In this document: piece by piece, positions 1 to 64,000 of the stretch
Position numbering within the stretch: the stretch's first letter is position 1
Layout of the letters: each line of letters opens with the position of its first letter
Origin: an uncultured Paracoccaceae bacterium
GTDB taxonomy: Bacteria; Pseudomonadota; Alphaproteobacteria; Rhodobacterales; Rhodobacteraceae
Direction of reading: 5' to 3'
NCBI GenBank assembly: GCA_947493255.1
Contig: CANLQK010000001.1
Location: forward strand, 496,001 to 560,000
DNA: 64,000 nucleotides
Program-made: the position numbers and the translations under genes
The notes under the pieces: generated by a model
Told to the model about the DNA's origin: nothing
Database searches by the model: none
The model's input: only the letters and a program-made list of their open reading frames with translations

Positions 1-1
1 G

Positions 2-1807
2 TTCCTGATCGCCGAAGGCGTGTTGCCGTCGAACGAAGGCCGTGGATATGTGTTGCGCCGCATTATGCGCCGCGCCATGCGTCACGCGCACCTGCTGGGG
101 GCGAAAGACCCAGTGATGCACAAATTGGTGCCGGCATTGGTTCAACAGATGGGCGCTGCTTACCCCGAGTTGGGGCAGGGCCAGACGTTGATCGAAGACA
201 CGTTGTTGAACGAAGAAATCCGGTTCAAGACCACGTTGGACCGTGGATTGAAACTATTGGATGATGCGTTGGTAGATGTGCCAGAGGGCGCTGATCTCCC
301 GGGCGAAACGGCGTTCAAACTATATGACACGTATGGGTTCCCGCTTGATCTGACGCAGGATGCTTTGCGCGAAAAGGGCCACGGTGTGGATACCGATGGG
401 TTTGATGCCGCGATGGAAGATCAGAAAGCGAAAGCGCGCGCAGCGTGGTCTGGAACGGGTGCCGCGGCTGATGCAACGATTTGGTTTGATCTGGTTGATC
501 AGCATGGCGTGTCTGAATTCCTCGGGTATGAAACCGAAACTGCCGAGGGCCAATTGCTGGCCATCGTGAACGGGGCTGATGCAACAGACACAGCCAAGGC
601 CGGTGATGAAGTCACGCTGATTTTCAACCAGACACCGTTTTATGCGGAATCCGGTGGTCAGGTCGGCGACACAGGCACGATCAAAACGAGCAGCGGCGTT
701 GCAACTGTGACCGACACCAAAAAGGTGGCTGGGCTGTTCTTGCATATGGCGAAAGTGACTGAAGGCACGCTAACAGCTGGGCAGGGCGCGGAGCTGTCGG
801 TTGATCATGACCGTCGCTCAGCTATTCAGGCGAACCACTCGGTGACGCACCTGTTGCACGAAGCATTGCGCGAGGCACTGGGCGATCACGTAGCGCAGCG
901 TGGGTCGTTGAATGCCCCTGATCGTCTGCGGTTTGATTTCAGCCACAACGATGCAATGTCACCCGCACAGATGAGCAGTGTCGAGCAGGATGTGAACCGA
1001 TACATTCAGCAGAACACGCCAGTGACGACACGGATCATGACACCTGATGACGCGCGCGCGATTGGTGCGCAGGCGCTATTTGGTGAGAAATACGGCGACG
1101 AAGTTCGTGTGGTTTCCATGGGCGCGGCGGACACGGGTAAAGGCCCTGATGGCCAGACGTATTCGATTGAATTGTGTGGTGGTACACATGTGTCGCGCAC
1201 AGGCGACATTGGTGTGTTTGCCCTGACATCTGAAAGCGCGTCGTCGTCTGGTGTGCGCCGGATCGAAGCGTTGACTGGTCAGGCTGCGTTGGATCATCTG
1301 CGCGACCGCGATGCTACACTTGGCGCTGTTGAGGGCTTGTTGAAAGCCAAGGGCGCTGAGGTGTCCGAGCGTGTGAAAACGTTGATGGATGAACGCAAGG
1401 CTCTGGCCAACGAAGTGGCACAATTACGCCGCGAGTTGGCAATGGGTGGCGGTGGCGACAATGGCCCTGCACAGGACGATGTGAATGGCGTGGCGTTTAT
1501 TGGACAGGTTATGGACGGCGTGACGGGTAAAGATTTGCCAGCGCTTGTTGACCAGTTCAAAGAACGTGTCGGCAGCGGTGTTGTGTTGTTGATTGCGGAC
1601 GCTGGCGGCAAAGCAGCTGTGGCGGCTGGCGTGACCGCGGATCTGACAGATCGTGTGTCTGCGGTTGATGTATTGCGCGCGGCTGTACCGTTGTTGGGTG
1701 GTAAGGGTGGCGGTGGTCGCCCTGATATGGCTCAAGGTGGTGGCGCGTCGGCGGAGAACGCGGACGAGGCTATTGCTGCTGCGCGCGGTGTGTTGGAAGC
1801 TCTTTGA
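2..1807 (+). CDS. alaS: Alanine--tRNA ligase, 3' part (5' end outside window)
   Basis: Charges tRNA-Ala in the cytoplasm and hydrolyses mischarged Ser/Gly-tRNA. The window opens inside the gene: the reading frame is already open at base 2 and gives [19 protein letters not shown], a hallmark of the AlaRS catalytic domain, so about 270 N-terminal residues are missing. The 601 visible residues hold the end of the aminoacylation core, the editing domain with its zinc-ligand signatures ([13 protein letters not shown] and [15 protein letters not shown]), and the C-terminal dimerisation/DHHA1 region rich in Gly ([16 protein letters not shown]). A GTG at base 20 would give an in-frame start but lies inside the conserved core and is not real. 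It converges with typA; a shared hairpin terminator separates them. Identification is very secure. Confidence 0.97.
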
Positions 1808-1862
1808 GGGGCCGGCGACACACGAGGGTCGTTCTGTAAGGTTCTAATTTAGAATGAAAAAA

Positions 1863-1892
1863 GCCCGCTGCGAAAATATCGCAGCGGGCCTT
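1863..1892. terminator. Bidirectional intrinsic terminator between alaS and typA
   Basis: Perfect 11-bp stem (GCCCGCTGCGA / TCGCAGCGGGC) with a 5-nt loop. A-rich sequence lies on the left and CTTTTCTTT on the right, so it can stop alaS on the + strand and typA on the - strand. Confidence 0.85.
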
Positions 1893-1916
1893 TTCTTTAT
1901 GTTCGGTTCGAAGCGG

Positions 1917-3734
1917 TTAGCCTGCTTTCGCGTGACGTTTGCGCTCGTGTGGGTCGAGGTAACGCTTGCGCAAACGAATGGAGTTCGGTGTGACTTCTAC
2001 CAGCTCATCGTCATCAATATAGGCAATGGCTTCTTCCAAAGACAGGATCTTTGGCGTGGTGAGGCGTACCGCTTCGTCTGTACCAGAGGCACGAACGTTG
2101 GTGAGTTTTTTACCCTTTAGAGGGTTCACTTCCAGATCGTTTTCACGGCTGTGTTCGCCGATGATCATGCCAGTGTAGACGTCAGCCTGTGCGCCGATCA
2201 TCATCTTGCCGCGATCTTCAAGGTTCCAAAGGGCGAAGGCAACCGATGTTCCGTTTTCCATAGAAATCAGAACACCAGCGCGACGGCCCGGTATTTTACC
2301 TTTGTGCGGAGCCCAGTCGTGGAACACACGGTTGATAACGCCTGTGCCGCGCGTGTCAGTCAGGAATTCGCCATGGTAACCAATAAGGCCACGGGACGGA
2401 ACGTGGGCGATGATGCGGGTTTTGCCTGCACCGGCTGGCTTCATTTCGACCAACTCGCCTTTACGCGCACCTGTGATCTTCTCGATCACGGCGCCGGAAT
2501 ATTCGTCATCAACGTCAATGGTTGCTTCTTCGATGGGCTCCATGCGGACGCCGTCGATTTCTTGGAACAAAACCTGTGGACGTGAGATGGAAAGTTCGAA
2601 ACCTTCACGACGCATGTTTTCAATCAAAACACCCATTTGAAGTTCGCCGCGACCGGCGACCTCGAATGCATCACCGCCAGGGGTGTCGCTGATTTTGATA
2701 GCGACGTTGGATTCTGCTTCTTTCATCAGACGTTCGCGGATGACGCGGGATTGAACCTTTTTGCCGTCACGACCCGCAAGTGGGGAATCGTTGATGCCAA
2801 AGGTCACGGTGATAGTGGGCGGATCGATTGGCTGGGCGGGGATCGCGTCGTTTACGGATGGGTCGGCGAGTGTGTCGGCAACGGTTGCTTTGGTCATGCC
2901 AGCGATCGAAACGATGTCGCCAGCTTCGGCAGTATCGATTGCGGTTTGTTCCAAACCGCGGAACGCCAAAATTTTGGTGCAACGGAAGTTTTCGATCAAG
3001 GTGCCATCGCGCGACATTGCCTTGATAGTTTGGCCTGCCTGCAAAGTGCCGGTTTCGACACGGCCTGTCAGCAAGCGACCCAAGAACGGGTCACCGCCCA
3101 ATGTTGTGGCCAGCATGGTGAAAGGTTTGTCGGTTTCTGTAACCTGTGCCGGGGCAGGGACGTGATCGATGATAAGATCGAAGAGCGCGTCTAGGCCGTC
3201 GCGTTTGCCGTCCAGTTCCATATCAGCCCAGCCAGAACGGCCAGACGCATACATAGATGGGAAATCAAGCTGTTCATCGGTTGCTTCGAGGTTTGCGAAC
3301 AGATCGAAACATTCGTCCAGCGCGCGGTCTGGTTCGCCGTCCGGTTTGTCGACCTTGTTGACAACAACGATTGGGCGCAACCCCAATTTCAAAGCCTTGG
3401 ATGTTACGAATTTGGTTTGTGGCATAGGGCCTTCGGCCGCATCAACCAGCAGAACCACACCGTCAACCATGGACAGAATACGTTCAACTTCGCCGCCGAA
3501 ATCGGCGTGGCCCGGAGTATCAACGATGTTGATCCGTGTGCCTTTCCATTCGACAGACGTAGGTTTGGCGAAGATGGTGATACCGCGTTCGCGTTCCAGA
3601 TCGTTGGAATCCATGGCGCGTTCGGTTGTGGCCTGGTTGTCGCGGTAAGTGCCTGATTGCTTCAGCAGCTCGTCCACGAGTGTGGTTTTGCCGTGGTCAA
3701 CGTGGGCGATGATGGCGATATTGCGGAGTTCCAT
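1917..3734 (-). CDS. typA: Ribosome-associated translational GTPase TypA/BipA
   Basis: Translation-factor GTPase that binds 70S ribosomes and helps 50S assembly, growth under stress and low-temperature fitness. The 605 residues begin [18 protein letters not shown] (G1/P-loop), followed by the switch region [19 protein letters not shown] (G3) and NKVDKPD (G4), then the beta-barrel, EF-G-like and TypA-specific C-terminal domains. Length matches the family. The frame is open 23 codons further upstream, but the ATG at 3734 has AGGA at the right distance and places the GTPase motif at the N terminus as in homologues. Single gene; the 166 bp towards the SMR gene must carry its promoter. Confidence 0.96.
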
Positions 3735-3900
3735 TAAAGGCGTCCTTTTAAAGCTGTCGCGCACGGAAACTCGGCGAGACTGAAAAACTGTTGGGCGGGC
3801 CATAACGCGCCTGCGCTCAAAAGCAAAGGGGGCGTGACCTTATTGTGCGCCTAAGGCGCGCAAGATGTTTGGATTGGCGCGTTTTGAGGCCTAATTGGCC

Positions 3901-4236
3901 CTAATGAACCGCCGTTTTGCTGAAAAGTTGGATGACAAGGATACCTACAAGGATAAGGGTCATGCCAATAATCGCGGGCAGGTCGAGGGTTTGTCTGAAG
4001 ACGACCCAGCCGATGAGTGCGATAAGCACGATCCCAGAGCCTGACCAAATAGCGTACATAATGCCGACGGGCATGTGTTTGAGGGTCAACGCCAGAAGGT
4101 AGAACGCCAAGCCATAGGCCACCACCACAATGACAGAAGGCCCGAGTTTGGTGAACTGTTGGCTGGCTTGCAAAGCTGTGGTGCCAATTGTTTCGCATAT
4201 GACAGCGACCAAAAGAGTAATGAAGTGTGTGGGCAT
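3901..4236 (-). CDS. Small multidrug resistance (SMR) efflux protein, EmrE-like
   Basis: A 111-residue, four-helix inner-membrane antiporter that exchanges protons for cationic drugs or related substrates as a dual-topology dimer. The essential membrane glutamate is Glu15 (VICETIGTTAL), equal to EmrE Glu14. YAIWSGSGIVLIALIGW and LDLPAIIGMTLILVGI are the conserved helix 3 and 4 segments, closer to EmrE than to guanidinium exporters of the SugE/Gdx type, though substrate cannot be read from sequence. It lies 21 bp downstream of the YitT gene on the same strand, so the two may be co-transcribed. Confidence 0.9.
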   Translation of the reverse strand: MPTHFITLLVAVICETIGTTALQASQQFTKLGPSVIVVVAYGLAFYLLALTLKHMPVGIMYAIWSGSGIVLIALIGWVVFRQTLDLPAIIGMTLILVGILVIQLFSKTAVH

Positions 4237-4257
4237 GGCGAACCTATATGCTGTGGT

Positions 4258-4887
4258 TTATGTTGCGACGTACCAATCTTTGCGATGGTTAAAGGTTATC
4301 ACAAGGTTCACAATTAGCGCGCCCAACATCGACAATAGGACGGCGTTAAGTTCAAGCACAAAGAAGGCTGCCAGAAAAATGCAGGCATCAAACCCCAGCT
4401 GAACAAACCCCGCCCGAAATCCGGTTTTTTCCTGAATGTAGATTGCCAAAATGCCGACGCCGCCCAAGCTTGCACCGTGTCGGAAAATGGCCAGCAGGCC
4501 GGCGCCGCTAAGAAGTCCAAAAATGATCACGCCATAAATGGGGTTAAGGTTTTCAAACTGCATCAGCGGAGGGAACACTTCGGTAAAGACGGACACAAGG
4601 ACAACCGCGATCACAGTTTTTATGACAAAGCGTTTGCCAATTCGGTGATAGCCAAGCCAGTAAAACGGAAGGTTCACAAGGAAGAACATCAAAGCGAACG
4701 AAGAACCGGTGATATAGGACAGCAAAAGTGCGAGACCGGCAGTTTGCCCCGTGATGAGCCCTAAATGCGTAAGGAAAATCAACGACGTGGCGGCCATTGT
4801 TGTTCCGGTCAACAGGCCCTGTGCGTCTTCCAATATTGTGTGGCGGCGAGGGCGGTCTTTGGGGGGGATAAGGTCTGGCTGTGTCAT
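4258..4887 (-). CDS. YitT family integral membrane protein
   Basis: 209 residues with about five hydrophobic segments and the family pattern near the N terminus (AQGLLTGTTMAATSLIFL, then GLITGQTAGLALLLSYITG, then LVNLPFYWLGYHRIGKRFV). YitT/DUF161 proteins are widespread and of unknown function; some are linked to transport or metal/redox phenotypes, none firmly. This form lacks the C-terminal DUF2179 domain of longer Bacillus relatives. It sits between icd and the SMR gene on the - strand; the icd terminator lies just upstream, so it needs its own promoter in 4888-4925. Confidence 0.85.
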   Translation of the reverse strand: MTQPDLIPPKDRPRRHTILEDAQGLLTGTTMAATSLIFLTHLGLITGQTAGLALLLSYITGSSFALMFFLVNLPFYWLGYHRIGKRFVIKTVIAVVLVSVFTEVFPPLMQFENLNPIYGVIIFGLLSGAGLLAIFRHGASLGGVGILAIYIQEKTGFRAGFVQLGFDACIFLAAFFVLELNAVLLSMLGALIVNLVITFNHRKDWYVAT

Positions 4888-4921
4888 GAACCTGTGCTAT
4901 GGCCCAAGCCAATCGCTGTCC

Positions 4922-4953
4922 AGAAAAAAGGCCGCCCCAACATGAGGCGGCCT
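4922..4953 (-). terminator. Intrinsic terminator of icd
   Basis: Inverted repeat AGGCCGCC / GGCGGCCT (4929-4936 and 4946-4953). Read on the - strand it is followed by a run of six T, 23 bp beyond the icd stop codon. Confidence 0.85.
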
Positions 4954-4975
4954 AAACGATAGGATAGGTAGCGGA

Positions 4976-6187
4976 TTAACCAAGCGCCTTGTTCAGATTT
5001 TCATCGATCTTTTCAAGGAACCCTTCGGTCGTGAGCCAGCTTTGGTTTGGACCAACAAGCAACGCCAAGTCTTTGGTCATAAAGCCACTTTCAACCGTGT
5101 CGACGATGACCTTTTCCAAAGTTTCCGCAAAACGGGTAAGCTTTTCGTTCTCGTCCAGTTTCGCGCGGTGTTTGAGGGCACCTGTCCATGCATAGATGGA
5201 GGCGATGGAGTTGGTCGATGTTGCTTCGCCAGCCTGATGTTGACGGTAGTGGCGGGTGACGGTGCCGTGTGCGGCCTCGGCCTCTACGATTTTACCATCC
5301 GGTGTCATCAGTTGCGATGTCATGAGGCCAAGGGAGCCAAAACCCTGCGCGACGGTGTCTGACTGAACGTCGCCGTCATAGTTTTTGCAGGCCCAAACGA
5401 ATTTGCCAGACCATTTCATGGCCGATGCCACCATGTCGTCGATCAAGCGGTGTTCGTACCAGATGCCGGCCTCTTCGAACCTGTCTTTGAATTCTTCGTC
5501 AAAGATCCGTTGGAAGATCAACATGAACTGACCATCATATTGTTTTAGAATGGTATTTTTGGTGGACAGGTACACAGGCCAACCAAGGTTGAGGCCATAG
5601 TTAAACGAAGCCCGAGCGAAATCTTCGATGGATTTGTCGAGGTTGTACATGGCCATGTAAACGCCTGATGATGGGGCGTCGTAGACTTCTTCTTCGATGG
5701 TGGTGCCGTCTTCGCCGACGAATTTCATGGTCAGTTTGCCAGGTCCAGGGAATTTCATATCCGTGGCTTTGTACTGGTCGCCAAATGCATGGCGGCCGAT
5801 GACGATGGGGCTGGTCCAGCCGGGGACAAGACGGGGTACGTTTTTACAGATAATCGGGGCGCGGAATACCACGCCGCCAAGAATGTTGCGGATGGTGCCG
5901 TTGGGCGACTTCCACATCTTTTTGAGGCCGAATTCTTCGACGCGGCCTTCGTCGGGCGTGATGGTCGCACATTTAACGGCGCAGCCAACTTCCTTAGTCT
6001 TTTCAGCAGCATCGATGGTGACTTGGTCATCGGTTGCGTCGCGGTTTTCCATCCCGAGATCGTAATACAGCAGGTCGAGATCTAGGTAAGGTAGAATGAG
6101 TTTGTCTTTGATAAAGGCCCACATAATGCGGGTCATTTCATCGCCGTCCATTTCGACGATGGGTCCTTTGACTTTAATCTTATCCAT
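4976..6187 (-). CDS. icd: NADP-dependent isocitrate dehydrogenase
   Basis: Oxidative decarboxylation of isocitrate to 2-oxoglutarate in the TCA cycle, producing NADPH. The 403-residue protein starts [20 protein letters not shown] and is the dimeric, eukaryote-like type II enzyme typical of alphaproteobacteria, not the 416-aa E. coli type. Visible family segments include [13 protein letters not shown] (substrate-binding arginine), the metal-binding region [18 protein letters not shown] and the coenzyme segment [15 protein letters not shown], whose His and Arg favour NADP. Start supported by AAGGGA upstream. It is transcribed divergently from the DUF938 gene across a 238-bp region containing the 11-bp repeat array. 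Confidence 0.97.
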
Positions 6188-6269
6188 GCGGGGATTCCCT
6201 TACCTGTAACGTTTGTCTGACCGTTGGTTAGCGCAACCAAGGTGTCAAGGGAAGAGGGCAGTATGCAAT

Positions 6270-6277
6270 TGTATACA
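6270..6277. promoter_or_regulatory. TGTATACA palindrome, possible GntR-type operator
   Basis: A perfect 8-bp palindrome (within TTGTATACAG) in the icd/DUF938 intergenic region. TGTATACA cores occur in some GntR-family operators. A palindrome this short may be chance; no GntR gene is nearby. Confidence 0.2.
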
Positions 6278-6303
6278 GTTTTGCGATTTACTTCAAAACT
6301 GGC

Positions 6304-6347
6304 GTATGGGTCCGGTATGGGTTTGGTATGGTTTCAGTATGGGTCCA
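6304..6347. repeat. Four 11-bp direct repeats of GTATGGGTCCR
   Basis: GTATGG begins at 6304, 6315, 6326 and 6337, an exact 11-bp period. Copies 1 and 4 share GTATGGGTCC, copy 2 is GTATGGGTTTG and copy 3 GTATGGTTTCA. A further GTATG follows at 6350. The array lies between the divergent starts of icd (6187) and the DUF938 gene (6426). The near-helical spacing would place repeats on roughly the same DNA face, as in arrays bound by a regulator. No known consensus is recognised. Confidence 0.6.
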
Positions 6348-6425
6348 ACGTATGTAGAGTTAAAGAGGGATGGCCAGAATTGGCGCGCCAATTGGGACCG
6401 CCCTACACAAAGAAGGCCACTAAAA

Positions 6426-7082
6426 ATGCAAATCCGTACACCACCACCTAAAGCATCAATTGCGAATGAGACGGATGAAAGTGGTAAGTTACATGCGCCG
6501 TCAGCGGTGCGGAATGTGACTCCAATATGTGAAGCCCTCACTGCAATTGCGCCAGCGCAAGGAAACGCGTTGGAGATCGCCAGCGGAACCGGACAGCACG
6601 TTTTGGCCTTTGCCAAGGCGATGCCGACGATCAAGTGGCAACCGACTGAGGTTGAACACACTCGCATGGTTAGCATCGATGCGTATAGGGCGGACAGCGG
6701 CCTTTCTAACATTGCGGCGCCGATCCTGTTGAACGCGACGCAATCAGGTTGGGGTGGCACTATCGCGGCCATTGATCTGATTGTTGTTGCCAACCTGTTT
6801 CACTTAATCAGTGAAGCCGAGGTTTCGGTTTTGTTGGCAGAGGCTGCGCAGGCATTGAACAAAGATGGGCAACTTTGCGTGTACGGGCCATTCAAACGGG
6901 ACGGAAAGTTGATCAGCGAAGGCGACGTCAGTTTTGATGCAGGTATTCGTGCCGCGGACCCAGAGGTTGGGTACAAAGATGACAAGTGGGTTGAGGCGAT
7001 TGCGAAAGGGGCTGGGCTAGACTTTGTTCGCGCACAAGAGATGCCCGCGAACAACCTGATTTTGATTTTTAGAAAACCTTAA
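6426..7082 (+). CDS. DUF938 family protein, SAM-dependent methyltransferase-like
   Basis: 218 residues with a Rossmann methyltransferase start (LEIASGTGQHVLAFA, like the SAM-binding glycine loop), an acidic strand-2 end (PTEVEHTRMVSIDAY) and AIDLIVVANLFHLIS where motif IV/V would be. DUF938 proteins share the fold but have no established substrate. The frame stays open 71 codons upstream to 6213, but that stretch encodes the 11-bp repeat array and lacks family similarity; the ATG at 6426 starts the conserved PPPKASIANETDESGKLHAP region and gives the usual length. Its last 4 bp overlap the end of the convergent HD gene. Confidence 0.8.
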   Translation: MQIRTPPPKASIANETDESGKLHAPSAVRNVTPICEALTAIAPAQGNALEIASGTGQHVLAFAKAMPTIKWQPTEVEHTRMVSIDAYRADSGLSNIAAPILLNATQSGWGGTIAAIDLIVVANLFHLISEAEVSVLLAEAAQALNKDGQLCVYGPFKRDGKLISEGDVSFDAGIRAADPEVGYKDDKWVEAIAKGAGLDFVRAQEMPANNLILIFRKP

Positions 7083-8245
7083 CGGTTTGCGGTGAACCAC
7101 GTGTCGATCAAGGGGGCGAGATACCCCCAAACAGCGGGCGCACCGCGCAAAACTTTGTCGCCAACGCGGGTTTGCAGTTGTTCGCGGGTGACGTTGTAGT
7201 CGTTCCACGAGCCGCCACCTGATTCCAGATTGCAGACCAAAGGCTGTGCGCGGTCTAACGATTTCGCGTAGATGGATTCGTTGGTTTTGACGGCTTCGAA
7301 ATCTTCCCAAATAGCGCGTAGTTCATCCCGTTGGTTGGCTGGCAACATGCCAAACAAACGGTCAGCTGCGGCTTGTTCTTGGGCTTCCACAGCGGCTTGG
7401 TCGTAATCACCATGGATTGGGTTGTCGCCGGCGTCGATTTCCACGAGGTCGTGGAGCAAGAGCATCATCAACACAATGTCGAGGCGGATGGGAACATGGC
7501 TGTGTTCGGCCAAGGTTAAGGCCCACAGCATGATGTGCCATGAATGTTCGCCCGAATTTTCACGCCGAGACCCGTCGCAAAGCGGGGTGCCGCGCAGGAC
7601 GGTTTTTAGGGTGTCAGCTTCCATCACGAACCGTAGGCGGGCCGCGAAGGTGTCTGACATGACAGGCGTGCGACGGTTCAGCATGGCGGCAGCAACATCA
7701 TAGAGTTCAGGCCAGTCATTTTTCAGGTGGGCGAACCGGCCGGTTGTTTGGATAGAATGCAAAATGTCGCGTTCGGCAGGGCCAAGGACAGGATTGGCCA
7801 GTTCCAAGAACATCGGCGCGGCTTTGTCGATCATACGGGCGAACTGCGCGTCTGTGGATTTTCCGGCTTCGAATTCATCCCACAGGGTGCGGAAAGCAAC
7901 GGTTTGATCCGCGGGCAGCAGCGCGAACAGGCGGTCTGCAGCTTTGCGTTCGGCGGTTTGTACTGCCGTTTCGTCGTGGGCAAGGTGGATGGGGTGGTCG
8001 CCCGCATCGATTTCCACAAGATCGTGGAGCAACAACATTTGAATAACACGCGGGATGTTCGCGCCGTTTGACTGGTCTGCAAAAATTACGGCCCAGAGGC
8101 AAAGGTGCCAGCTGTGTTCTGCTGTGTTTTCGAACCGTGACCCATCGGAGATGACATTGGCACGGATGACGGATTTGAGTTTGTCGGCTTCGGTCAGGAA
8201 GGCCATTTGGGCTGGCAGGCGGTCGGCGGGTGTTGGGATTGGCAT
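7079..8245 (-). CDS. Tandem HD-domain phosphohydrolase (YfbR-like domain twice)
   Basis: 388 residues formed by two copies of the same HD domain. Copy 1 (about 14-190) has AEHSWHLCLWAVIF and MLLLHDLVEIDAGDHPIH; copy 2 (about 205-380) has GEHSWHIMLWALTL and MLLLHDLVEIDAGDNPIH. Each keeps the metal-ligand His, the HD pair and the following DAGD/H signature seen in YfbR-type 5'-deoxynucleotidases, so both sites should be active. Single-domain members are about 190 aa and dimerise; here the dimer appears fused. The likely role is hydrolysis of (deoxy)nucleoside monophosphates, but substrate is unproven. Its ATG overlaps the preceding stop by one base (TAATG), so it is translationally coupled and last in a four-gene operon. 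Confidence 0.85.
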   Translation of the reverse strand: MPIPTPADRLPAQMAFLTEADKLKSVIRANVISDGSRFENTAEHSWHLCLWAVIFADQSNGANIPRVIQMLLLHDLVEIDAGDHPIHLAHDETAVQTAERKAADRLFALLPADQTVAFRTLWDEFEAGKSTDAQFARMIDKAAPMFLELANPVLGPAERDILHSIQTTGRFAHLKNDWPELYDVAAAMLNRRTPVMSDTFAARLRFVMEADTLKTVLRGTPLCDGSRRENSGEHSWHIMLWALTLAEHSHVPIRLDIVLMMLLLHDLVEIDAGDNPIHGDYDQAAVEAQEQAAADRLFGMLPANQRDELRAIWEDFEAVKTNESIYAKSLDRAQPLVCNLESGGGSWNDYNVTREQLQTRVGDKVLRGAPAVWGYLAPLIDTWFTANR

Positions 8246-8688
8246 TAAGGATCCGGTGTTGGGAAATCGGTCGACATGCGGACGCCGTCTGGAAGTTGAG
8301 CGGGGCGGCGCAAAAATTGGGTGAAGAAATCAGGGTCGGGAAAGCCATCCCATGGATACAAGCCATTCAAGGCATTGGCGAAGGCTTCAACAATCGCAGG
8401 GTCCAAAGCATCGCCGTCTGTCAAATCTTGCGGGGATGTTGTGATACCGTGGGGGCGGCTTTCATAGCCAATTACGGGCCACTGGTCCGTGGATAGGGAA
8501 GTCTTGTCAACCCGCACGGTCGCCAAAACACGCTTCGCGGGGATCGGTGAGACTTTTGTCTGTTGCGTGGCGCGTGTTGCCGTGAGGTGGATCAAGAGCC
8601 GATCTTGATTTACCCGCACGACCTGTGCCTGCGCATGTGTGCCGTCCAGAAGCGGGATCAGGATGTGATCTGCCTCTTGGAATGTCAT
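8245..8688 (-). CDS. Conserved hypothetical protein (147 aa)
   Basis: I recognise no family. The protein is soluble with no signal peptide or membrane segment. The N-terminal 70 residues alternate beta-like stretches (ADHILIPLLDG, AQVVRVNQDRLLIHL), and the C-terminal half is rich in Pro and Asp (YPWDGFPDPDFFTQFL). Its start codon overlaps the stop of the 70-aa gene (ATGA), and its stop overlaps the start of the tandem-HD gene, so the order within this operon is tight and probably functional. Codon use resembles its neighbours. Confidence 0.7.
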   Translation of the reverse strand: MTFQEADHILIPLLDGTHAQAQVVRVNQDRLLIHLTATRATQQTKVSPIPAKRVLATVRVDKTSLSTDQWPVIGYESRPHGITTSPQDLTDGDALDPAIVEAFANALNGLYPWDGFPDPDFFTQFLRRPAQLPDGVRMSTDFPTPDP

Positions 8689-8897
8689 TCACTGTGGCCG
8701 CGGCTGGCAAGAAGGTCGCGGGCACGTTTTTCAGCGCGCCGTACACGGATTGCTGTCAAATATGCCTCTTGCAGTGTTTGGCTAGAAGACCCGAGGATTT
8801 CGCCGATTTGGGCGACGATGGTTTCGTCGCCCGATGCGGTTTCGTCTTTCAGGGCCTTCTGCGCAATGTCATCGGCCATGTCGTCGAGCATACCCAT
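8685..8897 (-). CDS. Small conserved hypothetical protein (70 aa)
   Basis: 70 residues, charged and predicted mostly helical (DDMADDIAQKALKDETAS, then a helix ending AYLTAIRVRRAEKRARDLLA). No known domain recognised. It sits one base after the stop of the alpha/beta hydrolase gene and shares an ATGA overlap with the next gene, which is strong evidence that it is a real coding sequence despite its size. Function unknown. Confidence 0.7.
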   Translation of the reverse strand: MGMLDDMADDIAQKALKDETASGDETIVAQIGEILGSSSQTLQEAYLTAIRVRRAEKRARDLLASRGHSE

Positions 8898-8898
8898 G

Positions 8899-9552
8899 TT
8901 AGCGGGTTGTCTCTGTCAGTCGGCGTTTGACGTAGGTTTGCACCGTGTCGATCATTGGATCCATGTGCGGATCTTCAAAGAAGTGGCCAGCGCCCGGGAC
9001 TTCGTCGTGGGTGATGGTGATGCCTTTTTGCTCGTGGAGCTTGTTCACGAGGTTCACAGTATCAGCCGGTGGGGCCACGCGGTCCGCGGCGCCGTTGATG
9101 ATCAGGCCAGAGGACGGGCAGGGTGCCAAGAAGCTGAAGTCATACATGTTGGCCGGTGGGCTAACGGAGATGAAACCTGTGATTTCTGGGCGGCGCATCA
9201 AAAGCTGCATGCCGATCCAAGCGCCAAACGAGAAGCCAGCAACCCAGCAATGTTTGGAGTTGTTGTTCATCGATTGAAGGTAGTCGAGCGCGGAGGCCGC
9301 GTCTGACAATTCGCCAACACCTTGGTCGTATTCACCCTGAGAGCGTCCAACGCCACGGAAGTTAAACCGCAATACGGTGAAGCCCATGTTGTAGAATGCG
9401 TAGTGCAGATTGTAGACGACTTTGTTGTTCATCGTTCCGCCAAACTGCGGATGCGGGTGCAATACGATGGCAATCGGTGCGTCACGGTCTTTTTGTGGGT
9501 GATAGCGGCCTTCGAGGCGGCCTTCGGGGCCGGGGAAGATGACTTCGGGCAT
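8899..9552 (-). CDS. Alpha/beta hydrolase family protein
   Basis: 217 residues with the alpha/beta hydrolase fold: an early beta strand and HPHPQFGGTMNNKVV loop, NFRGVGRSQGEYD, the nucleophile elbow GFSFGAW (Ser), a late Asp in INGAADRVAPP and His in VPGAGHFFEDP. This arrangement is found in the family of small cytosolic hydrolases with an HPHP motif, sometimes called dienelactone-hydrolase-like; substrate unknown. First gene of a four-gene - strand operon, divergent from iscR with 192 bp between them. Confidence 0.85.
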   Translation of the reverse strand: MPEVIFPGPEGRLEGRYHPQKDRDAPIAIVLHPHPQFGGTMNNKVVYNLHYAFYNMGFTVLRFNFRGVGRSQGEYDQGVGELSDAASALDYLQSMNNNSKHCWVAGFSFGAWIGMQLLMRRPEITGFISVSPPANMYDFSFLAPCPSSGLIINGAADRVAPPADTVNLVNKLHEQKGITITHDEVPGAGHFFEDPHMDPMIDTVQTYVKRRLTETTR

Positions 9553-9611
9553 ATTGGTCCGTTCTTCAGTTCGTTTCGGTCATTTAGTCGTATCGGCGGG
9601 CGGTGCTATTG

Positions 9612-9639
9612 TTGACGAAAACGCTCAGGCACCTTAGAA
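9612..9639 (+). promoter_or_regulatory. Predicted promoter of the iscR-suf operon
   Basis: TTGACG at 9612-9617 and TTAGAA at 9634-9639, spaced by 16 bp, fit a housekeeping -35/-10 pair. The -10 box is the left arm of the Irr-type inverted repeat, so binding there would block RNA polymerase. About 100 bp of leader would precede iscR. Confidence 0.45.
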
Positions 9640-9648
9640 GGATTCTAA
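9634..9648. promoter_or_regulatory. Irr-type iron control element (TTAGAA-N3-TTCTAA)
   Basis: Perfect 6-bp inverted repeat with a 3-bp spacer, in the context CTTAGAAGGATTCTAAA. It matches the ICE motif bound by Irr, the haem/iron-responsive Fur-family regulator of alphaproteobacteria, which is known to control suf operons in this class. It overlaps the predicted -10 box upstream of iscR. Irr itself is not in the window. Confidence 0.6.
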
Positions 9649-9744
9649 ACCGCATGCGCCGGAATAGGCGCTTGGGTTGTCTTGAATTAAAGGTGTGTAA
9701 GGGCCGCGTCAACGCCCAGCATCGGGTCATGGGGGGCGAAGGTC

Positions 9745-10203
9745 ATGAAATTAAGCACAAAAGGGCGTTATGCCATGGTCGCACTGGCCGATATTGCGCT
9801 GCAGCCCGAAGGTGCATTGGTGAATCTTGGGGAATTGTCCAAACGTCAGGACGTGTCTTTACCCTATTTGGAGCAGTTATTTGTAAAACTGCGCCGCGCC
9901 GAACTGGTGGAAAGTGTGCGTGGGCCGGGCGGTGGATACCGCTTGGCAAAACCCGCGTCTGAAATTCGCGTTGTTGATATCTTGGGGGCCGTTGATGAAA
10001 CGGTGTCTGCGATGCATCAGGGGGCAGGCGCGTCTGGGGCGTTGTCCGGGAGCCGTGCGCAATCCATGACTAACCGGTTGTGGGAAGGGCTAAGCGCCCA
10101 TGTCTACGTATTTTTGCACCAGACCCGACTGTCGGATGTGGTTGGAAACGGGCTGGCCCCGTGTCCTGCTGTGCCGAATTTGTTTGAGGTTGTGGACGAC
10201 TGA
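9745..10203 (+). CDS. iscR: Rrf2 family regulator, IscR-type, without the cluster-binding cysteines
   Basis: 152 residues beginning MKLSTKGRYAMVALADIALQ, the winged helix-turn-helix of IscR, with the wing GPGGGYRLAKPASEIRVVDI and the dimerisation helix SMTNRLWEGLSAHVYVFL. In E. coli IscR three Cys and one His between the wing and this helix hold a [2Fe-2S] cluster; here the corresponding segment (MHQGAGASGALSGSRAQS) has none, and the only cysteine is Cys140 near the C terminus. Rhodobacter IscR is also reported to lack most canonical ligands yet to bind a cluster and repress iron-sulfur genes. First gene of the suf operon, 10 bp before nifS. Confidence 0.9.
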   Translation: MKLSTKGRYAMVALADIALQPEGALVNLGELSKRQDVSLPYLEQLFVKLRRAELVESVRGPGGGYRLAKPASEIRVVDILGAVDETVSAMHQGAGASGALSGSRAQSMTNRLWEGLSAHVYVFLHQTRLSDVVGNGLAPCPAVPNLFEVVDD

Positions 10204-10213
10204 GGGACGACCG

Positions 10214-11257
10214 GTGAACCGCATTTATCTGGATCATAACGCGACCACGCCCATTCGGGCGGAGGCCAAGGCAGCGATGATTGCTGCCATGGATTTGGCC
10301 GGCAATCCGTCGTCGGTGCATGCTGAGGGGCGTGCAGCCAAGGGATTGGTTGAAACGGCGCGGGCGCAGGTTGCAGATGCGATCGGCGCCTCTGGTGCGG
10401 ATATTGTGTTTGTGTCTGGTGCGACTGAGGCTGCGGCCTTGGCCTGTAAGGGGCGCGGGTTGAAGGCCGCGTTGATTGAGCATGATGCGGTGCTGGGTTG
10501 GGCAGACCCCTGTTTGCCAGTAGATGAACTGGGCCGCGTGGCGGTCAGTGACCCTGCGACGTCTGTTTTGCAATTGGCCAATTCTGAAACTGGTATCATT
10601 CAGGACTTGCCCCAAGGGCTGGCGGTGAGCGACTTAAGCCAAGGCATCGGGCGCATCCCGTTTGCGTTTTCGTGGTCCGGCGTGGGGATGGCGTTTTTAT
10701 CGGCACATAAATTTGGCGGGCCTAAAGGCGTCGGTGCTTTGGTGTTTCCACAAGGCACAGATATTGCGGCTCAAATAACGGGCGGGGGGCAAGAAATGGG
10801 CCGCCGTTCGGGGACCGAAAACGTTGTTGGTATTGCCGGTTTGGGGGCTGCCATCACGGCGGCGGTCGCCGATTTAGAGGCTGGTGTTTGGGGCCGAGTT
10901 GAGAAACTTAGAAATATTCTAGAAAGTGGGGTTGAGGCTGCGTCACAAGAGACTATTTTAGTCGGGAAAGACGCTGCCCGCTTACCGAATACGTCATGCC
11001 TGTTAACCCCTAGTTGGAAAGGGGAAACGCAAGTGATGGCGATGGACTTGGCGGGAATCGCGATCTCTGCTGGTTCGGCGTGTTCGAGCGGCAAGGTGAA
11101 GGCCAGCAACGTGCTGATGGCCATGGGATATAACGAGGACCAAGCGGCGAGCGCCATTCGCGTGTCGTTGGGGCCAGAGACAACAGAAACGGACGTCACA
11201 CGGTTTGTGGATGTCTGGACGCAGAAATTTGAGCGGCATCGCGCCCGAAACGGGTGA
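10214..11257 (+). CDS. Cysteine desulfurase, NifS/IscS-like
   Basis: PLP enzyme taking sulfur from cysteine. The 347 residues start [15 protein letters not shown] at a GTG (10214) 10 bp after iscR; an upstream extension of the frame into iscR is not credible. PLP-binding Lys is in [15 protein letters not shown], preceded by DLSQGIGR, and the active-site Cys in [15 protein letters not shown] on the flexible loop of group I enzymes. It is shorter than E. coli IscS (404), mainly in the central domain, as in other alphaproteobacterial suf-operon copies. A second, group II desulfurase (sufS) ends the same operon, so the two may divide labour. Confidence 0.9.
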
Positions 11258-11285
11258 GGAACGCAGACATGATGAGGAAGAACGC

Positions 11286-12821
11286 ATGAGTGTTATGGAA
11301 GCAGGTGATCAGGTGATGGAAGCCAAGGATGGCGTCGATCAGGATACGGTCGATGCGGTTCAAAAGCTGTCGGGCACGTATAAATACGGTTGGGAAACCG
11401 ATATTGAAATGGAATACGCGCCCAAAGGTCTGTCCGAGGACATCGTGCGTTTGATTTCCGAAAAGAACGAAGAGCCAGAGTGGATGTTGGAGTGGCGTTT
11501 GGCTGCTTACAAACGTTGGTTGGAAATGAAAGAGCCCGAGTGGGCGATGGTCGATTACCCAAAGATCGATTTCCAAGACCAATATTACTATGCGCGCCCG
11601 AAATCGATGGAAGTGAAGCCAAAGTCATTAGACGAGGTCGATCCGAAGTTGTTGGCGACGTATGAAAAACTGGGCATTCCGCTGAAAGAACAGATGATCT
11701 TGGCTGGCGTCGAGGGTGCAGAAGATGCACCTGCCGAAGGGCGCAAGGTTGCCGTGGATGCGGTGTTCGATTCAGTGTCTGTTGGGACAACGTTTAAGGA
11801 TGAGCTTGCTAAAGCTGGCGTTATTTTCTGTTCCATCTCTGAAGCGATCAAGGATCACCCAGAGCTGGTGAAGCAGTACCTTGGGTCTGTGGTTCCGGTG
11901 CAGGATAATTTTTACGCGACGCTTAACAGCGCGGTGTTTTCTGACGGGTCGTTTGTTTACATCCCCAAGGGCACCAAATGCCCGATGGAATTGTCCACGT
12001 ATTTCCGCATCAACGCGGAAAACACAGGCCAGTTTGAACGCACGTTGATCATTTGTGATGAGGGCGCCTATGTGTCCTACCTTGAGGGTTGTACGGCGCC
12101 GAAGCGGGATGTGGCACAGCTGCACGCCGCCGTGGTTGAGATCGTGATCATGGACGACGCCGAAGTGAAATATTCCACTGTTCAGAACTGGTTCCCTGGT
12201 GATGAAGAGGGCAAAGGCGGCATCTATAACTTTGTGACGAAACGTGCGGATTGCCGTGGGGATCGGTCTAAGGTGATGTGGACGCAAGTGGAAACTGGGT
12301 CTGCTGTGACGTGGAAATATCCGTCGTGCATTTTGCGCGGTGATGACAGCCAAGGCGAGTTTTATTCCATCGCGATTGCCAACAACATGCAGCAGGCTGA
12401 TACCGGTACGAAGATGGTGCATTTGGGCAAGAACACCAAATCTCGCATCGTTTCCAAGGGGATTTCGGCTGGCAAGGCGCAGAACACGTACCGTGGATTG
12501 GTATCCATGCACCCAAAAGCCAAAGACAGCCGCAATTACACCCAGTGTGACAGCCTGCTGATTGGCGACAAGTGCGGAGCGCACACGGTTCCGTATATCG
12601 AGGTGAAGAATAACTCTTCTAGGGTGGAGCACGAAGCGACCACATCAAAAGTGGATGATGATCAGCTGTTCTATTGCCGCAGCCGTGGGATGGACGAAGA
12701 AGAGGCCGTGGCCTTGGTCGTCAACGGGTTCTGTAAGGAAGTTCTTCAGGCGTTGCCGATGGAATTTGCGATGGAAGCGCAGGCGCTTGTAGCGATTTCA
12801 TTGGAAGGGTCTGTGGGTTAA
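11286..12821 (+). CDS. sufB: Fe-S cluster assembly scaffold SufB
   Basis: Scaffold subunit of the SufBC2D complex on which [Fe-S] clusters are built. 511 residues, N-terminal helical part ([18 protein letters not shown]) followed by the long beta-helix core with [40 protein letters not shown]-like [17 protein letters not shown] and the C-terminal helix region [19 protein letters not shown]. Start ATG at 11286 has GAGGA upstream; 27 extra in-frame codons upstream overlap the desulfurase end and were left out. Separated from sufC by five other genes, an unusual layout. Confidence 0.97.
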
Positions 12822-12824
12822 ACC

Positions 12825-13007
12825 ATGCGAACTGCTGCCCCACTCATAGCGAATATTCTTATCGCGACTGGCGTGTATTTCCTGCTGACCTATTTCTTCT
12901 TTGGGTCCAAAGAGATCGGGGATGCGGTGCGGGATGCGTTGATTTTCGCTGTGTTTTACGGCGCGGTTCAAGTCGCGGTCCGGGTCTATAAGGCGAGACA
13001 ACAATGA
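12825..13007 (+). CDS. Small membrane protein (60 aa) in the suf operon
   Basis: 60 residues with two predicted membrane segments ([20 protein letters not shown] and [17 protein letters not shown]) and a basic tail (KARQQ). It starts 3 bp after the sufB stop and overlaps the YbjQ-like gene by the ATGA rule, so it is very likely translated. No family recognised. A location next to sufB does not by itself imply a role in cluster assembly. Confidence 0.7.
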
Positions 13008-13321
13008 TTGTTACGACGACCCCATCCATCGAAGGGCATCGCATCACGGCCTATAAGGGCATTGTGACAGGTGAGGCCATTTTGGGTGCAAACATCTTTC
13101 GGGATGTGTTTGCGGGTATTCGCGACATCGTGGGTGGCCGTTCTGCGGCCTATGAACAAGAGCTTGGCAAGGCACGCGAAACGGCAATGCGCGAGATGGA
13201 AGAGCGGGCGGTTGCCGTTGGCGCCAATGCGGTTGTTGGGGTCGATCTGGATTACGAAGTGATCAACAACATGTTGATGGTGAGTGCGTCAGGCACAGCT
13301 GTCACCGTTGGGCGGGAGTAG
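13004..13321 (+). CDS. YbjQ/UPF0145 family protein
   Basis: 105 residues matching the heavy-metal-binding-domain-like YbjQ family: [20 protein letters not shown] at the N terminus, an amphipathic helix ([20 protein letters not shown]) and the closing [15 protein letters not shown] strand. The family forms pentamers and has no established function. It overlaps the upstream 60-aa gene by 4 bp and is followed 4 bp later by the FkbM gene. Confidence 0.85.
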
Positions 13322-13325
13322 CTGG

Positions 13326-14210
13326 ATGAGCCGTTCGGCACTTCATAGGCTCGGCTTCCTTCGGGAAGTTTTGGACCCAGAGGATATGAAGATCCTCGAT
13401 GTAGGGGCCAATCCTATTAATGTGCCCGATTACCAACTGCTGTTGGAACACGACATGTGCCACGTTTGGGGGTTCGAGCCGAACCCACGGGCGTTTGCCG
13501 AATTGGAAAAGGCACAAGACGCAAAGGCGACGTATTTCCCGCAGGCTGTGGGGCCAGCGGGACCAGCGACGTTTTATGCCCATGAATTTGCGGTCCTGTC
13601 GTCGCTGTTCAAGATCCACAAACCGAGTGCCGATTTTTTGGGCCGCGAGCGGTGGTACCAAAAGACCGTGACAGAAATGGATGTCGACCTGATCGAGATC
13701 GATACGTTGGACGACCTGCCGCAAGTTGATTTGTTGAAAATGGACCTACAGGGTGGCGAGCTGGCAGTTTTGCAGGGCGGAAGAGCCAAATTGGCAGAGG
13801 CTATTGCTGTGATCCCAGAGGTTCGGTTCCACCGGATGTACGAGGATGAACCGTTGTGGGCCGAGGTTGATTTGGAACTGCGCGCGCAGGGGTTCAAGTT
13901 CCATAAATTGCTAACCAACAAGTCGTTGCCGGTTAAGAATTCGCAATGGCGCAAGCTGGACCGCAAAAAGATTGGGTCGCAGATGTTGGATGGTGATGCG
14001 GTCTATGTGCGCAACCTTGAAGATATGACCGTGATCAGTGACCATCAGTTAAAACAACTGGCTGTGGCGTCTGCGATTGTTTTTGAGAGCTATGATTTGG
14101 CGATTCATTGTCTGGATGAATTGGCCCGCCGTGATGTTGTTGCGAAGGACTGTGCAAAACGGTTTGTCGACCATTTGCCAAGTGCGGTTTTGTCCGAGGG
14201 CGGGTCATGA
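13326..14210 (+). CDS. FkbM family methyltransferase
   Basis: 294 residues. SAM-binding loop ILDVGANPINVPDYQLLL, the acidic strand end WGFEPNPRAF, and the FkbM-specific VDLLKMDLQGGELAVLQGG. FkbM enzymes O-methylate sugars, lipids or polyketides; here there are no glycan genes alongside, so the acceptor is unknown. The C-terminal 80 residues form an extra helical part (ISDHQLKQLAVASAIVFESY) not needed for the catalytic fold. Start at 13326 follows the upstream stop by 4 bp; a longer in-frame start at 13284 would overlap YbjQ. Confidence 0.8.
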   Translation: MSRSALHRLGFLREVLDPEDMKILDVGANPINVPDYQLLLEHDMCHVWGFEPNPRAFAELEKAQDAKATYFPQAVGPAGPATFYAHEFAVLSSLFKIHKPSADFLGRERWYQKTVTEMDVDLIEIDTLDDLPQVDLLKMDLQGGELAVLQGGRAKLAEAIAVIPEVRFHRMYEDEPLWAEVDLELRAQGFKFHKLLTNKSLPVKNSQWRKLDRKKIGSQMLDGDAVYVRNLEDMTVISDHQLKQLAVASAIVFESYDLAIHCLDELARRDVVAKDCAKRFVDHLPSAVLSEGGS

Positions 14211-14824
14211 CCACGCTGAACGCGACATCATCAACAGGGGCGATTGCAGCCCCCAAGGTTACGATGCCGCCCGCGGTCGAGGCCGAGGTGCGCCGTGCCT
14301 ATGAACAGGCTGATGTTATTCTGGAATACGGCAGCGGTGGGTCTACTGTCTTGGCCAGCCAGATGGCGGGTAAGACCATTTTTTCGGTCGAGTGTGATTT
14401 GAAATGGGCCGCAATGATGGTGGAGTTTTTCCAACAGACCCCATCTGAGTCGGACGTAAACGTACATTTCGTTGATGTAGGCGAAACCAAGGCTTGGGCT
14501 TACCCAAAGTCGCGCGCCAGTTTTGCGCAATGGCATAACTACCCGACGTCCATTTGGCGTAGCGAAGAGTTTGTACAACCCGATGTTGTTTTGATCGACG
14601 GCCGTTTTCGGGCTGCCTGTTTCCTGACTGTGATGTTGTTCACCAAGACGCCAGTGACGGTGATTGTTGACGATTACATCGATCGCCCAAAATATAAGGT
14701 TATTGAGGAGTTCGCGCAGCCCATCCGCCTTGTAGAGCGAGCCGCAATTTTCGACGTCAAACCGACGATCCCCACACCTGAGATGATGACCGCGCTTATG
14801 GCGGCCAGCGTCCAGACGATGTGA
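14207..14824 (+). CDS. Predicted methyltransferase-fold protein (205 aa)
   Basis: Overlaps the FkbM gene by ATGA. VILEYGSGGSTVLASQMAGK resembles a SAM-binding glycine loop followed by FSVECDLKWAAMM as strand 2, and PDVVLIDGRFRAAC as motif IV, so a class I methyltransferase fold is likely. The two adjacent methyltransferase-like proteins may act in series or as partners. I recognise no named family and no acceptor; ordinary roseobacter codon use. Confidence 0.65.
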   Translation: MTTLNATSSTGAIAAPKVTMPPAVEAEVRRAYEQADVILEYGSGGSTVLASQMAGKTIFSVECDLKWAAMMVEFFQQTPSESDVNVHFVDVGETKAWAYPKSRASFAQWHNYPTSIWRSEEFVQPDVVLIDGRFRAACFLTVMLFTKTPVTVIVDDYIDRPKYKVIEEFAQPIRLVERAAIFDVKPTIPTPEMMTALMAASVQTM

Positions 14825-14902
14825 AGGGCAGTTTGATGAATGTAAATTTGACCTCAATTCCTACAATGCGTTCGGTCCCGTTTGCGGTTTCGGACTGTTA
14901 CG

Positions 14903-14987
14903 TTACGTCAATTGTTGGCGGCTGCCCCGACGGTGCCGCGGGAGTGCCCAATTTTGGCCTGAAACCTTACTTACCCTTTACGTCAAT
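14903..14987. repeat. Direct repeat TTACGTCAAT, two copies
   Basis: TTACGTCAAT occurs at 14903-14912 and 14978-14987 in the 183-bp gap before the 174-aa membrane protein gene. The gap is larger than elsewhere in the operon and may hold an internal promoter. A third copy lies on the - strand upstream of the peptide-binding protein gene (48612-48621). Ten-base matches of this kind can arise by chance. Confidence 0.3.
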
Positions 14988-15007
14988 ACGACAAGGGGAT
15001 TTCGATT

Positions 15008-15532
15008 ATGGCCGTCAGCACAACGACATTTGCAGACAGGATGAAAACCATCAATTCCGGAAAAACCACGTCTTGGACGGTTCCGGGCGAGGGGTTGGCG
15101 GAACTGCGGGACGAACGCAGCTTCTTGTCGAAAGCAAATGTGAAGATGCGCCAGAAATCGACGCAGAAAAAGGCCGGCATATTGCTGTATCTTTTGGCTT
15201 TGGTCGTCGGGGCGGTCAGCGTGATCGCCGCACGTTGGCTGGACTTCACGTTTCTGGACACCGCGACGGCGTTTGCCGCCGAAAAGGGGTTCGACGCAGC
15301 GAGCGTTATGGCGGACATTCCGACATCCTTGGTGCTGGCTGTGATCATCAGCGGGTTTGCGATGCTGATTTTGGGATTGCGCAAGTCCGTCATGCCGGTA
15401 CAGGTCGCGGGCTTTATGGGCGCGTTCCTGTTCGAGGCGGATTTGGTGGCGCTGGCGCCGCAGGTCTACGCATGGTTTTACCCACCCACATGGGTGGCCG
15501 ATATGATGGCGAGCGCGACGCTCGTCACCTAA
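15008..15532 (+). CDS. Hypothetical membrane protein (174 aa) in the suf operon
   Basis: 174 residues: a soluble N-terminal stretch (about 1-55), then three hydrophobic segments (GILLYLLALVVGAVSVIAA, LVLAVIISGFAMLILGL, VAGFMGAFLFEADLVALAP). No family recognised. Start ATG 15008 is preceded by AAGGGG. A longer overlapping frame (14821-15615) exists on the same strand but has no domain signature and poor composition. The following 84 bp before sufC contain a G+C-rich inverted stretch but no clear terminator. Confidence 0.65.
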   Translation: MAVSTTTFADRMKTINSGKTTSWTVPGEGLAELRDERSFLSKANVKMRQKSTQKKAGILLYLLALVVGAVSVIAARWLDFTFLDTATAFAAEKGFDAASVMADIPTSLVLAVIISGFAMLILGLRKSVMPVQVAGFMGAFLFEADLVALAPQVYAWFYPPTWVADMMASATLVT

Positions 15533-15616
15533 CAACACAATACAAATACAGAAATAACCTATTACAGAGGGCCGCGGTGACGCGCGCCCTCCATTTGCCT
15601 ATGGAAAGAGGATAAG

Positions 15617-16372
15617 ATGCTGGAAATCAAGAACTTGCACGTCAAACTAGAAGAAGAGGATAAGCAGATCCTCAAGGGCGTGAACCTGACAGTTGAACCT
15701 GGCAAAGTGCACGCAATTATGGGGCCAAACGGGTCCGGTAAGTCTACGTTGTCTTATGTGCTGTCTGGCAAGGACGGCTATGAGGTAACCGATGGGTCCG
15801 CATCCTTGGGTGGTGAAGAACTGTTGGACATGGAAGCAGAAGAACGCGCGGCTGCCGGTTTGTTCTTGGCGTTCCAGTATCCAGTTGAAATCCCAGGCGT
15901 TGGCAACATGACATTCTTGCGCACGGCCGTGAACGCACAACGCAAGGCACGCGGTGAAGAAGAAATGTCTGCTGCTGAATTCTTGAAGGTTATTCGCGCC
16001 AAAGCGAAGACATTGAAGATTGACGCGGACATGCTGAAACGCCCTGTAAACGTTGGCTTTTCCGGTGGTGAAAAGAAACGTAACGAGATTTTGCAGATGG
16101 CCATGTTAGAGCCAAAAATGTGCATCTTGGACGAAACGGATTCCGGTCTGGACGTTGATGCTATGAAACTGGTGTCAGAGGGCGTGAATGCGCTGCGCGA
16201 CGAAGGTCGTGGGTTCCTGGTGATTACGCACTACCAACGTCTTCTGGACCACATCAAACCAGATGTTGTGCACATCATGGCAGATGGCCGTATCGTAAAG
16301 ACGGGTGGCCCCGAGTTGGCGTTGGAAGTTGAAAACAACGGTTATGCGGACATTTTGGCGGAGGTGGCCTAA
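15617..16372 (+). CDS. sufC: Fe-S cluster assembly ATPase SufC
   Basis: ABC-type ATPase of the SufBC2D complex; ATP-driven dimerisation remodels SufB-SufD during cluster building. 251 residues with Walker A GPNGSGKSTLSYVLSG, the SufC-specific NVGFSGGEKKRNEILQ signature, Walker B CILDETDSGLDVDA and the H-loop VITHYQRLLDHI. RBS AAGAGGAT. Its TAATG stop/start overlap with sufD shows coupling. Confidence 0.97.
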   Translation: MLEIKNLHVKLEEEDKQILKGVNLTVEPGKVHAIMGPNGSGKSTLSYVLSGKDGYEVTDGSASLGGEELLDMEAEERAAAGLFLAFQYPVEIPGVGNMTFLRTAVNAQRKARGEEEMSAAEFLKVIRAKAKTLKIDADMLKRPVNVGFSGGEKKRNEILQMAMLEPKMCILDETDSGLDVDAMKLVSEGVNALRDEGRGFLVITHYQRLLDHIKPDVVHIMADGRIVKTGGPELALEVENNGYADILAEVA

Positions 16373-17661
16373 TGGCATTGCCGAAACTGAAACAAGACGC
16401 GACAGACGCGCGTTTGGCTGCCCTGAGCGTGCCCGTGGGGGCTGGCTGGATCGCTGAGGCCCGATCCGCGGCGTTGGTGCGGGTGCAGGCCATGGGATTG
16501 CCCCATGCGCGCGACGAATACTGGAAATACACCAAGCCAGCGACCTTGGTCGAAATCGAAGCGCCAACCGCGGCTGTTTTCGATGCCGGCGAGGATGCCC
16601 CGTGGGATGGCATTGATCGATTGAACGTCGTTTTCAATGACGGTGAATTTGATGCGGCTGCATCTGACGACCTGTCGCTTGAAGGGCTGGAAATTGAACG
16701 TTTGGCAGACGCTGGTGAAAAAGACGTTCACTGGGCAAAGACTGTTTTTGGCGTTCTAGAGGCCAAAGGCCAATCGCCAGTAGACCGCCCGTTGACTGCG
16801 TTGAACACAGCCTTTGCCGCCGATGGCCTGGTTATTCGCGTCACCGGAAAGGTGTCCAAGCCTGTGAATCTGATTTATAACCATAAATCAGATAGTTCCG
16901 ATGCGTATTTGCATCATTGCATTAAGCTGGAAGAGGGGGCAGAAATGACCCTTTTGGAAGCTGGACCAGGTGCCGCGCGGTTTAACACTGTGCTGGAAGT
17001 TGAGATCGCAGATACAGCAGCATTCCATCATGTGCGTATTCAGGGGCGTGACCATGAACGTCGTGCTGCGACGGGTGTTTTTGCGCAATTGGGTACGGAA
17101 AGCACGTTCAAGTCTTTCACACTAACCATGAACGGCGTTTTGACACGCAATGAATGCGTGATCGAGTTGCTGGGCGATGATGCGAATGCAACTGTCGCCG
17201 GTGCATGCGTCGGTGATGGGGGTGATTTCCACCATGATGACACGGTGTTTATCACCCATGACGCGGTGAACTGTGAAAGCCGTCAGGTGTTCAAAAAGGT
17301 TCTTCGCAACGGTGCGACAGGGGTTTTCCAAGGTAAGATCCTTGTAAAAGCGGACGCGCAGAAGACGGATGGCTATCAGATCAGCCAATCCTTGTTGCTG
17401 GATGACGACAGCCAATTCTTGGCCAAGCCAGAGCTTGAAATCTACGCCGATGACGTGGCCTGTTCGCACGGGTCCACATCTGGTGCGATTGATGAAGAGG
17501 CGCTGTATTATTTGCGGTCACGCGGTGTTCCGATGCAGGAAGCCACGGATCTTCTGGTTTTGGCGTTCTTGGCAGAAGCACTGGACGAGATCGACAACGA
17601 AGCCTTGTCCGAAGCGCTTTACGACCGTTTGAACGGTTGGTTGGCGCGGCGCGCCAGCTGA
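16372..17661 (+). CDS. sufD: Fe-S cluster assembly protein SufD
   Basis: SufB paralogue that forms the SufB-SufD heterodimer core and helps iron entry. 429 residues: N-terminal helical region with the ARDEYWKYTKPATL motif, divergent beta-helix, and the conserved C-terminal ADDVACSHGSTSGAIDEEA and YYLRSRGVPMQEATDLL, with the functional His in CSHGS. One-base overlap with both sufC (start) and the YIP1-like gene (stop), so translation is coupled. Confidence 0.95.
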   Translation: MALPKLKQDATDARLAALSVPVGAGWIAEARSAALVRVQAMGLPHARDEYWKYTKPATLVEIEAPTAAVFDAGEDAPWDGIDRLNVVFNDGEFDAAASDDLSLEGLEIERLADAGEKDVHWAKTVFGVLEAKGQSPVDRPLTALNTAFAADGLVIRVTGKVSKPVNLIYNHKSDSSDAYLHHCIKLEEGAEMTLLEAGPGAARFNTVLEVEIADTAAFHHVRIQGRDHERRAATGVFAQLGTESTFKSFTLTMNGVLTRNECVIELLGDDANATVAGACVGDGGDFHHDDTVFITHDAVNCESRQVFKKVLRNGATGVFQGKILVKADAQKTDGYQISQSLLLDDDSQFLAKPELEIYADDVACSHGSTSGAIDEEALYYLRSRGVPMQEATDLLVLAFLAEALDEIDNEALSEALYDRLNGWLARRAS

Positions 17662-18146
17662 TGCCTGTCAGCCGCGATATCGTTGCTATGTACCGTGGCC
17701 CGCGCAAAGTTGTGCGCGGGTTGGCGGACATGGGGGTTCGTGAAGACCGCGCAATTGCGTGGTTGATGATTGGGTGCTTTCTGATCTTTCTGTCCCGTTT
17801 GCCGGCACTGCAACGCAATGCGGTTCAGACGGGGGCTGATTTTCAACAAGACACCATCTATGCCTTCTTTGCGTGGATGATGATCGCGCCGCTGATGTTC
17901 TACTTGATCGGGTTTATCGCCTATGTGTTAACCAAAGTGGTCCGGTCCGGCGCGAACGCCTACGGCGCGCGGCTGTCGGTCTTTTGGGGCTGGCTCGCTG
18001 CGGCCCCGATCGCGTTATTTTATGGGCTTTTGGTTGGGTTCAACGGGGTGGAGCACCCCGGTACGGTTGCTATTGGATTCATTTGGCTGGCTGTTCTGAT
18101 CTGGTTCTGGGTGAGCGGCCTTATCGAGACGTCAAAGGAAACATGA
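17661..18146 (+). CDS. YIP1 family membrane protein (161 aa)
   Basis: About four membrane segments (IAWLMIGCFLIFLSRL, FFAWMMIAPLMFYLIGFIAY, LSVFWGWLAAAPIALFYGLL, VAIGFIWLAVLIWFWVSGL). The overall pattern resembles YIP1-domain proteins. Start at 17661 shares a base with the sufD stop; an extra 8 in-frame codons upstream lie in sufD. Paired with another gene of the same type immediately downstream. Role unknown; a link to Fe-S assembly is suggested only by position. Confidence 0.7.
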   Translation: MPVSRDIVAMYRGPRKVVRGLADMGVREDRAIAWLMIGCFLIFLSRLPALQRNAVQTGADFQQDTIYAFFAWMMIAPLMFYLIGFIAYVLTKVVRSGANAYGARLSVFWGWLAAAPIALFYGLLVGFNGVEHPGTVAIGFIWLAVLIWFWVSGLIETSKET

Positions 18147-18763
18147 TGGACTTTTCTGCGGCCTCCATTTGGACGATTACCAAGATGTTCGTTCGCGACC
18201 CGGCCGAGGCGTCGCGATTGGTTTTGGCGGCTGGAATTCCGTTGAATGGGTCCGTTCTGATGATCGTCCTTTCGGCCGTATTGTCGAGCGTGTTTTCCGG
18301 CATTCAAATGCAATTTGTGGAAGCGCCTCGGCGGATTTTGCAGATGGCGGACGGCACCAACGTCGAAATCGTGATGGGCGGCCCAATTGAACAGGGCATT
18401 CTTGCCGTGATTATGGGGCTTGTGTTTGGCTACGCAGTTTACGCGTTTGGCAAGCGGTTTGGCGGAACGGGCAGCCTGAGTGCGATCATGTCCGTGATTG
18501 CGATGTTGCAGATCGCGTTGGCTGTCATCGAAGCCGCCGTGTTCGTGTCGTTTTTTGTTCTACCGTTTATGACCTTGTATGTTTGGTTGTTCGGGGTGTT
18601 TGTTCTTGTCCGCGGTTTGGCGTTTGGCGTCGATGCGGGACATGGGTTTAATTCAATCGGGAAGGCCGCGATTGTTGTTTTATTGGCAGGGTTGGTCGCA
18701 GTGACGACCGTAGCCTTTGTTGCGGGCCTGACGGGCCTTGGCTTTGACTTGGAGCTGATATGA
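18143..18763 (+). CDS. YIP1 family membrane protein (206 aa)
   Basis: N-terminal soluble part (AASIWTITKMFVRDPAEASR) followed by five hydrophobic segments. ATGA overlaps with both the previous YIP1-like gene and sufS. The ATG at 18143 is followed directly by a second ATG (18146), and either may be used. A much longer in-frame extension (from 17873) runs over the previous gene and is rejected. Probably a membrane partner of the preceding protein; function unknown. Confidence 0.7.
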   Translation: MMDFSAASIWTITKMFVRDPAEASRLVLAAGIPLNGSVLMIVLSAVLSSVFSGIQMQFVEAPRRILQMADGTNVEIVMGGPIEQGILAVIMGLVFGYAVYAFGKRFGGTGSLSAIMSVIAMLQIALAVIEAAVFVSFFVLPFMTLYVWLFGVFVLVRGLAFGVDAGHGFNSIGKAAIVVLLAGLVAVTTVAFVAGLTGLGFDLELI

Positions 18764-19983
18764 CGTTTGATGTAGCATCTGTTCGCGCGGATTTCCCTAT
18801 TCTGAGCCGCGAAGTGAACGGCAAGCCGTTGGTTTACCTTGATAATGGCGCGTCGGCGCAAAAGCCGCAGGTTGTAATCGATGCGATTACGACCGCATAC
18901 GCCGAAGAATATGCAAATGTTCATCGTGGACTGCATTACCTCAGCAATCTGGCCACTGAAAAATACGAAAGTGTGCGTGGGGTGATTGCCAAGTTCCTTG
19001 GAGCATCCGACGAGAATTCTATCGTTTTGAATTCGGGCACGACCGAAGGCATCAATTTAGTGGCCTATGGTTGGGCAATGGAAAACCTGACGGCAGGGGA
19101 TGAAATCATTCTGTCGGTTATGGAACACCACGCCAATATCGTCCCATGGCATTTCTTGCGGGAACGCATGGGCGTGAAATTGGTTTGGGTCGATATTGAT
19201 CTACAGGGCGATTTGGACCCGCAAAAGGTGATCGATGCGATTTCACCGAAGACTAAATTGATCGCAATCACCCATATGTCCAACGTGTTAGGCACAGTTG
19301 TTGACGTAAAGCCCGTCTGTGATGTCGCGCGTTCAAAGGGCATCGCGACGATGATTGACGGGTCACAGGCCAGTGTCCACATGCCCGTAAACGTTGAAGA
19401 ATTGGGGTGCGATTTTTACCCCATTACAGGGCACAAATTGTACGGGCCATCAGGGTCGGGAGCGATCTATATTCGCCCAGAACGGATGGCTGAAATGCGC
19501 CCGTTCATTGGTGGCGGTGATATGATCAAAGAGGTCCACAAGGACGCCGTGATTTACAATGACGCCCCCATGAAATTCGAAGCTGGCACACCGGGTATCG
19601 TGCAGACGATCGGGTTGGGCGTGGCGCTTGAATATATGATGGGCATTGGGATGGAAAACATCGCCGCCCATGAGCGCACTTTGCGTGATTACGCGCGGGA
19701 CCGTTTGGACGGGTTGAACTGGCTGAACGTTCAGGGGCAATCGGCGAACAAGGGCGCGATTTTCTCGTTCACATTGGATGGCGCTGCGCATGCTCATGAC
19801 ATATCCACGGTGTTGGACAAGAAGGGTGTCGCTGTACGGGCTGGCCAACATTGCACGGGCCCTTTGATGGATCATTTAGGGCTAAGTGCAACGTGCCGCG
19901 CGTCTTTTGCGATGTATAATACAACTGATGAAGTTGATGCATTGGTCGATGCGTTGGAGCTTTGTCACAAACTGTTCGCGTGA
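18760..19983 (+). CDS. sufS: Cysteine desulfurase SufS (group II)
   Basis: Supplies persulfide sulfur to SufBCD. 407 residues, same size as E. coli SufS. PLP Lys226 in FYPITGHKLYGPSG, SVMEHHANIVPWHFL with the PLP-stacking His, catalytic Cys365 in RAGQHCTGPLM (short loop, typical of SufS) and the substrate-binding TCRASFAMYNT. SufS needs SufE or SufU for transfer; neither is in this window. Overlaps the upstream gene by ATGA; last gene of the operon, 42 bp before tRNA-Arg. Confidence 0.97.
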   Translation: MTFDVASVRADFPILSREVNGKPLVYLDNGASAQKPQVVIDAITTAYAEEYANVHRGLHYLSNLATEKYESVRGVIAKFLGASDENSIVLNSGTTEGINLVAYGWAMENLTAGDEIILSVMEHHANIVPWHFLRERMGVKLVWVDIDLQGDLDPQKVIDAISPKTKLIAITHMSNVLGTVVDVKPVCDVARSKGIATMIDGSQASVHMPVNVEELGCDFYPITGHKLYGPSGSGAIYIRPERMAEMRPFIGGGDMIKEVHKDAVIYNDAPMKFEAGTPGIVQTIGLGVALEYMMGIGMENIAAHERTLRDYARDRLDGLNWLNVQGQSANKGAIFSFTLDGAAHAHDISTVLDKKGVAVRAGQHCTGPLMDHLGLSATCRASFAMYNTTDEVDALVDALELCHKLFA

Positions 19984-20025
19984 CCCGTTGCACCGCGCTG
20001 CGGGTGCGGCTATAGCGACATTAAT

Positions 20026-20102
<77 letters not shown>

Positions 20103-20181
20103 AATTTTCGCAAAAAAACCGTTGTTTAGCATTTGCGTTAACACTTTTAGATGTGTTGTCTGGTAGTTCCTACGCCTTAGG

Positions 20182-22644
20182 GTGAATAGAGTAATACAGG
20201 GACGGCCAGATCGTTTGACCAATGCTGAAGTAAATTTTGATGAGTTTTCTGGGAACAGTGCGCTTCCTGCCGTTATTTTTAACCGGGAAGGGCTGATCGT
20301 TTCATTTAATGATGCGTTCAAGAAAATTGTGCCCGTGGTGGCCGAGTGTTATGCCGGCGCATTCCTTTCGGATGTTTTGAAAGGTGTTGCAACACATGAA
20401 GCATTGCTTGCCCTGACACCAGAAGAAGACATGCAGGTGTTGTTACCGAGTGGCCCGTTCCGCCTTGCCGTAAGTCAGTTATCCAATGTTGATGGGGAGG
20501 AGTGGCAAGTCTGCCAGCTTACACCAAACTCCAAGATTGATAGCACGCGGTTAAGGTTGCTTCTGGAACATTTGGAACTCGGTGTCTGGGACTTCGACAT
20601 AACCAAGGATCAGTTCACCGTGTCGGGAGCATGGAAACGGATCCGGCAGATTGATACTGCCACAACCATTTTTCAAAATATCCAAGCCAACGGAAATTGG
20701 TGGTGGATGAATGTACATGAAGACGATTTGCCAAGTCTGAAGGAGGCGTTTGTACAGGTCATCGAAGGGAAAAAGGACAGTGCAAATCTTCAATATCGAT
20801 ACCAAGTAGCGGCGGACGAATGGTGTTGGATACTTTGCCGTGCAAAGGTCGTTTCTAAAGGGGCTGATGGGGTTCCGTCTCGGGTGATTGGATTGGACAC
20901 CGACATAACATCGTTCAAAATGGGCGAGGTTGAGCAGTTGGAGTTACTAAACAAGCTTCAACTGGCGATTGGCGTGTCCGGGATTGGAGTCTGGGAGTAC
21001 GATTCCGCGACAGCCAGTGTGTATTGGGATGATACCCTGCTTGAGATCTATGGTCTGACTGACAACAAAAACAATCGCCCGGAAGATTTGTGGGAGACAT
21101 ACCTGCACCCCGATGATCGAGATGCAACTGTCAGGGAAAGTGACCTTGCTTTAGCGGAACAGCGCGATTTTCATGCGGATTACCGTGTCGTACGACCCGA
21201 TGGAGAAATTAGATATGTGCGCAGCGCCTCTCGTTTTGTGGGAGTGTCCGGCACGGCTGGTAAGATGTTGGGTGTCAATATCGACGTAACAGAGGACTAC
21301 GCGCGCACGGAAGAATTGGAGCGGGCACGCCAGTTGTTGGAGCACGACTCACGGCATGACGCACTGACCGGTTTGGCAAACAGAAGGTTGTTGGACGAAC
21401 ACACAATGAGCTTAATCGACAGGTTAGGTCCTGATGACGAATTTGCTGTGATCCACATAGACCTCGATCATTTCAAGCAAGTGAATGACCAGTTAGGTCA
21501 CGCAGCGGGGGATCAGGTATTGGTCCGGGTTGCGGATACACTGAGTGCATTGATTGGGAACGACGGGTTGGTGTGCCGTAACGGAGGTGATGAATTCGTT
21601 GTTTTGCTCGAGCATTTTGAAGGCGAAACCGCCCTTCGAGAGCTGTGCCAAACTATGATTGACCAGATGGCAGAGCCGATGATTATGCAGGGAAATGTGC
21701 GCAGTATCGGGCTTAGCGTTGGCTGTGTGATCTCGTCTGGCGATATCGCCGATGCAAGTGAAGCCTTTATCAACGCAGACGTTGCGCTTTATGCTGCCAA
21801 ATCGGCGGGGAGGTCTTGTTTTAGGCAGTTTGCGCCAAGCTTGCGTTTGGTTTCGAAGCTTGATGTTACGACCTATCATGACCTTGCTGGGGCTATGGAC
21901 GCGGGGCAGGTCATTTGCCATTTCCAACCTCAATTTGATACATCAACGCTTCAAGTGGTCGGTGCCGAGGCCTTGGTGCGTTGGAATTGTCCGACCCGTG
22001 GTCTTGTGATGCCTGATGCGTTTATTCCAGCGGCGCAAGCGGCAGGTTTATCTGCACGAATGGATGAATGTGTACTTGATTACGTTCTAGAACAACAAAC
22101 TGCTTGGGCGCAGGCGGGGCTCGAAGTACCGACTGTTGCGCTTAACGTGTCGATGGAACGTTTGATGCAGCCGGGCTTGGTTGAACAAGTCAGTCGACAG
22201 CTAGAACCGCATCATTCAATTTCGTTTGAATTGCTCGAAACGTCTTTTCTGGATCAACGCACTGAAGATCTTGACCGGGTCTTGAACAAGATCCGCAATG
22301 CAGGAATTCGGATAGATCTGGATGATTTCGGGTCCGGGCATTCTTCTGTCGTTGCGTTGCAATCGGTCCGACCCGACCGCGTAAAAATTGACCGCATGTT
22401 GATTGCGCCCTTACAAGAGAATCCGGCGCAAATTCATATCCTAGACGCGTTGGTGCGTGTCGCGCGGTTAGAAAACTGTGGCGTTGTTGTGGAAGGGGTC
22501 GAAACGCAGGTTCAGTTAGACGCTGTTCTTGGGCTCGACTGCGAAGTGGTCCAAGGATTTTTGTTAGGGCGCCCCATGGCGTCCGGCCCGTTTTCCGCGA
22601 ACTTGCCAAGCCGTTTGAATGAAACCCGAACAGCGAACATTTAA
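20182..22644 (+). CDS. PAS-GGDEF-EAL cyclic-di-GMP signalling protein
   Basis: 820 residues, cytoplasmic, no membrane segment. Three PAS-like regions (about 25-70, 125-245, 250-375; the last ends with the PAC-like RPDGEIRYVRSASRFVG), then GGDEF with NGGDEFVVLLE (GGDEF at 468-472) and EAL with GAEALVRW (EAL at 596-598), NVSMERL, LLETSFL, IDLDDFGSGHSS, VKIDRM, VVEGVET and VQGFLLGRPM. Both active sites look intact; the RxxD product-inhibition site is absent (GNDG instead). Diguanylate cyclase and phosphodiesterase activity are thus both possible, and the net output is unknown. GTG start 80 bp after tRNA-Arg. A PAS ligand such as a flavin or haem cannot be seen. Confidence 0.9.
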   Translation: MNRVIQGRPDRLTNAEVNFDEFSGNSALPAVIFNREGLIVSFNDAFKKIVPVVAECYAGAFLSDVLKGVATHEALLALTPEEDMQVLLPSGPFRLAVSQLSNVDGEEWQVCQLTPNSKIDSTRLRLLLEHLELGVWDFDITKDQFTVSGAWKRIRQIDTATTIFQNIQANGNWWWMNVHEDDLPSLKEAFVQVIEGKKDSANLQYRYQVAADEWCWILCRAKVVSKGADGVPSRVIGLDTDITSFKMGEVEQLELLNKLQLAIGVSGIGVWEYDSATASVYWDDTLLEIYGLTDNKNNRPEDLWETYLHPDDRDATVRESDLALAEQRDFHADYRVVRPDGEIRYVRSASRFVGVSGTAGKMLGVNIDVTEDYARTEELERARQLLEHDSRHDALTGLANRRLLDEHTMSLIDRLGPDDEFAVIHIDLDHFKQVNDQLGHAAGDQVLVRVADTLSALIGNDGLVCRNGGDEFVVLLEHFEGETALRELCQTMIDQMAEPMIMQGNVRSIGLSVGCVISSGDIADASEAFINADVALYAAKSAGRSCFRQFAPSLRLVSKLDVTTYHDLAGAMDAGQVICHFQPQFDTSTLQVVGAEALVRWNCPTRGLVMPDAFIPAAQAAGLSARMDECVLDYVLEQQTAWAQAGLEVPTVALNVSMERLMQPGLVEQVSRQLEPHHSISFELLETSFLDQRTEDLDRVLNKIRNAGIRIDLDDFGSGHSSVVALQSVRPDRVKIDRMLIAPLQENPAQIHILDALVRVARLENCGVVVEGVETQVQLDAVLGLDCEVVQGFLLGRPMASGPFSANLPSRLNETRTANI

Positions 22645-23207
22645 CGTGAGTGGGTCAGCGCCAAGACCGCGGCTTTGAGCGTTGAAAACTGTTGTTTAAG
22701 GTCGGATGTATCGTTGGCGGTGCGGAGCATCATTTGCTTACTAAGATCGATGAAACGGGCAAGCTGTTCTGGGGTCTGTTTATGTTTTGAAATCGCACTT
22801 TCAAACGGAACAAGTATCTCTGAGATAACCTCGACAACACGTTGTGTGGCGGCCGCCATTGCTACTTGGCCTGCTGGGGTTTCAGCGCCTTCAATAATGT
22901 CCGCAGCATCTGGGCTTTGCCTAAGGATTTCGAAGGCAGGCAAGACAGACACGTCCCAAAGGCAATCCATTTTTTCACTTAAGGTTTCACTGTTGGTCCA
23001 AGCGTTTTGCAAGGCCGAAAGTGTTCGGTCGATGTGAAGTGCAAGGACAGCAGCATAGACTTCGTCTTTGTTGGCATAGCGGGCATAGAGGGACGGGCGG
23101 GACATGTTTGCTGCCTTGGCAATGTCACCCATGGTCGTCCGTTTGAAGCCGTATCGCAGGAATACGTCAAGGGCGGCGTCTAAAAGGGGGATGTTGTTAG
23201 GGTCCAT
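22641..23207 (-). CDS. TetR family transcriptional regulator
   Basis: 188 residues. N-terminal helix-turn-helix: ALDVFLRYGFKRTTMGDIAK, then AANMSRPSLYARYANKDEVY, the typical TetR recognition pattern; ligand-binding C-terminal domain variable. The stop overlaps the end of the convergent GGDEF-EAL gene by 4 bp. Its start lies 64 bp from the divergent oxidoreductase genes, so it most likely represses them and possibly itself. Inducer unknown. Confidence 0.9.
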   Translation of the reverse strand: MDPNNIPLLDAALDVFLRYGFKRTTMGDIAKAANMSRPSLYARYANKDEVYAAVLALHIDRTLSALQNAWTNSETLSEKMDCLWDVSVLPAFEILRQSPDAADIIEGAETPAGQVAMAAATQRVVEVISEILVPFESAISKHKQTPEQLARFIDLSKQMMLRTANDTSDLKQQFSTLKAAVLALTHSR

Positions 23208-23216
23208 TAATGCATC

Positions 23217-23222
23217 TTGACA
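23217..23222 (+). promoter_or_regulatory. -35-like box before the molybdenum hydroxylase genes
   Basis: TTGACA in the 64-bp TetR/oxidoreductase gap. The downstream -10 is unclear (TAAAGC near 23238). A promoter here would put transcription start after 23244, which argues for translation from the ATG at 23271. Confidence 0.35.
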
Positions 23223-23270
23223 AAAAATGAATAAATGTAAAGCATGGCGAAAATCTCGAATGGAGGCGGT

Positions 23271-23732
23271 ATGCGACTATCAGTAGACGGAAAGACCCAC
23301 GAGGTCGATGTAGAAGAAGACATGCCCCTTCTTTGGGTTTTGCGCGATGAGATTGGCATCAAGGGCGTGAAGTATGGATGCGGTATCGCGCAATGTGGTG
23401 CATGCACGGTTCATCTTGATGGGGTTGCGGTGCGGTCTTGTCAGACGTTGGCGGCGGATGCCGTCGGAGCCAATGTAACTACGATTAACGGATTGGGTAC
23501 TCCTGCTGAAATGCATGCGGTTCAGGCGGCATGGGCGGAACATCAGGTGGCGCAATGTGGGTACTGCCAGTCTGGGCAAATCATGCAGGCCGCATCGATG
23601 TTGGCGCAAATACCAAATCCAACCGACGAAGATATTGATGCGGAAATGTCGGGAAACCTGTGTCGTTGCGGGACCTACCCACAAATCCGGGCAGCGATTG
23701 TGACGGCTGCTGCCAAATTGCGGGAGGCGTGA
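23271..23732 (+). CDS. [2Fe-2S] subunit of an isoquinoline 1-oxidoreductase-type molybdenum hydroxylase
   Basis: 153 residues carrying electrons from the molybdenum centre. Plant-type [2Fe-2S] motif [17 protein letters not shown] with the fourth ligand in VRSCQTL, and the second cluster in [14 protein letters not shown] and [26 protein letters not shown] near the start is characteristic of the IorA family. GGAGG precedes the ATG at 23271; an ATG at 23244 is in frame but has no RBS and sits in the putative promoter. Followed after 2 bp by the large subunit gene. No FAD subunit is present, as expected for this family. Confidence 0.9.
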
Positions 23733-23734
23733 GC

Positions 23735-25978
23735 ATGGGACGTGTAAAAACGATCGCAAGACGAACATTCCTGATCGGGTCGGCCGCTGTTTTGGGTGGT
23801 GTGGCGTTTGGGGCTTACCTTTATAAGCGGCCTGTCGAAAACCCGCTTTTACCTGATTTGGCTGAGGGCGACGCCGCGCTGACCGAATATGTGCGCATTA
23901 CGTCGGACGGGGTGACCTTGATTACACCGCGCGCGGACAAGGGGCAGGGTGCCTATCATGTGCAGGCCGCATTGATTGCCGAAGAGCTGGACATTGATTT
24001 GGATCAGGTCACCGTTGACCCCGGACCGCCATCGCCCGCCTATTACAACACCGCCCTGAGCGAAGAAGCCCCCGGATTTATGCCAACAGACGAAGGGTTT
24101 GGTGCCAATTCAATGCGCACGATCATGGGTGCAGCAATGAAAATTATGGGCATGCAGATTACGGGCGGATCCACCACGACGGCAGACAGTTGGGAAAAAC
24201 TACGTGTCGCTGGTGCCGTGGCGCGGGAGACGCTGAAAGCGGCTGCAGCCCAGCAGACTGGCGTCGACGTGGCGGAAATGACCACAACACGTGGGACGGT
24301 GGTTTTACCAGACGGCACAGCAATCGCTTACACCGAATTGGCTGCGACTGCCGCGACCTTGGACCCCGTACAGGATGTTAATCTGAAAGCTGCGTCCGAA
24401 TGGCGCTACATTGGAAAACCAATGCAACGTCTTGATACGGTATCAAAATCCACTGGGATGCAGGACTACGGGATCGATTTCGAACTGGAAGATATGCTGT
24501 ATGCCACAGTTGTCACGAACCCGCGCAAAGGCGGAGACTGTTGGTGGATCAACGATGAAGCGGCCCTGACGATGCGCGGTGTGCATTCCGTTGTGGCTGT
24601 GACAGGTGGGTTTGGCGTGATCGCCGACAATACCTGGCGTGCTTTTCAGGCTGCGCAGCAGGTGACTGCGGGATGGAGCAGAGCGCCTTATCCTGCGGAG
24701 CAATCGGATCATTGGGCGGCGTTAGAATCCGCGTTCGCGGATGGTAAACAAGACAGCCAATATCGTGATGATGGTGATGTGGAGGACGCGCTAGACGAAG
24801 GTGATGTGGTGACCGCCGAGTACCGCGCACCCTACCTGGCCCATGCGCCATTGGAACCGATCAATGCGACCGTGAAGGTTTCGACTGATCGTGTCGATGT
24901 TTGGACGGGGACGCAGGTGCCGCGGTTTGTACAAACCGAGGTTGGAAAGATCACAGGGATGGATACGGAAGACGTTCATGTCCATGTTTTGATGATGGGT
25001 GGCTCGTTCGGGCACCGTTTGGAACTGGACGTTTGTAGACAAGCGGCCGAGATCGCGATGACAGTGCCGGATACGCCGGTAAAGGTCACATACAGTCGCG
25101 AAGAAGATATGACGCACGACTACACCCGCCAAATTGCAATGGCGCGGATGCGTGGGACGGTAAAAGACGGACAGGTCGAAACGTTGGACCTAGGTATCGC
25201 CATGCCGTCAGTCGTTTCCAGCCAGATGAGCCGAATTGGTTTGTCGGTACCCGGACCAGACGCGCAGATTGTAGCCGGTGCATGGGAGCAACCCTTTGGC
25301 ATTCCCAATTATCGCGTGACTGGATACCGCGCGCCTGAATTGGCCCCGATTTCAAGTTGGCGCAGTGTTGGCGCGTCGAGCAACGGGTTTTTCCACGACA
25401 GCGCCTTGGACGAGTTAATTCATGCGGCCGGGGCAGACCCAATGGAAGAACGCATTCGCCTGACGTGGGACGAAAATGCGCGTGCCGTGCTAGAGGCCGT
25501 TGCGGATATGTCGGGGTGGAGTGGCCCATCTATGGGCGAAAACCGCGGGCGAGGTGTTGCGTTCTGTATGTCGTTTGGCGTGCCGTGCGCAGAGGTCGTA
25601 GAGGTGACGAACACAGACCGAGGAATAAAGATCGACAAGGTATTCGTGGCCGCCAATGTAGGGCAAATTGTTGATCCTGAAACGCTTTCCCGTCAGATGA
25701 GCGGTGGTGCGCTTTGGGGTTTGGGGCATTCTATTGCCGCTGAAATTACCCATTCGGATGGGATGAGCGACCAGCAGAACTTTGATGGGTTTGAAGCGAT
25801 GCGCATGTACCAAGTGCCCAGTGTTGAAACGCGTGCATTGGAATTGGGGGAACATGTCCGTGGTATGGGTGAACCTGCGGTTCCACCGGCGGCTGCGGCC
25901 CTTGCGAATGCGATTTTTGCCGCGACAGGAACGCGACTGCGCGAAATGCCGTTCCGTAACCATTTCGATTTCGTCTAA
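23735..25978 (+). CDS. Molybdopterin-binding large subunit, isoquinoline 1-oxidoreductase (IorB) type, Tat-exported
   Basis: 747 residues, aldehyde oxidase/xanthine dehydrogenase superfamily. N terminus TIARRTFLIGSAAVLGGVAFG is a twin-arginine signal or anchor, so the dimer works on the periplasmic side and probably passes electrons to cytochrome c or the membrane. Later motifs: RADKGQGAYHVQAALIAEEL, APYLAHAPLEPINATVKV, MMGGSFGHRLELDVC, WRSVGASSNGFFHDSALDEL and VGQIVDPETLSRQMSGGALWGLGH, with the base-catalyst Glu in MGEPAVPPAAAALANAIF. Substrate could be an N-heterocycle or an aldehyde; sequence alone does not decide. A start at 23660 would overlap the small subunit. Confidence 0.88.
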   Translation: MGRVKTIARRTFLIGSAAVLGGVAFGAYLYKRPVENPLLPDLAEGDAALTEYVRITSDGVTLITPRADKGQGAYHVQAALIAEELDIDLDQVTVDPGPPSPAYYNTALSEEAPGFMPTDEGFGANSMRTIMGAAMKIMGMQITGGSTTTADSWEKLRVAGAVARETLKAAAAQQTGVDVAEMTTTRGTVVLPDGTAIAYTELAATAATLDPVQDVNLKAASEWRYIGKPMQRLDTVSKSTGMQDYGIDFELEDMLYATVVTNPRKGGDCWWINDEAALTMRGVHSVVAVTGGFGVIADNTWRAFQAAQQVTAGWSRAPYPAEQSDHWAALESAFADGKQDSQYRDDGDVEDALDEGDVVTAEYRAPYLAHAPLEPINATVKVSTDRVDVWTGTQVPRFVQTEVGKITGMDTEDVHVHVLMMGGSFGHRLELDVCRQAAEIAMTVPDTPVKVTYSREEDMTHDYTRQIAMARMRGTVKDGQVETLDLGIAMPSVVSSQMSRIGLSVPGPDAQIVAGAWEQPFGIPNYRVTGYRAPELAPISSWRSVGASSNGFFHDSALDELIHAAGADPMEERIRLTWDENARAVLEAVADMSGWSGPSMGENRGRGVAFCMSFGVPCAEVVEVTNTDRGIKIDKVFVAANVGQIVDPETLSRQMSGGALWGLGHSIAAEITHSDGMSDQQNFDGFEAMRMYQVPSVETRALELGEHVRGMGEPAVPPAAAALANAIFAATGTRLREMPFRNHFDFV

Positions 25979-26016
25979 TTGGGACCGATACCACCATTTT
26001 CATTTGGAGTTGGCAC

Positions 26017-26047
26017 AAAAAAGGCCCGAACAGTGATGTTCGGGCTT
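26017..26047. terminator. Terminator between the hydroxylase genes and the DUF882 gene
   Basis: Stem GCCCGAAC (26024-26031) / GTTCGGGC (26038-26045) with six A on the left, giving a T-run for the - strand gene; on the + strand only CTT follows, so it mainly serves the DUF882 gene. Confidence 0.75.
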
Positions 26048-26086
26048 CACTAAATATTTGAATGTGCGTGTTCGCCAAGCGGCTGT

Positions 26087-26656
26087 TTAGCTGCCCCAGC
26101 TGCGAACCGCGCCGCAATCCATGTGGACAAAGTTGGACCCAGAGTAGCGCCCAACACCACCAGCACGACATGCGGCAGCGGCACGTGCCATCTGAGAAAC
26201 TGAACGGCCCTGCATCCGCAGATCCGCAGCCTTACCTTGCAGGTGAAGTGAGTTACGAGCGACGCCAGATGAATTGGACCGCAACATCGCGTTTGTTTGC
26301 GGAGACCGGTAGCCAGAAATCAATGTGTAGGGCTGGTCGCTGTCCAAAAGGTTTTGGGTGGCGGCAATAATGTCGACGGTGCGAGTGTCGATCTGGTGGC
26401 TTTGGCCATTGCGCCAGTCGCGGAAGAACCGGTTCACTTCGGTTACAGCTTCGCCAATGTACTGACCTTCGATCCAGTAGATTGTGTCGATGCTTTCGCC
26501 AGTCCGGCCGGAGTACATTTTGAGGCGGCGAATATCACCACCGCCACGCAAAAAACCGGCTGCATTGGAATAAGTAGGGGCTGCTGCAACTGCTGTGGCC
26601 GCAAAGGCGCCCAGCAATCCACGCCGAGAAATGCTCGAAGCTGTTGTACTTGTCAT
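26087..26656 (-). CDS. DUF882/YcbK-type murein endopeptidase (peptidase M15 fold), Tat-exported
   Basis: 189 residues. SISRRGLLGAFAATAVAAAP is a Tat signal. The mature part shows the DUF882 pattern ISGYRSPQTNAMLR, NSLHLQGKAADLRM (zinc His and Asp) and NFVHMDCGAVRSWG (zinc His), as in E. coli MepK/YcbK, which hydrolyses peptide cross-links, including those made by L,D-transpeptidases. ATG at 26656 gives the signal peptide directly; 30 further upstream codons are ignored. It is divergent from an L,D-transpeptidase gene, which suggests joint control of 3-3 cross-links. Confidence 0.87.
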   Translation of the reverse strand: MTSTTASSISRRGLLGAFAATAVAAAPTYSNAAGFLRGGGDIRRLKMYSGRTGESIDTIYWIEGQYIGEAVTEVNRFFRDWRNGQSHQIDTRTVDIIAATQNLLDSDQPYTLISGYRSPQTNAMLRSNSSGVARNSLHLQGKAADLRMQGRSVSQMARAAAACRAGGVGRYSGSNFVHMDCGAVRSWGS

Positions 26657-27006
26657 CTTAGCGCTGTCCCGTCGCTTGCCTGTAAGCCCGTGTTTACACG
26701 AGCGATTTGCGTATCTATCCCCAGATGCAAGTGTTGTATGCCACAAAACGAATCGTGGACCAACCCCCTTATCTGCCCGGATTCACCATCAAGGGGGAAA
26801 TAGGCGAAATTTTGCGCAGATTGTGAATAACATGGGAAATGTTGCAAATGTGCCAGAACTGTTGTGGTGCGTGCCCCACATTGGAAATCGCAGTCGCGAT
26901 CTGACAGCTTTGTGAATAGACTATGGCTGGGTGCTGCTGCCTATTGATTTGAGAGTGTTGAACGATCTGTGCTTTGTTGCGCACAAACGTCTAGGGGATA
27001 CGAAAA
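26657..27006. other. 350-bp divergent promoter region, no gene seen
   Basis: Lies between the DUF882 (-) and L,D-transpeptidase (+) starts. I see no credible small ORF or RNA. TTGTGAATA occurs twice in direct orientation (26821-26829 and 26910-26918), and TTGATTTGAGAG near 26944 could be a -35 region, but no firm promoter can be assigned. Confidence 0.4.
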
Positions 27007-28611
27007 ATGACCACCAATCTTGCTGCACGCATTAGCGTGCTGTTTGCTTTTGTCTTGTCCGTGGCTGCCACCACGCCACAGGGCGCACAGGCTCAAACGA
27101 CTGCCTTCCGTCAAGCTGTCGCCGAGAGCGTGGCTCAAGACGAAGTGCTTGCCGAATTTTACCGCGCGCGGGAATTTGATGGCATCTGGACGGGGACAAC
27201 AGGGCGAGACCGGGCACGTCGCAATGCATTGCTTGCAGCGTTTGCTAGTGCTGGCGACCATGGTCTGTCGTCAACACAGTATGACCCCGATGCCTTGATG
27301 GCACGACTTTCAGCGGCAAACACTGCGGCTGAAAAAGGCGCGATGGAAGTAGAAATGTCGGCGCTGTTTTTGTCGTACGCGCGCGACATTCAAACTGGCA
27401 TTTTGACACCAAGCCGCGTTGTTTCTGAAATTCAACGCGAGATTCCATTGCGGTCACGTTTGGGGTATTTGCAAGCATTCGAAGCATCGACCCCGGCTGC
27501 GTTTTTGGCATCCTTGCCGCCAAGCTCACCAGAATATGCGCGTTTGTTGCGCGAGAAACTGCGGCTTGAACGTTTGCTGGCCTCAGGCGGATGGGGCGCT
27601 ACGGTGCCAAGTGGAACGTTAGAGCCAGGTGCAAGTGGTAATCGCGTGATCGCGTTGCGCGATCGTTTGGTTGCGATGGGGTACATGGAACGGTCCGCGA
27701 CACAAACATATGATGCATCGGTTCAGGCAGGTGTTCAGCGATTCCAGACCGCGCATGGCCTGACAGCTGATGGTGTTGTTGGCGCAGGGACATTGGAACA
27801 AATCAACGTTCCGGTCGGCAGCCGTCTTCAACAGATCATTGTCGCAATGGAGCGCGAACGTTGGAACAACCGCCCACGTGGCGCGCGCCACGTCTGGGTT
27901 AACCTTACGGATTTCACAGCCGCAATTATGGACAACGACTCTGTGACGTTTTCCACTCGGTCTGTGATTGGCGCGCTGGACAGCGACCGTCAGAGCCCAG
28001 AATTTTCTGATGTGATGGAATTTATGGTCATTAACCCAAGCTGGTATGTGCCTCGTTCGATCATTGTAAACGAGTATTTGCCTGCCTTGCAGCGGAACCG
28101 GAATGCCGTGAGCCATATTGAAATCACGGACCGCAATGGTCGTGTGGTGAACCGTGGTGCCGTGAACTTTGGCCAGTATAACGAACGCACATTCCCGTTT
28201 GCGATGCGCCAACCGCCGAGCCGCGGCAATGCATTGGGTTTGGTAAAGTTTATGTTCCCGAACCAGTATAACATCTACCTGCATGACACGCCGGCGAAGG
28301 CTTTGTTTGGTCGTGAAGTCCGTGCGTTTTCACACGGGTGTATACGTTTGAATGACCCGTTTGATTTTGCTTACGCCTTGTTGGCTGTCCAAGAAAGCGA
28401 CCCTGTTGGGTTCTTTAACGGAATTTTGGACACGGGCCGCGAGCGTCGTGTGAACTTGGACGAGCCTGTTCCTGTGCATATTGTTTATCGCACAGCGTTC
28501 ACCCACACGACGGGTGCTTTGAACTTCCGTCGCGATATTTATAACCGCGACGCCCGCATCTGGAATGCGCTGTCCAATGAAGGGGTGGTTGTTCGCGCCT
28601 TGGGCGGGTAA
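27007..28611 (+). CDS. L,D-transpeptidase (YcbB/LdtD-like)
   Basis: 534 residues. Signal peptide (ISVLFAFVLSVAATTPQGAQA), scaffold domain with EFYRAREFDGIWTG, peptidoglycan-binding domain 1 (GNRVIALRDRLVAMGYM ... VQRFQTAHGLTADGVVGAGT), then the YkuD catalytic domain with the nucleophile motif FSHGCIRLNDPFDFAYAL (Cys) and the preceding HDTPAKALFG. Architecture matches LdtD, which makes meso-DAP-meso-DAP (3-3) cross-links and bypasses penicillin-binding proteins. Exported to the periplasm. Divergent from the DUF882 endopeptidase gene. Confidence 0.92.
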   Translation: MTTNLAARISVLFAFVLSVAATTPQGAQAQTTAFRQAVAESVAQDEVLAEFYRAREFDGIWTGTTGRDRARRNALLAAFASAGDHGLSSTQYDPDALMARLSAANTAAEKGAMEVEMSALFLSYARDIQTGILTPSRVVSEIQREIPLRSRLGYLQAFEASTPAAFLASLPPSSPEYARLLREKLRLERLLASGGWGATVPSGTLEPGASGNRVIALRDRLVAMGYMERSATQTYDASVQAGVQRFQTAHGLTADGVVGAGTLEQINVPVGSRLQQIIVAMERERWNNRPRGARHVWVNLTDFTAAIMDNDSVTFSTRSVIGALDSDRQSPEFSDVMEFMVINPSWYVPRSIIVNEYLPALQRNRNAVSHIEITDRNGRVVNRGAVNFGQYNERTFPFAMRQPPSRGNALGLVKFMFPNQYNIYLHDTPAKALFGREVRAFSHGCIRLNDPFDFAYALLAVQESDPVGFFNGILDTGRERRVNLDEPVPVHIVYRTAFTHTTGALNFRRDIYNRDARIWNALSNEGVVVRALGG

Positions 28612-28640
28612 ATCTGTCCCTGTAATAAGCGGGGTTCATG

Positions 28641-29690
28641 ATGCCACTATCATTAAAAGACATTGCTGCGTCGCTTGGGGCTGAAACCCTTGGCGACGCA
28701 TCTATTTTGGTGGACCGTCTGGCCGAACCGCGCGAGGCACGTGCGGGCGACCTTGCGTTGGCTGTGGCCCCGAAATTTGCCGAACACCTGAAAACGTCAG
28801 CAGCCCGCGCCGCCGTGGTTTGGCCCGGGGCGGATATCGGGGAGCTTGGGCTTGAAGGGGCAATCGTCGCGCCACGGGGACGATTGGCGATGGCTGGTCT
28901 AACACAAATGATGGACGATGACCCCGCCTTTGAAGGGCTTGCAGGGGTTCACCCAAGTGCCGTTATTGACCCAACTGCAACCATCGGTGAAGGGGCAGAG
29001 ATTGGGCCATTTGTGGTGGTTGCGGCCGGTGCAAAGATTGGTGCCGCAGCGCGGATCGGGGCGCATGTTTCGATCGGGCGAGACGTTGAGATTGGCGAAG
29101 GCGCAACGCTGCATGCAGGGGTCAAGGTTGGGCCGCGCGTTCGGGTTGGGAACGGGTTTATTGCCCAAGCTGGCGCTGCCATCGGAGGGGATGGATTTTC
29201 GTTCACGACCGCTGGCCCTTCCGGTGTCGAGAGGGCTATACGGCAAAGGGGCGGCGCACCCATGGACCCACCAGAGGATGGAGAATGGCACCGCATACAT
29301 TCATTGGGGAGTGTCGAGATTGGGAACAACGTCGAGATCGGTGCCAATTCGACAGTAGATGCAGGCACAATTCGGGCCACCCGCATCGGGAACGGTGTGA
29401 AGATTGATAACTTGGTTCAGGTCGGACACAACGTTGTTTTGGGTGAAGATTGTTTGTTGTGCGCGCAAGCGGCGGTTGCCGGTTCTGCTGTGCTTGGGCC
29501 ACGGGTGATTTTGGGCGGAAAATCTGGTGTAGCGGACAACATTACGCTTGGGCGTGATGTGGTGGCGGGGGGCGGCGCAATTGTGTTGTCGTCTGTGCCA
29601 GACGGGACGTTCGTTTCAGGGCATCCGGCACAGCCAACTCATGAACATCGCGCCGGCCTTAAGGCGTTGCGACGTTTGGTTCAGCGTTGA
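28641..29690 (+). CDS. lpxD: UDP-3-O-acylglucosamine N-acyltransferase LpxD
   Basis: Third step of lipid A synthesis: adds an ACP-carried hydroxyacyl chain to the amino group. 349 residues with the LpxD N-terminal uridine-binding domain (LSLKDIAASLGAETLGD) and a left-handed beta-helix of hexapeptide repeats (IGPFVVVAAGAKIGAAARIG), with the catalytic His in LVQVGHNVVLGEDCLL. Two ATGs (28638, 28641) are possible; GGGG fits the second better. It is not in the bamA-lpxB cluster where many proteobacteria keep it, but is followed by its own ACP and ketosynthase. It may be the only copy or a second one. Confidence 0.93.
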   Translation: MPLSLKDIAASLGAETLGDASILVDRLAEPREARAGDLALAVAPKFAEHLKTSAARAAVVWPGADIGELGLEGAIVAPRGRLAMAGLTQMMDDDPAFEGLAGVHPSAVIDPTATIGEGAEIGPFVVVAAGAKIGAAARIGAHVSIGRDVEIGEGATLHAGVKVGPRVRVGNGFIAQAGAAIGGDGFSFTTAGPSGVERAIRQRGGAPMDPPEDGEWHRIHSLGSVEIGNNVEIGANSTVDAGTIRATRIGNGVKIDNLVQVGHNVVLGEDCLLCAQAAVAGSAVLGPRVILGGKSGVADNITLGRDVVAGGGAIVLSSVPDGTFVSGHPAQPTHEHRAGLKALRRLVQR

Positions 29691-29767
29691 CCCCGCAATA
29701 AAGGTTCCAAATTTGGCCGCCAGAGCTTAAATCATGGGCATATTTCGAATTTCACAAGGCTTTTGAC

Positions 29768-30025
29768 ATGAGTGTCTCTTCGCAAGTTATTGAAATTATA
29801 GCAGAACAGGCCTTGTTGGAGCCCAGTGATGTGGGCGTTGAAAAAACGTTGGAAGACCTTGGGATCGACAGTCTTGGTTTGGTGGAGAGCATTTTTGCGA
29901 TCGAAGAGGCGTTTGACGTTTCTGTGCCGTTTAACGCAAACGACCCCACCGAGACCGATTTTGACATCTCGTCCGTAGGGTCGATCATTAGCGCTGTCGA
30001 ACAATTGGTGAAAGACCAATCATGA
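29768..30025 (+). CDS. Dedicated acyl carrier protein
   Basis: 85 residues with the phosphopantetheine site LEDLGIDSLGLVESIFAIEE (Ser in DSL). Distinct from the house-keeping AcpP: it has an extended loop (FNANDPTETDFDISS) and is coupled by an ATGA overlap to a ketosynthase. Together with lpxD this suggests a carrier for acyl chains used in lipid A, loosely comparable to AcpXL of rhizobia, though that link is inference. 77 bp after lpxD; RBS not strong. Confidence 0.88.
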   Translation: MSVSSQVIEIIAEQALLEPSDVGVEKTLEDLGIDSLGLVESIFAIEEAFDVSVPFNANDPTETDFDISSVGSIISAVEQLVKDQS

Positions 30026-31230
30026 GACGGGTCGTTATCACCGGCGCAGGGACGATCAATGCGTTGGGCCACGACGTGGATAGCACGTTGAACGCTATGC
30101 AGAACGGGCAATGTGGGATCGGTCCGTTGGACATTCGTGACGTGGACCGGTTGTCTGTCAAAATTGGCGGTCAGGTTACCGGATACGATGAACACGCGCA
30201 TTTCAACCGACAACAGATCAGTCTTTACGACCGGTTTACCCAGTTCACGTTACTCGCCGCAGCAGAGGCACTGGCGCAATGCGGTTTGCAGTTTTCAGGT
30301 GAGTTGGCAGACCGGTCTGGCGTTGTTTTAGGGACGTCTGGAGGGGGATTGAACACCCAAGATGAAAATTACCGTGCAGTGTACGAAGAGGGAAAAAATC
30401 GGGTTCATCCGTTCATTGTGCCGAAATTGATGAACAACGCCGCTGCGTCACATGTTTCGATGAAATACAATCTGCGGGGTCCTTCGTTTACAGTGGCGAC
30501 CGCGTGCGCGTCTTCTAACCATGCGATGGGACAGGCGTTTGCAATGGTCCGTTCGGGCATGGCGGATGTCATGGTGACGGGCGGGTCAGAATCCATGTTG
30601 TGTTTTGGTGGGGTAAAGGCGTGGGAAGGGCTGCGCGTTATGTCCAAGGATGCTTGTCGGCCGTTTTCGGCGACGCGCAACGGAATGGTGCAAGGCGAGG
30701 GGGCCGGGGTGTTTGTGTTTGAAGAATATGAACATGCCAGAAAACGTGGTGCCGTGATTTTAGCCGAAGTGGCAGGTTTTGCGATGTCCTCGGATGCGTC
30801 TGACATTGTGACACCCTCCAAACAAGGCGCGGCGCGTGCAATCGCGGGCGCGTTGAAAGACGCTGGGTTGAACGCGACCGATGTTGGGTACATCAACGCG
30901 CATGGGACGGGGACGGCGGCAAACGATAAGACTGAATGTGCGGCTGTGGCGGATGTGTTTGGGGCCCACGCAGACGATCTTATGATGTCGAGCACGAAGT
31001 CGATGCATGGTCATTTGATCGGTGGTACCGGCGCCGTAGAGCTGTTGGCCTGCATCATGGCGGTGCGGGACGGGGTGATTGCGCCGACCATCGGTTATGA
31101 AGAGCCCGACCCCGAGTGCGCATTGGACGTTGTGCCGAACACGGCACGCGACGCAGATGTTTCTGCTGTTCTATCGAATGCCTTTGCATTTGGTGGGCTG
31201 AATGCAGTTATCGCGTTGAAACGCGCATAA
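30022..31230 (+). CDS. Beta-ketoacyl-ACP synthase, FabF/FabB-like
   Basis: 402 residues, thiolase fold. Catalytic Cys in VATACASSNHAMGQ, His in INAHGTGTAANDKTE and KSMHGHLIGGTGAVE, giving the Cys-His-His triad of elongating condensing enzymes, so it extends acyl-ACP with malonyl-ACP. N terminus RRVVITGAGTINALGHDV is typical. Its coupling to the ACP gene and nearness to lpxD suggest it makes a special acyl chain, not bulk fatty acids. Confidence 0.92.
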   Translation: MRRVVITGAGTINALGHDVDSTLNAMQNGQCGIGPLDIRDVDRLSVKIGGQVTGYDEHAHFNRQQISLYDRFTQFTLLAAAEALAQCGLQFSGELADRSGVVLGTSGGGLNTQDENYRAVYEEGKNRVHPFIVPKLMNNAAASHVSMKYNLRGPSFTVATACASSNHAMGQAFAMVRSGMADVMVTGGSESMLCFGGVKAWEGLRVMSKDACRPFSATRNGMVQGEGAGVFVFEEYEHARKRGAVILAEVAGFAMSSDASDIVTPSKQGAARAIAGALKDAGLNATDVGYINAHGTGTAANDKTECAAVADVFGAHADDLMMSSTKSMHGHLIGGTGAVELLACIMAVRDGVIAPTIGYEEPDPECALDVVPNTARDADVSAVLSNAFAFGGLNAVIALKRA

Positions 31231-31262
31231 AAAACGCCACCCCGAATGAACGGAGCGGCGCA
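31230..31262 (-). terminator. Possible terminator of the IalB-like gene
   Basis: Imperfect stem CGCCACCCCG / CGGAGCGGCG with six A on its left side (T-run on the - strand), 20-50 bp beyond the stop of the IalB-like gene. Confidence 0.45.
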
Positions 31263-31283
31263 GGATGTCATTTTAAAAGTCAG

Positions 31284-31934
31284 TTATTGCTGGGAAACGG
31301 CCTCGAAGGCAGCTGTGAACCCGGACAAGGACATTGTGACGGTTACTGTTTGGTCTGGGGCTGCGGCTGGAACCAAAGACAGGGTTGCCGTCGCGCCGCG
31401 ACGGAATAACGCGACATCTTGTTCTGTTAGGCCCAATCGTGTGACGCAACCGCCAACGTTACAAAAGTTGAACGGGAAACGGCGTGCTTGGCCGCCATCC
31501 ACACGTAGAGTGATTTGTTCGGTCAAAAGTGTTTCCAAAGGAACGACGATCGTCGCACCGGCGACGGCCTGACCTGAATCTGGCAAGCTAACAATGGCGA
31601 TTTCGGCAACGTCGTTGCCTTCCTGATCGCTCATCAATTGATACATTTGGCAGGGGTCTTCGCCTTCTTCGACCTTCAAGCAACGAAGGGCCCAGTCATT
31701 GAATTCAGCTTCAAGGTATTGCTGACCAGGTTGTGGTTCCTGCGGAGCCTGTTCTTCTGGTGCAATCGGTTCACCGTTTTCATCCACTGGCTCACCAAGG
31801 TTGAATACACTTTCTGGCTGGATTTCTTCGGCTGCAGGGGCATCTGCTTCTTGCGCCGACGCAGGAGCAACTGCCGATGTGGCAGCGATCAGCGCAACAG
31901 CTGTAAACGTTGTAAAACGGTCTGTGAAAGTCAT
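31284..31934 (-). CDS. IalB-like periplasmic protein (invasion associated locus B family)
   Basis: 216 residues. Signal peptide FTAVALIAATSAVAPASAQ, then a low-complexity acidic/Pro linker (about 27-80) and an IalB-type domain: DWALRCLKVEEGEDPCQMYQ, VVPLETLLTEQITLRVDGG and FPFNFCNVGGCVTRLGL. Four cysteines in two pairs fit disulfides. The family was named from Bartonella but is common in free-living alphaproteobacteria, where its job is unknown. Start 31934 chosen because GGA precedes it at the right distance and the signal peptide begins there. Confidence 0.82.
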   Translation of the reverse strand: MTFTDRFTTFTAVALIAATSAVAPASAQEADAPAAEEIQPESVFNLGEPVDENGEPIAPEEQAPQEPQPGQQYLEAEFNDWALRCLKVEEGEDPCQMYQLMSDQEGNDVAEIAIVSLPDSGQAVAGATIVVPLETLLTEQITLRVDGGQARRFPFNFCNVGGCVTRLGLTEQDVALFRRGATATLSLVPAAAPDQTVTVTMSLSGFTAAFEAVSQQ

Positions 31935-32084
31935 GTCGAGGTCCAATTGCATTCGTTCTAGTTGCGGTTTCTTATCATGAGCAAAATGACATGTCAGGGC
32001 AAAAGCGCAGGTGCGCGGCGCTTTGCCGAAGCGGGAGGAACGGTGTGTCTGTCGCATTAAGGTTGCGCGCTAATAATACAGTTT

Positions 32085-32150
32085 CAAAAAGAAAAAGGAC
32101 CCCTAAAGGTCCTTCTTCCGTATTCTCCCTGTCGGACTTGGCCGACTTAT
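32085..32150 (+). ncRNA. Candidate sRNA element A (homologous to element B)
   Basis: Hairpin AAGGACC-N6-GGTCCTT (32095-32114), then a single-stranded C-rich stretch ATTCTCCCTGT (32122-32132) and a short GTCGG/CCGAC stem followed by TTATT. The blocks CCCCTAAAGGTCC, ATTCTCCCTGT and GACTTG recur in the same order in element B on the other strand. TAATAATAC at 32071 might serve as -10. The 3' stem is weak, so this copy could be degenerate. The AAGGACC hairpin could alternatively act as a - strand terminator. Confidence 0.3.
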
Positions 32151-32280
32151 TGGCGACACGCTACGAAACACACGAGCAGGCGTCAACCGCGAACTTATCA
32201 AAATTTCCAAAGACTATATCGCATTTAATGGAATAATGATCCGGTGGGAAATGCGCGGTGTATTCTGGGCGCAATCTTTG

Positions 32281-32306
32281 AAAAAAAACCGCGCCCAAGG
32301 GCGCGG
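32281..32306 (-). terminator. Strong - strand intrinsic terminator in a gene-free region
   Basis: CCGCGCC (32289-32295) pairs with GGCGCGG (32300-32306), loop of 4 nt, followed on the - strand by eight T. No - strand gene lies upstream within 1.6 kb, so it must end a non-coding or very short transcript. Confidence 0.7.
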
Positions 32307-32353
32307 CAAGTCTAACAGGGAGAATTTACCGGACCTTTGGGGAGGACATCCTG
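32281..32353 (-). ncRNA. Candidate sRNA element B with anti-Shine-Dalgarno motifs
   Basis: On the - strand, TATATT (near 32365) could be the -10 of a transcript of about 70-75 nt. It would carry UGUCCUCCCC and AAUUCUCCCUGUU as unpaired C-rich stretches and end in a strong GC hairpin with eight T. UUCUCCCUG is exactly complementary to CAGGGAGAA, the Shine-Dalgarno region of the peptide-binding protein gene at 48.57 kb. This pattern (a homologous pair with C-rich seeds) resembles AbcR sRNAs; assignment is inference and the 5' end is a guess. Confidence 0.4.
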
Positions 32354-32429
32354 CAAGACCGGTACGAATATACTGGCCCATAAAGGTTAAGAATGTATTT
32401 TGGGCGCAGAACAGAGCGAAGGACTGAAT

Positions 32430-33965
32430 ATGGGCGACGGAATTTTCATTGGTGGTGGTGGCGAAGGCTACGGCGAAGCGCAGCAGTTGTTATTAAAATA
32501 TGCCAACCGACATGGATTGATTGCCGGGGCCACCGGGACCGGTAAAACCGTCACGTTGCAAATTCTGGCCGAGGGGTTTTCTGCTGCTGGCGTGCCGGTC
32601 TTTCTGTCGGACGTAAAGGGCGATTTGTCTGGCTTGGCAAATTCCGGAACCGCTGATTTCAAGCTTCATGAGCCGTTTATGAAGCGGGCTGAAACCATTG
32701 GTCTGGACCTCGAATATAAGGCGTTCCCAGTAACGTTCTGGGATTTGTTGGGCGAACAGGGCCACCCTGTACGCACGACGGTTGCTGAAATGGGTCCATT
32801 GTTGCTGTCGACACTGATGGGGCTGACCGAAGCGCAAGAAGGCGTTTTGAACGTTGCGTTCCGCGTGGCCGACGAAGAAGGCCTGCCGCTGTTGGATTTG
32901 GAAGACCTACAGGCGTTGTTGGTGTGGTGTGGTCAAAACGCGAAAGAATTGTCTTTGCGGTACGGCAACGTTTCCACGGCCTCTGTTGGCGCAATTCAAC
33001 GAGATTTGTTGGTTTTGGAAAACCAAGGTGGGAAGAACCTGTTTGGTGAGCCAGCGCTTGATCTGGCCGATATGATGTCTATGGACGAGAACGGGAACGG
33101 ACGGATTAACTTGTTGGCGTCTGACAAGCTGATGGCGTCGCCAAAGCTGTATGCGACTTTCTTATTGTGGCTTCTTTCCGAACTGTTCGAGGAACTGCCT
33201 GAAGTTGGGAACCCCGACAAACCGAAACTGGTGTTCTTCTTTGACGAAGCGCACCTATTGTTTGAGGACGCGCCAAAAGCATTGGTTGATAAGGTTGAAC
33301 AGGTGGCACGTTTGATCCGGTCTAAGGGTGTGGGCGTCTATTTCATCACGCAGAACCCTGCGGACGTTCCAGAAGATGTGTTGGGCCAGCTGGGGAACCG
33401 CGTACAGCATGCGCTGCGCGCCTTTACCGCTAAGGACCAGAAAGAGCTGAAACAGGCAGCCGAAACCTATCGTCCGAACCCCGATTTTGACACAGCAGAT
33501 GCCATCCGCGAGGTCGGTACAGGTGAGGCTGTAACGTCTATGCTGGTTGAAAAAGGTGTGCCCGGTATTGTCGAACGTACGTTGATCCGCCCGCCATCAT
33601 CGCAGTTGGGGCCAATCACCAAAGCCGAACGCGCAGCGTTTATGGCAGCGTCGCCAATGGCTGGGAAATATGACGAACGCCTAGATCGGGATTCCGCAGC
33701 CGAAATGTTGGCGAAACGGGCTGATGCCGCAGCGCAAGCCGCTGAAGCCGCCGAAGCTGAAGAAGAAAAGGCCGCGGAGGAGGAACGTGAACACAAGACT
33801 GGGCGTCGCTACACGGGTAGCAATGTCGAGAGGTCAACGTCGCGCTCGTCTTCGTCCAAAGGGTTTGGACAAGCAATTGCGACCGTCGTGGCCAAAGAGT
33901 TGAAGGGCACAACGGGCCGTCGAATTGTACGCGGTATTTTGGGCGGATTGTTCAAAGGCCGATAG
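32430..33965 (+). CDS. HerA-like ATPase, DUF853 family
   Basis: 511 residues, RecA/FtsK-HerA type P-loop ATPase. Walker A in [18 protein letters not shown], Walker B in [17 protein letters not shown], then [20 protein letters not shown] with the sensor, followed by an Ala/Glu coiled segment ([17 protein letters not shown]) and a basic C terminus. DUF853 proteins are widespread single-gene ATPases with no defined role; unlike archaeal HerA there is no NurA nuclease beside it. ATG at 32430 has AAGGA six bases upstream; ten further codons upstream are not used. Confidence 0.88.
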
Positions 33966-34034
33966 CCGCAAACATTCGCCTAGGGTGACACATTGTTTTT
34001 GGTTGCCTGACGCGAATTAGCATTGCGAATTGAG

Positions 34035-34046
34035 ATGTTATAACAT
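34035..34046. promoter_or_regulatory. Zur-like palindrome ATGTTATAACAT
   Basis: A perfect 12-bp palindrome extended on the right by AAC, 40 bp before the 98-aa gene. The core closely resembles Zur zinc-repressor operators of proteobacteria (ATGTTATA...TATAACAT and related forms). A GC-containing hairpin follows directly (34049-34075). Confidence 0.45.
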
Positions 34047-34048
34047 AA

Positions 34049-34075
34049 CCTTTCCGAGCATAATTTTCGGAAAGG
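34049..34075 (+). promoter_or_regulatory. Leader hairpin before the 98-aa gene
   Basis: CCTTTCCGA pairs with TCGGAAAGG across a 9-nt loop; no T-run follows, so it is not a classical terminator. It ends 10 bp before the start codon and may influence translation or mark a binding site. Confidence 0.4.
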
Positions 34076-34085
34076 TCGGTAAGGC

Positions 34086-34382
34086 ATGCGGCGTAATCGT
34101 GGGGTGACAACGTTAAAAACCAAACGGCGTGCACGCAATCCAATGGGTGAATTTGACAAATTACCACCACACCTGCGGGCATGGGTCGCCACGGCAAAAT
34201 TGCCTTGGCGTGCAGCCACTGTTCAACGGGCCTATGACAAAGCCTTGGCCCGAATTGGCGACCCTGAATTGGCACTGGATCACCTAGATCGCATTCAACA
34301 TGTTTTAGTAGCCAAAGATGCGGGCCGTATTTGGGGACGCGATCACCCCGAAGCAACGGAACAGCTATCTAGTTCGCGCTGA
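34086..34382 (+). CDS. Small conserved protein, probably DUF6525 family
   Basis: 98 residues, basic N terminus (LKTKRRARNPMGEFDKLP) and helical core (PPHLRAWVATAKLPWRAATV; RAYDKALARIGDPELALDHL). I recall this pattern from Rhodobacteraceae proteins named DUF6525; function unknown. TAAGG lies before the ATG. It converges with an XRE regulator gene 15 bp away. The Zur-like palindrome upstream suggests zinc-dependent expression, which is inference. Confidence 0.7.
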   Translation: MRRNRGVTTLKTKRRARNPMGEFDKLPPHLRAWVATAKLPWRAATVQRAYDKALARIGDPELALDHLDRIQHVLVAKDAGRIWGRDHPEATEQLSSSR

Positions 34383-34397
34383 ACATCCGCGACAAGG

Positions 34398-34673
34398 TTA
34401 TCCGCAACAGCCGCTTGTACAAGATGATGTGCTTGCTGGTTGCAAGTCTGACTCGTCCAACGCGAATTCGCCGGTCAATACGTAGGGTGTGACTTGCAGC
34501 ACGTGCGCGAGTTGCATCAGCGATGTTGCTGGCAGATCAACGCCTTTTGCTGTCTCAAGCTTTGTTAATTGACGTTCTGTCAGACCGGACAGTTTTGCCA
34601 ATTTTGTGCGACCAATCTTGCGGGCCTTGCGGATGGTTTTCAAACGCTCTGGTAGGATTGTTTCGGGTACCAT
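34398..34673 (-). CDS. XRE family helix-turn-helix regulator with a cysteine-rich tail
   Basis: 91 residues. HTH_3 domain: LKTIRKARKIGRTKLAKLSG, LTERQLTKLETAKG and the closing LMQLAHVLQVTPYVLTG. The last residues are SSCTSGCCG, three cysteines in nine positions, a possible metal or redox site. It converges with the 98-aa gene that follows a Zur-like palindrome. Target genes are unknown. Its frame and start (GTA-ATG context MVPETILPERL) look normal. Confidence 0.82.
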   Translation of the reverse strand: MVPETILPERLKTIRKARKIGRTKLAKLSGLTERQLTKLETAKGVDLPATSLMQLAHVLQVTPYVLTGEFALDESDLQPASTSSCTSGCCG

Positions 34674-34745
34674 TTTGATCCTTGTTGGATGACGCTTTAC
34701 TGAGGAGGCCGCAAAGACGTCTTTAGCCCTGATATGCGGTAGTGT

Positions 34746-36035
34746 TTAAAGGGCGGAAATTTTCAGTTCTGACAATCGGTTTTCATCTTTCGCCAAGACT
34801 TCGAAACGGAAACCATGAAAGCTGAACACCTGACCAACGGTCGGGATCATTTGGGCTTCGTGGATCACCAAACCTGCGATTGTGTTCGCTTCCTCATCCG
34901 GAAGGTTCCAATCGGCGGCGCGGTTCAGGTCGCGGATCGTCATCGCGCCATCAATGGTATAGCTGCCATCATCCGCGGCTTGCAGGTCGTTTTCCTCATC
35001 AAGGTCGAATTCATCGGAAATTTCACCGACGATTTCTTCAAGGATGTCTTCCAGTGTGATCAGACCTTGCAGGGTCCCGTATTCATCGACAACCAATGCA
35101 AAGTGGGTGCGGCGCGCCAAGAATTGACGCATCTGGTCATCCAGCGTGGTGGTTTCGGGGATGAAGTAGGGTTGCATGGCCACGGTTAGAATGTCGAATT
35201 CTGCCATCTCATGGGGTTCGATGCGCCCATCAGCCAACATTTTATGCATGGCGCGCAACAAGTCTTTGGCGTGCAAGACGCCCACGATGTTTTCAGGATC
35301 TTCGCGGAACAGGGGCAGGCGGGTATGGTTACTGTCCAAACAAAGCGCAAGGATTTCGGGCACGGGCAAGGCCGCGTCGATCATCTCGATCTCGGTGCGG
35401 TGAAGCATAATCTCTTCAACGGTGCGATCGGCCAAATCAAGTGCGCCTAGAATGCGGTCGCGGTCTTCTTTTTCGACAACGCCTTCGGCTTGGCCCAATT
35501 GCAGCGCACCGGTGATTTCTTCGCGGACAGCCAAAATGTTATTGTCAGGGTCGGTTTGAACGCCAAACACGCGCAACACGCCACGCACCAAAATACGCAC
35601 AAAGGACACGACAGGTGCAAATACAGTGACGACAAGCGAAATGGGGCGGGCAGCAAAACCTGCAGCCCGTTCAGGGTTGGTGATTGCGTAGGTTTTGGGA
35701 AGCACTTCGGCAAAGATCAAAACCAATACGGTCATGATCGCCGTTGCCACGACAACGCCGCCTTCGCCAAATGCGCGAGTAAACATGGCTGTCGCCAGCG
35801 CGGTGGCCAGAATGTTAACCAAGTTGTTGCCAAGCAAAACAGACCCGATCAAGCGTTCGCGGTCTTCAGTCACCTCGAACGCCTTCTGCGCGCCCTTGTC
35901 GCCTTTGTCGGCATTCGACCGCAGTTTACCGCGTGATGCGGCGGTCAGCGCGGTTTCGGAGCCGGAGAAAAAACCGGAGAGAACAAGGAGAAACAGGATC
36001 GCACCGGCGGTGGTCCAGAAAGCAGCATCAAGCAT
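34746..36035 (-). CDS. HlyC/CorC (CNNM/DUF21) transporter with CBS pair
   Basis: 429 residues. N-terminal CNNM/DUF21 membrane domain with the ion-site segment FFSGSETALTAASRGKL and LLGNNLVNILATALATAMF, then two CBS domains (VEEIMLHRTEIEMI; FIPETTTLDDQMRQFLARR ... HFALVVDEYGTLQGLITLEDIL) and the C-terminal CorC_HlyC domain (TIAGLVIHEAQMIPTVGQVF). Members export or regulate Mg2+/Co2+; the haemolysin name is historical. A TTG at 36044 would add three residues; the ATG at 36035 is preferred. 64 bp downstream of xerD on the same strand. Confidence 0.9.
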   Translation of the reverse strand: MLDAAFWTTAGAILFLLVLSGFFSGSETALTAASRGKLRSNADKGDKGAQKAFEVTEDRERLIGSVLLGNNLVNILATALATAMFTRAFGEGGVVVATAIMTVLVLIFAEVLPKTYAITNPERAAGFAARPISLVVTVFAPVVSFVRILVRGVLRVFGVQTDPDNNILAVREEITGALQLGQAEGVVEKEDRDRILGALDLADRTVEEIMLHRTEIEMIDAALPVPEILALCLDSNHTRLPLFREDPENIVGVLHAKDLLRAMHKMLADGRIEPHEMAEFDILTVAMQPYFIPETTTLDDQMRQFLARRTHFALVVDEYGTLQGLITLEDILEEIVGEISDEFDLDEENDLQAADDGSYTIDGAMTIRDLNRAADWNLPDEEANTIAGLVIHEAQMIPTVGQVFSFHGFRFEVLAKDENRLSELKISAL

Positions 36036-36099
36036 GGGGGCCAATCTTGGTCATTTGTCATATTTATGGGGGCAGCGCGCGTTACGTTCAAGTGCAGGG

Positions 36100-37044
36100 C
36101 TATGACTTCTTTGCAGACGCTTTCGCAAGGGGGTGATGGTCGAGAACAAGTTCAGACAGGCGTTCGTCCAAAACATGGGTGTAGATTTCGGTTGTTGCGA
36201 CATCTGCATGGCCCAACAAGGTTTGGATAGATCGCAGGTCTGCACCACCTGCCAACAGGTGCGTCGCGAAGGCGTGGCGCAACGTGTGCGGGGTAACCTT
36301 GGACGGGGCAACACCGCCTGCAATGGCAAGGTCTTTGATCAAGTTGAAAAAGCTTTGGCGCGTCAGATGGCCGAGTTTGCCGCGCGATGGGAACAAGAAT
36401 TTGGACCGGGGTGTGCCATCTTTCAACGCAGCCTCTTCCGCGGCATCGCGTGTCTTGAGCCACGTTGTCAGCGCAGCACGAGCGGGAGGTGAAAGAGGAA
36501 CCATACGTTCTTTGTCGCCCTTGCCGCGCACCAACAGCATACGCGGGTCACCACGGGCGGCAGAAACAGGCAACGACACCAATTCGGTCACGCGCATTCC
36601 AGTCGCATACAGCAGCTGCATCAAACAAACCGTGCGGTCCGTGTCCTTATCGGTGTCTTGTGCCGCCCCAAGAAGCGCATCGACTTCGTCGTGTGTTAGG
36701 GTTTTGGGCAGCCGTTTGTCGCGCCCTGGTCCGGTGATTTGGATGGCAGGGTTGTCGGATCGCCAGCCTTCTTCAAACGCGAACCGGAAAAGCTGCTTAA
36801 TGGATGACAACCGGCGAGCGCGGGTGGATTTGGCCAACCCTTGGGCATCACACCAGATGAGGTAACGTTCCACATGTGATTTTTCGACAGCAGCAAAATG
36901 GGCCTTATGCTCTAGCCATTCGGCAAAGTCATTGAGGTCACGCGCATAGGCCAACTGGGTATTGTTGGAGGCGTCGAGTTCTGCTGCTTGGGCTTCGATA
37001 AAGGCCTGAATCCAATAGGCATTAGGTCGGTCTGCTGCGCTCAT
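36100..37044 (-). CDS. xerD: Site-specific tyrosine recombinase XerD
   Basis: With XerC resolves chromosome dimers at dif under FtsK control. 314 residues: N-terminal SAM-like core-binding domain (IEAQAAELDASNNTQLAYARD) and catalytic domain with Arg in YATGMRVTELVSL, Lys in VRGKGDKERMVPL, HxxR in TPHTLRHAFATHLLAGG, and the nucleophile Tyr in TTEIYTHV. Overlaps the upstream secreted-protein gene by 4 bp, which is an unusual but clear coupling. Confidence 0.95.
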   Translation of the reverse strand: MSAADRPNAYWIQAFIEAQAAELDASNNTQLAYARDLNDFAEWLEHKAHFAAVEKSHVERYLIWCDAQGLAKSTRARRLSSIKQLFRFAFEEGWRSDNPAIQITGPGRDKRLPKTLTHDEVDALLGAAQDTDKDTDRTVCLMQLLYATGMRVTELVSLPVSAARGDPRMLLVRGKGDKERMVPLSPPARAALTTWLKTRDAAEEAALKDGTPRSKFLFPSRGKLGHLTRQSFFNLIKDLAIAGGVAPSKVTPHTLRHAFATHLLAGGADLRSIQTLLGHADVATTEIYTHVLDERLSELVLDHHPLAKASAKKS

Positions 37045-38633
37045 GACGGAAGGATCGCGTATTGCAACGCGGTGCGGCGGGCGATGTCTTCTAGCCCCAG
37101 CGCGCGCAGGGTTGCGATGCCTTCGCGGAGTGCCAATCGGTCGCCATCAAGGCCCTGTTGGATCGTGGCAACGACGCGCAGAATAGCTTCGCCGGTTTGC
37201 CCGTTCTGGGACATATCGACCAAACTTGGGTCGGCCGTGGCGCCAAACGCTTCACGGATCACGGGGTAGGTGGGGCGGATGGCCAGCGCGTCGGAGGGGT
37301 CACCTGTTGCGACGGCGGCAAGAAAGGGGTTCGTCGCAGCCAAGTCCGGGTTCAACGCAGCGGTTTCGTATTGATCCGTTAGCAAAAGCAACGTGAACAA
37401 CGTGTTGTAGGCGCGCGGCGCGACATTGGCCTCGATCAGACGTGGTGCGAAATATTGTGCCAACGGCACGGCAACACCAATGTCACGGGCTTCTTCCCAA
37501 AGAGTATTGAGGGCATCGGCGATGTCGTTCGGGTCCTGCGACGTCAGCGCAGCATCCAGTGCAATTACGGCTTTTGCGCGCTCCCACACGCCGCCCGAGG
37601 CTGCAGGCACGCGGGCTGAATACAAGCCAATGAGTTGGTTTTCCGAAATGGCGCCACTGCGGGCCAAACGTTCGGCGGCTTCTAATTGCCCCTTCCAACC
37701 TATGTTGGCGCGCAGGTCCGCTTGGGAAAACGCACGAGGGAGACCTTGGGTGGATTGAGGGTCGCCAATTGCTTCAAACATGCGGAATGTAAGCGGAGTC
37801 ATGCGGGCAGGCGGTGTCAGGTTCGGTTCGTCTTCGAACAATTCTGGATCGAGAAAACGTGCAAGCAAATCACCGGTAGAATCGTCTATGTCACCCAACG
37901 CCCGGCCCGTGTTCAAGGTTAGCGCCGCGGCCGACCAATCGCCCGAACGGGCCAGACAGAAAACGCGCGCAGCTGGTGTTGGCGCGATGTCCGGTGCATC
38001 ATGTAGCGCACGGCAGGCACGATCCTCAGTCCCGGTAAGCAGCGCAACATCAAACCACCGCCGAAACAAGTCTGCATCGTCTTGGCCCGCTGTTTCTAGC
38101 ATGGCAAGGGCAGGTTCCAGTGCACCAAAGTCCAATAGTTTATCGATACGGGCCAACAAAAATTGTCCGCCACCTGTTGTGTCAAAAGGTGGGTTGGCCT
38201 GCGCCATTGCCAAGGTCATAACCATGTCCTGCAGGGCAGGAAGGGTATCGACCTGTTCAGCCATCAATAACGCAGATAGCGTATCAACGTCGCTTCCTGT
38301 CCAGATGTCTGCCGACAAACCAGAAGTTTGCGGCGGTATCAACCCGACCATACGTGGTGCTGGGCCGCCCAAAGTTTGAACAGTGACCGCGGGGGTTGTC
38401 GCGGAATTTGCGACTGGTTGTTCGTCGGTTGGTGGGACGCGTGTCCCGCGGGTGGCACGTGTATCTTGTGTGCCTGTTTCAGTCGTCAAAGGCGCTGAAG
38501 CAATCGTTTCGGGTTGTTCAACGGTTTCTGACAGCCAGTCGATGGCTGACAGTGGCGCGCTATCGTCGCTCTGCGCCCATAAAGGGGCCGCACTGGCCAC
38601 TAGGGCCGCCAAGACTGCCGCCCCCTTAAGCAT
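37041..38633 (-). CDS. Conserved exported protein (530 aa), function unknown
   Basis: Signal peptide (LKGAAVLAALVASAAPLWAQ), a low-complexity Thr/Glu/Pro linker (about 22-90) and a long helical domain resembling solenoid repeats (LARIDKLLDFGALEPALAML; ARSGDWSAAALTLNTGRAL). No catalytic motif. Such proteins are seen before xerD in Rhodobacteraceae, in my recollection. ATG 38633 shares its first base with the stop of the 54-aa gene; the TTG one codon earlier is not needed. A periplasmic assembly role is possible but unproven. Confidence 0.75.
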   Translation of the reverse strand: MLKGAAVLAALVASAAPLWAQSDDSAPLSAIDWLSETVEQPETIASAPLTTETGTQDTRATRGTRVPPTDEQPVANSATTPAVTVQTLGGPAPRMVGLIPPQTSGLSADIWTGSDVDTLSALLMAEQVDTLPALQDMVMTLAMAQANPPFDTTGGGQFLLARIDKLLDFGALEPALAMLETAGQDDADLFRRWFDVALLTGTEDRACRALHDAPDIAPTPAARVFCLARSGDWSAAALTLNTGRALGDIDDSTGDLLARFLDPELFEDEPNLTPPARMTPLTFRMFEAIGDPQSTQGLPRAFSQADLRANIGWKGQLEAAERLARSGAISENQLIGLYSARVPAASGGVWERAKAVIALDAALTSQDPNDIADALNTLWEEARDIGVAVPLAQYFAPRLIEANVAPRAYNTLFTLLLLTDQYETAALNPDLAATNPFLAAVATGDPSDALAIRPTYPVIREAFGATADPSLVDMSQNGQTGEAILRVVATIQQGLDGDRLALREGIATLRALGLEDIARRTALQYAILPS

Positions 38634-38797
38634 CAATCCGTGCCCAACTTTACCGGTTTAACGACTTCGGACACAGGTGCTGCAAAATCAGACGGCATGA
38701 AGATTGGCCCCAAGTAGGCGTAAATCACAAACGCAATCGCCGACAACACGGCCAGTACAAATACTAGTTTGATCAATCGCCACAGTAGTCGCCCCAT
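38633..38797 (-). CDS. 54-aa single-span membrane protein
   Basis: Found by reading the strand directly: MGRLLWRLIKLVFVLAVLSA begins a basic start and one membrane helix that continues to YAYLGPIF, followed by a short Pro/Val tail. Its TGA overlaps the ATG of the 530-aa exported protein gene (TGATG), and AGGA lies just upstream (a second ATG at 38800 precedes it). The context and coupling make it a likely real gene. Confidence 0.65.
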   Translation of the reverse strand: MGRLLWRLIKLVFVLAVLSAIAFVIYAYLGPIFMPSDFAAPVSEVVKPVKLGTD

Positions 38798-39022
38798 CAT
38801 TCCTGCCCCATCTGTTCTTGGTCCATTGCCCTATGGTCCATCTTTCGTGCCCCAAAATGTGCAGCCTTAGTTGCTGCTTTGACTTTGGTTATATATGTCC
38901 TTTCTGGCAAGATCACGCCACCGGTAAAGGAAATTTTCCAAACAGGCGGGGCTTGGCCGATTTGGGGCTGCAATGGTTCCAAACATGACGAAAGCGCGGG
39001 AAATATAGGGGCATTTGCACGA

Positions 39023-39604
39023 ATGGACGATCACAGCACTGCAGATGATGTGGTAAATTTTCCCAAATTGCGCCGAACCGTCGTTCTGGTTGGCATGATG
39101 GGGTGTGGAAAAACCGCCATTGGCCGCGTTTTGGCAGAGCGATTGGGCGTTGAATACGTCGATTCTGATGCCGAAATCGAAACGGCGGCAAACGCGACGA
39201 TTTCCGAAATTTTTGAGCGGTCTGGTGAAGCGTTTTTCCGGGATCGCGAAACCGAAGTGATCAATCGCTTGCTGAAATCTTCTCCGTGCATCTTATCGAC
39301 GGGCGGCGGGGCGTATCTGGCAGAACGAAACCGTGCGGCGATTTCTGAACATGGGGTGGCCGTTTGGCTGGATGCCGACCTTGATTTGTTGTGGGAGCGT
39401 GTGCGCCACAAAGACACGCGCCCGTTGCTGCGCACTGCGAACCCACGCGCGACGTTGGCGGAAATTTTCGCGCAACGTGGCCCTATCTACGCGCTAGCCG
39501 AACTGCGTGCCAAAGCCGACCCCGAATTTACCATTGATGACATGACCGACCATGTTTTGGCCGTGCTGTCTGAACGCCCCGATATTTTGGAACCTATGAC
39601 ATGA
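39023..39604 (+). CDS. aroK: Shikimate kinase
   Basis: Phosphorylates shikimate in the chorismate pathway. 193 residues: P-loop GMMGCGKTAIGRVLAERLG, shikimate-binding DSDAEIE and FRDRETEV, GGGAYL (Walker-B-like) and the lid with RPLLRTANPRATL. The open frame extends upstream to 38879, but only the ATG at 39023 gives the usual size. Overlaps aroB by ATGA, the standard aroK-aroB pair. Confidence 0.94.
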   Translation: MDDHSTADDVVNFPKLRRTVVLVGMMGCGKTAIGRVLAERLGVEYVDSDAEIETAANATISEIFERSGEAFFRDRETEVINRLLKSSPCILSTGGGAYLAERNRAAISEHGVAVWLDADLDLLWERVRHKDTRPLLRTANPRATLAEIFAQRGPIYALAELRAKADPEFTIDDMTDHVLAVLSERPDILEPMT

Positions 39605-40743
39605 TCGAAACTGTTCACGTAAACCTTCCTGGCCGCGCCTATGATGTAGTGATTGGCCCAGGCCTGTTGGCAGAAGCCGGAACGCGGATTACACCGTTTT
39701 TGCGCCGCCCAAAGGTAACGATCGTGACCGAAGAAAATGTCGCGGCCGTGCATTTGGCAGCCTTGCAACAAGGGTTGGAAGAGACAGGGATCACTTCGGA
39801 AGCTTTGGTTTTGCCTGCAGGGGAAAGCACAAAAAGCTGGCCGTTTCTTGAGCAGACAGTCGAATGGCTGTTGGCCCAAAAAGTAGAACGAGGCGATATC
39901 GTTATTGCGTTTGGCGGCGGTGTGATTGGTGATTTGGTCGGTTTCGCTGCAGCCACGGTGCGACGCGGTGTTCGGTTTGTTCAAATCCCAACATCGCTAT
40001 TGGCACAGGTCGACAGTTCAGTTGGGGGCAAAACGGGGATTAATTCACCCAGCGGGAAAAACCTGATCGGGGCGTTCCACCAACCGACATTGGTGCTTGC
40101 GGATATTGACCTTCTTTCAACACTGACGGAGCGCGATTTTCTGTCGGGTTACGGTGAAGTTGCCAAATACGGCATGCTGGGGGATAGCCATTTCTTTGAT
40201 TGGTTAGAAAGCGACGGCCCAAACCTGAAGCATCTGAAAGACGTTGATGGTGCTATGCCGGAAGACAAAATTGCCGCACGGGTATGGGCGGTGACACGGT
40301 CTGTGCAAATGAAGGCGGACATTGTTGAGCGTGACGAGACAGAGCAGGGTGATCGGGCGCTTTTGAATCTTGGTCACACCTTTTGTCACGCGTTAGAGGC
40401 AGCGACAGGATATTCGGACCGTTTGTTGCACGGCGAAGGTGTTGCGATAGGCTGTGCGTTGGCGTTCGAACTATCTGCGCGCATGGGGCTCTGTTCGCAA
40501 GAAGAGCCAAGCCGCGTTCGTGCGCACCTAAAGGAAATGGGCATGAAAACGGATCTGTCAGATATCGATGGTGACTTGCCCGATGCCGAAACCCTTCTTG
40601 CCCTTATGGGGCAGGATAAAAAGGTTGTTGATGGTCAGCTTCGGTTCATTCTTGCGCGGGGCATTGGTGACGCATTTGTAAGTGCGGATGTTCCGGCGGA
40701 TAAGGTGTTGGGCGTTCTGCGTGACGCGTTGGCGCTTCGTTAA
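39601..40743 (+). CDS. aroB: 3-dehydroquinate synthase
   Basis: Second step of the shikimate pathway: NAD- and Zn-dependent cyclisation of DAHP. 380 residues with GGGVIGDLVGFAAATVRRG (NAD site), QIPTSLLAQVDSSVGGKTGI, the zinc ligands in SGYGEVAKYGML (Glu), LNLGHTFCHALEAATGY (His) and LLHGEGVAIGCALAF (His). Coupled to aroK. A hairpin terminator follows. Confidence 0.96.
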   Translation: MIETVHVNLPGRAYDVVIGPGLLAEAGTRITPFLRRPKVTIVTEENVAAVHLAALQQGLEETGITSEALVLPAGESTKSWPFLEQTVEWLLAQKVERGDIVIAFGGGVIGDLVGFAAATVRRGVRFVQIPTSLLAQVDSSVGGKTGINSPSGKNLIGAFHQPTLVLADIDLLSTLTERDFLSGYGEVAKYGMLGDSHFFDWLESDGPNLKHLKDVDGAMPEDKIAARVWAVTRSVQMKADIVERDETEQGDRALLNLGHTFCHALEAATGYSDRLLHGEGVAIGCALAFELSARMGLCSQEEPSRVRAHLKEMGMKTDLSDIDGDLPDAETLLALMGQDKKVVDGQLRFILARGIGDAFVSADVPADKVLGVLRDALALR

Positions 40744-40764
40744 CACCCGATCTGTTGAAATAGA

Positions 40765-40791
40765 AAAGGCCCGTGAAACACGCGGGCCTTT
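40765..40791. terminator. Bidirectional terminator between aroB and ssb
   Basis: AAAGGCCCG (40765-40773) pairs with CGGGCCTTT (40783-40791), flanked by A-rich sequence on the left and T on the right; it serves both convergent genes. Confidence 0.85.
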
Positions 40792-40813
40792 GTCATTAAC
40801 AGTTGATTTGGGC

Positions 40814-41338
40814 TTAGAACGGAATTTCGTCGTCCATGTCGGCACCACCGCCACCGCTGGGCTGGCCGCCACCTTGACCGCCGCCATAGCCGCCGCCTTG
40901 GTCGTAACCACCACCGCCGCCTTGGCCACCGCCATAACCGCCGCCTTGGTCGTAGCCACCGCCGCCACCTTGGCCGCCACCGTCTCCACGACCACCGATC
41001 ATCGTCATGACGCCGTCATAGCCTTGCAGCACGATTTCTGTCGAATACCGGTCCTGACCTGATTGGTCCTGCCATTTACGGGTCTGAAGTTTACCTTCGA
41101 TATAAACTGTCGAACCTTTGCGAAGGTATTGTTCAGCGACGCGAACCAGACCTTCTTGGAAGATCGCGACCGAATGCCATTCTGTTTTTTCGCGGCGTTC
41201 GCCTGTGTTTTTATCTTTCCATGTTTCGGATGTTGCGATGCGTAAGTTACAAACTTTGCCGCCGTTTTGAAAACTGCGCACTTCTGGGTCGCGGCCCAAA
41301 TTCCCGATAATCATGACTTTATTAAGTGATCCGGCCAT
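40814..41338 (-). CDS. ssb: Single-stranded DNA-binding protein
   Basis: 174 residues: OB-fold domain (1-112) with [37 protein letters not shown] and [19 protein letters not shown]; a long Gly/Gln linker; and the acidic tip DMDDEIPF that binds partner proteins. The linker holds two perfect 16-residue repeats (120-135, 136-151), each [22 protein letters not shown] precedes the ATG. Single gene. Confidence 0.97.
40886..40981 (-). repeat. Two 48-bp tandem units in the ssb linker
   Basis: DNA for residues 120-151 of SSB, two near-identical 48-bp units with a partial third. Such repeats change copy number easily by slippage, changing linker length without a frameshift. Confidence 0.75.
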
Positions 41339-41501
41339 TCTGGCACCCCCTGCGAATCTGAAATGGTGTTTGCACTGTTACATCACCCAAAACCGGTTAA
41401 TGGAACCCTACCGATGGCATTGGTATCACTAATCACGGCATAATGTGTGGAAAGTCAGGTCTGGTTAACCTATATCTTGTTCAATGACAGGGGATGTGTG
41501 C

Positions 41502-42089
41502 ATGCGTGTTTTAGGTTTTTTGGTTGGTTTTTCGACGGTTGTGACCGCGATTCCCGTCGCGGCGGATACGTTTTCCACGCGAAACAGGACGAGCCTTTTT
41601 AGTTCTCAGACTGCCGTTTTGGATGGGCGGGCGTCTTCGCAGTATGCCAATTCAATTCGTTTACAGCCCCCACGTGTAGAAATTCCGTCGGCGACCAACA
41701 CTGGGCCACAGTATGACGGGAATTATCGTGGGCAATATTTAGAAGCCGCCAAAGCTGCCGCACGTCGCAACAACGTGCCAGAAGATTTGTTTCTGCGTTT
41801 GGTTCAACAAGAAAGCGCTTGGAACCCCAGCGCCGTATCTCATGCTGGCGCAATAGGGTTGGCCCAGTTGATGCCAGGAACTGCGCAGTATTTGCGAGTG
41901 AACCCCCGTGATCCTCTACAAAACCTAGATGGTGGCGCGCGGTATTTGCGCGAACAATACGAGACGTTCGGGTCGTGGCGTTTGGCGTTAGCAGCCTATA
42001 ACGCAGGTCCGGGTGCTGTTCAGCAGCATGGGGGCGTGCCGCCGTACCGTGAAACACGCAATTATGTCCGTGTGATCTGGGGGAGCTAA
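41502..42089 (+). CDS. Lytic transglycosylase, SLT family
   Basis: 195 residues. Signal peptide ([20 protein letters not shown]), then the transglycosylase domain: [20 protein letters not shown] with the catalytic Glu, [16 protein letters not shown], and [20 protein letters not shown] ... [14 protein letters not shown]. Small periplasmic or outer-membrane enzyme cleaving peptidoglycan to 1,6-anhydroMurNAc products. No lipobox visible. ATG at 41502 preferred over an upstream one at 41484, because it starts the signal peptide. Converges with the ABC operon. Confidence 0.9.
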
Positions 42090-42127
42090 AGGCGCGGTCA
42101 ATCGTGTCGAATGCAATCTGAATACCA

Positions 42128-42160
42128 AAAGGCGCCACATGAAATGCGGCGCCTTTATTA
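42128..42160. terminator. Bidirectional terminator between the transglycosylase and ABC genes
   Basis: AAAGGCGCC (42128-42136) pairs with GGCGCCTTT (42148-42156), extended inward by CAT/ATG. T-rich sequence follows on the right and A-rich on the left. Confidence 0.85.
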
Positions 42161-42174
42161 TTGTAATTGTTAGT

Positions 42175-44268
42175 TTATTCTGCTGCGACGGGTGTTTCGA
42201 TAACAGGTTCCATCGCGGCAAAATCGGCATCATCAAGATGGCATTTAACCTGATGACCATCTGCAAGAACGCGCACCGGTGGGACTTCGCTTTCACAAAG
42301 TGAAGCACCGGCTTTGTCCTTCCAGCGGCACCGCGTTTGGAACGGGCACCCGCTGGGTGGGTTCATGGCGGATGGAATGTCGCCATCAAGGACGATGTGT
42401 TTCTTCTTGATCGACGTATCCGCGATGGGCACCGCAGACAACAATGCCTCTGTGTAGGGGTGATACGGCGGCGCGAACACCTGGTCCGTTGTGCCCAATT
42501 CCACCACGTGGCCAAGGTACATAACCATAACGCGATCAGATAGATAGCGCACGATGCTGAGGTCGTGACTGATGAACAACAACGTTGTCTTATGTTCGCG
42601 CTGAATTTCCATCAGCAAGTCTGTCACAGCAGCCTGAACTGAGACATCCAGAGCCGACACAGGTTCGTCGGCAACCACGATGCGCGCATCGCCAGCAAAG
42701 GCGCGGGCGATGCCCACACGCTGCTTTTGACCACCAGACAGCTGGCGCGGCATGCGATCTGCAAAGGCACGCGGTAGCTTCACAAGATCAAGAAGTTCAA
42801 GCATCCGTTTCCGGCGGTCTTCGTCATTGTTGCCAATCTGGAAGATTTCCAAAGCCCGAATGATTTGACGCCCAACGGTCATTGACGGATTGAGGGTGTC
42901 GAACGGGTTTTGGAACACCATTTGAACATCCGCGACGGTTTGCGTGTCGCGGTCTTCGATCGATGTGCCTTCGATGTTTTTGTTGTCGAGCAAGATTTGA
43001 CCGTCTGTGGCCGTTTCAAGCCCCATCAAGACCTTGGCGAAGGTCGATTTGCCGCAACCGGATTCACCCACGATCGCCAATGTCTCAGATTCGCGCGCTT
43101 CGAAGGAAAGGGTTTCGTTGGCTTTGACGACCTTCTTGTTCTTGCCGCCAAATAACGCCGAGGCCGCAACCTCGTAGTACTTTTTGAGGTTGTCCATTTT
43201 CAAAACAACGCGACCCGGTTCCGGTTTTTCTGTTTGTGCGCCAACTTCGATGGGAGCGTTCCAATCAATTTCTTGGAATTTCAGACAGCGGGTTTCGTGC
43301 CGTTCCATTCCATCCACTGGGTACATTGGGATCGCTTTGTTTTCATTGCACAAACCGTCTTCGAAATAGTCGCAGCGTGGGCCAAAGTTACATCCCTCAG
43401 GGCGTTCATGTGGCAGGGGGAAATTCCCCGGAATGGCGATAAGCGGGCGCGCATTTTTGTCGGCACCCGGCAGCGGGATCGAGCGGAACAGTGCTTGCGT
43501 ATAAGGGTGCTGCATTTTGTCGAACACGTCTTCGATAGACCCGCGCTCAACGGCCTCGCCGGAATACATCACACAGATCCGGTCGCAGGTTTCCAAGACC
43601 AGACCAAGGTTGTGCGAGATGAACAACATGGATGTGCCGTATTTTTTGCCGAGGTCTTTGACCAATTCAACGACAGCGGCCTCAACCGTCACATCAAGAG
43701 CGGTTGTCGGTTCGTCCAAGATCAAGAGTGATGGTTTGGACATCAACGCCATGGCGATTACGATACGCTGCTGTTGGCCACCAGACAGTTGGTGCGGGAA
43801 GCTTTCCAACATGCGTTTGGGGTCGGGGAGCTTCACGTCCGTCACAACCTCGAGGGCGCGATCGTAGGCTTCTTTTTCAGAAACCCCTTCGTGGATCATC
43901 GGCACTTCCATCAGTTGTTTACCGATGCGCATGGCGGGGTTCAGGGATGCCATGGGTTCTTGGTAGATCATGGCGATCTGGCTGCCGCGAATGTCGCGCA
44001 GTTCTTCCTGCGTCATCTTGTTCAGATCTTGGCCTTTGAACTTGATAGACCCGCCCACAATGCGCCCGTTAACGCCGAGGTCTTGCATGACCCCAAGCGC
44101 CACGGTGGATTTACCACAGCCGGATTCACCAACCACGCCCAAGGCTTCGCCGGGCATGATTTTGGCGGAAAAATCCATCACCGCAGGGATTTCCCGCAAA
44201 CGGGTGAAGAAGCTGATGGAGAGTTTGTCGATCTCTAGGATCGGACCGTCGTAGTTGTCGTTTTCCAT
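42175..44268 (-). CDS. Peptide ABC transporter, fused double ATP-binding protein (DppD-DppF type)
   Basis: 697 residues containing two complete ABC ATPases. First: Walker A GESGCGKSTVALGV, signature LSGGQQQRIVIAMAL, Walker B LLILDEPTTALDVTVE, and an oligopeptide-type C-terminal Cys region. Second (from about 350): GESGCGKSTFAKVLMGL, LSGGQKQRVGIARAF, VVADEPVSALDVSVQ and again an oligopeptide C-terminal domain with Cys. In E. coli the two are separate proteins; the fusion is common in this group. Energises import of peptides or related solutes. 4 bp after the permease gene; RBS AAGGA. Confidence 0.93.
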   Translation of the reverse strand: MENDNYDGPILEIDKLSISFFTRLREIPAVMDFSAKIMPGEALGVVGESGCGKSTVALGVMQDLGVNGRIVGGSIKFKGQDLNKMTQEELRDIRGSQIAMIYQEPMASLNPAMRIGKQLMEVPMIHEGVSEKEAYDRALEVVTDVKLPDPKRMLESFPHQLSGGQQQRIVIAMALMSKPSLLILDEPTTALDVTVEAAVVELVKDLGKKYGTSMLFISHNLGLVLETCDRICVMYSGEAVERGSIEDVFDKMQHPYTQALFRSIPLPGADKNARPLIAIPGNFPLPHERPEGCNFGPRCDYFEDGLCNENKAIPMYPVDGMERHETRCLKFQEIDWNAPIEVGAQTEKPEPGRVVLKMDNLKKYYEVAASALFGGKNKKVVKANETLSFEARESETLAIVGESGCGKSTFAKVLMGLETATDGQILLDNKNIEGTSIEDRDTQTVADVQMVFQNPFDTLNPSMTVGRQIIRALEIFQIGNNDEDRRKRMLELLDLVKLPRAFADRMPRQLSGGQKQRVGIARAFAGDARIVVADEPVSALDVSVQAAVTDLLMEIQREHKTTLLFISHDLSIVRYLSDRVMVMYLGHVVELGTTDQVFAPPYHPYTEALLSAVPIADTSIKKKHIVLDGDIPSAMNPPSGCPFQTRCRWKDKAGASLCESEVPPVRVLADGHQVKCHLDDADFAAMEPVIETPVAAE

Positions 44269-44272
44269 AAGA

Positions 44273-45727
44273 TTAATCCTTCAAGCTTTCTTCGCGCAGG
44301 CCATCGGCCAACAGGTTCAGACCCAGCACCATAGACAACAGCGCAATGGCAGGTGGCAGAGCAGGGTGGGCGTAGATCAACAACAGCTTACGGCCTTCGT
44401 TGATGGTTGACCCCCAGTCGGGGCTTTCAGGTGGAAGGCCAAGACCAAAGAAACCCAAGGTCCCCAAAAGGATCGTGGTGTAGCCAATGCGCAGGCAGAA
44501 ATCGACGATCAGTGGACCACGTGCGTTGGGCAAGATTTCCCAAAGCATGATGTACCACGTTCCTTCGCCACGTGTTTGGGCTGCTGCTACATAGTCGCGG
44601 GTTTTGATGTCGAGCGTTAGACCGCGCACAATACGATAAACCGTGGGCGAGTTAACGAAGACAACCGATACGAATACCACCAAAATGCCGCCCGGAATGT
44701 CGAAGCCGTCTAAGAAGTTAGGCCAGATGAATAACGGCGAACCTTTGGCGCTGATCGTTGACATATACAGCCACGCCAATGGGATCAAAACAATAGCCAG
44801 ATACAGCATGTTTTTGCTCGGCTGGGTTTTGAAGCGCGAGTTGATAAGCACCCCGAAGAACACCAATGGGAAGACAAACAAGAACGCCGCCAAGAAGTTC
44901 GGCAGGCCTGTCGCTACGATTTCTGGTGTGACCAACAGGTAGAACAACAGGATCACTGGGAAGGCGAGGATCAGGTTGGCGAGGAACGATAGGATCGTAT
45001 CCAGGCGGCCACCGTAGTAGCCTGCCGGCAAGCCCAATGTGATGCCAACCATAAAGGCAAACACAGTCGCCAACGGTGCGATGACCATAACGATGACTGA
45101 TCCTTCGACCATACGGCTAAAGATGTCGCGGGCAAGGTTGTCGCCTCCTAACAGATAATGTGGGAAGAAGCCTTCGTCTTGGCCCTCAGGGACGGGGAAG
45201 CCCGGTGTTTTGTTCTTGATGCCGGAGATTTGCGACAGCGGGTCATGGGTCGCGATCATGTCGAATAGGCCGACAAAGATCGCGGTGAAGACCCAAAACA
45301 TCACCAGTGCAAAACCAATCATGCCGATCGTGGAATCGAACAACTTTCCGTAAAGGCCCAAGCTGCGTTTGAACTTAATCGACAGGGTGAACGTGATGAT
45401 TAGGGAGATCCACACGGGCAAGAACCGTTTGGAAATTTCGCCCATGATCCCAGCGTCGCCGTAAGGCATGAACCATGACAGCACGATAAACGCCGCGCAA
45501 AGCAGAACAAACAACAAGAACAGATGCCCTGTATAGTTTTCCAATCGGCCTAGCAGGCCGCCACGGCCCTGAAGCGTGCCGTCTGCGTTGGCCTGAAGTT
45601 TAACTTCTGGCGCGAACAGGCCCATGATGAGTTGCAGGATCAACCCTGTTAGAAAAGCCCCTGCAGTTATGACAATTGCGGGTACGAGAATGCTCCCCAA
45701 GGAGCCGGTCCACGTTAATGGTTCCAT
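44273..45727 (-). CDS. Peptide ABC transporter permease (DppC type, long form)
   Basis: 484 residues, much longer than usual DppC (about 300). The C-terminal 300 residues hold the permease core: FSRMVEGSVIVMVIAPLATV, GITLGLPAGYYGGRLDTILS, the EAA-like loop VAAAQTRGEGTWYIMLWEILPNA split over two parts, and GLPPESPDWGSTINEGRKLL. The N-terminal 180 residues add about four membrane segments (AIVITAGAFLTGLILQLIMG; LFLLFVLLCAAFIVLSWFMP). RBS AAGGAG. 11 bp after the DppB-type gene. Confidence 0.9.
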   Translation of the reverse strand: MEPLTWTGSLGSILVPAIVITAGAFLTGLILQLIMGLFAPEVKLQANADGTLQGRGGLLGRLENYTGHLFLLFVLLCAAFIVLSWFMPYGDAGIMGEISKRFLPVWISLIITFTLSIKFKRSLGLYGKLFDSTIGMIGFALVMFWVFTAIFVGLFDMIATHDPLSQISGIKNKTPGFPVPEGQDEGFFPHYLLGGDNLARDIFSRMVEGSVIVMVIAPLATVFAFMVGITLGLPAGYYGGRLDTILSFLANLILAFPVILLFYLLVTPEIVATGLPNFLAAFLFVFPLVFFGVLINSRFKTQPSKNMLYLAIVLIPLAWLYMSTISAKGSPLFIWPNFLDGFDIPGGILVVFVSVVFVNSPTVYRIVRGLTLDIKTRDYVAAAQTRGEGTWYIMLWEILPNARGPLIVDFCLRIGYTTILLGTLGFFGLGLPPESPDWGSTINEGRKLLLIYAHPALPPAIALLSMVLGLNLLADGLREESLKD

Positions 45728-45738
45728 GATAAGGCTCC

Positions 45739-46785
45739 TTAAGAAATACGGATGCGTGGGTTGAGGAAGACATAGCCGATGTCAGAAATCAGCTGTGTGA
45801 CCAAAACCACGAAGACGGACACGACAGAAACGCCAAGCAGCAATTCGATGTCGTTGTTTGAGGCGGCTTGTACCAACGTCCAGCCAAAACCTTTGTAGTT
45901 GAACAAGGTCTCAACGATGACGACACCGTTTAACAGCCACGGGAACTGCAACATGATCACAGTGAAAGGTGCGATCAGTGCGTTACGCAGGGCATGTTTC
46001 ATCACGATGTTTGGGAAGCTAACGCCCTTGAGGCGTGCGGTGCGGACATATTGCGCTGTCATAACTTCGGTCATGGACGCGCGGGTCATGCGGGCGATGT
46101 AGCCCATGCCGTACATCGCGATAGTGATCACAGGCAGGAAGAAATTGTTGAAGGTCGCATCATCCATGGCCGATGTTGCGGTCCCTTTGAAATACTGCAT
46201 TCCAAACAACGGCGTCGCGAAGACAGCGATGAGGATAACACCAGATACGTATTCTGGTGTCGCGGTTGAGACGATTGAGATCGTCGACAGGCTGCGGTCT
46301 GTGCGCGACCCTTCTCGCATGCCAGCAAGAACGCCTATCAAGAGCGCGCCGGGCACCATGACCATCATGACCCAGAACATCAGTTTTCCAGTTAGGCCCA
46401 AACGTGTGCCTACGATGGTGGAAACGTCGTCTTTAAAGACTGTTGATTGGCCCCATTCACCCTGCAGGATCCCGCAAAAGGTTGCGGTGTCGTCTGTCGG
46501 GGCCCTGTTCGCCGCACATTTCGCGCGGGTTTCACCGTCGGTGCCTTCAATGACGTACCCCGGCAAAACTCCAATCCATTGACCATACTTGACGGGCAGG
46601 GATTGTGTGTAGCCACGGTTGCCAAGGAACGTTTCAACCTGTTCGTCCGACATTCGGAAATTACCTTGGGTTTTGGCAAGTTTTTCCAAGTTCGGATAAA
46701 GGTTCGTCAGCCAGAACACGATGAACGTCAGGCATAATGCCGTGAGGATCATCACGCCCAAGCGGCGGAGAATAAACAGTCCCAT
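45739..46785 (-). CDS. Peptide ABC transporter permease (DppB type)
   Basis: 348 residues, six membrane segments expected. N terminus LFILRRLGVMILTALCLTFI, membrane entry (FVDP-like) motif, and EAA loop YVRTARLKGVSFPNIVMKHA and LRNALIAPFTVIML. Between helices 1 and 2 there is a longer periplasmic loop (about 30-130) than in E. coli DppB. Start ATG at 46785; 29 more codons upstream run through the terminator and are not used. Partner of the long DppC-type permease. Confidence 0.92.
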   Translation of the reverse strand: MGLFILRRLGVMILTALCLTFIVFWLTNLYPNLEKLAKTQGNFRMSDEQVETFLGNRGYTQSLPVKYGQWIGVLPGYVIEGTDGETRAKCAANRAPTDDTATFCGILQGEWGQSTVFKDDVSTIVGTRLGLTGKLMFWVMMVMVPGALLIGVLAGMREGSRTDRSLSTISIVSTATPEYVSGVILIAVFATPLFGMQYFKGTATSAMDDATFNNFFLPVITIAMYGMGYIARMTRASMTEVMTAQYVRTARLKGVSFPNIVMKHALRNALIAPFTVIMLQFPWLLNGVVIVETLFNYKGFGWTLVQAASNNDIELLLGVSVVSVFVVLVTQLISDIGYVFLNPRIRIS

Positions 46786-46855
46786 GAAGGCCCCAGTTTT
46801 GTCTGTGTTATTATTCGTGATTGCCCGCGACAAAAATCGCAGGAGTGGCAGCATT

Positions 46856-46886
46856 AAAAAAGGCCGCCCCAAACTAGGGACGGCCT
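46856..46886 (-). terminator. Intra-operon terminator after the peptide-binding protein gene
   Basis: Read on the - strand: AGGCCGTCCC ... GGGGCGGCCT followed by six T. It lies between the binding-protein gene and the permease genes, where partial termination commonly keeps binding-protein mRNA in excess. Confidence 0.8.
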
Positions 46887-46900
46887 CGAATTAATTAAGC

Positions 46901-48568
46901 TTAGGCTGCAACAGCCCACTTATAGATTTGTGGCAGGTAGGAAATGTGCATGTCCCAACCTACGAAACCCGGTTTGGAGTGACGATAGATCGTGCGCCAG
47001 TATGGCTGGATCGTTACAGCGTCGTCCGTCAGGATCTGCTGGATTTTCGCCATCACTTCGCTACGTGCAGATGCATCAGCGATAGAGTTGGCTTCGTCCA
47101 GAAGAGCATCGAATTCAGGGTTGGCATAAGCGAATTCGTTCCATGCTTCGCCAGAACGGTAAGCCAGACCCAGAACCTGTGTACCGAGTGGGCGGTGGTT
47201 CCAGTTGGTGGAGCTGAACGAGTAGTCTGTCCAATCATTCCAGAACGTAGAACCCGGGATCGTTGTCCGTTTCACGTTCATGCCTGCATCACGCATCTGT
47301 GCCGCCACCGCATCGGTAGTGTTTTTGCGCCAGTCATCGTCGATGGAGAAGATTTCGAATTCGAAATCAGCCATGCCTGCTTCTTCAAGCAATGCCATTG
47401 CGCCAGCTGGATCGTAGTCAACCTTTGCAACGTCTGCCCATTCAGGGTGCATTGGGCCAACGTGCTGGTTGCGCGCTTCTTCACCTTGGTTGGCGTAGCC
47501 CAGTTCTAGACAGACAGCGTTGTCGACAGCCATTTGGATGGCCTTACGAACGCGAACATCAGCGTATGGCTTCATGCCATCAACTTCTGCTTCTTGGTTC
47601 GGACGAATAACGATTGTGGAACCAGATGCGACAGCGGATTCTTCGAAGCCGATGCCGTTGAAGACTTCAACGAAGTCGCCAACAGTTTCGAATGTCATGT
47701 CGACTTCGTCAGCTGCGGCTGCTGCTACCCATGCAGATGGGTCTGTGCCGTAATCGATGTATTCGATGCGGTCCAAGAAGGCGCCTTTGCCTTCAGCATA
47801 GCCCCACCAGTCGTGGCCTTCGTTGCGGACGAGAACGGCTTTAACACCAACATCGTTGCTTTCCAGCGTGTACGGACCTGTGCCTACAGGCGTGTTGCCT
47901 GGGTCGTTGCGGTCAATAGAGCTGTGATAGATTGCAGCAGGATAGTCGGCCATGCCTGCGATCAATGTGATGTCGGACTTTGGCAGTGTCAGTGTAACCT
48001 GATGGGACCCAGTTACAGCAATGCCGCCTTCAACTGCGACACCCGTATCAGCATCAACTAGAACAGCCATACGGCCAGCCATCGAGTTACCTTCTGCAGC
48101 GCTGTCACACCAATCGTTGATCACGCGTGCTACATCTTCGGCTGTGAAGTTGTCGCCGTTGTTCCATTTCACGCCCTGACGGACATTCAATGTGTAGACA
48201 GTCGCGTCGTCGTTTACGTCCCAGCTTTCCAGCAGCATTGGTTCGAATGAACCGTCGCTGTTGTACTCAACCAGATACTCGAGCCAGCCAGCGGTGACAT
48301 AAGCCATCTGTGTCCAGTCATATGCACGCGGGTCTTTCAGAGCGCGAACTTCCATTTGCATCCGCAATGTGCCGCCTTGTTGGGCGTGGCCAGCAGCCTG
48401 TGCCGGCTGTGCAAGACCCAGAAGGCTGTATGCACCAGCAGCAGTCACGCCAAGCGCAGTTGTGCGGGACAAGAATTCGCGACGGCTCAATTTGCCGGAT
48501 TCAACGTCTTTTACATATACGTCGACGGCAGAATGCAGCGGCGCACCAGTTAGTGTTTGATTGGTCAT
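46901..48568 (-). CDS. Peptide ABC transporter substrate-binding protein (SBP family 5), Tat-exported
   Basis: 555 residues. N-terminal Tat signal: [20 protein letters not shown], unusual for the family but common in roseobacters. SBP_bac_5 domain: [60 protein letters not shown] and [20 protein letters not shown]. Binds oligopeptides, dipeptides or similar solutes in the periplasm. ATG 48568 has CAGGGAGAA as ribosome site, which is also the predicted pairing site of the candidate sRNAs at 32 kb; 35 codons upstream in frame are not used. Confidence 0.92.
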
Positions 48569-48573
48569 TCGTG

Positions 48574-48582
48574 TTCTCCCTG
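48574..48582 (-). promoter_or_regulatory. Shine-Dalgarno site and predicted sRNA pairing site of the SBP gene
   Basis: CAGGGAGAA, 5 bp before the start codon, perfectly complementary over nine bases to UUCUCCCUG present in both sRNA-like elements at 32 kb. A purine-rich Shine-Dalgarno is itself a common sequence, so the match needs testing. Confidence 0.45.
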
Positions 48583-48809
48583 ATGACACGTTTTTATTAT
48601 TGAATGTTTTGATTGACGTAACGGCAGCACTGCCAAACGTCCCACATCCTTCCAACAGAGTCGCATTGGGCAAGGTTTTTCCCCGCCCGTCAACGGCTGC
48701 AATCGGCGTTTTAGATCACGTTTGCGACGTTCGCATGGTCCAATAACGACATGCAAGGCGAAAGAGTTAGATGCTGCGATGCAGCGTGAGGAAAAGGAGA
48801 GCTGGATGC

Positions 48810-49628
48810 TTAAACCGCTGATAGTGGGCCTTTTTTCCTGAATTGAGACGGAGTTAAGCCTGTCTCGGCCTGAAAAGCGCGCGTGAAATATGCAGCAGAT
48901 CCAAAGCCCAAGTCGCCTGCAATCTGGCGTACGGGAGCATTCGTATCACGTAAACGAAGGCGAGCATCAAAGAGAATGCGGTCATTAAGAAGAGACAGGG
49001 CAGATTTCGCACATGTTTCTTTGCAGCACCGTGCAAGATGTGTTGGCGTAACCCCCAACATGCCTGCGTAATCTGCTACGCCCAGATGTTCATGGAAGTG
49101 GTGTTCGATCAGGTCGGTGTATGCGGCGACCAAACGTGCAGACGCCGTGTCTGCGCGCGCATCACGGTTATCTGAATCACGCAACGCGAGCTGTCGCTCA
49201 AAATAAATCGACAAAAGACCAAGTTGATAGTGGGCTGCGCGGGCTGCGCCAGGTAGGTCAGATTTCAGTTCACGTTCCAGTGCATCAAGATGGGCCGCAA
49301 GTTCTTTTTGCGCCACCACGTCACGCAATCGAAGGTGCACAGCTTGGTCTGGCCATTCGGTGGCCATCGCCTTGGGGATCGTTAACATTTGCCCGAATAC
49401 TGTTGGGCCCACCTCGAATCCATACATCGTTTCGGCAGGAATGAAGATCAGGTTGTTTGCGCCATATCCACGGGTCAAACCAGCAACGGTGATGCGGCCT
49501 TGTCCGCGGCCAACGAAAACCAAACGCGGGCTGGAATGAGACCGCATCGCTTCGGTACGCCACCGGCCTTGGGTCGCATTTTGTGCGATGGCGGTCAGGG
49601 CGAGGCGGTTTTGCGGGTCGGTCATCAT
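48810..49628 (-). CDS. AraC family transcriptional regulator
   Basis: 272 residues: N-terminal cupin-like sensor (RLVFVGRGQGRITVAGLTRG; IFIPAETMYGFEVG), and two C-terminal HTH motifs (VADYAGMLGVTPTHLARCCK; VRQIAGDLGFGSAAYFTRAF followed by TGLTPSQFRK). It lies 241 bp upstream of the SBP gene on the same strand and is a good candidate for its regulator. No strong RBS; two adjacent ATGs are possible starts. Confidence 0.88.
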   Translation of the reverse strand: MMTDPQNRLALTAIAQNATQGRWRTEAMRSHSSPRLVFVGRGQGRITVAGLTRGYGANNLIFIPAETMYGFEVGPTVFGQMLTIPKAMATEWPDQAVHLRLRDVVAQKELAAHLDALERELKSDLPGAARAAHYQLGLLSIYFERQLALRDSDNRDARADTASARLVAAYTDLIEHHFHEHLGVADYAGMLGVTPTHLARCCKETCAKSALSLLNDRILFDARLRLRDTNAPVRQIAGDLGFGSAAYFTRAFQAETGLTPSQFRKKGPLSAV

Positions 49629-49708
49629 GGGCAGTGCAAACTTTCAAAAGGTTTGAATTTTGCAATTTTCACCCGAGATACGTGGCAAATCAAAGGAATT
49701 AATATGGA

Positions 49709-50593
49709 TTATTTCGTATCGCCAACATCTGGTAGGGCGATCTGATGCCACCGCTTCATACGGGACCTTAACCAAGTGCGCTGACGTTTGGCGTATTGTC
49801 GTGTTGCGATGATGACCGCCTCTTTGGCCGAATCGGCTGTGATTTCTCCGTTCAACATCTGGATCATTTCGGCGGCGCCAATGGCCTTGGATGAAGGCGC
49901 AGTGGGGTCCCAGATTGGGGCCATGTTTTTGGCCTCTGCCTTCGCGCCCATGTCCATCATCACATCAAATCGCTGCGCGATGCGTGTGCTTAACCAGTCG
50001 ACATCCGGCATCAACGCCAAAGCTGTGCAGTCATCCAACGGCAACAGCGGCGGCGGCGTATCGGCCTGCCATTGGCGAATGCTGCGGCCTGTTGCTTCTT
50101 GTACCTCCCAAGCACGTTGCACACGGACGCGATTGTTTAGGTCAATCGCCGCACTGGTTTCAGCATCAAGGTCAGCAATTAGGTCAGTCAATGCGATGGC
50201 ATCTGCACGGGTCCGCACGGCAGGTGGCGTCGCGGGGATGTCGGCCAGCCCTTCGGTCAATGCCGTGAAATACAACCCTGTACCGCCGACGATGATCGGG
50301 CGAGGGGCATTCGAATCGAGAAACGGCGACACATCACGAAGCCAATCGCCAACGGAATAGGGCGCATCATAGGGCAGGTGCCCGTAAAGGTGATGGGGCG
50401 CTTTCGCCAAATCCTCGGCGGGTGGTTGCGCAGTCAGAATCGGCCACCCTTGATAAACCTGCAAGGCGTCCGCATTGACGATTACACCGCCTTGGGCCTT
50501 TGCAATTTGCAATGCCAGCCCTGATTTACCTGATGCCGTCGGTCCGTAAATCAGAACCGGACGGTCGGGGTTAATTTTGCTGAGGTCGATCAT
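49709..50593 (-). CDS. miaA: tRNA dimethylallyltransferase
   Basis: Adds dimethylallyl to A37 of tRNAs reading UNN codons. 294 residues: P-loop [87 protein letters not shown] and the C-terminal [18 protein letters not shown] 50593 is chosen for its spacing to GGGA; ATGs at 50596 and 50605 are alternatives. Divergent from pyrH with 74 bp between starts. Confidence 0.95.
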
Positions 50594-50667
50594 CATATGT
50601 CCCATTGCGCCTGCCGCTCTTTTGCGACATTTTATGGCGAACTGAAAGCATCGAGAGGACCCGGCCC

Positions 50668-51393
50668 ATGTCACAGCCCGAAAAGACGGCATATAAGAGG
50701 GTGATGCTAAAGATTTCCGGCGAGGCGCTGATGGGCGACCAAGGGTTCGGATTGCATCCACCAACAGTCGAACGCATCGCTAAAGAAGTCCAATCCGTTC
50801 ATGAAATGGGCGTCGAGATCTGTATGGTCATCGGCGGTGGCAACGTATTCCGCGGCCTGCAAGGGTCCGCGCAGGGTATGGAACGTACGACAGCCGATTA
50901 TATGGGCATGTTGGCGACCGTAATGAACGCCCTTGCAATGCAATCTGCGCTTGAAGGTTTAGACATCCACACGCGGGTCATTTCCGCGATCACGATGAAT
51001 GAAGTGGCCGAGCCATATATTCGTCGCCGCGCCGTGCGCCACCTTGAAAAGAAACGAATTTGTATTTTTGCCGCGGGTACGGGTAACCCGTATTTCACAA
51101 CCGATACGGCTGCGACGTTGCGTGCCTCCGAGATGTCTTGTGAGGCGATTTTCAAGGGCACCAAGGTTGATGGTGTCTACGATAAAGACCCTGCGAAACA
51201 TGACGATGCAAAACGCTACGAAACGATCACTTACGATGAAGTTCTTGCACAGCATTTGGGTGTGATGGACGCCAGCGCAATTGCCTTGGCGCGCGAAAAC
51301 AGCCTGCCGATCGTCGTGTTTAGCCTTGATGATAAAGGCGGCTTCCGGGGTATCCTCGACGGGTCCGGGACATCGACAACAGTGCGCGACTAA
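50668..51393 (+). CDS. pyrH: UMP kinase
   Basis: Phosphorylates UMP to UDP; hexameric, allosterically regulated. 241 residues of the amino acid kinase fold: [74 protein letters not shown] and [19 protein letters not shown] precedes ATG 50668; the frame's earlier extension lies in the miaA promoter. Its TAATG overlap couples it to a secreted-protein gene instead of directly to frr. Confidence 0.96.
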
Positions 51394-52250
51394 TGCGCAT
51401 TGCACTTGTTCTTGCGGCCTTGCCAAGCTTGGCCTTCGCAGACGATACGGTTGATCACCCTCAGCGCGCCGAATTCTTGGACTATCTTGGCGGACAAGGC
51501 TGTACGCTGAGCTTTGATAGCGTTGAGGGGGCCGAGACCGCTGGTATTGCACGCGAAGACATCCAAGAAATTGCTGCGGCAGCGCTCGAAAGCGGAGATG
51601 CGACCGAGCAGGGTGCCTACATTGTGTTTTCACAGGACGTGTGCAGCATCCGCATGCCCGAGATTACGTCAAAGTATTCAGTGGACGACCCCGTTATCCG
51701 TGCGGGTGCACCCTATATCAATGAGACCAGAGAATTCGGGGATGTGATTGAAACATTTGAAGGGTGTTTCATTGAAGACGCGACGACTATGTTCGCTGAA
51801 TTGGAAGATTACGACCCACGTGCAGGATTCGGGGCTTTTATCGACTTTATGGGGGCCAGCCTGATTTCTGGCGATGTCCGTTTTTATACTACGTCCCCTT
51901 TGAAGTCGCCACGAGGGTTTCAGATTGTGAGTGGAGAACAGTGTTCCAAAGCCCCGAATGTGCAAATGATCAACGAAAGCCACCCATATCTGCTGGATGG
52001 ATTCGCCGAATATGTTCGGTTTGTTGGCAAGGTAACACAATGTGGCGACCCGATTGGATTTGAAGCAGGGCCGTTTACAGCAGAAATGCAAGGTTACGAT
52101 CATAGTTTAGATGTAACCGAACAACCGCCCATCAATGCCTGGCTCGACTTCGAATTTCTCTTCATCACGATGGCTGCAGGCTGGCACGAAGGTATGACCG
52201 ATGTTGATCGCGGCACGCCGCGACCGCCCCTGTGTCACTATCCAAACTAA
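51393..52250 (+). CDS. Exported cysteine-containing protein between pyrH and frr (285 aa)
   Basis: Short signal peptide ([16 protein letters not shown]) followed by a mature protein with six cysteines (CTLSF, VCSIR, GCFIE, QCSKA, QCGDP, LCHYP), probably three disulfides in the periplasm. No family recognised. The start overlaps the pyrH stop by one base, so it is translated with pyrH. pyrH and frr are normally adjacent; this gene interrupts the pair and is 103 bp from frr. Confidence 0.75.
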
Positions 52251-52353
52251 ACAACGTGGTCTTGCCGATCTGCGCAGCATCTGCACAGACCTTCTATACA
52301 AACCCCGCGTGTTAAAGGTATATCAGGCCAAACACGTTCAAAAGAGCAGAGAT

Positions 52354-52917
52354 ATGTCAGACGATTTTATTCTAGACACAGATGATTTGACCCGCCGTAT
52401 GGATGGGGCCCTTACCAATTTGCGGACCGAGTTTGCGTCCCTTCGAACTGGGCGTGCGTCCGGTTCGATGTTGGAGCCGATTATGGTCGACGCCTACGGG
52501 TCAATGACGCCAATTAACCAAGTTGGCACGGTTAACGTCCCTGAACCACGTATGGTCACAGTAAACGTGTGGGACAAAGGGCTTGTTGGTAAGGTGGAAA
52601 AAGCCATCCGTGAAAGCGGGTTGGGGATTAACCCACAGCTCAACGGCACAATTATCATGTTGCCGATCCCGGAACTGAACGAAGAACGTCGTCGCGAGTT
52701 GGGCAAAGTTGCTGGCGGCTACGCTGAAAATGCCCGTGTCAGCATTCGCAATGTGCGCCGCGACGGGATGGACCAGATCAAGAAAGCCAAAAACGATGGC
52801 ATGTCGGAAGATGATCAAAAACTTTGGGAATCCGAAGTACAAGACATGACCAACGACTACATCAAGCGTGTCGATGAAGCGCTTGAAAATAAACAAGAAG
52901 AAATCATGCAAGTTTGA
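52354..52917 (+). CDS. frr: Ribosome recycling factor
   Basis: Splits post-termination ribosomes with EF-G. 187 residues: [60 protein letters not shown] and the three-helix bundle end [22 protein letters not shown] 52354 preferred; the frame opens 51 codons earlier without homology. Followed by a strong terminator. Confidence 0.96.
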
Positions 52918-52926
52918 TGGAATTCA

Positions 52927-52953
52927 CCGCTGCCCGTGGGGCGGCGGTTTTTT
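52927..52953 (+). terminator. Terminator after frr
   Basis: CCGCTGCCC (52927-52935) pairs with GGGCGGCGG (52939-52947), loop GTG, then six T. Separates pyrH-frr from the envelope gene cluster. Confidence 0.9.
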
Positions 52954-52995
52954 CTAACAAGCAAGACGAGTATTGTAGCAGCGGGGGCCGACATT

Positions 52996-53709
52996 ATGGC
53001 CGATCTAAACGGGCCGAAACACGTGGCCATCATTATGGATGGTAATGGACGTTGGGCGCAAATGCGGGGGCGACCCCGTTTGATGGGGCACCATGCAGGC
53101 GCTCGTCGCGTCCGAGAGATTGTCGAAGCCTGTCCTGATCAGGGCGTTAAGTACTTGACGGTATTCGCGTTTTCTACAGAAAATTGGAAACGAACCCAGT
53201 CCGAGGTTGCGGGGCTGATGTCGTTGTTCCGCCGATATATTCAGCGTGAGGCGCGTGACCTTTTGGCGCGTGGAGTGCGTGTTCGGTTTATTGGGGACCG
53301 TGTCCGGTTGGACGATAAGCTGGTCACCTTGATGGATGAATTGGAACTGCTGACCTCAGAGAACGACAAAGTTCACCTGACAATTGCGTTGAATTACGGT
53401 GGTCGCGACGAGGTAGCACGCGCCACCAAACGGTTGGCCTACGACGTAGCAGCCGGAAAGTTGGACCCAAAAGACGTGGGTGACGAGACGTTAACGCAAT
53501 ATCTGGATACGTGTTTCTTACCTGATCCTGACCTTGTGATCCGCACAAGTGGGGAAGCGCGGATTTCGAATTTCTTGTTGTGGCAGTCGGCCTATGCGGA
53601 ATACGAATTCATCGAAACGCTTTGGCCTGATTTCACAAAAGACGTATTTGCAGATGTTCTGTCGGGGTACCAATCCCGCGACCGTCGTTTTGGGGCGGTT
53701 AAGGTCTAA
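52996..53709 (+). CDS. uppS: (2E,6E)-farnesyl-diphosphate-specific undecaprenyl diphosphate synthase
   Basis: Makes C55 undecaprenyl-PP, the lipid carrier for peptidoglycan and other wall polymers. 237 residues, cis-prenyltransferase fold: HVAIIMDGNGRWAQMRGRPR (catalytic Asp), VKYLTVFAFSTENWKR, LNYGGRDEVARATKR, and DLVIRTSGEARISNFLLWQS. First gene after the frr terminator, with cdsA starting at its stop (TAATG). Confidence 0.96.
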   Translation: MADLNGPKHVAIIMDGNGRWAQMRGRPRLMGHHAGARRVREIVEACPDQGVKYLTVFAFSTENWKRTQSEVAGLMSLFRRYIQREARDLLARGVRVRFIGDRVRLDDKLVTLMDELELLTSENDKVHLTIALNYGGRDEVARATKRLAYDVAAGKLDPKDVGDETLTQYLDTCFLPDPDLVIRTSGEARISNFLLWQSAYAEYEFIETLWPDFTKDVFADVLSGYQSRDRRFGAVKV

Positions 53710-54491
53710 TGGCAAATTGGGCAGATCTTGGACCTCGGGTCGCGTCAGCAGCTGTGATGTCTGTGGTCGGCGCAGTGGCGATTTGGCTTGGAGGGTGGTG
53801 GTTCACCGTCTTGGTCGGGCTTGCTGTTTGGGGCATGACTTGGGAAATTTTCCGCATGTGCAAAATCCATGATGGTAAAAACCAAATCATGCTGGCGCTT
53901 GTAAACGGGTTGATTGTGACACTGGCCTATACTGTTCCACAATATGCGCCAGTGCTGGTTTTGGCGGTGATCGCTGTCTGGGCCTTTGCCTATTTTACCT
54001 CCCGGTTTGACGGCGAAAAGATGGGCTACCCATTTGTTCCGGCTATATTTTGTGTTGGTTATGGCCTGATCACAATGCGGATGGAGTTAGGCATTTCCTT
54101 TATACTGTGGCTGTTATTGGTCGTAATCGCATCCGACGTAATGGGGTATTTTGCTGGACGCACCTTTGGCGGCCCAAAATTCTGGCCATCGATCAGCCCA
54201 AAGAAAACTTGGTCCGGAACTGTGGCAGGCTGGGTTGGTGCGGCGCTTGTTGGTCTAGGTTTCGTTATTTTGAATGGATCACCTGCCGTTTTGATCCTGT
54301 TGTCTGTGCTGACAGCATTTGCAGGACAAATGGGCGACATTGCCGAAAGTGCGCTGAAACGGCGGACGGGCGTTAAAGATAGCTCAAACCTAATCCCAGG
54401 TCATGGCGGTGTTCTTGACCGATTTGACGCTGTATCAGGCGCAGTGCTGTTCCTGCTGGTTGTTTCATTGATCCTGCCGGTTACGGTTTAG
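53709..54491 (+). CDS. cdsA: Phosphatidate cytidylyltransferase (CDP-diacylglycerol synthase)
   Basis: Integral membrane enzyme making CDP-DAG for all phospholipids. 260 residues, about seven membrane helices. CTP-transferase signature near the C terminus: ESALKRRTGVKDSSNLIPGH then GGVLDRFDAVSGA. ISPKKTWSGTVAGWVGAAL is the central conserved loop. Coupled to uppS; dxr follows after 8 bp. Confidence 0.95.
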   Translation: MANWADLGPRVASAAVMSVVGAVAIWLGGWWFTVLVGLAVWGMTWEIFRMCKIHDGKNQIMLALVNGLIVTLAYTVPQYAPVLVLAVIAVWAFAYFTSRFDGEKMGYPFVPAIFCVGYGLITMRMELGISFILWLLLVVIASDVMGYFAGRTFGGPKFWPSISPKKTWSGTVAGWVGAALVGLGFVILNGSPAVLILLSVLTAFAGQMGDIAESALKRRTGVKDSSNLIPGHGGVLDRFDAVSGAVLFLLVVSLILPVTV

Positions 54492-54499
54492 GGGCAGGG

Positions 54500-55672
54500 A
54501 TGCGGCGCGTTTCAATTTTTGGGGCAACCGGTTCTATCGGTCAGAACACGATCGATCTGATCCGACGTGCGCCAGATGACTATGATGTTGTCGCGTTGAC
54601 CGGAGCTACAAACATTGAACAATTGGCGCGTGACGCAATCAATTTACGTGCCGATGTTGCAGTTACGTCTGACGAAAACCGTTTGCCAGCTTTGCGCGAT
54701 GCCCTTGCAGGATCAGGTGTTCAGGCCGCTGCTGGGGAAGCCGCATTGATCGAAGCGGCAGCGCGACCCGCCGATTGGGTCATGTCTGCCATTGTCGGGG
54801 CCGCCGGTTTGGCACCGGGGATGGAGGCGCTGAAACAGGGCACAACGTTGGCCTTGGCAAACAAAGAATCTTTAGTCACGGCAGGCCCATTGCTGATGGC
54901 AGAAGCCAAACGTCATGGCTGCACTATCTTGCCTGTCGACAGTGAACATTCGGCTGTGTTTCAGGGGCTGATTGGCGAAGACATCAAGACTGTGGAACGG
55001 ATCATTATCACGGCGAGTGGCGGTGCGTTCCGCGATACGCCGATTGAAGACCTTGCCAATGTGACGGTGGAACAGGCGTCGTGTCATCCCAATTGGAACA
55101 TGGGCCAGCGGATCACGATTGATTCCGCATCAATGTTCAATAAGGCGATGGAGCTGATTGAAACCAAAGAGTTTTTTGGCGTTTCACCCGATCAAATTGA
55201 AACCATTGTTCACCCCGAAAGCATGATCCATGCCTTGGTTGGTTTTTACGACGGGGCATTGATGGCCCATGTCGGGCCGCCTGATATGCGCCACGCGATC
55301 GGGTTCGCTCTCCATTATCCGGATCGGCGGAAATTGCCGGTCGAACGGTTGGATTTGGCCAAGATCGGCCAATTCAATTTCCGTGCGCCGGACACAGCAA
55401 GGTACCCGGCATTGGATATAGCTGCGCGTGTGATGGCAGAAGGCGGCCTGACAGGTGCGGTGTTTAATGCCGCAAAAGAACAAGCGTTGGATGAATTTAT
55501 TGGCGGCCGATGCGGATTCATCGATATGGCACAGGCGGTAAACCGCGTCGTTGACGTGATGTTAACGCGCGAGGGGCTGCAAAATGCCACGATCACATTA
55601 GATAGCGTTCATGATGCGGACGCCATGGCGCGTGCGCTGACCGTTGAACACATCGCAAAGACAAAGGGCTAA
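54500..55672 (+). CDS. dxr: 1-deoxy-D-xylulose 5-phosphate reductoisomerase
   Basis: Second step of the MEP isoprenoid pathway, NADPH-dependent, fosmidomycin target. 390 residues: NADPH site VSIFGATGSIGQNTIDLIRR, LANKESLVTAGPLL, metal/substrate ligands in PVDSEHSAVFQGL, the flexible loop SCHPNWNMGQRITIDSASMF and NKAMELIETKEFFG. Its product pathway supplies UppS. RBS GGGCAGGG. Confidence 0.96.
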   Translation: MRRVSIFGATGSIGQNTIDLIRRAPDDYDVVALTGATNIEQLARDAINLRADVAVTSDENRLPALRDALAGSGVQAAAGEAALIEAAARPADWVMSAIVGAAGLAPGMEALKQGTTLALANKESLVTAGPLLMAEAKRHGCTILPVDSEHSAVFQGLIGEDIKTVERIIITASGGAFRDTPIEDLANVTVEQASCHPNWNMGQRITIDSASMFNKAMELIETKEFFGVSPDQIETIVHPESMIHALVGFYDGALMAHVGPPDMRHAIGFALHYPDRRKLPVERLDLAKIGQFNFRAPDTARYPALDIAARVMAEGGLTGAVFNAAKEQALDEFIGGRCGFIDMAQAVNRVVDVMLTREGLQNATITLDSVHDADAMARALTVEHIAKTKG

Positions 55673-55675
55673 ACC

Positions 55676-57079
55676 GTGGATTTTCTCACCAACATGATCC
55701 CAGCATTCGGGAACATCGGCTTTACTTTATTGGCCTTTATCATCGCGTTGTCGGTGATTGTCGCGATCCATGAATATGGCCACTACATTGTGGGCCGTTG
55801 GTCAGGCATTCATGCAGATGTTTTTTCGATCGGGTTTGGTAAGGTTTTGTGGAGCAAGGTCGACAAGCGCGGCACGGTTTGGCAGATCGCAGCACTTCCG
55901 TTTGGCGGCTATGTTAAATTTCGTGGTGATGCGAATGCAGCGTCCGTTGGGGGCACCGATGCACCAGTGGAGGTGCCTGTCGATCTGTCCGATAACGCGC
56001 GTCTGAGCGATGAGGCAAAGGCTTACGTTGCCAATTTGACGTCGCGCAACACCATGTTGGGTGCCCCTTTGTGGGCACGATCAGCCACTGTGGTTGCTGG
56101 GCCGGTCTTTAATTTCATTCTGTCGGTTATCGTTTTCGCGTGTCTGATGATGTATTCTGGCCGCGCCACGACGCCTTTAACTGTGGACAGCATCATTGCG
56201 ATGCCAGAGCAATTTGCGGTCGAACTGGAAACGGGCGACCAAGTCATTGCAATCGAAGGGGTCGCAATTGGCGAAGATGAAAGTTCGATCACGACTTTGT
56301 CGCGCTCGGTGCCGTCACAGCCCACACTTACCTATGAAGTACGCCGTGACGGTGCTGTGGTTGAAGTGCAGGGGCCTCAGTTGGCGTCGACGCGCGTAGG
56401 TTCAATCACACCACGATCGGCTGCCGATGATGCAGGTCTTCGAATTGGTGATGTCGTGCTCAGCATGAATGGGACGCCAGTTTACACCTTATACGATATG
56501 ATCGAAATCGTTGAAACGGTGCGGGATCAAGAAATCGCGTTAGAGGTTTGGCGCGACGGCGAGATATTGCGCGAGGTTTTGACCCCGCGTTTGACGGCCA
56601 TTCCTCAAGAAGATGGGTCGATCAAAGATGAACCCAAGATTGGTATTGCGCCGAGTATGCCGTTTGATCCGGTGACCGAACGTGTGGGCCCCGGGGCTGC
56701 GTTTAAGCGGGCGGTTGAGCAGGTGTGGTACATTATTCGTCAATCGATCAACAGCTTGGGCGCGCTGATTTCGGGTGCAATCAACACCTGTAACCTGAGT
56801 GGTCCGGTGGGCATCGCAGAAACATCCGGATCCATGGCGAGCCAAGGGACCTTTAGTTTCATCAGCTTTATCGCGGTGCTTTCCACAGCTGTTGGTTTGC
56901 TAAACTTGTTCCCAATTCCGGTTTTGGATGGGGGTCACCTCGTTTTCCATGCCTATGAAGCGGTTACAGGTAAGATGCCCAGCGACGGTGCGTTGCGGAT
57001 CTTTATGGCGATTGGCTTGGCGATGATCGGGACGTTGATGGTGTTTGCGATTGGCAATGACCTGCTGTTTTGCCCGTAA
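55676..57079 (+). CDS. rseP: RIP metalloprotease RseP (site-2 protease)
   Basis: Intramembrane zinc protease acting after a first-site cut, for example on anti-sigma factors or remnant signal peptides. 467 residues: first helix with zinc motif IHEYGHYIVGRW (HExxH), PFGGYVKFRGD, two PDZ domains (about 140-330), and the second active-site helix NLFPIPVLDGGHLVFHAYEA. GTG start. 3 bp after dxr. The anti-sigma partner is not in the window. Confidence 0.94.
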   Translation: MDFLTNMIPAFGNIGFTLLAFIIALSVIVAIHEYGHYIVGRWSGIHADVFSIGFGKVLWSKVDKRGTVWQIAALPFGGYVKFRGDANAASVGGTDAPVEVPVDLSDNARLSDEAKAYVANLTSRNTMLGAPLWARSATVVAGPVFNFILSVIVFACLMMYSGRATTPLTVDSIIAMPEQFAVELETGDQVIAIEGVAIGEDESSITTLSRSVPSQPTLTYEVRRDGAVVEVQGPQLASTRVGSITPRSAADDAGLRIGDVVLSMNGTPVYTLYDMIEIVETVRDQEIALEVWRDGEILREVLTPRLTAIPQEDGSIKDEPKIGIAPSMPFDPVTERVGPGAAFKRAVEQVWYIIRQSINSLGALISGAINTCNLSGPVGIAETSGSMASQGTFSFISFIAVLSTAVGLLNLFPIPVLDGGHLVFHAYEAVTGKMPSDGALRIFMAIGLAMIGTLMVFAIGNDLLFCP

Positions 57080-57155
57080 GTGAACAAAGCACTGCCCAGA
57101 AGTTGCCACATTTACCAGATATCTACGATCCACCGATTTGTTGAGCAGGTGAAAC

Positions 57156-57290
57156 ATGCAAACTCTTACAGCTGGATATCATGGCGTTAGCCTTTTGGTG
57201 AACCTGAACTGGGATCGCCTGTTGTACCTTGCAACAATTGCATTTGCCTTAGGTCTTGGGACATGGGTTGGATCGCTTCAAGCGTCCTAA
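57156..57290 (+). CDS. 44-aa membrane peptide between rseP and bamA
   Basis: Found by direct reading: MQTLTAGYHGVSLLVNLNWD starts the protein, followed by one hydrophobic helix (LLYLATIAFALGLGTWVGSL) and a stop. AGGTG lies upstream at proper distance. A strong terminator follows 30 bp later, so the peptide would be the last gene of the uppS-rseP transcript. I recall similar GYHG...LNWDR peptides in roseobacters; function unknown. Confidence 0.65.
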   Translation: MQTLTAGYHGVSLLVNLNWDRLLYLATIAFALGLGTWVGSLQAS

Positions 57291-57320
57291 AGTAACCAAA
57301 TTTTTCGCGGCAATTTTCAG

Positions 57321-57346
57321 CGCGTCCCTTGGGGCGCGTTTGTTGC
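57321..57346 (+). terminator. Terminator upstream of bamA
   Basis: CGCGTCCC (57321-57328) pairs with GGGGCGCG (57331-57338) with one G-T pair, followed by TTTGTTGCTTTT. Confidence 0.65.
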
Positions 57347-57348
57347 TT

Positions 57349-57386
57349 TTGACAACCCTGATTTGCACCGTTAGACGGGATATACT
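57349..57386 (+). promoter_or_regulatory. Possible bamA promoter
   Basis: TTGACA at 57349-57354 with TTAGAC at 57371-57376 (16-bp spacer); TATACT at 57381-57386 is an alternative -10. It follows the terminator directly and would give bamA and the lipid A genes their own promoter. Confidence 0.4.
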
Positions 57387-57411
57387 TGGGATGTCGAAAC
57401 GAGCATAAACA

Positions 57412-59739
57412 ATGAATATTTTCGCACGCGCTTTGATCTTAACTTCGAAAAACTTGAAGGTCGGGGCGTTTGCGTCTGTTGTGCTTTCAACGGGTGCAAT
57501 TGGTTTGGCCAGCCCTGTTTTGGCGCAAAATTACAGCTTTTCAACAGTTTCCATCCAAGGGAACCAACGTATCGAGACAGCGACGATCCTGACGTACTTA
57601 GGATTTGGGCAAGGTGAAGCGGTGACTGCGGGCCAGCTGAACGATGCGGCCCAGCGAATCCGGGCGACCGGCCTTTTTGAATCGGTTAACGTTGTCCCGC
57701 AGGGCGGAACGTTGGTGATCGAGGTTCAAGAATTCCCAACCATCAATAATATTTCCTTCGAAGGAAATGCACGTGTGCGCGATGCAGAACTTGGGGCGGT
57801 TGTGCGCAGCCAGCCACGCCGTGTTTATAGCCCGGCGCAAGCTGAAGAAGACACTGCTGCCATCACGCAGGTTTATGCTGATCAGGGCCGTGTGAACGCT
57901 ACTGTCGCGCCGCGTATTATTGAACGTTCTGATAATCGTGTCGATTTAGTCTTTGAGGTTTTCGAAGGCGGTCTGACTGAAGTTGAACGTATTAGTTTCG
58001 TTGGCAACCGGTCATTTGGTGAAAGCCGTTTGCGCCGCGTATTGGAAACGAAGCAAGCTGGATTGCTACGAGCCATCATCGGGCGCGATACATTTATTGC
58101 GGACCGTGTTGCATTTGATCAGCAGGTCTTGGCTGATTTCTATCAATCGCGTGGTTACGTCGATTTTCAGGTACAGAACGTGGACGTGTCCCTGACGCGG
58201 GAACGCGATGCGTATCTGATTACGTTCAACGTACAAGAAGGACAGCAGTTTTCGTTCGGCAACGTAAATGTTTCGTCTGAAGTCACAGGTGCTGACCCGT
58301 TAGAGTATGAAAACGCACTGAAACTGCGCTCTGGGGTGACCTACTCGCCGGCGTTGATCGAACAAGATATTGCGCGACTGGAACGGCTGGCAATCCGCCA
58401 GGGTTTGAATTTTGTGCGAGTCGACCCGCGTATCACACGCAACGACAGAACCCTAACGTTGGACGTTGATTTTGTGCTGGTAAATGGACCGCGCATTTTT
58501 GTCGAACGTATCGACATCGAAGGCAACAACACAACGCTAGACCGTGTGATCCGTTCGCGGTTTGATGTGGTTGAGGGCGACCCCTTTAACCCGCGCCAGA
58601 TCCGCGAAAGCGCTGAACGCATTCGTGCGCTTGGATATTTTAACAACGCTGACGTCGATGCACGTGAAGGGTCTAGCCCAGATCAGGTTGTGATCGATGT
58701 GGATGTGGAAGAGGGGCCAACAGGCTCGCTATCTTTCGGTGGGAATTTCTCGACTGACAATGGTTTCAGCTTGTTGGCGCGTTTCAACCAGCGAAACTTC
58801 CTTGGCCGTGGCCAGTCTCTCAGCTTCGGTATTGCTGCGGGTGAAGATGACCAAACGCTGAACTTTAGCTTCACCGAGCCACGTTTGCTGGGGCGCGACC
58901 TTAGCTTTGGCATCGATATGTCATACAGCACATCCGATAGTAGTGACACGACATTCGATACATCCACCGGCCAATTCCGACCACGTATCGGTTTTCCAGT
59001 GTCTGAGAACGGCCGTATGACGCTGTTTTATTCCTACGACTACACAGATATATTTGACGTAGACGACGATGCATCCTCTTTGATTGTTGCGGATGAAGGT
59101 TCCGTCGGAACTCATGCCCTTGGGTATTCTTACAGCTATGACACACGCCGGACAGGCTTAAACCCGAACGCGGGAGTATTGTTGCGGTTTGGTCAGGAAT
59201 TTGGGGTCGGCGACGCAACCTATGTTGAAACCACCGCCGAGCTGACCGGACAAACGCTTGTTTTGAATGAAGAAGTGACATTAACTGCCACGTTGGAAGG
59301 CGGTTTGTTAAGTTATTCTGGCGGTAACAGTCGGATCACAGACCGCTATTTCTTGGGCAGCAGCTTGATGCGCGGGTTTGAACCCGGCGGTATCGGACCA
59401 CGCTCCACTGACCTTGATACCAATAGCGTTTCAACCGATGACGCTTTGGGCGGGAATGCATTTGCTGTTTTAAGGCTCGAAGCCGCTTTCCCGCTTGGTT
59501 TGCCGGAGGAATACGGCATTACCGGCGGCGTTTTCCTTGATTATGGTTCTGTTTGGGATACTGGACTTAATAGTGCAGATGTCATCTACGACGATTTTAC
59601 CCCACGAACGATCGCAGGTGTCTCAATCTTTTGGGACACGCCAATTGGGCCGCTGCGTTTCAACTGGACAGAACCTTTGGATGTTCAACCAAATGACGTG
59701 ACCAAGCAGTTTGATGTGACTATTTCCACGTCGTTCTGA
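57412..59739 (+). CDS. bamA: Outer membrane protein assembly factor BamA
   Basis: Central component of the BAM machine that inserts beta-barrel proteins. 775 residues: signal peptide ending SPVLAQN, five POTRA domains (starting STVSIQGNQRIETATILTYL; further borders near GLTEVERISFVGNRSF and IFVERIDIEGNNTT), then a 16-strand barrel with the lid-loop motif SSLMRGFEPGGIGPRSTD (RGF) and a terminal phenylalanine (VTISTSF). Its stop overlaps the skp start by one base. Confidence 0.96.
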   Translation: MNIFARALILTSKNLKVGAFASVVLSTGAIGLASPVLAQNYSFSTVSIQGNQRIETATILTYLGFGQGEAVTAGQLNDAAQRIRATGLFESVNVVPQGGTLVIEVQEFPTINNISFEGNARVRDAELGAVVRSQPRRVYSPAQAEEDTAAITQVYADQGRVNATVAPRIIERSDNRVDLVFEVFEGGLTEVERISFVGNRSFGESRLRRVLETKQAGLLRAIIGRDTFIADRVAFDQQVLADFYQSRGYVDFQVQNVDVSLTRERDAYLITFNVQEGQQFSFGNVNVSSEVTGADPLEYENALKLRSGVTYSPALIEQDIARLERLAIRQGLNFVRVDPRITRNDRTLTLDVDFVLVNGPRIFVERIDIEGNNTTLDRVIRSRFDVVEGDPFNPRQIRESAERIRALGYFNNADVDAREGSSPDQVVIDVDVEEGPTGSLSFGGNFSTDNGFSLLARFNQRNFLGRGQSLSFGIAAGEDDQTLNFSFTEPRLLGRDLSFGIDMSYSTSDSSDTTFDTSTGQFRPRIGFPVSENGRMTLFYSYDYTDIFDVDDDASSLIVADEGSVGTHALGYSYSYDTRRTGLNPNAGVLLRFGQEFGVGDATYVETTAELTGQTLVLNEEVTLTATLEGGLLSYSGGNSRITDRYFLGSSLMRGFEPGGIGPRSTDLDTNSVSTDDALGGNAFAVLRLEAAFPLGLPEEYGITGGVFLDYGSVWDTGLNSADVIYDDFTPRTIAGVSIFWDTPIGPLRFNWTEPLDVQPNDVTKQFDVTISTSF

Positions 59740-60338
59740 TGGCGCGGATCTGGTTTAGCATTGGACTGGCATTTTTGGCTGGCCTCGCATTTGCCCAAGA
59801 CAGCACTGCAGTGCAGGACCAACCTCAATCTGCCGTCATTGCGACCAGCGTTTTGACGGTCGATGTGGATGGGCTTTTTACCCGGTCGCAGTTCGGAATT
59901 CGGGTGCTAGAAGATTACACGACACAAGGTGAAGCGCTCGCCGCAGAAAACCGCCGTATCGCGGACGCGTTGCGCGAAGAAGAACTGACCTTAGCGGCAC
60001 AACGTGCAGACATGGCGATTGATGTGTTTTTGGCCGAAGCCGAGGCGTTTGACGAGAAAGCGCAAGCGATCCGCCGCGCGCAAGATGCAAAAGAACGCGT
60101 ACTTGAAACCTTACTGTCAGAAGGTCGCGACCGGTTCTTGGTTGTGAGCCGCCCCATTTTAGGGGAACTCATGATCGAACGGGGGGCTTCCGCTATTCTT
60201 GATCGCCGTTCGGTGCTGTTATCACTTGGCAGTATCGACATTACCGAAGACGCGATTGCACGGATTGACGCTGAATTAGGCGATGGTACCGTGCAGGACG
60301 AGGATCCAGAAACAGAAGAAACCACGGCGCAAGACTAG
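59739..60338 (+). CDS. skp: OmpH/Skp family periplasmic chaperone
   Basis: 199 residues. Signal peptide (WFSIGLAFLAGLAFAQ), then a long charged helical hairpin (AENRRIADALREEELTLAAQ; AFDEKAQAIRRAQDAKERVL) that forms the Skp tentacles, and a small beta core with LTVDVDGLFTRSQFG and MIERGASAILDRRSVLLSLG. Holds outer membrane proteins on their way to BamA. Coupled to bamA. Confidence 0.9.
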   Translation: MARIWFSIGLAFLAGLAFAQDSTAVQDQPQSAVIATSVLTVDVDGLFTRSQFGIRVLEDYTTQGEALAAENRRIADALREEELTLAAQRADMAIDVFLAEAEAFDEKAQAIRRAQDAKERVLETLLSEGRDRFLVVSRPILGELMIERGASAILDRRSVLLSLGSIDITEDAIARIDAELGDGTVQDEDPETEETTAQD

Positions 60339-60443
60339 GTTGAAAACAAAGTGTTCTTCACAGGATGCTTGCCGTGCGCGTGATGGCTTGTTAGGCCAAT
60401 ACATGAATTTTCGGGGGCCGTGCCCCCAACGACGGAGCAGAAC

Positions 60444-60905
60444 ATGTCAGATCCAATCACCACCGCAGATATCCACTTGATCCAGCGGATCATTCCGCAC
60501 CGGTACCCGTTTTTGTTGGTCGACAAAGTGATTGATATCAATGGGACATCGTCCGCCACTGGCATCAAAAACGTGACCATGAATGAGCCGCATTTTCAGG
60601 GCCATTTCCCAGGCACGCCGATTATGCCGGGTGTGACGATCATCGAGGCCATGGCGCAAACTGCTGCCGTGATGGTCGGGACAACGATGGGCCTGATGGA
60701 CAAGAATATGTTGATCTACTTCATGGGCATCGATGGCTGTAAATTCCGCCGCAAGGTTATCCCTGGTGATGTGTTGGAAATGAAAGTTGAAACAACGCGC
60801 GGCAAACCTGGTGGTAAGGTTTGGAAGTTCAAGGGCGTGGCAACTGTCGATGGCGAAATGGCCGCGGAAGGCGAATTCACCGCCATGATGGATTTGTCGA
60901 GCTAA
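60444..60905 (+). CDS. fabZ: 3-hydroxyacyl-[acyl-carrier-protein] dehydratase FabZ
   Basis: Dehydrates hydroxyacyl-ACP; competes with LpxA/LpxD for the same substrate. 153 residues, hot-dog fold: [37 protein letters not shown] with the catalytic His and Glu, and [23 protein letters not shown] precedes ATG 60444. The 105 bp after skp has no clear terminator. Confidence 0.96.
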
Positions 60906-60908
60906 AGG

Positions 60909-61688
60909 ATGTCCATTCACCCATCCGCCATTATCGAAGACGGAGCGCAATTGGGCGCGGATGTTTCCATCGGGCCGTTTTGTGTCGTTGGGCCCAAAGT
61001 CGTGCTGGGCGATCGTGTTGAGCTTAAGTCCCATGTGGTCGTAACAGGCGATACGCAGATTGGTGCGGAAACTGTAGTTTTCCCGTTCTGTTGCATCGGT
61101 GAAATTCCGCAAGACGTTAAGTTCAAGGGCGAGGCTGCCAAGCTGGTGATCGGTGAACGTAACCGTATTCGCGAACATGTCACCATGAACCCCGGAACCG
61201 CCGGCGGTGGAGGCGTTACCAAAATTGGCGACGATGGGTTCTTCTTAGCCGGAAGCCACGTGGCCCATGATGCCACGGTGGGCGACCGCGTGATCATTGT
61301 GAACCAATCTGCGGTTGCGGGGCATTGTGTCATCGAGGACGATGTTATCATCGGTGGGCTGTGTGGCATTCATCAGTATGTTCGCATTGGGCAGGGCGCG
61401 ATTATTGGTGCGCTGACAATGGTGACGAATGACGTTATTCCACACGGATTGGTTCAAGGACCTCGCGGTGAGTTGGATGGTCTTAACCTTGTTGGATTAA
61501 AACGGCGCGGCGTGTCGCGCGCCGATATTTCTAGTCTTCGCGTTGCGTTCCAAACCCTTAAAGACGGGGAAGGGTCGTTCTTGGAACGCGCCCGTCGATT
61601 GGGTGAAGAATCCGACAGCGATTACGTGGCGCAGATGGTCGACTTTATTCTGGCCGACACAGACCGCCATTTCCTGACGCCAAGATGA
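60909..61688 (+). CDS. lpxA: UDP-N-acetylglucosamine O-acyltransferase LpxA
   Basis: First step of lipid A synthesis. 259 residues of left-handed beta-helix (IHPSAIIEDGAQLGADVSIG; GPFCVVGPKVVLGDRVELKS), catalytic His in AGSHVAHDATVGD, and a C-terminal helical domain with LVGLKRRGVSRADISSLR. 3 bp after fabZ, overlaps lpxI by ATGA. Confidence 0.96.
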   Translation: MSIHPSAIIEDGAQLGADVSIGPFCVVGPKVVLGDRVELKSHVVVTGDTQIGAETVVFPFCCIGEIPQDVKFKGEAAKLVIGERNRIREHVTMNPGTAGGGGVTKIGDDGFFLAGSHVAHDATVGDRVIIVNQSAVAGHCVIEDDVIIGGLCGIHQYVRIGQGAIIGALTMVTNDVIPHGLVQGPRGELDGLNLVGLKRRGVSRADISSLRVAFQTLKDGEGSFLERARRLGEESDSDYVAQMVDFILADTDRHFLTPR

Positions 61689-62590
61689 CGATCGCGCTGA
61701 TCGCGGGGACGGGGGGATTGCCCCCTGTCGTAGCGCAGGCTGTGATGTGCGAGGGGCGCGATCTGATCGTTTGCGAAATGCGCGGGTTTGCCAGTGAAGT
61801 CGACGAGGCTGTCGAACGTGTTTCTTTTCGCATCGAGACCCTTGGGACGTTTTTAGAAACGTTGAAGGCCCACAGGGTTACGCAGGTTTGCATGGCGGGT
61901 GCCGTGCAACGCCCCAACGTCGATCCGTCTGCCATTGATCCAGCAACAGCCCCCTTGGTGCCGCGTTTGATGGCCGCAATGGCAAAAGGCGATGACGGGA
62001 CCCTGCGCGAGATTATTGCGATTTTCCAAGAGGCAGGGTTTGAGGTTGTGGGCGCCCATGAATTGGCCCCAGACCTATTACCCATCGCGGGGGTACAAAC
62101 ACAAACCCCGATCCGTGATTTGACTGCCGATTTGATTGCAGCCGATGGCGCACTGGCCGAGATGGGCGAAACTGACATGGGGCAGGCGGTTCTGGTGCGC
62201 GATGGCGCGGTGATTGCCCGCGAAGACGCACGTGGTACCGCAGCGCTTTTGGCAGACTTTTCGTCTGAATTGACGGGTGACGATGATGGCAAAAACTCGT
62301 TTTGGGGCATTGCGACCGACGCGATTTCCAAGACGGCAGAATGGGTGTCGAGCACGCTGCACCCGCTAGATGCATTGCCGGGTGCTGGGGCTGTGTTGTT
62401 TAAGGCGCCAAAACCCAACCAGATTTTGGTGGCTGATATGCCGGTCATCGGACCAGATACGGCGATGCAGGCGGCTGAGGCAGGATTGGATGGTATTGTG
62501 ATTGCCCATGAAAAGGTGATGGTCTTGGATCTTGATCAAGTCATAACCATTCTGGACGGCCAACAGATGTTCTTATGGGTGCGCGCATGA
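61685..62590 (+). CDS. lpxI: UDP-2,3-diacylglucosamine pyrophosphatase LpxI
   Basis: Hydrolyses UDP-2,3-diacylglucosamine to lipid X and UMP; the alphaproteobacterial replacement for LpxH. 301 residues (DUF1009): IALIAGTGGLPPVVAQAVM, MAGAVQRPNVDPSAIDPATA, DMGQAVLVRDGAVIAREDARG, and GPDTAMQAAEAGLDGIVIAH with the catalytic Asp. Coupled at both ends by 4-bp overlaps. Confidence 0.95.
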   Translation: MTIALIAGTGGLPPVVAQAVMCEGRDLIVCEMRGFASEVDEAVERVSFRIETLGTFLETLKAHRVTQVCMAGAVQRPNVDPSAIDPATAPLVPRLMAAMAKGDDGTLREIIAIFQEAGFEVVGAHELAPDLLPIAGVQTQTPIRDLTADLIAADGALAEMGETDMGQAVLVRDGAVIAREDARGTAALLADFSSELTGDDDGKNSFWGIATDAISKTAEWVSSTLHPLDALPGAGAVLFKAPKPNQILVADMPVIGPDTAMQAAEAGLDGIVIAHEKVMVLDLDQVITILDGQQMFLWVRA

Positions 62591-63747
62591 AGGTGTTTGT
62601 AATTGCGGGCGAACCGTCGGGTGACAAATTGGGCGGGGCCTTGATGAAAGGGCTTCGTGCGTTGGTTCCGGGCGTGACGTTTGAAGGTGTAGGTGGCCCG
62701 ACGATGCAGGCGCAAGGCCTAGAAAGCCTATTCCCAATGCAAGAATTGTCCTTAATGGGCATTGCAGAAATCCTACCAAAATACCGCCACCTGAAACGCC
62801 GTATTCGCGAGACTGCAGACGCGGTGATCGAAACAAAACCGGATGTGTTGATCACAATCGATTCACCCGACTTTTGTTTGCGCGTCGCACGGTTAGTAAA
62901 GGCCGGATCAGATGTGCGCACGGTACATTACGTTGCACCAACGGTCTGGGCTTGGCGGGCAGGGCGCGCGGCTAAGATGGCCAAAAGCATCGATCAGGTT
63001 CTCGCGCTGTTTCCGTTCGAACCACCATTCATGGAAGCAGAAGGGATGCGATGTGATTTTGTCGGGCATCCTGTTGCCGCGGAACCCCCGGTTACCCCAA
63101 CCGAGGTGCAGGGCTTTTTGAAGAAATACCAAATGCTCGCGTCGGGGACGGAAAAGGTCGTTATTCTCCCCGGGTCACGCCAATCCGAAATTGAACGGCT
63201 CGGCGAGACGTTCGTAAAGGCCATAGCCGATACAGATATTGCGGATAAGCAGGTCATCATTCCAACGCTTCCGCACCTTAGGGCCCAAGTCGAAAGGGTG
63301 TTTAAGCCAACTCTTGATGGCTGTTTTGGGGTTGTCGTTGATGGCGAGGGTCTAACAGCAGAGCAAGCGGCCCGAGAACGGCTTGTTGCCATGGCCCATG
63401 CTGATGTCGCCCTTGCAGCGTCAGGGACTGTGTCGCTGGAGCTGGCGGCGGCCCGTACCCCTATGGTGATCGCATACGACATGAGCTGGCTAAGCCGCCA
63501 AGTCATCAGTCGAATGTTGTTGACCGATACAGTTACATTGGTGAACTTGGTCAGTGACACCCGTGTGGTGCCAGAATTCATCGGGCAAGATTGCCAACCG
63601 ACGCCAATTGCACAGGCGCTGACGCAGGCATTCACATCGCCCGATGATCAATTGGCAGCGCTGGATGTTACGATGGACCGCCTTGGGCGAGGGGGGGAAG
63701 CCCCCGGCACTCGTGCGGCCCGCGCGGTCCTGTCAGGATTAAAATAA
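62587..63747 (+). CDS. lpxB: Lipid-A-disaccharide synthase LpxB
   Basis: Joins lipid X and UDP-diacylglucosamine to the disaccharide core. 386 residues, GT-B fold: KVFVIAGEPSGDKLGGALMK, DFCLRVARLVKAGSDVRTVH, YVAPTVWAWRAGRAAKM, FVGHPVAAEPP, ILPGSRQSEIERL and ALAASGTVSLELAAARTPMV. ATG 62587 overlaps the lpxI stop (ATGA); an in-frame start 12 bp upstream is less likely. Confidence 0.96.
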   Translation: MKVFVIAGEPSGDKLGGALMKGLRALVPGVTFEGVGGPTMQAQGLESLFPMQELSLMGIAEILPKYRHLKRRIRETADAVIETKPDVLITIDSPDFCLRVARLVKAGSDVRTVHYVAPTVWAWRAGRAAKMAKSIDQVLALFPFEPPFMEAEGMRCDFVGHPVAAEPPVTPTEVQGFLKKYQMLASGTEKVVILPGSRQSEIERLGETFVKAIADTDIADKQVIIPTLPHLRAQVERVFKPTLDGCFGVVVDGEGLTAEQAARERLVAMAHADVALAASGTVSLELAAARTPMVIAYDMSWLSRQVISRMLLTDTVTLVNLVSDTRVVPEFIGQDCQPTPIAQALTQAFTSPDDQLAALDVTMDRLGRGGEAPGTRAARAVLSGLK

Positions 63748-63761
63748 CCGGAGAGACGCCC

Positions 63762-64000
63762 ATGCCAGCCCCCGCGAATACCCTAAAGATGGCGCTACAG
63801 CGTGGTGATCAACAATATGGGTTATGGTTGACACTTGCCAATGCAACGGTGGCCGAGATTGCAGGACATGCCGGTTTTGATTGGTGTTTGATAGACGGGG
63901 AACACGGGCCTAACACGCTTCAAACGATTGCGGCGCAGCTTCAGGCCTTGGCTGGAACCGATACACAAGCGGTTGTTCGGGTTCCCGTTGGTGAAGATTG
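63762..64000 (+). CDS. HpcH/HpaI aldolase family protein, 5' part (continues past window)
   Basis: First 79 codons: NTLKMALQRGDQQYGLWLTL, then IAGHAGFDWCLIDGEHGPNT and LAGTDTQAVVRVPVGED. This is the start of the class II aldolase family including 4-hydroxy-2-oxoheptanedioate and 2-keto-3-deoxy-sugar aldolases, with the metal-binding Glu/Asp region (IDGEHGP) visible. GGAGAG precedes the ATG. Only 14 bp after lpxB, so it may share its transcript. Too short to name the substrate. Confidence 0.85.
   Translation, partial: MPAPANTLKMALQRGDQQYGLWLTLANATVAEIAGHAGFDWCLIDGEHGPNTLQTIAAQLQALAGTDTQAVVRVPVGED

Follow-up and report, generated by a model that had tools for sequence, protein, structure and literature searches.

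A candidate sponge RNA encoded beside a SorX/SorY/alpha-r8-like small RNA gene in the Rhodobacteraceae

An intergenic region of an uncultured Paracoccaceae bacterium appears, from its sequence, to hold two independent small RNA genes in tandem on the minus strand. We propose, with a probability of roughly 0.6, that one of them, element A, encodes a sponge for small RNAs (sRNAs) of the alpha-r8 group, working like CrfA against SisA-D and lying beside an anti-Shine-Dalgarno regulator of that group, element B. The sequence supports both genes, their strand, their structures, their conservation and synteny and a predicted pairing between them, and the A/B pair is conserved throughout a large bacterial family whose members are mostly aquatic.

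Results

Two small RNA genes on one strand

An IalB-family gene (minus strand) and a HerA-like ATPase gene (plus strand) flank the region, which spans 32058-32429 of the window, the whole 64,000-nucleotide stretch of DNA analysed. Its features, in window coordinates, are as follows.

31284..31934, minus strand: IalB-family gene, downstream neighbour of A (Pfam PF06776, 129 bits)
31969..31997, minus strand: putative separate ialB promoter, CTGACA (31997-31992), 17 nt, TAAGAA (31974-31969), downstream of the A terminator (conserved pattern)
32084..32118, minus strand: predicted A terminator, AAGAAGGACC..GGTCCTT and then a T-rich tail (folding, alignment, covariation)
about 32090..32151, minus strand: element A, candidate sponge RNA of about 62 nt (R1 model match, covariation, strand evidence)
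about 32090..32151, minus strand: predicted anatomy of A, a hairpin GUCGG/CCGAC, a ACAGGGAGAA linker and the terminator
32122..32143, minus strand: predicted pairing site of A, GGCCAAGTCCGACAGGGAGAAT (alignment, strand evidence, cofolding)
32158..32186, minus strand: putative A promoter, TTGACG (32186-32181), 17 nt, TAGCGT (32163-32158) (conserved pattern)
about 32281..32366, minus strand: element B, SorX/SorY/alpha-r8-like sRNA gene of about 85 nt (R2 model match, Rfam scan, fold z -2.96)
about 32281..32366, minus strand: predicted anatomy of B, a 5' hairpin, a single-stranded anti-Shine-Dalgarno core and the terminator (folding)
32281..32307, minus strand: B terminator, GCCGCGCCCTTGGGCGCGGT and then T7 (folding, terminator listing, alignment)
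32307..32325, minus strand: anti-Shine-Dalgarno core of B, ATTCTCCCTGTTAGACTTG, complementary to A (sequence, pairing)
32363..32402: conserved block upstream of B, reading AaaATACA..cTTAACc..T...tGCCAgt.T on the minus strand (pattern, 77 of 102 distinct B copies)
32430..33965, plus strand: HerA-like ATPase gene, divergent neighbour of B (Pfam PF05872)

R1 and R2 denote our models of A and B; the window copies, matched at C1:528090-528151 and C1:528282-528366, respectively, were among the sequences used to build each.

An earlier note on this DNA had placed A on the plus strand and B on the minus strand and had taken them for two homologous sRNAs in inverted copies. The letters it cited are indeed present, as CCCCTAAAGGTCC (32100-32112), ATTCTCCCTGT (32122-32132) and GACTTG (32135-32140) on the plus strand at A, and as CCCCAAAGGTCC (32342-32331), ATTCTCCCTGT (32325-32315) and GACTTG (32312-32307) on the minus strand at B, whose GC-rich hairpin and T-run end at 32281. 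Local alignment of the A and B halves scored 29, which none of 1000 pairs of dinucleotide-shuffled sequences reached (best 27), so that the shared ATTCTCCCTGT/GACTTG match is not due to chance. CCCC(T)AAAGGTCC, which had been listed as a further shared part, is not a conserved one: it lies in the minus-strand terminator hairpin of A and in the 5' hairpin of B, both of which vary among relatives.

Element A is read from the minus strand

On the minus strand, 17 copies of A (from the source genome and 16 relatives) display a promoter-like TTGAC-N17-TA, the GUCGG/CCGAC hairpin, the ACAGGGAGAA linker and a terminator. Among 59 R1 matches, representing 53 distinct A sequences, 96.8% of the paired cells were standard. 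Changes on both sides were found in 12 of 16 pairs, as high as in none of 500 shuffles, in an alignment that was fitted to the model and is biased accordingly, and of related sequences, which can exceed shuffles. The paired columns of the 53 distinct sequences, read on the minus strand, contain 90 G.U cells versus 7 A.C cells; because A.C cells are what the G.U pairs of the opposite strand would look like, the RNA of A is the minus-strand one.

The promoter pattern points the same way. Of the 113 distinct copies of A, 110 have TTG[AC]CN-N16/18-T[ACT]NNN[CGT] upstream on the minus strand, whereas shuffled sequence gives a mean of 3 and the opposite strand has 5; the spacer is 17 nt in 108 of the 110, and TTGAC occurs in 111 of 113. 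A separate pattern, [CT]TGACN-N17/18-TA, follows within 158 nt after A at 105 of 113 loci, always as CTGAC[ATG] (mean of 5 after shuffling), and lies wholly ahead of the IalB protein match in 97 of the 105. This putative ialB promoter is very uniform (CTGACA in 88, CTGACT in 15, mostly with a 17-nt spacer before TA), and in the examples inspected it is often preceded by CGTG or CATG. The two patterns together make A, by sequence, an independent transcription unit. The A promoter and terminator are assigned by conservation and folding; a consensus scan of 31200-33000 returned no sigma-70 promoter, and the A terminator was absent from its list.

The G.U versus A.C count and the promoter pattern rule out a plus-strand sRNA at A. 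Since A and B are thus read from the same strand, the A RNA is a near-complement of the B core, neither its homologue nor a parallel or inverted copy. A small coding RNA was rejected as well, since only 32 of the 113 copies have a start codon 4-11 nt past GGGA.

Element B is related to SorX, SorY and alpha-r8

For B, the earlier description is borne out: it is a predicted small RNA gene with a C-rich anti-Shine-Dalgarno core and an intrinsic terminator, and the gene on its upstream side, the HerA-like gene, is divergent, leaving no minus-strand gene upstream. The gene is conserved family-wide. The core of B reads CUCCCUGU-N2-GACUUG, is single-stranded over AAAUUCUCCCUGUUAGACUUG in the predicted fold and is followed by the gene's own terminator; the RNA folds better than shuffled sequences (z -2.96). 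In an Rfam scan, B was matched best by SorY, at 34.6 bits (E 2e-5), and by SorX, at 30.1 bits (E 1.8e-5); mmgR came lower in the list, at 18.2 bits (E 0.21), and all three scores lie below the respective gathering scores (111, 46.6 and 41). Elsewhere in the window, at 45984-46162 on the plus strand, the Ruegeria sRNA Cis52_sRNA (RF02647) is matched at 97.1 bits (gathering 56).

The motif CTCCCTGT-N2-GACT has two further exact copies in the source genome, each followed by a terminator; these are C (contig C4) and D (contig C5). Both exceed the SorX gathering score (56.6 and 55.3 versus 46.6), as does a B orthologue in L010 (48.6), and the SorY gathering score was exceeded in one of 198 family genomes. 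Judging by translations, we take the genes flanking C to be purL-like and of LysR type, and the gene directly 5' of D to encode an OmpR-type response regulator. According to PMC6238624, the 3' UTR of an OmpR-like gene is cleaved to release SorX; D is likely the SorX orthologue of the source genome. Because the position of D matches that of SorX and the siblings pass the SorX score, our reading is that B belongs to the SorX/SorY/alpha-r8 group as a third sibling, even though its window copy scores below the library cut-offs. Its relatives suggest that B acts by base-pairing at the ribosome sites of mRNAs, presumably repressing them.

Among 101 B copies, the core reads TTCCTCCCT in 68, TTTCCTCCCT in 12, CCTCCCT in 17, CTCCCT in 2 and otherwise in 2; that of the window copy is AUUCUCCCU. 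The conserved block at 32363..32402 is a probable promoter or regulator site of B, of the divergent gene or of both, and its TTAACC resembles what we take to be a CtrA half-site. In some genomes of the same genus (L014, L016, L021 and L025), a sibling (TTCTCCCTGTTGGACTT) carries the palindrome TTGATGCAGATCAA, or the larger part of it within the sequence inspected, about 75 nt upstream of its core. We assume this palindrome to be FNR-like, which suggests that oxygen may control that sibling.

The A/B pair is conserved throughout the family

The earlier note had proposed a covariance search across the family. In a sample of 295 family genomes from 294 genera, R1 matched 268 genomes at E<=0.01 (240 of the 260 good genomes) and 244 at E<=1e-6 by a count made by eye from the match table, while R2, which also catches the sibling genes, matched 277. 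Across 289 genomes of the class, R1 found nothing outside the family at E<=1e-6, the best such match having E 4.9e-6. At E<=0.001 it matched 29 of the 289, 25 of them outside the family, and seven loci inspected from these 25 genomes' matches were discarded as copies of A: two stood behind a tRNA gene, two were unclear and the others were terminator-like sequences behind genes. An exact 25-letter piece of A occurs in at least 120 stretches of named genomes; among the 80 matches listed, 76 titles carry taxa that we take to be Rhodobacterales, and the remaining four are broader (two Pseudomonadota, one Alphaproteobacteria, one bacterium).

Synteny was assessed at 120 loci, comprising the 30 best A matches, the 30 best B matches, 59 further A matches and one R. 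sphaeroides locus, a set that favours strong copies of A. A is present at 119, which comprise 113 distinct sequences of A and 101 distinct A/B pairs. An R2 match lies on the strand of A at 107 of the 119. With only same-strand R2 matches taken as B, it lies upstream of A in all 101 distinct pairs, at a distance of 51-301 nt (median 86); the single opposite-strand match, a weak one at L200, overlies A itself. At the thresholds used, 12 of the 113 distinct loci have A and no same-strand R2 match. In one of these, L059, R2 matches occur about 2.25 kb upstream, where the contig begins, and at the end of another contig; at the remaining loci, the sequence immediately upstream of A showed no such core. 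The IalB-family gene lies downstream of A on the same strand at 112 of the 113 loci, and a HerA-like gene is divergent at 100. A and alpha-r8-like RNAs are often absent together, A being missing (E<=1e-6) in 14 of 18 R2-negative versus 37 of 277 R2-positive genomes, by counts taken by eye and confounded by small or incomplete genomes and by shared ancestry.

A is predicted to pair with B and its siblings

The predicted partner sites are GACAGGGAG in A and CUCCCUGU in the siblings. Pairing was evaluated by cofolding, in which both RNAs may keep their own structure, and the gain was compared with that of shuffled A. In the source genome, A gained -20.5 kcal/mol with B, -21.7 with C and -20.2 with D, against shuffle means of -6.9 to -9.3 kcal/mol (with shuffled A, -8.3 for B, -9.3 for C and -8.0 for D); the best of 100 shuffles reached -15.4, -20.0 and -16.9, respectively, so that the value for C is near that of its best shuffle. 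In R. sphaeroides, the gains were -18.5 with SorY (best shuffle -14.1) and -22.3 with SorX (best shuffle -18.6), whereas that of A with B, -15.9, was exceeded by the best of 100 shuffles (-17.8). Over the 101 A:B pairs, the mean gain was -18.2 versus -7.1 with shuffled A, the native sequence being better in 100 of the 101 and the poorest native gain being -2.7.

With SorY-type siblings encoded elsewhere in the genome, A formed 13-14 contiguous pairs, free of mismatches, in 17 of 17 genomes, namely those among the 30 best SorY-model loci whose A sequence was also in the set; the mean gain in these 17 tests was -18.6 versus -6.9 (one shuffle each), and the weakest was -8.2. A with B usually has one central mismatch, giving a longest unbroken run of 9 pairs (median), or of 19 if one mismatch is allowed. 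At the key place, A has C in 113 of 113 copies. Of the 101 B copies, 84 fit the pattern and 17 deviate from it, several through a deletion; 70 of the 84 carry a mismatched A opposite this C, while U-G-G stands at this place, opposite the C of element A, in all 29 readable cores of the 30 SorY-model loci.

Loop letters of A and B co-vary (14, 5, 2 and 71; Fisher 1e-10), with 9 of the 101 pairs falling outside these classes. On a tree of the neighbouring proteins (100 rows, 91 scored), the A letter changes three times and the B letter eight times, with one supported independent pair of changes going the same way. The co-change is thus essentially a single event, and we give it no weight as a sign of co-evolution. 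Native partners also paired better than swapped ones (mean -37.0 versus -36.1, 0 of 2000 permutations), a difference weakened by the same shared ancestry.

The locus in Rhodobacter sphaeroides

In the genome taken as R. sphaeroides 2.4.1, SorY was found at C4:1,632,645 (published as 1,632,642), SorX at about 2,598,220 on the same contig, A at C4:1,426,531-1,426,599 and B at 1,426,675-1,426,766, the last two on the minus strand, so that this genome encodes a B besides SorX and SorY. Catalase and LysR-type genes lie just upstream of A/B. Within the flanks examined, a katE-like catalase gene on the upstream side of B was found at this locus alone among the 113 (L170), a HerA-like gene being usual. 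katE is RSP_2779 (PMC3413700, PMC8920488). UdsE, formerly RSs2778, is an sRNA of R. sphaeroides that derives from a 5' UTR and has been seen on Northern blots; its predicted 5' end is a transcription start site, and RNase E and PNPase are involved (PMC8625941). Given the number of katE and the catalase gene beside A/B, RSs2778/UdsE probably comes from the A/B locus. The part of that text available to us gives UdsE no sponge function and does not name its mRNA (PMC8625941).

Discussion

In the proposed mechanism, the hairpin loop and GACAGGGAGA linker of A would imitate a ribosome site and would pair with the CUCCCUGU-N2-GACU core of siblings B, C and D. By masking or destabilising these RNAs, A would relieve their targets, and one presumed client, B, adjoins the sponge gene. 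We infer that A and B are expressed in this organism and pair in the cell, probably in dependence on Hfq, which the source genome encodes; decay of the siblings, the effect on their targets and the signals that would turn on each RNA are likewise inferred. The part of the model that can be read from the DNA is that A, by sequence, is a transcription unit of its own, complementary to the seed of the siblings. The ribosome-site-like GGGAG of this short RNA could also give A other partners. A more specific version, in which the sponge is selective throughout the family, A capturing the SorY-type siblings that it matches without mismatch, B being partly insulated and induction of A handing control from SorX/SorY to B, is put forward tentatively, as a possibility that we would not favour at present.

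The closest functional parallel is found in Caulobacter, where SisA represses many mRNAs, likely via its anti-Shine-Dalgarno core, and carbon starvation induces CrfA, which masks SisA-D and depletes them (PMC12559287). As in our proposal, a small RNA with a G/A-rich site is complementary to an alpha-r8 anti-Shine-Dalgarno core, and there are several siblings per genome (PMC12559287). In contrast, A is about 62 nt long and is encoded beside one sibling, and its hairpin, linker and terminator anatomy was found only in the family of the window; the likeness drawn is one of proposed action. B, C and D share core and layout with SorX and SorY (RF02784, RF02651), which serve the photooxidative-stress response of Rhodobacter through transporter mRNAs, and D lies 3' of an OmpR-type gene as SorX does (PMC8307010, PMC6238624); B differs in falling below both gathering scores and in having its own locus beside A. 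MmgR/alpha-r8 (RF00519) has the core UUUCCUCCCU, an upstream hairpin and a terminator; B likewise has a hairpin ahead of its core and a Rho-independent terminator after it, and the core is TTCCTCCCT or TTTCCTCCCT in 80 of 101 copies, whereas that of the window copy is AUUCUCCCU and the score is 18.2 bits against a gathering score of 41. In most species alpha-r8 adjoins an N-formylglutamate amidohydrolase gene (PMC12559287), unlike B, which adjoins the IalB and HerA-like genes and no gene of that kind.

AbcR1/AbcR2 (alpha-r15) of rhizobia, to which the earlier note had likened the locus, also have C/U-rich anti-Shine-Dalgarno motifs and two sRNA genes in one intergenic region, but they are homologous tandem RNAs beside lsrB, whereas the second RNA here is a complement (PMC7143759, PMC8844928). 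The parallel does not hold: B matches SorY and SorX best, the IalB and HerA-like genes take the place of lsrB or the LysR-type vtlR as neighbours, and A complements the B core instead of forming with B a pair of tandem homologues on one strand. That the locus is nevertheless a pair of homologous AbcR-like sRNAs, A on the plus strand and B on the minus strand, would account for both elements having ATTCTCCCTGT and then GACTTG once A is taken on the plus strand. The 90 G.U versus 7 A.C cells and the promoter pattern place A on the minus strand, and none of the 16 matches of B up to E 10 was named AbcR or alpha-r15, in a library, Rfam, that may hold a model for that family; we give this interpretation hardly any credence.

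Two readings that accept the minus strand deserve more weight. A may be a regulatory leader of ialB, an attenuator whose hairpin and terminator stop most transcripts and in which pairing with alpha-r8 RNAs alters read-through or ialB expression, the short RNA being a by-product. Such a leader would agree with the position of A upstream of ialB on the same strand at 112 of 113 loci, and with UdsE, probably from this locus, having been described as 5'-UTR-derived, sRNA-mRNA cotranscripts being checked by RT-PCR (PMC8625941). Against it, a promoter pattern stands below the A terminator at 105 of 113 loci, wholly ahead of the IalB match at 97, and the site in A fits SorY-type RNAs encoded elsewhere, a match for which a simple terminator leader would have no use; we consider an attenuator unlikely. 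It is also improbable, in our judgement, that A acts in trans on its own set of mRNA targets, as an ordinary sRNA, and that its complementarity to the alpha-r8 core stems from an old inverted duplication or from a shared preference for G/A-rich and C/U-rich motifs. The conservation of the A hairpin and linker despite the usual mismatch with B would be expected of such an RNA, yet A forms 13-14 contiguous pairs with siblings encoded at separate loci in each of the 17 genomes tested, and the cofold gains are for the most part clearly larger than with shuffled sequence, both of which argue against it.

SorX, SorY, alpha-r8, CrfA and UdsE are already in print. The claim that nothing had been described from this group must be qualified, as B has published relatives in SorX and SorY, and RSs2778/UdsE probably derives from the locus. 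It stands for the sponge itself: in the published literature as available to us, mostly open-access, we recognised no description of a SorX/SorY sponge or of the A/B locus and its kin.

B is likely a brake on the making of many proteins, and A is probably an RNA that soaks up such brakes. If A is a sponge, it is one conserved in most of the genera sampled in this family, and it would add an extra layer of control to the photooxidative-stress circuit of Rhodobacter, where takP and potA are among the known targets of SorX and SorY. The alpha-r8 sRNAs would then be countered by sponges in two alphaproteobacterial groups, and sponges may therefore regularly accompany the sRNAs of this widespread family.
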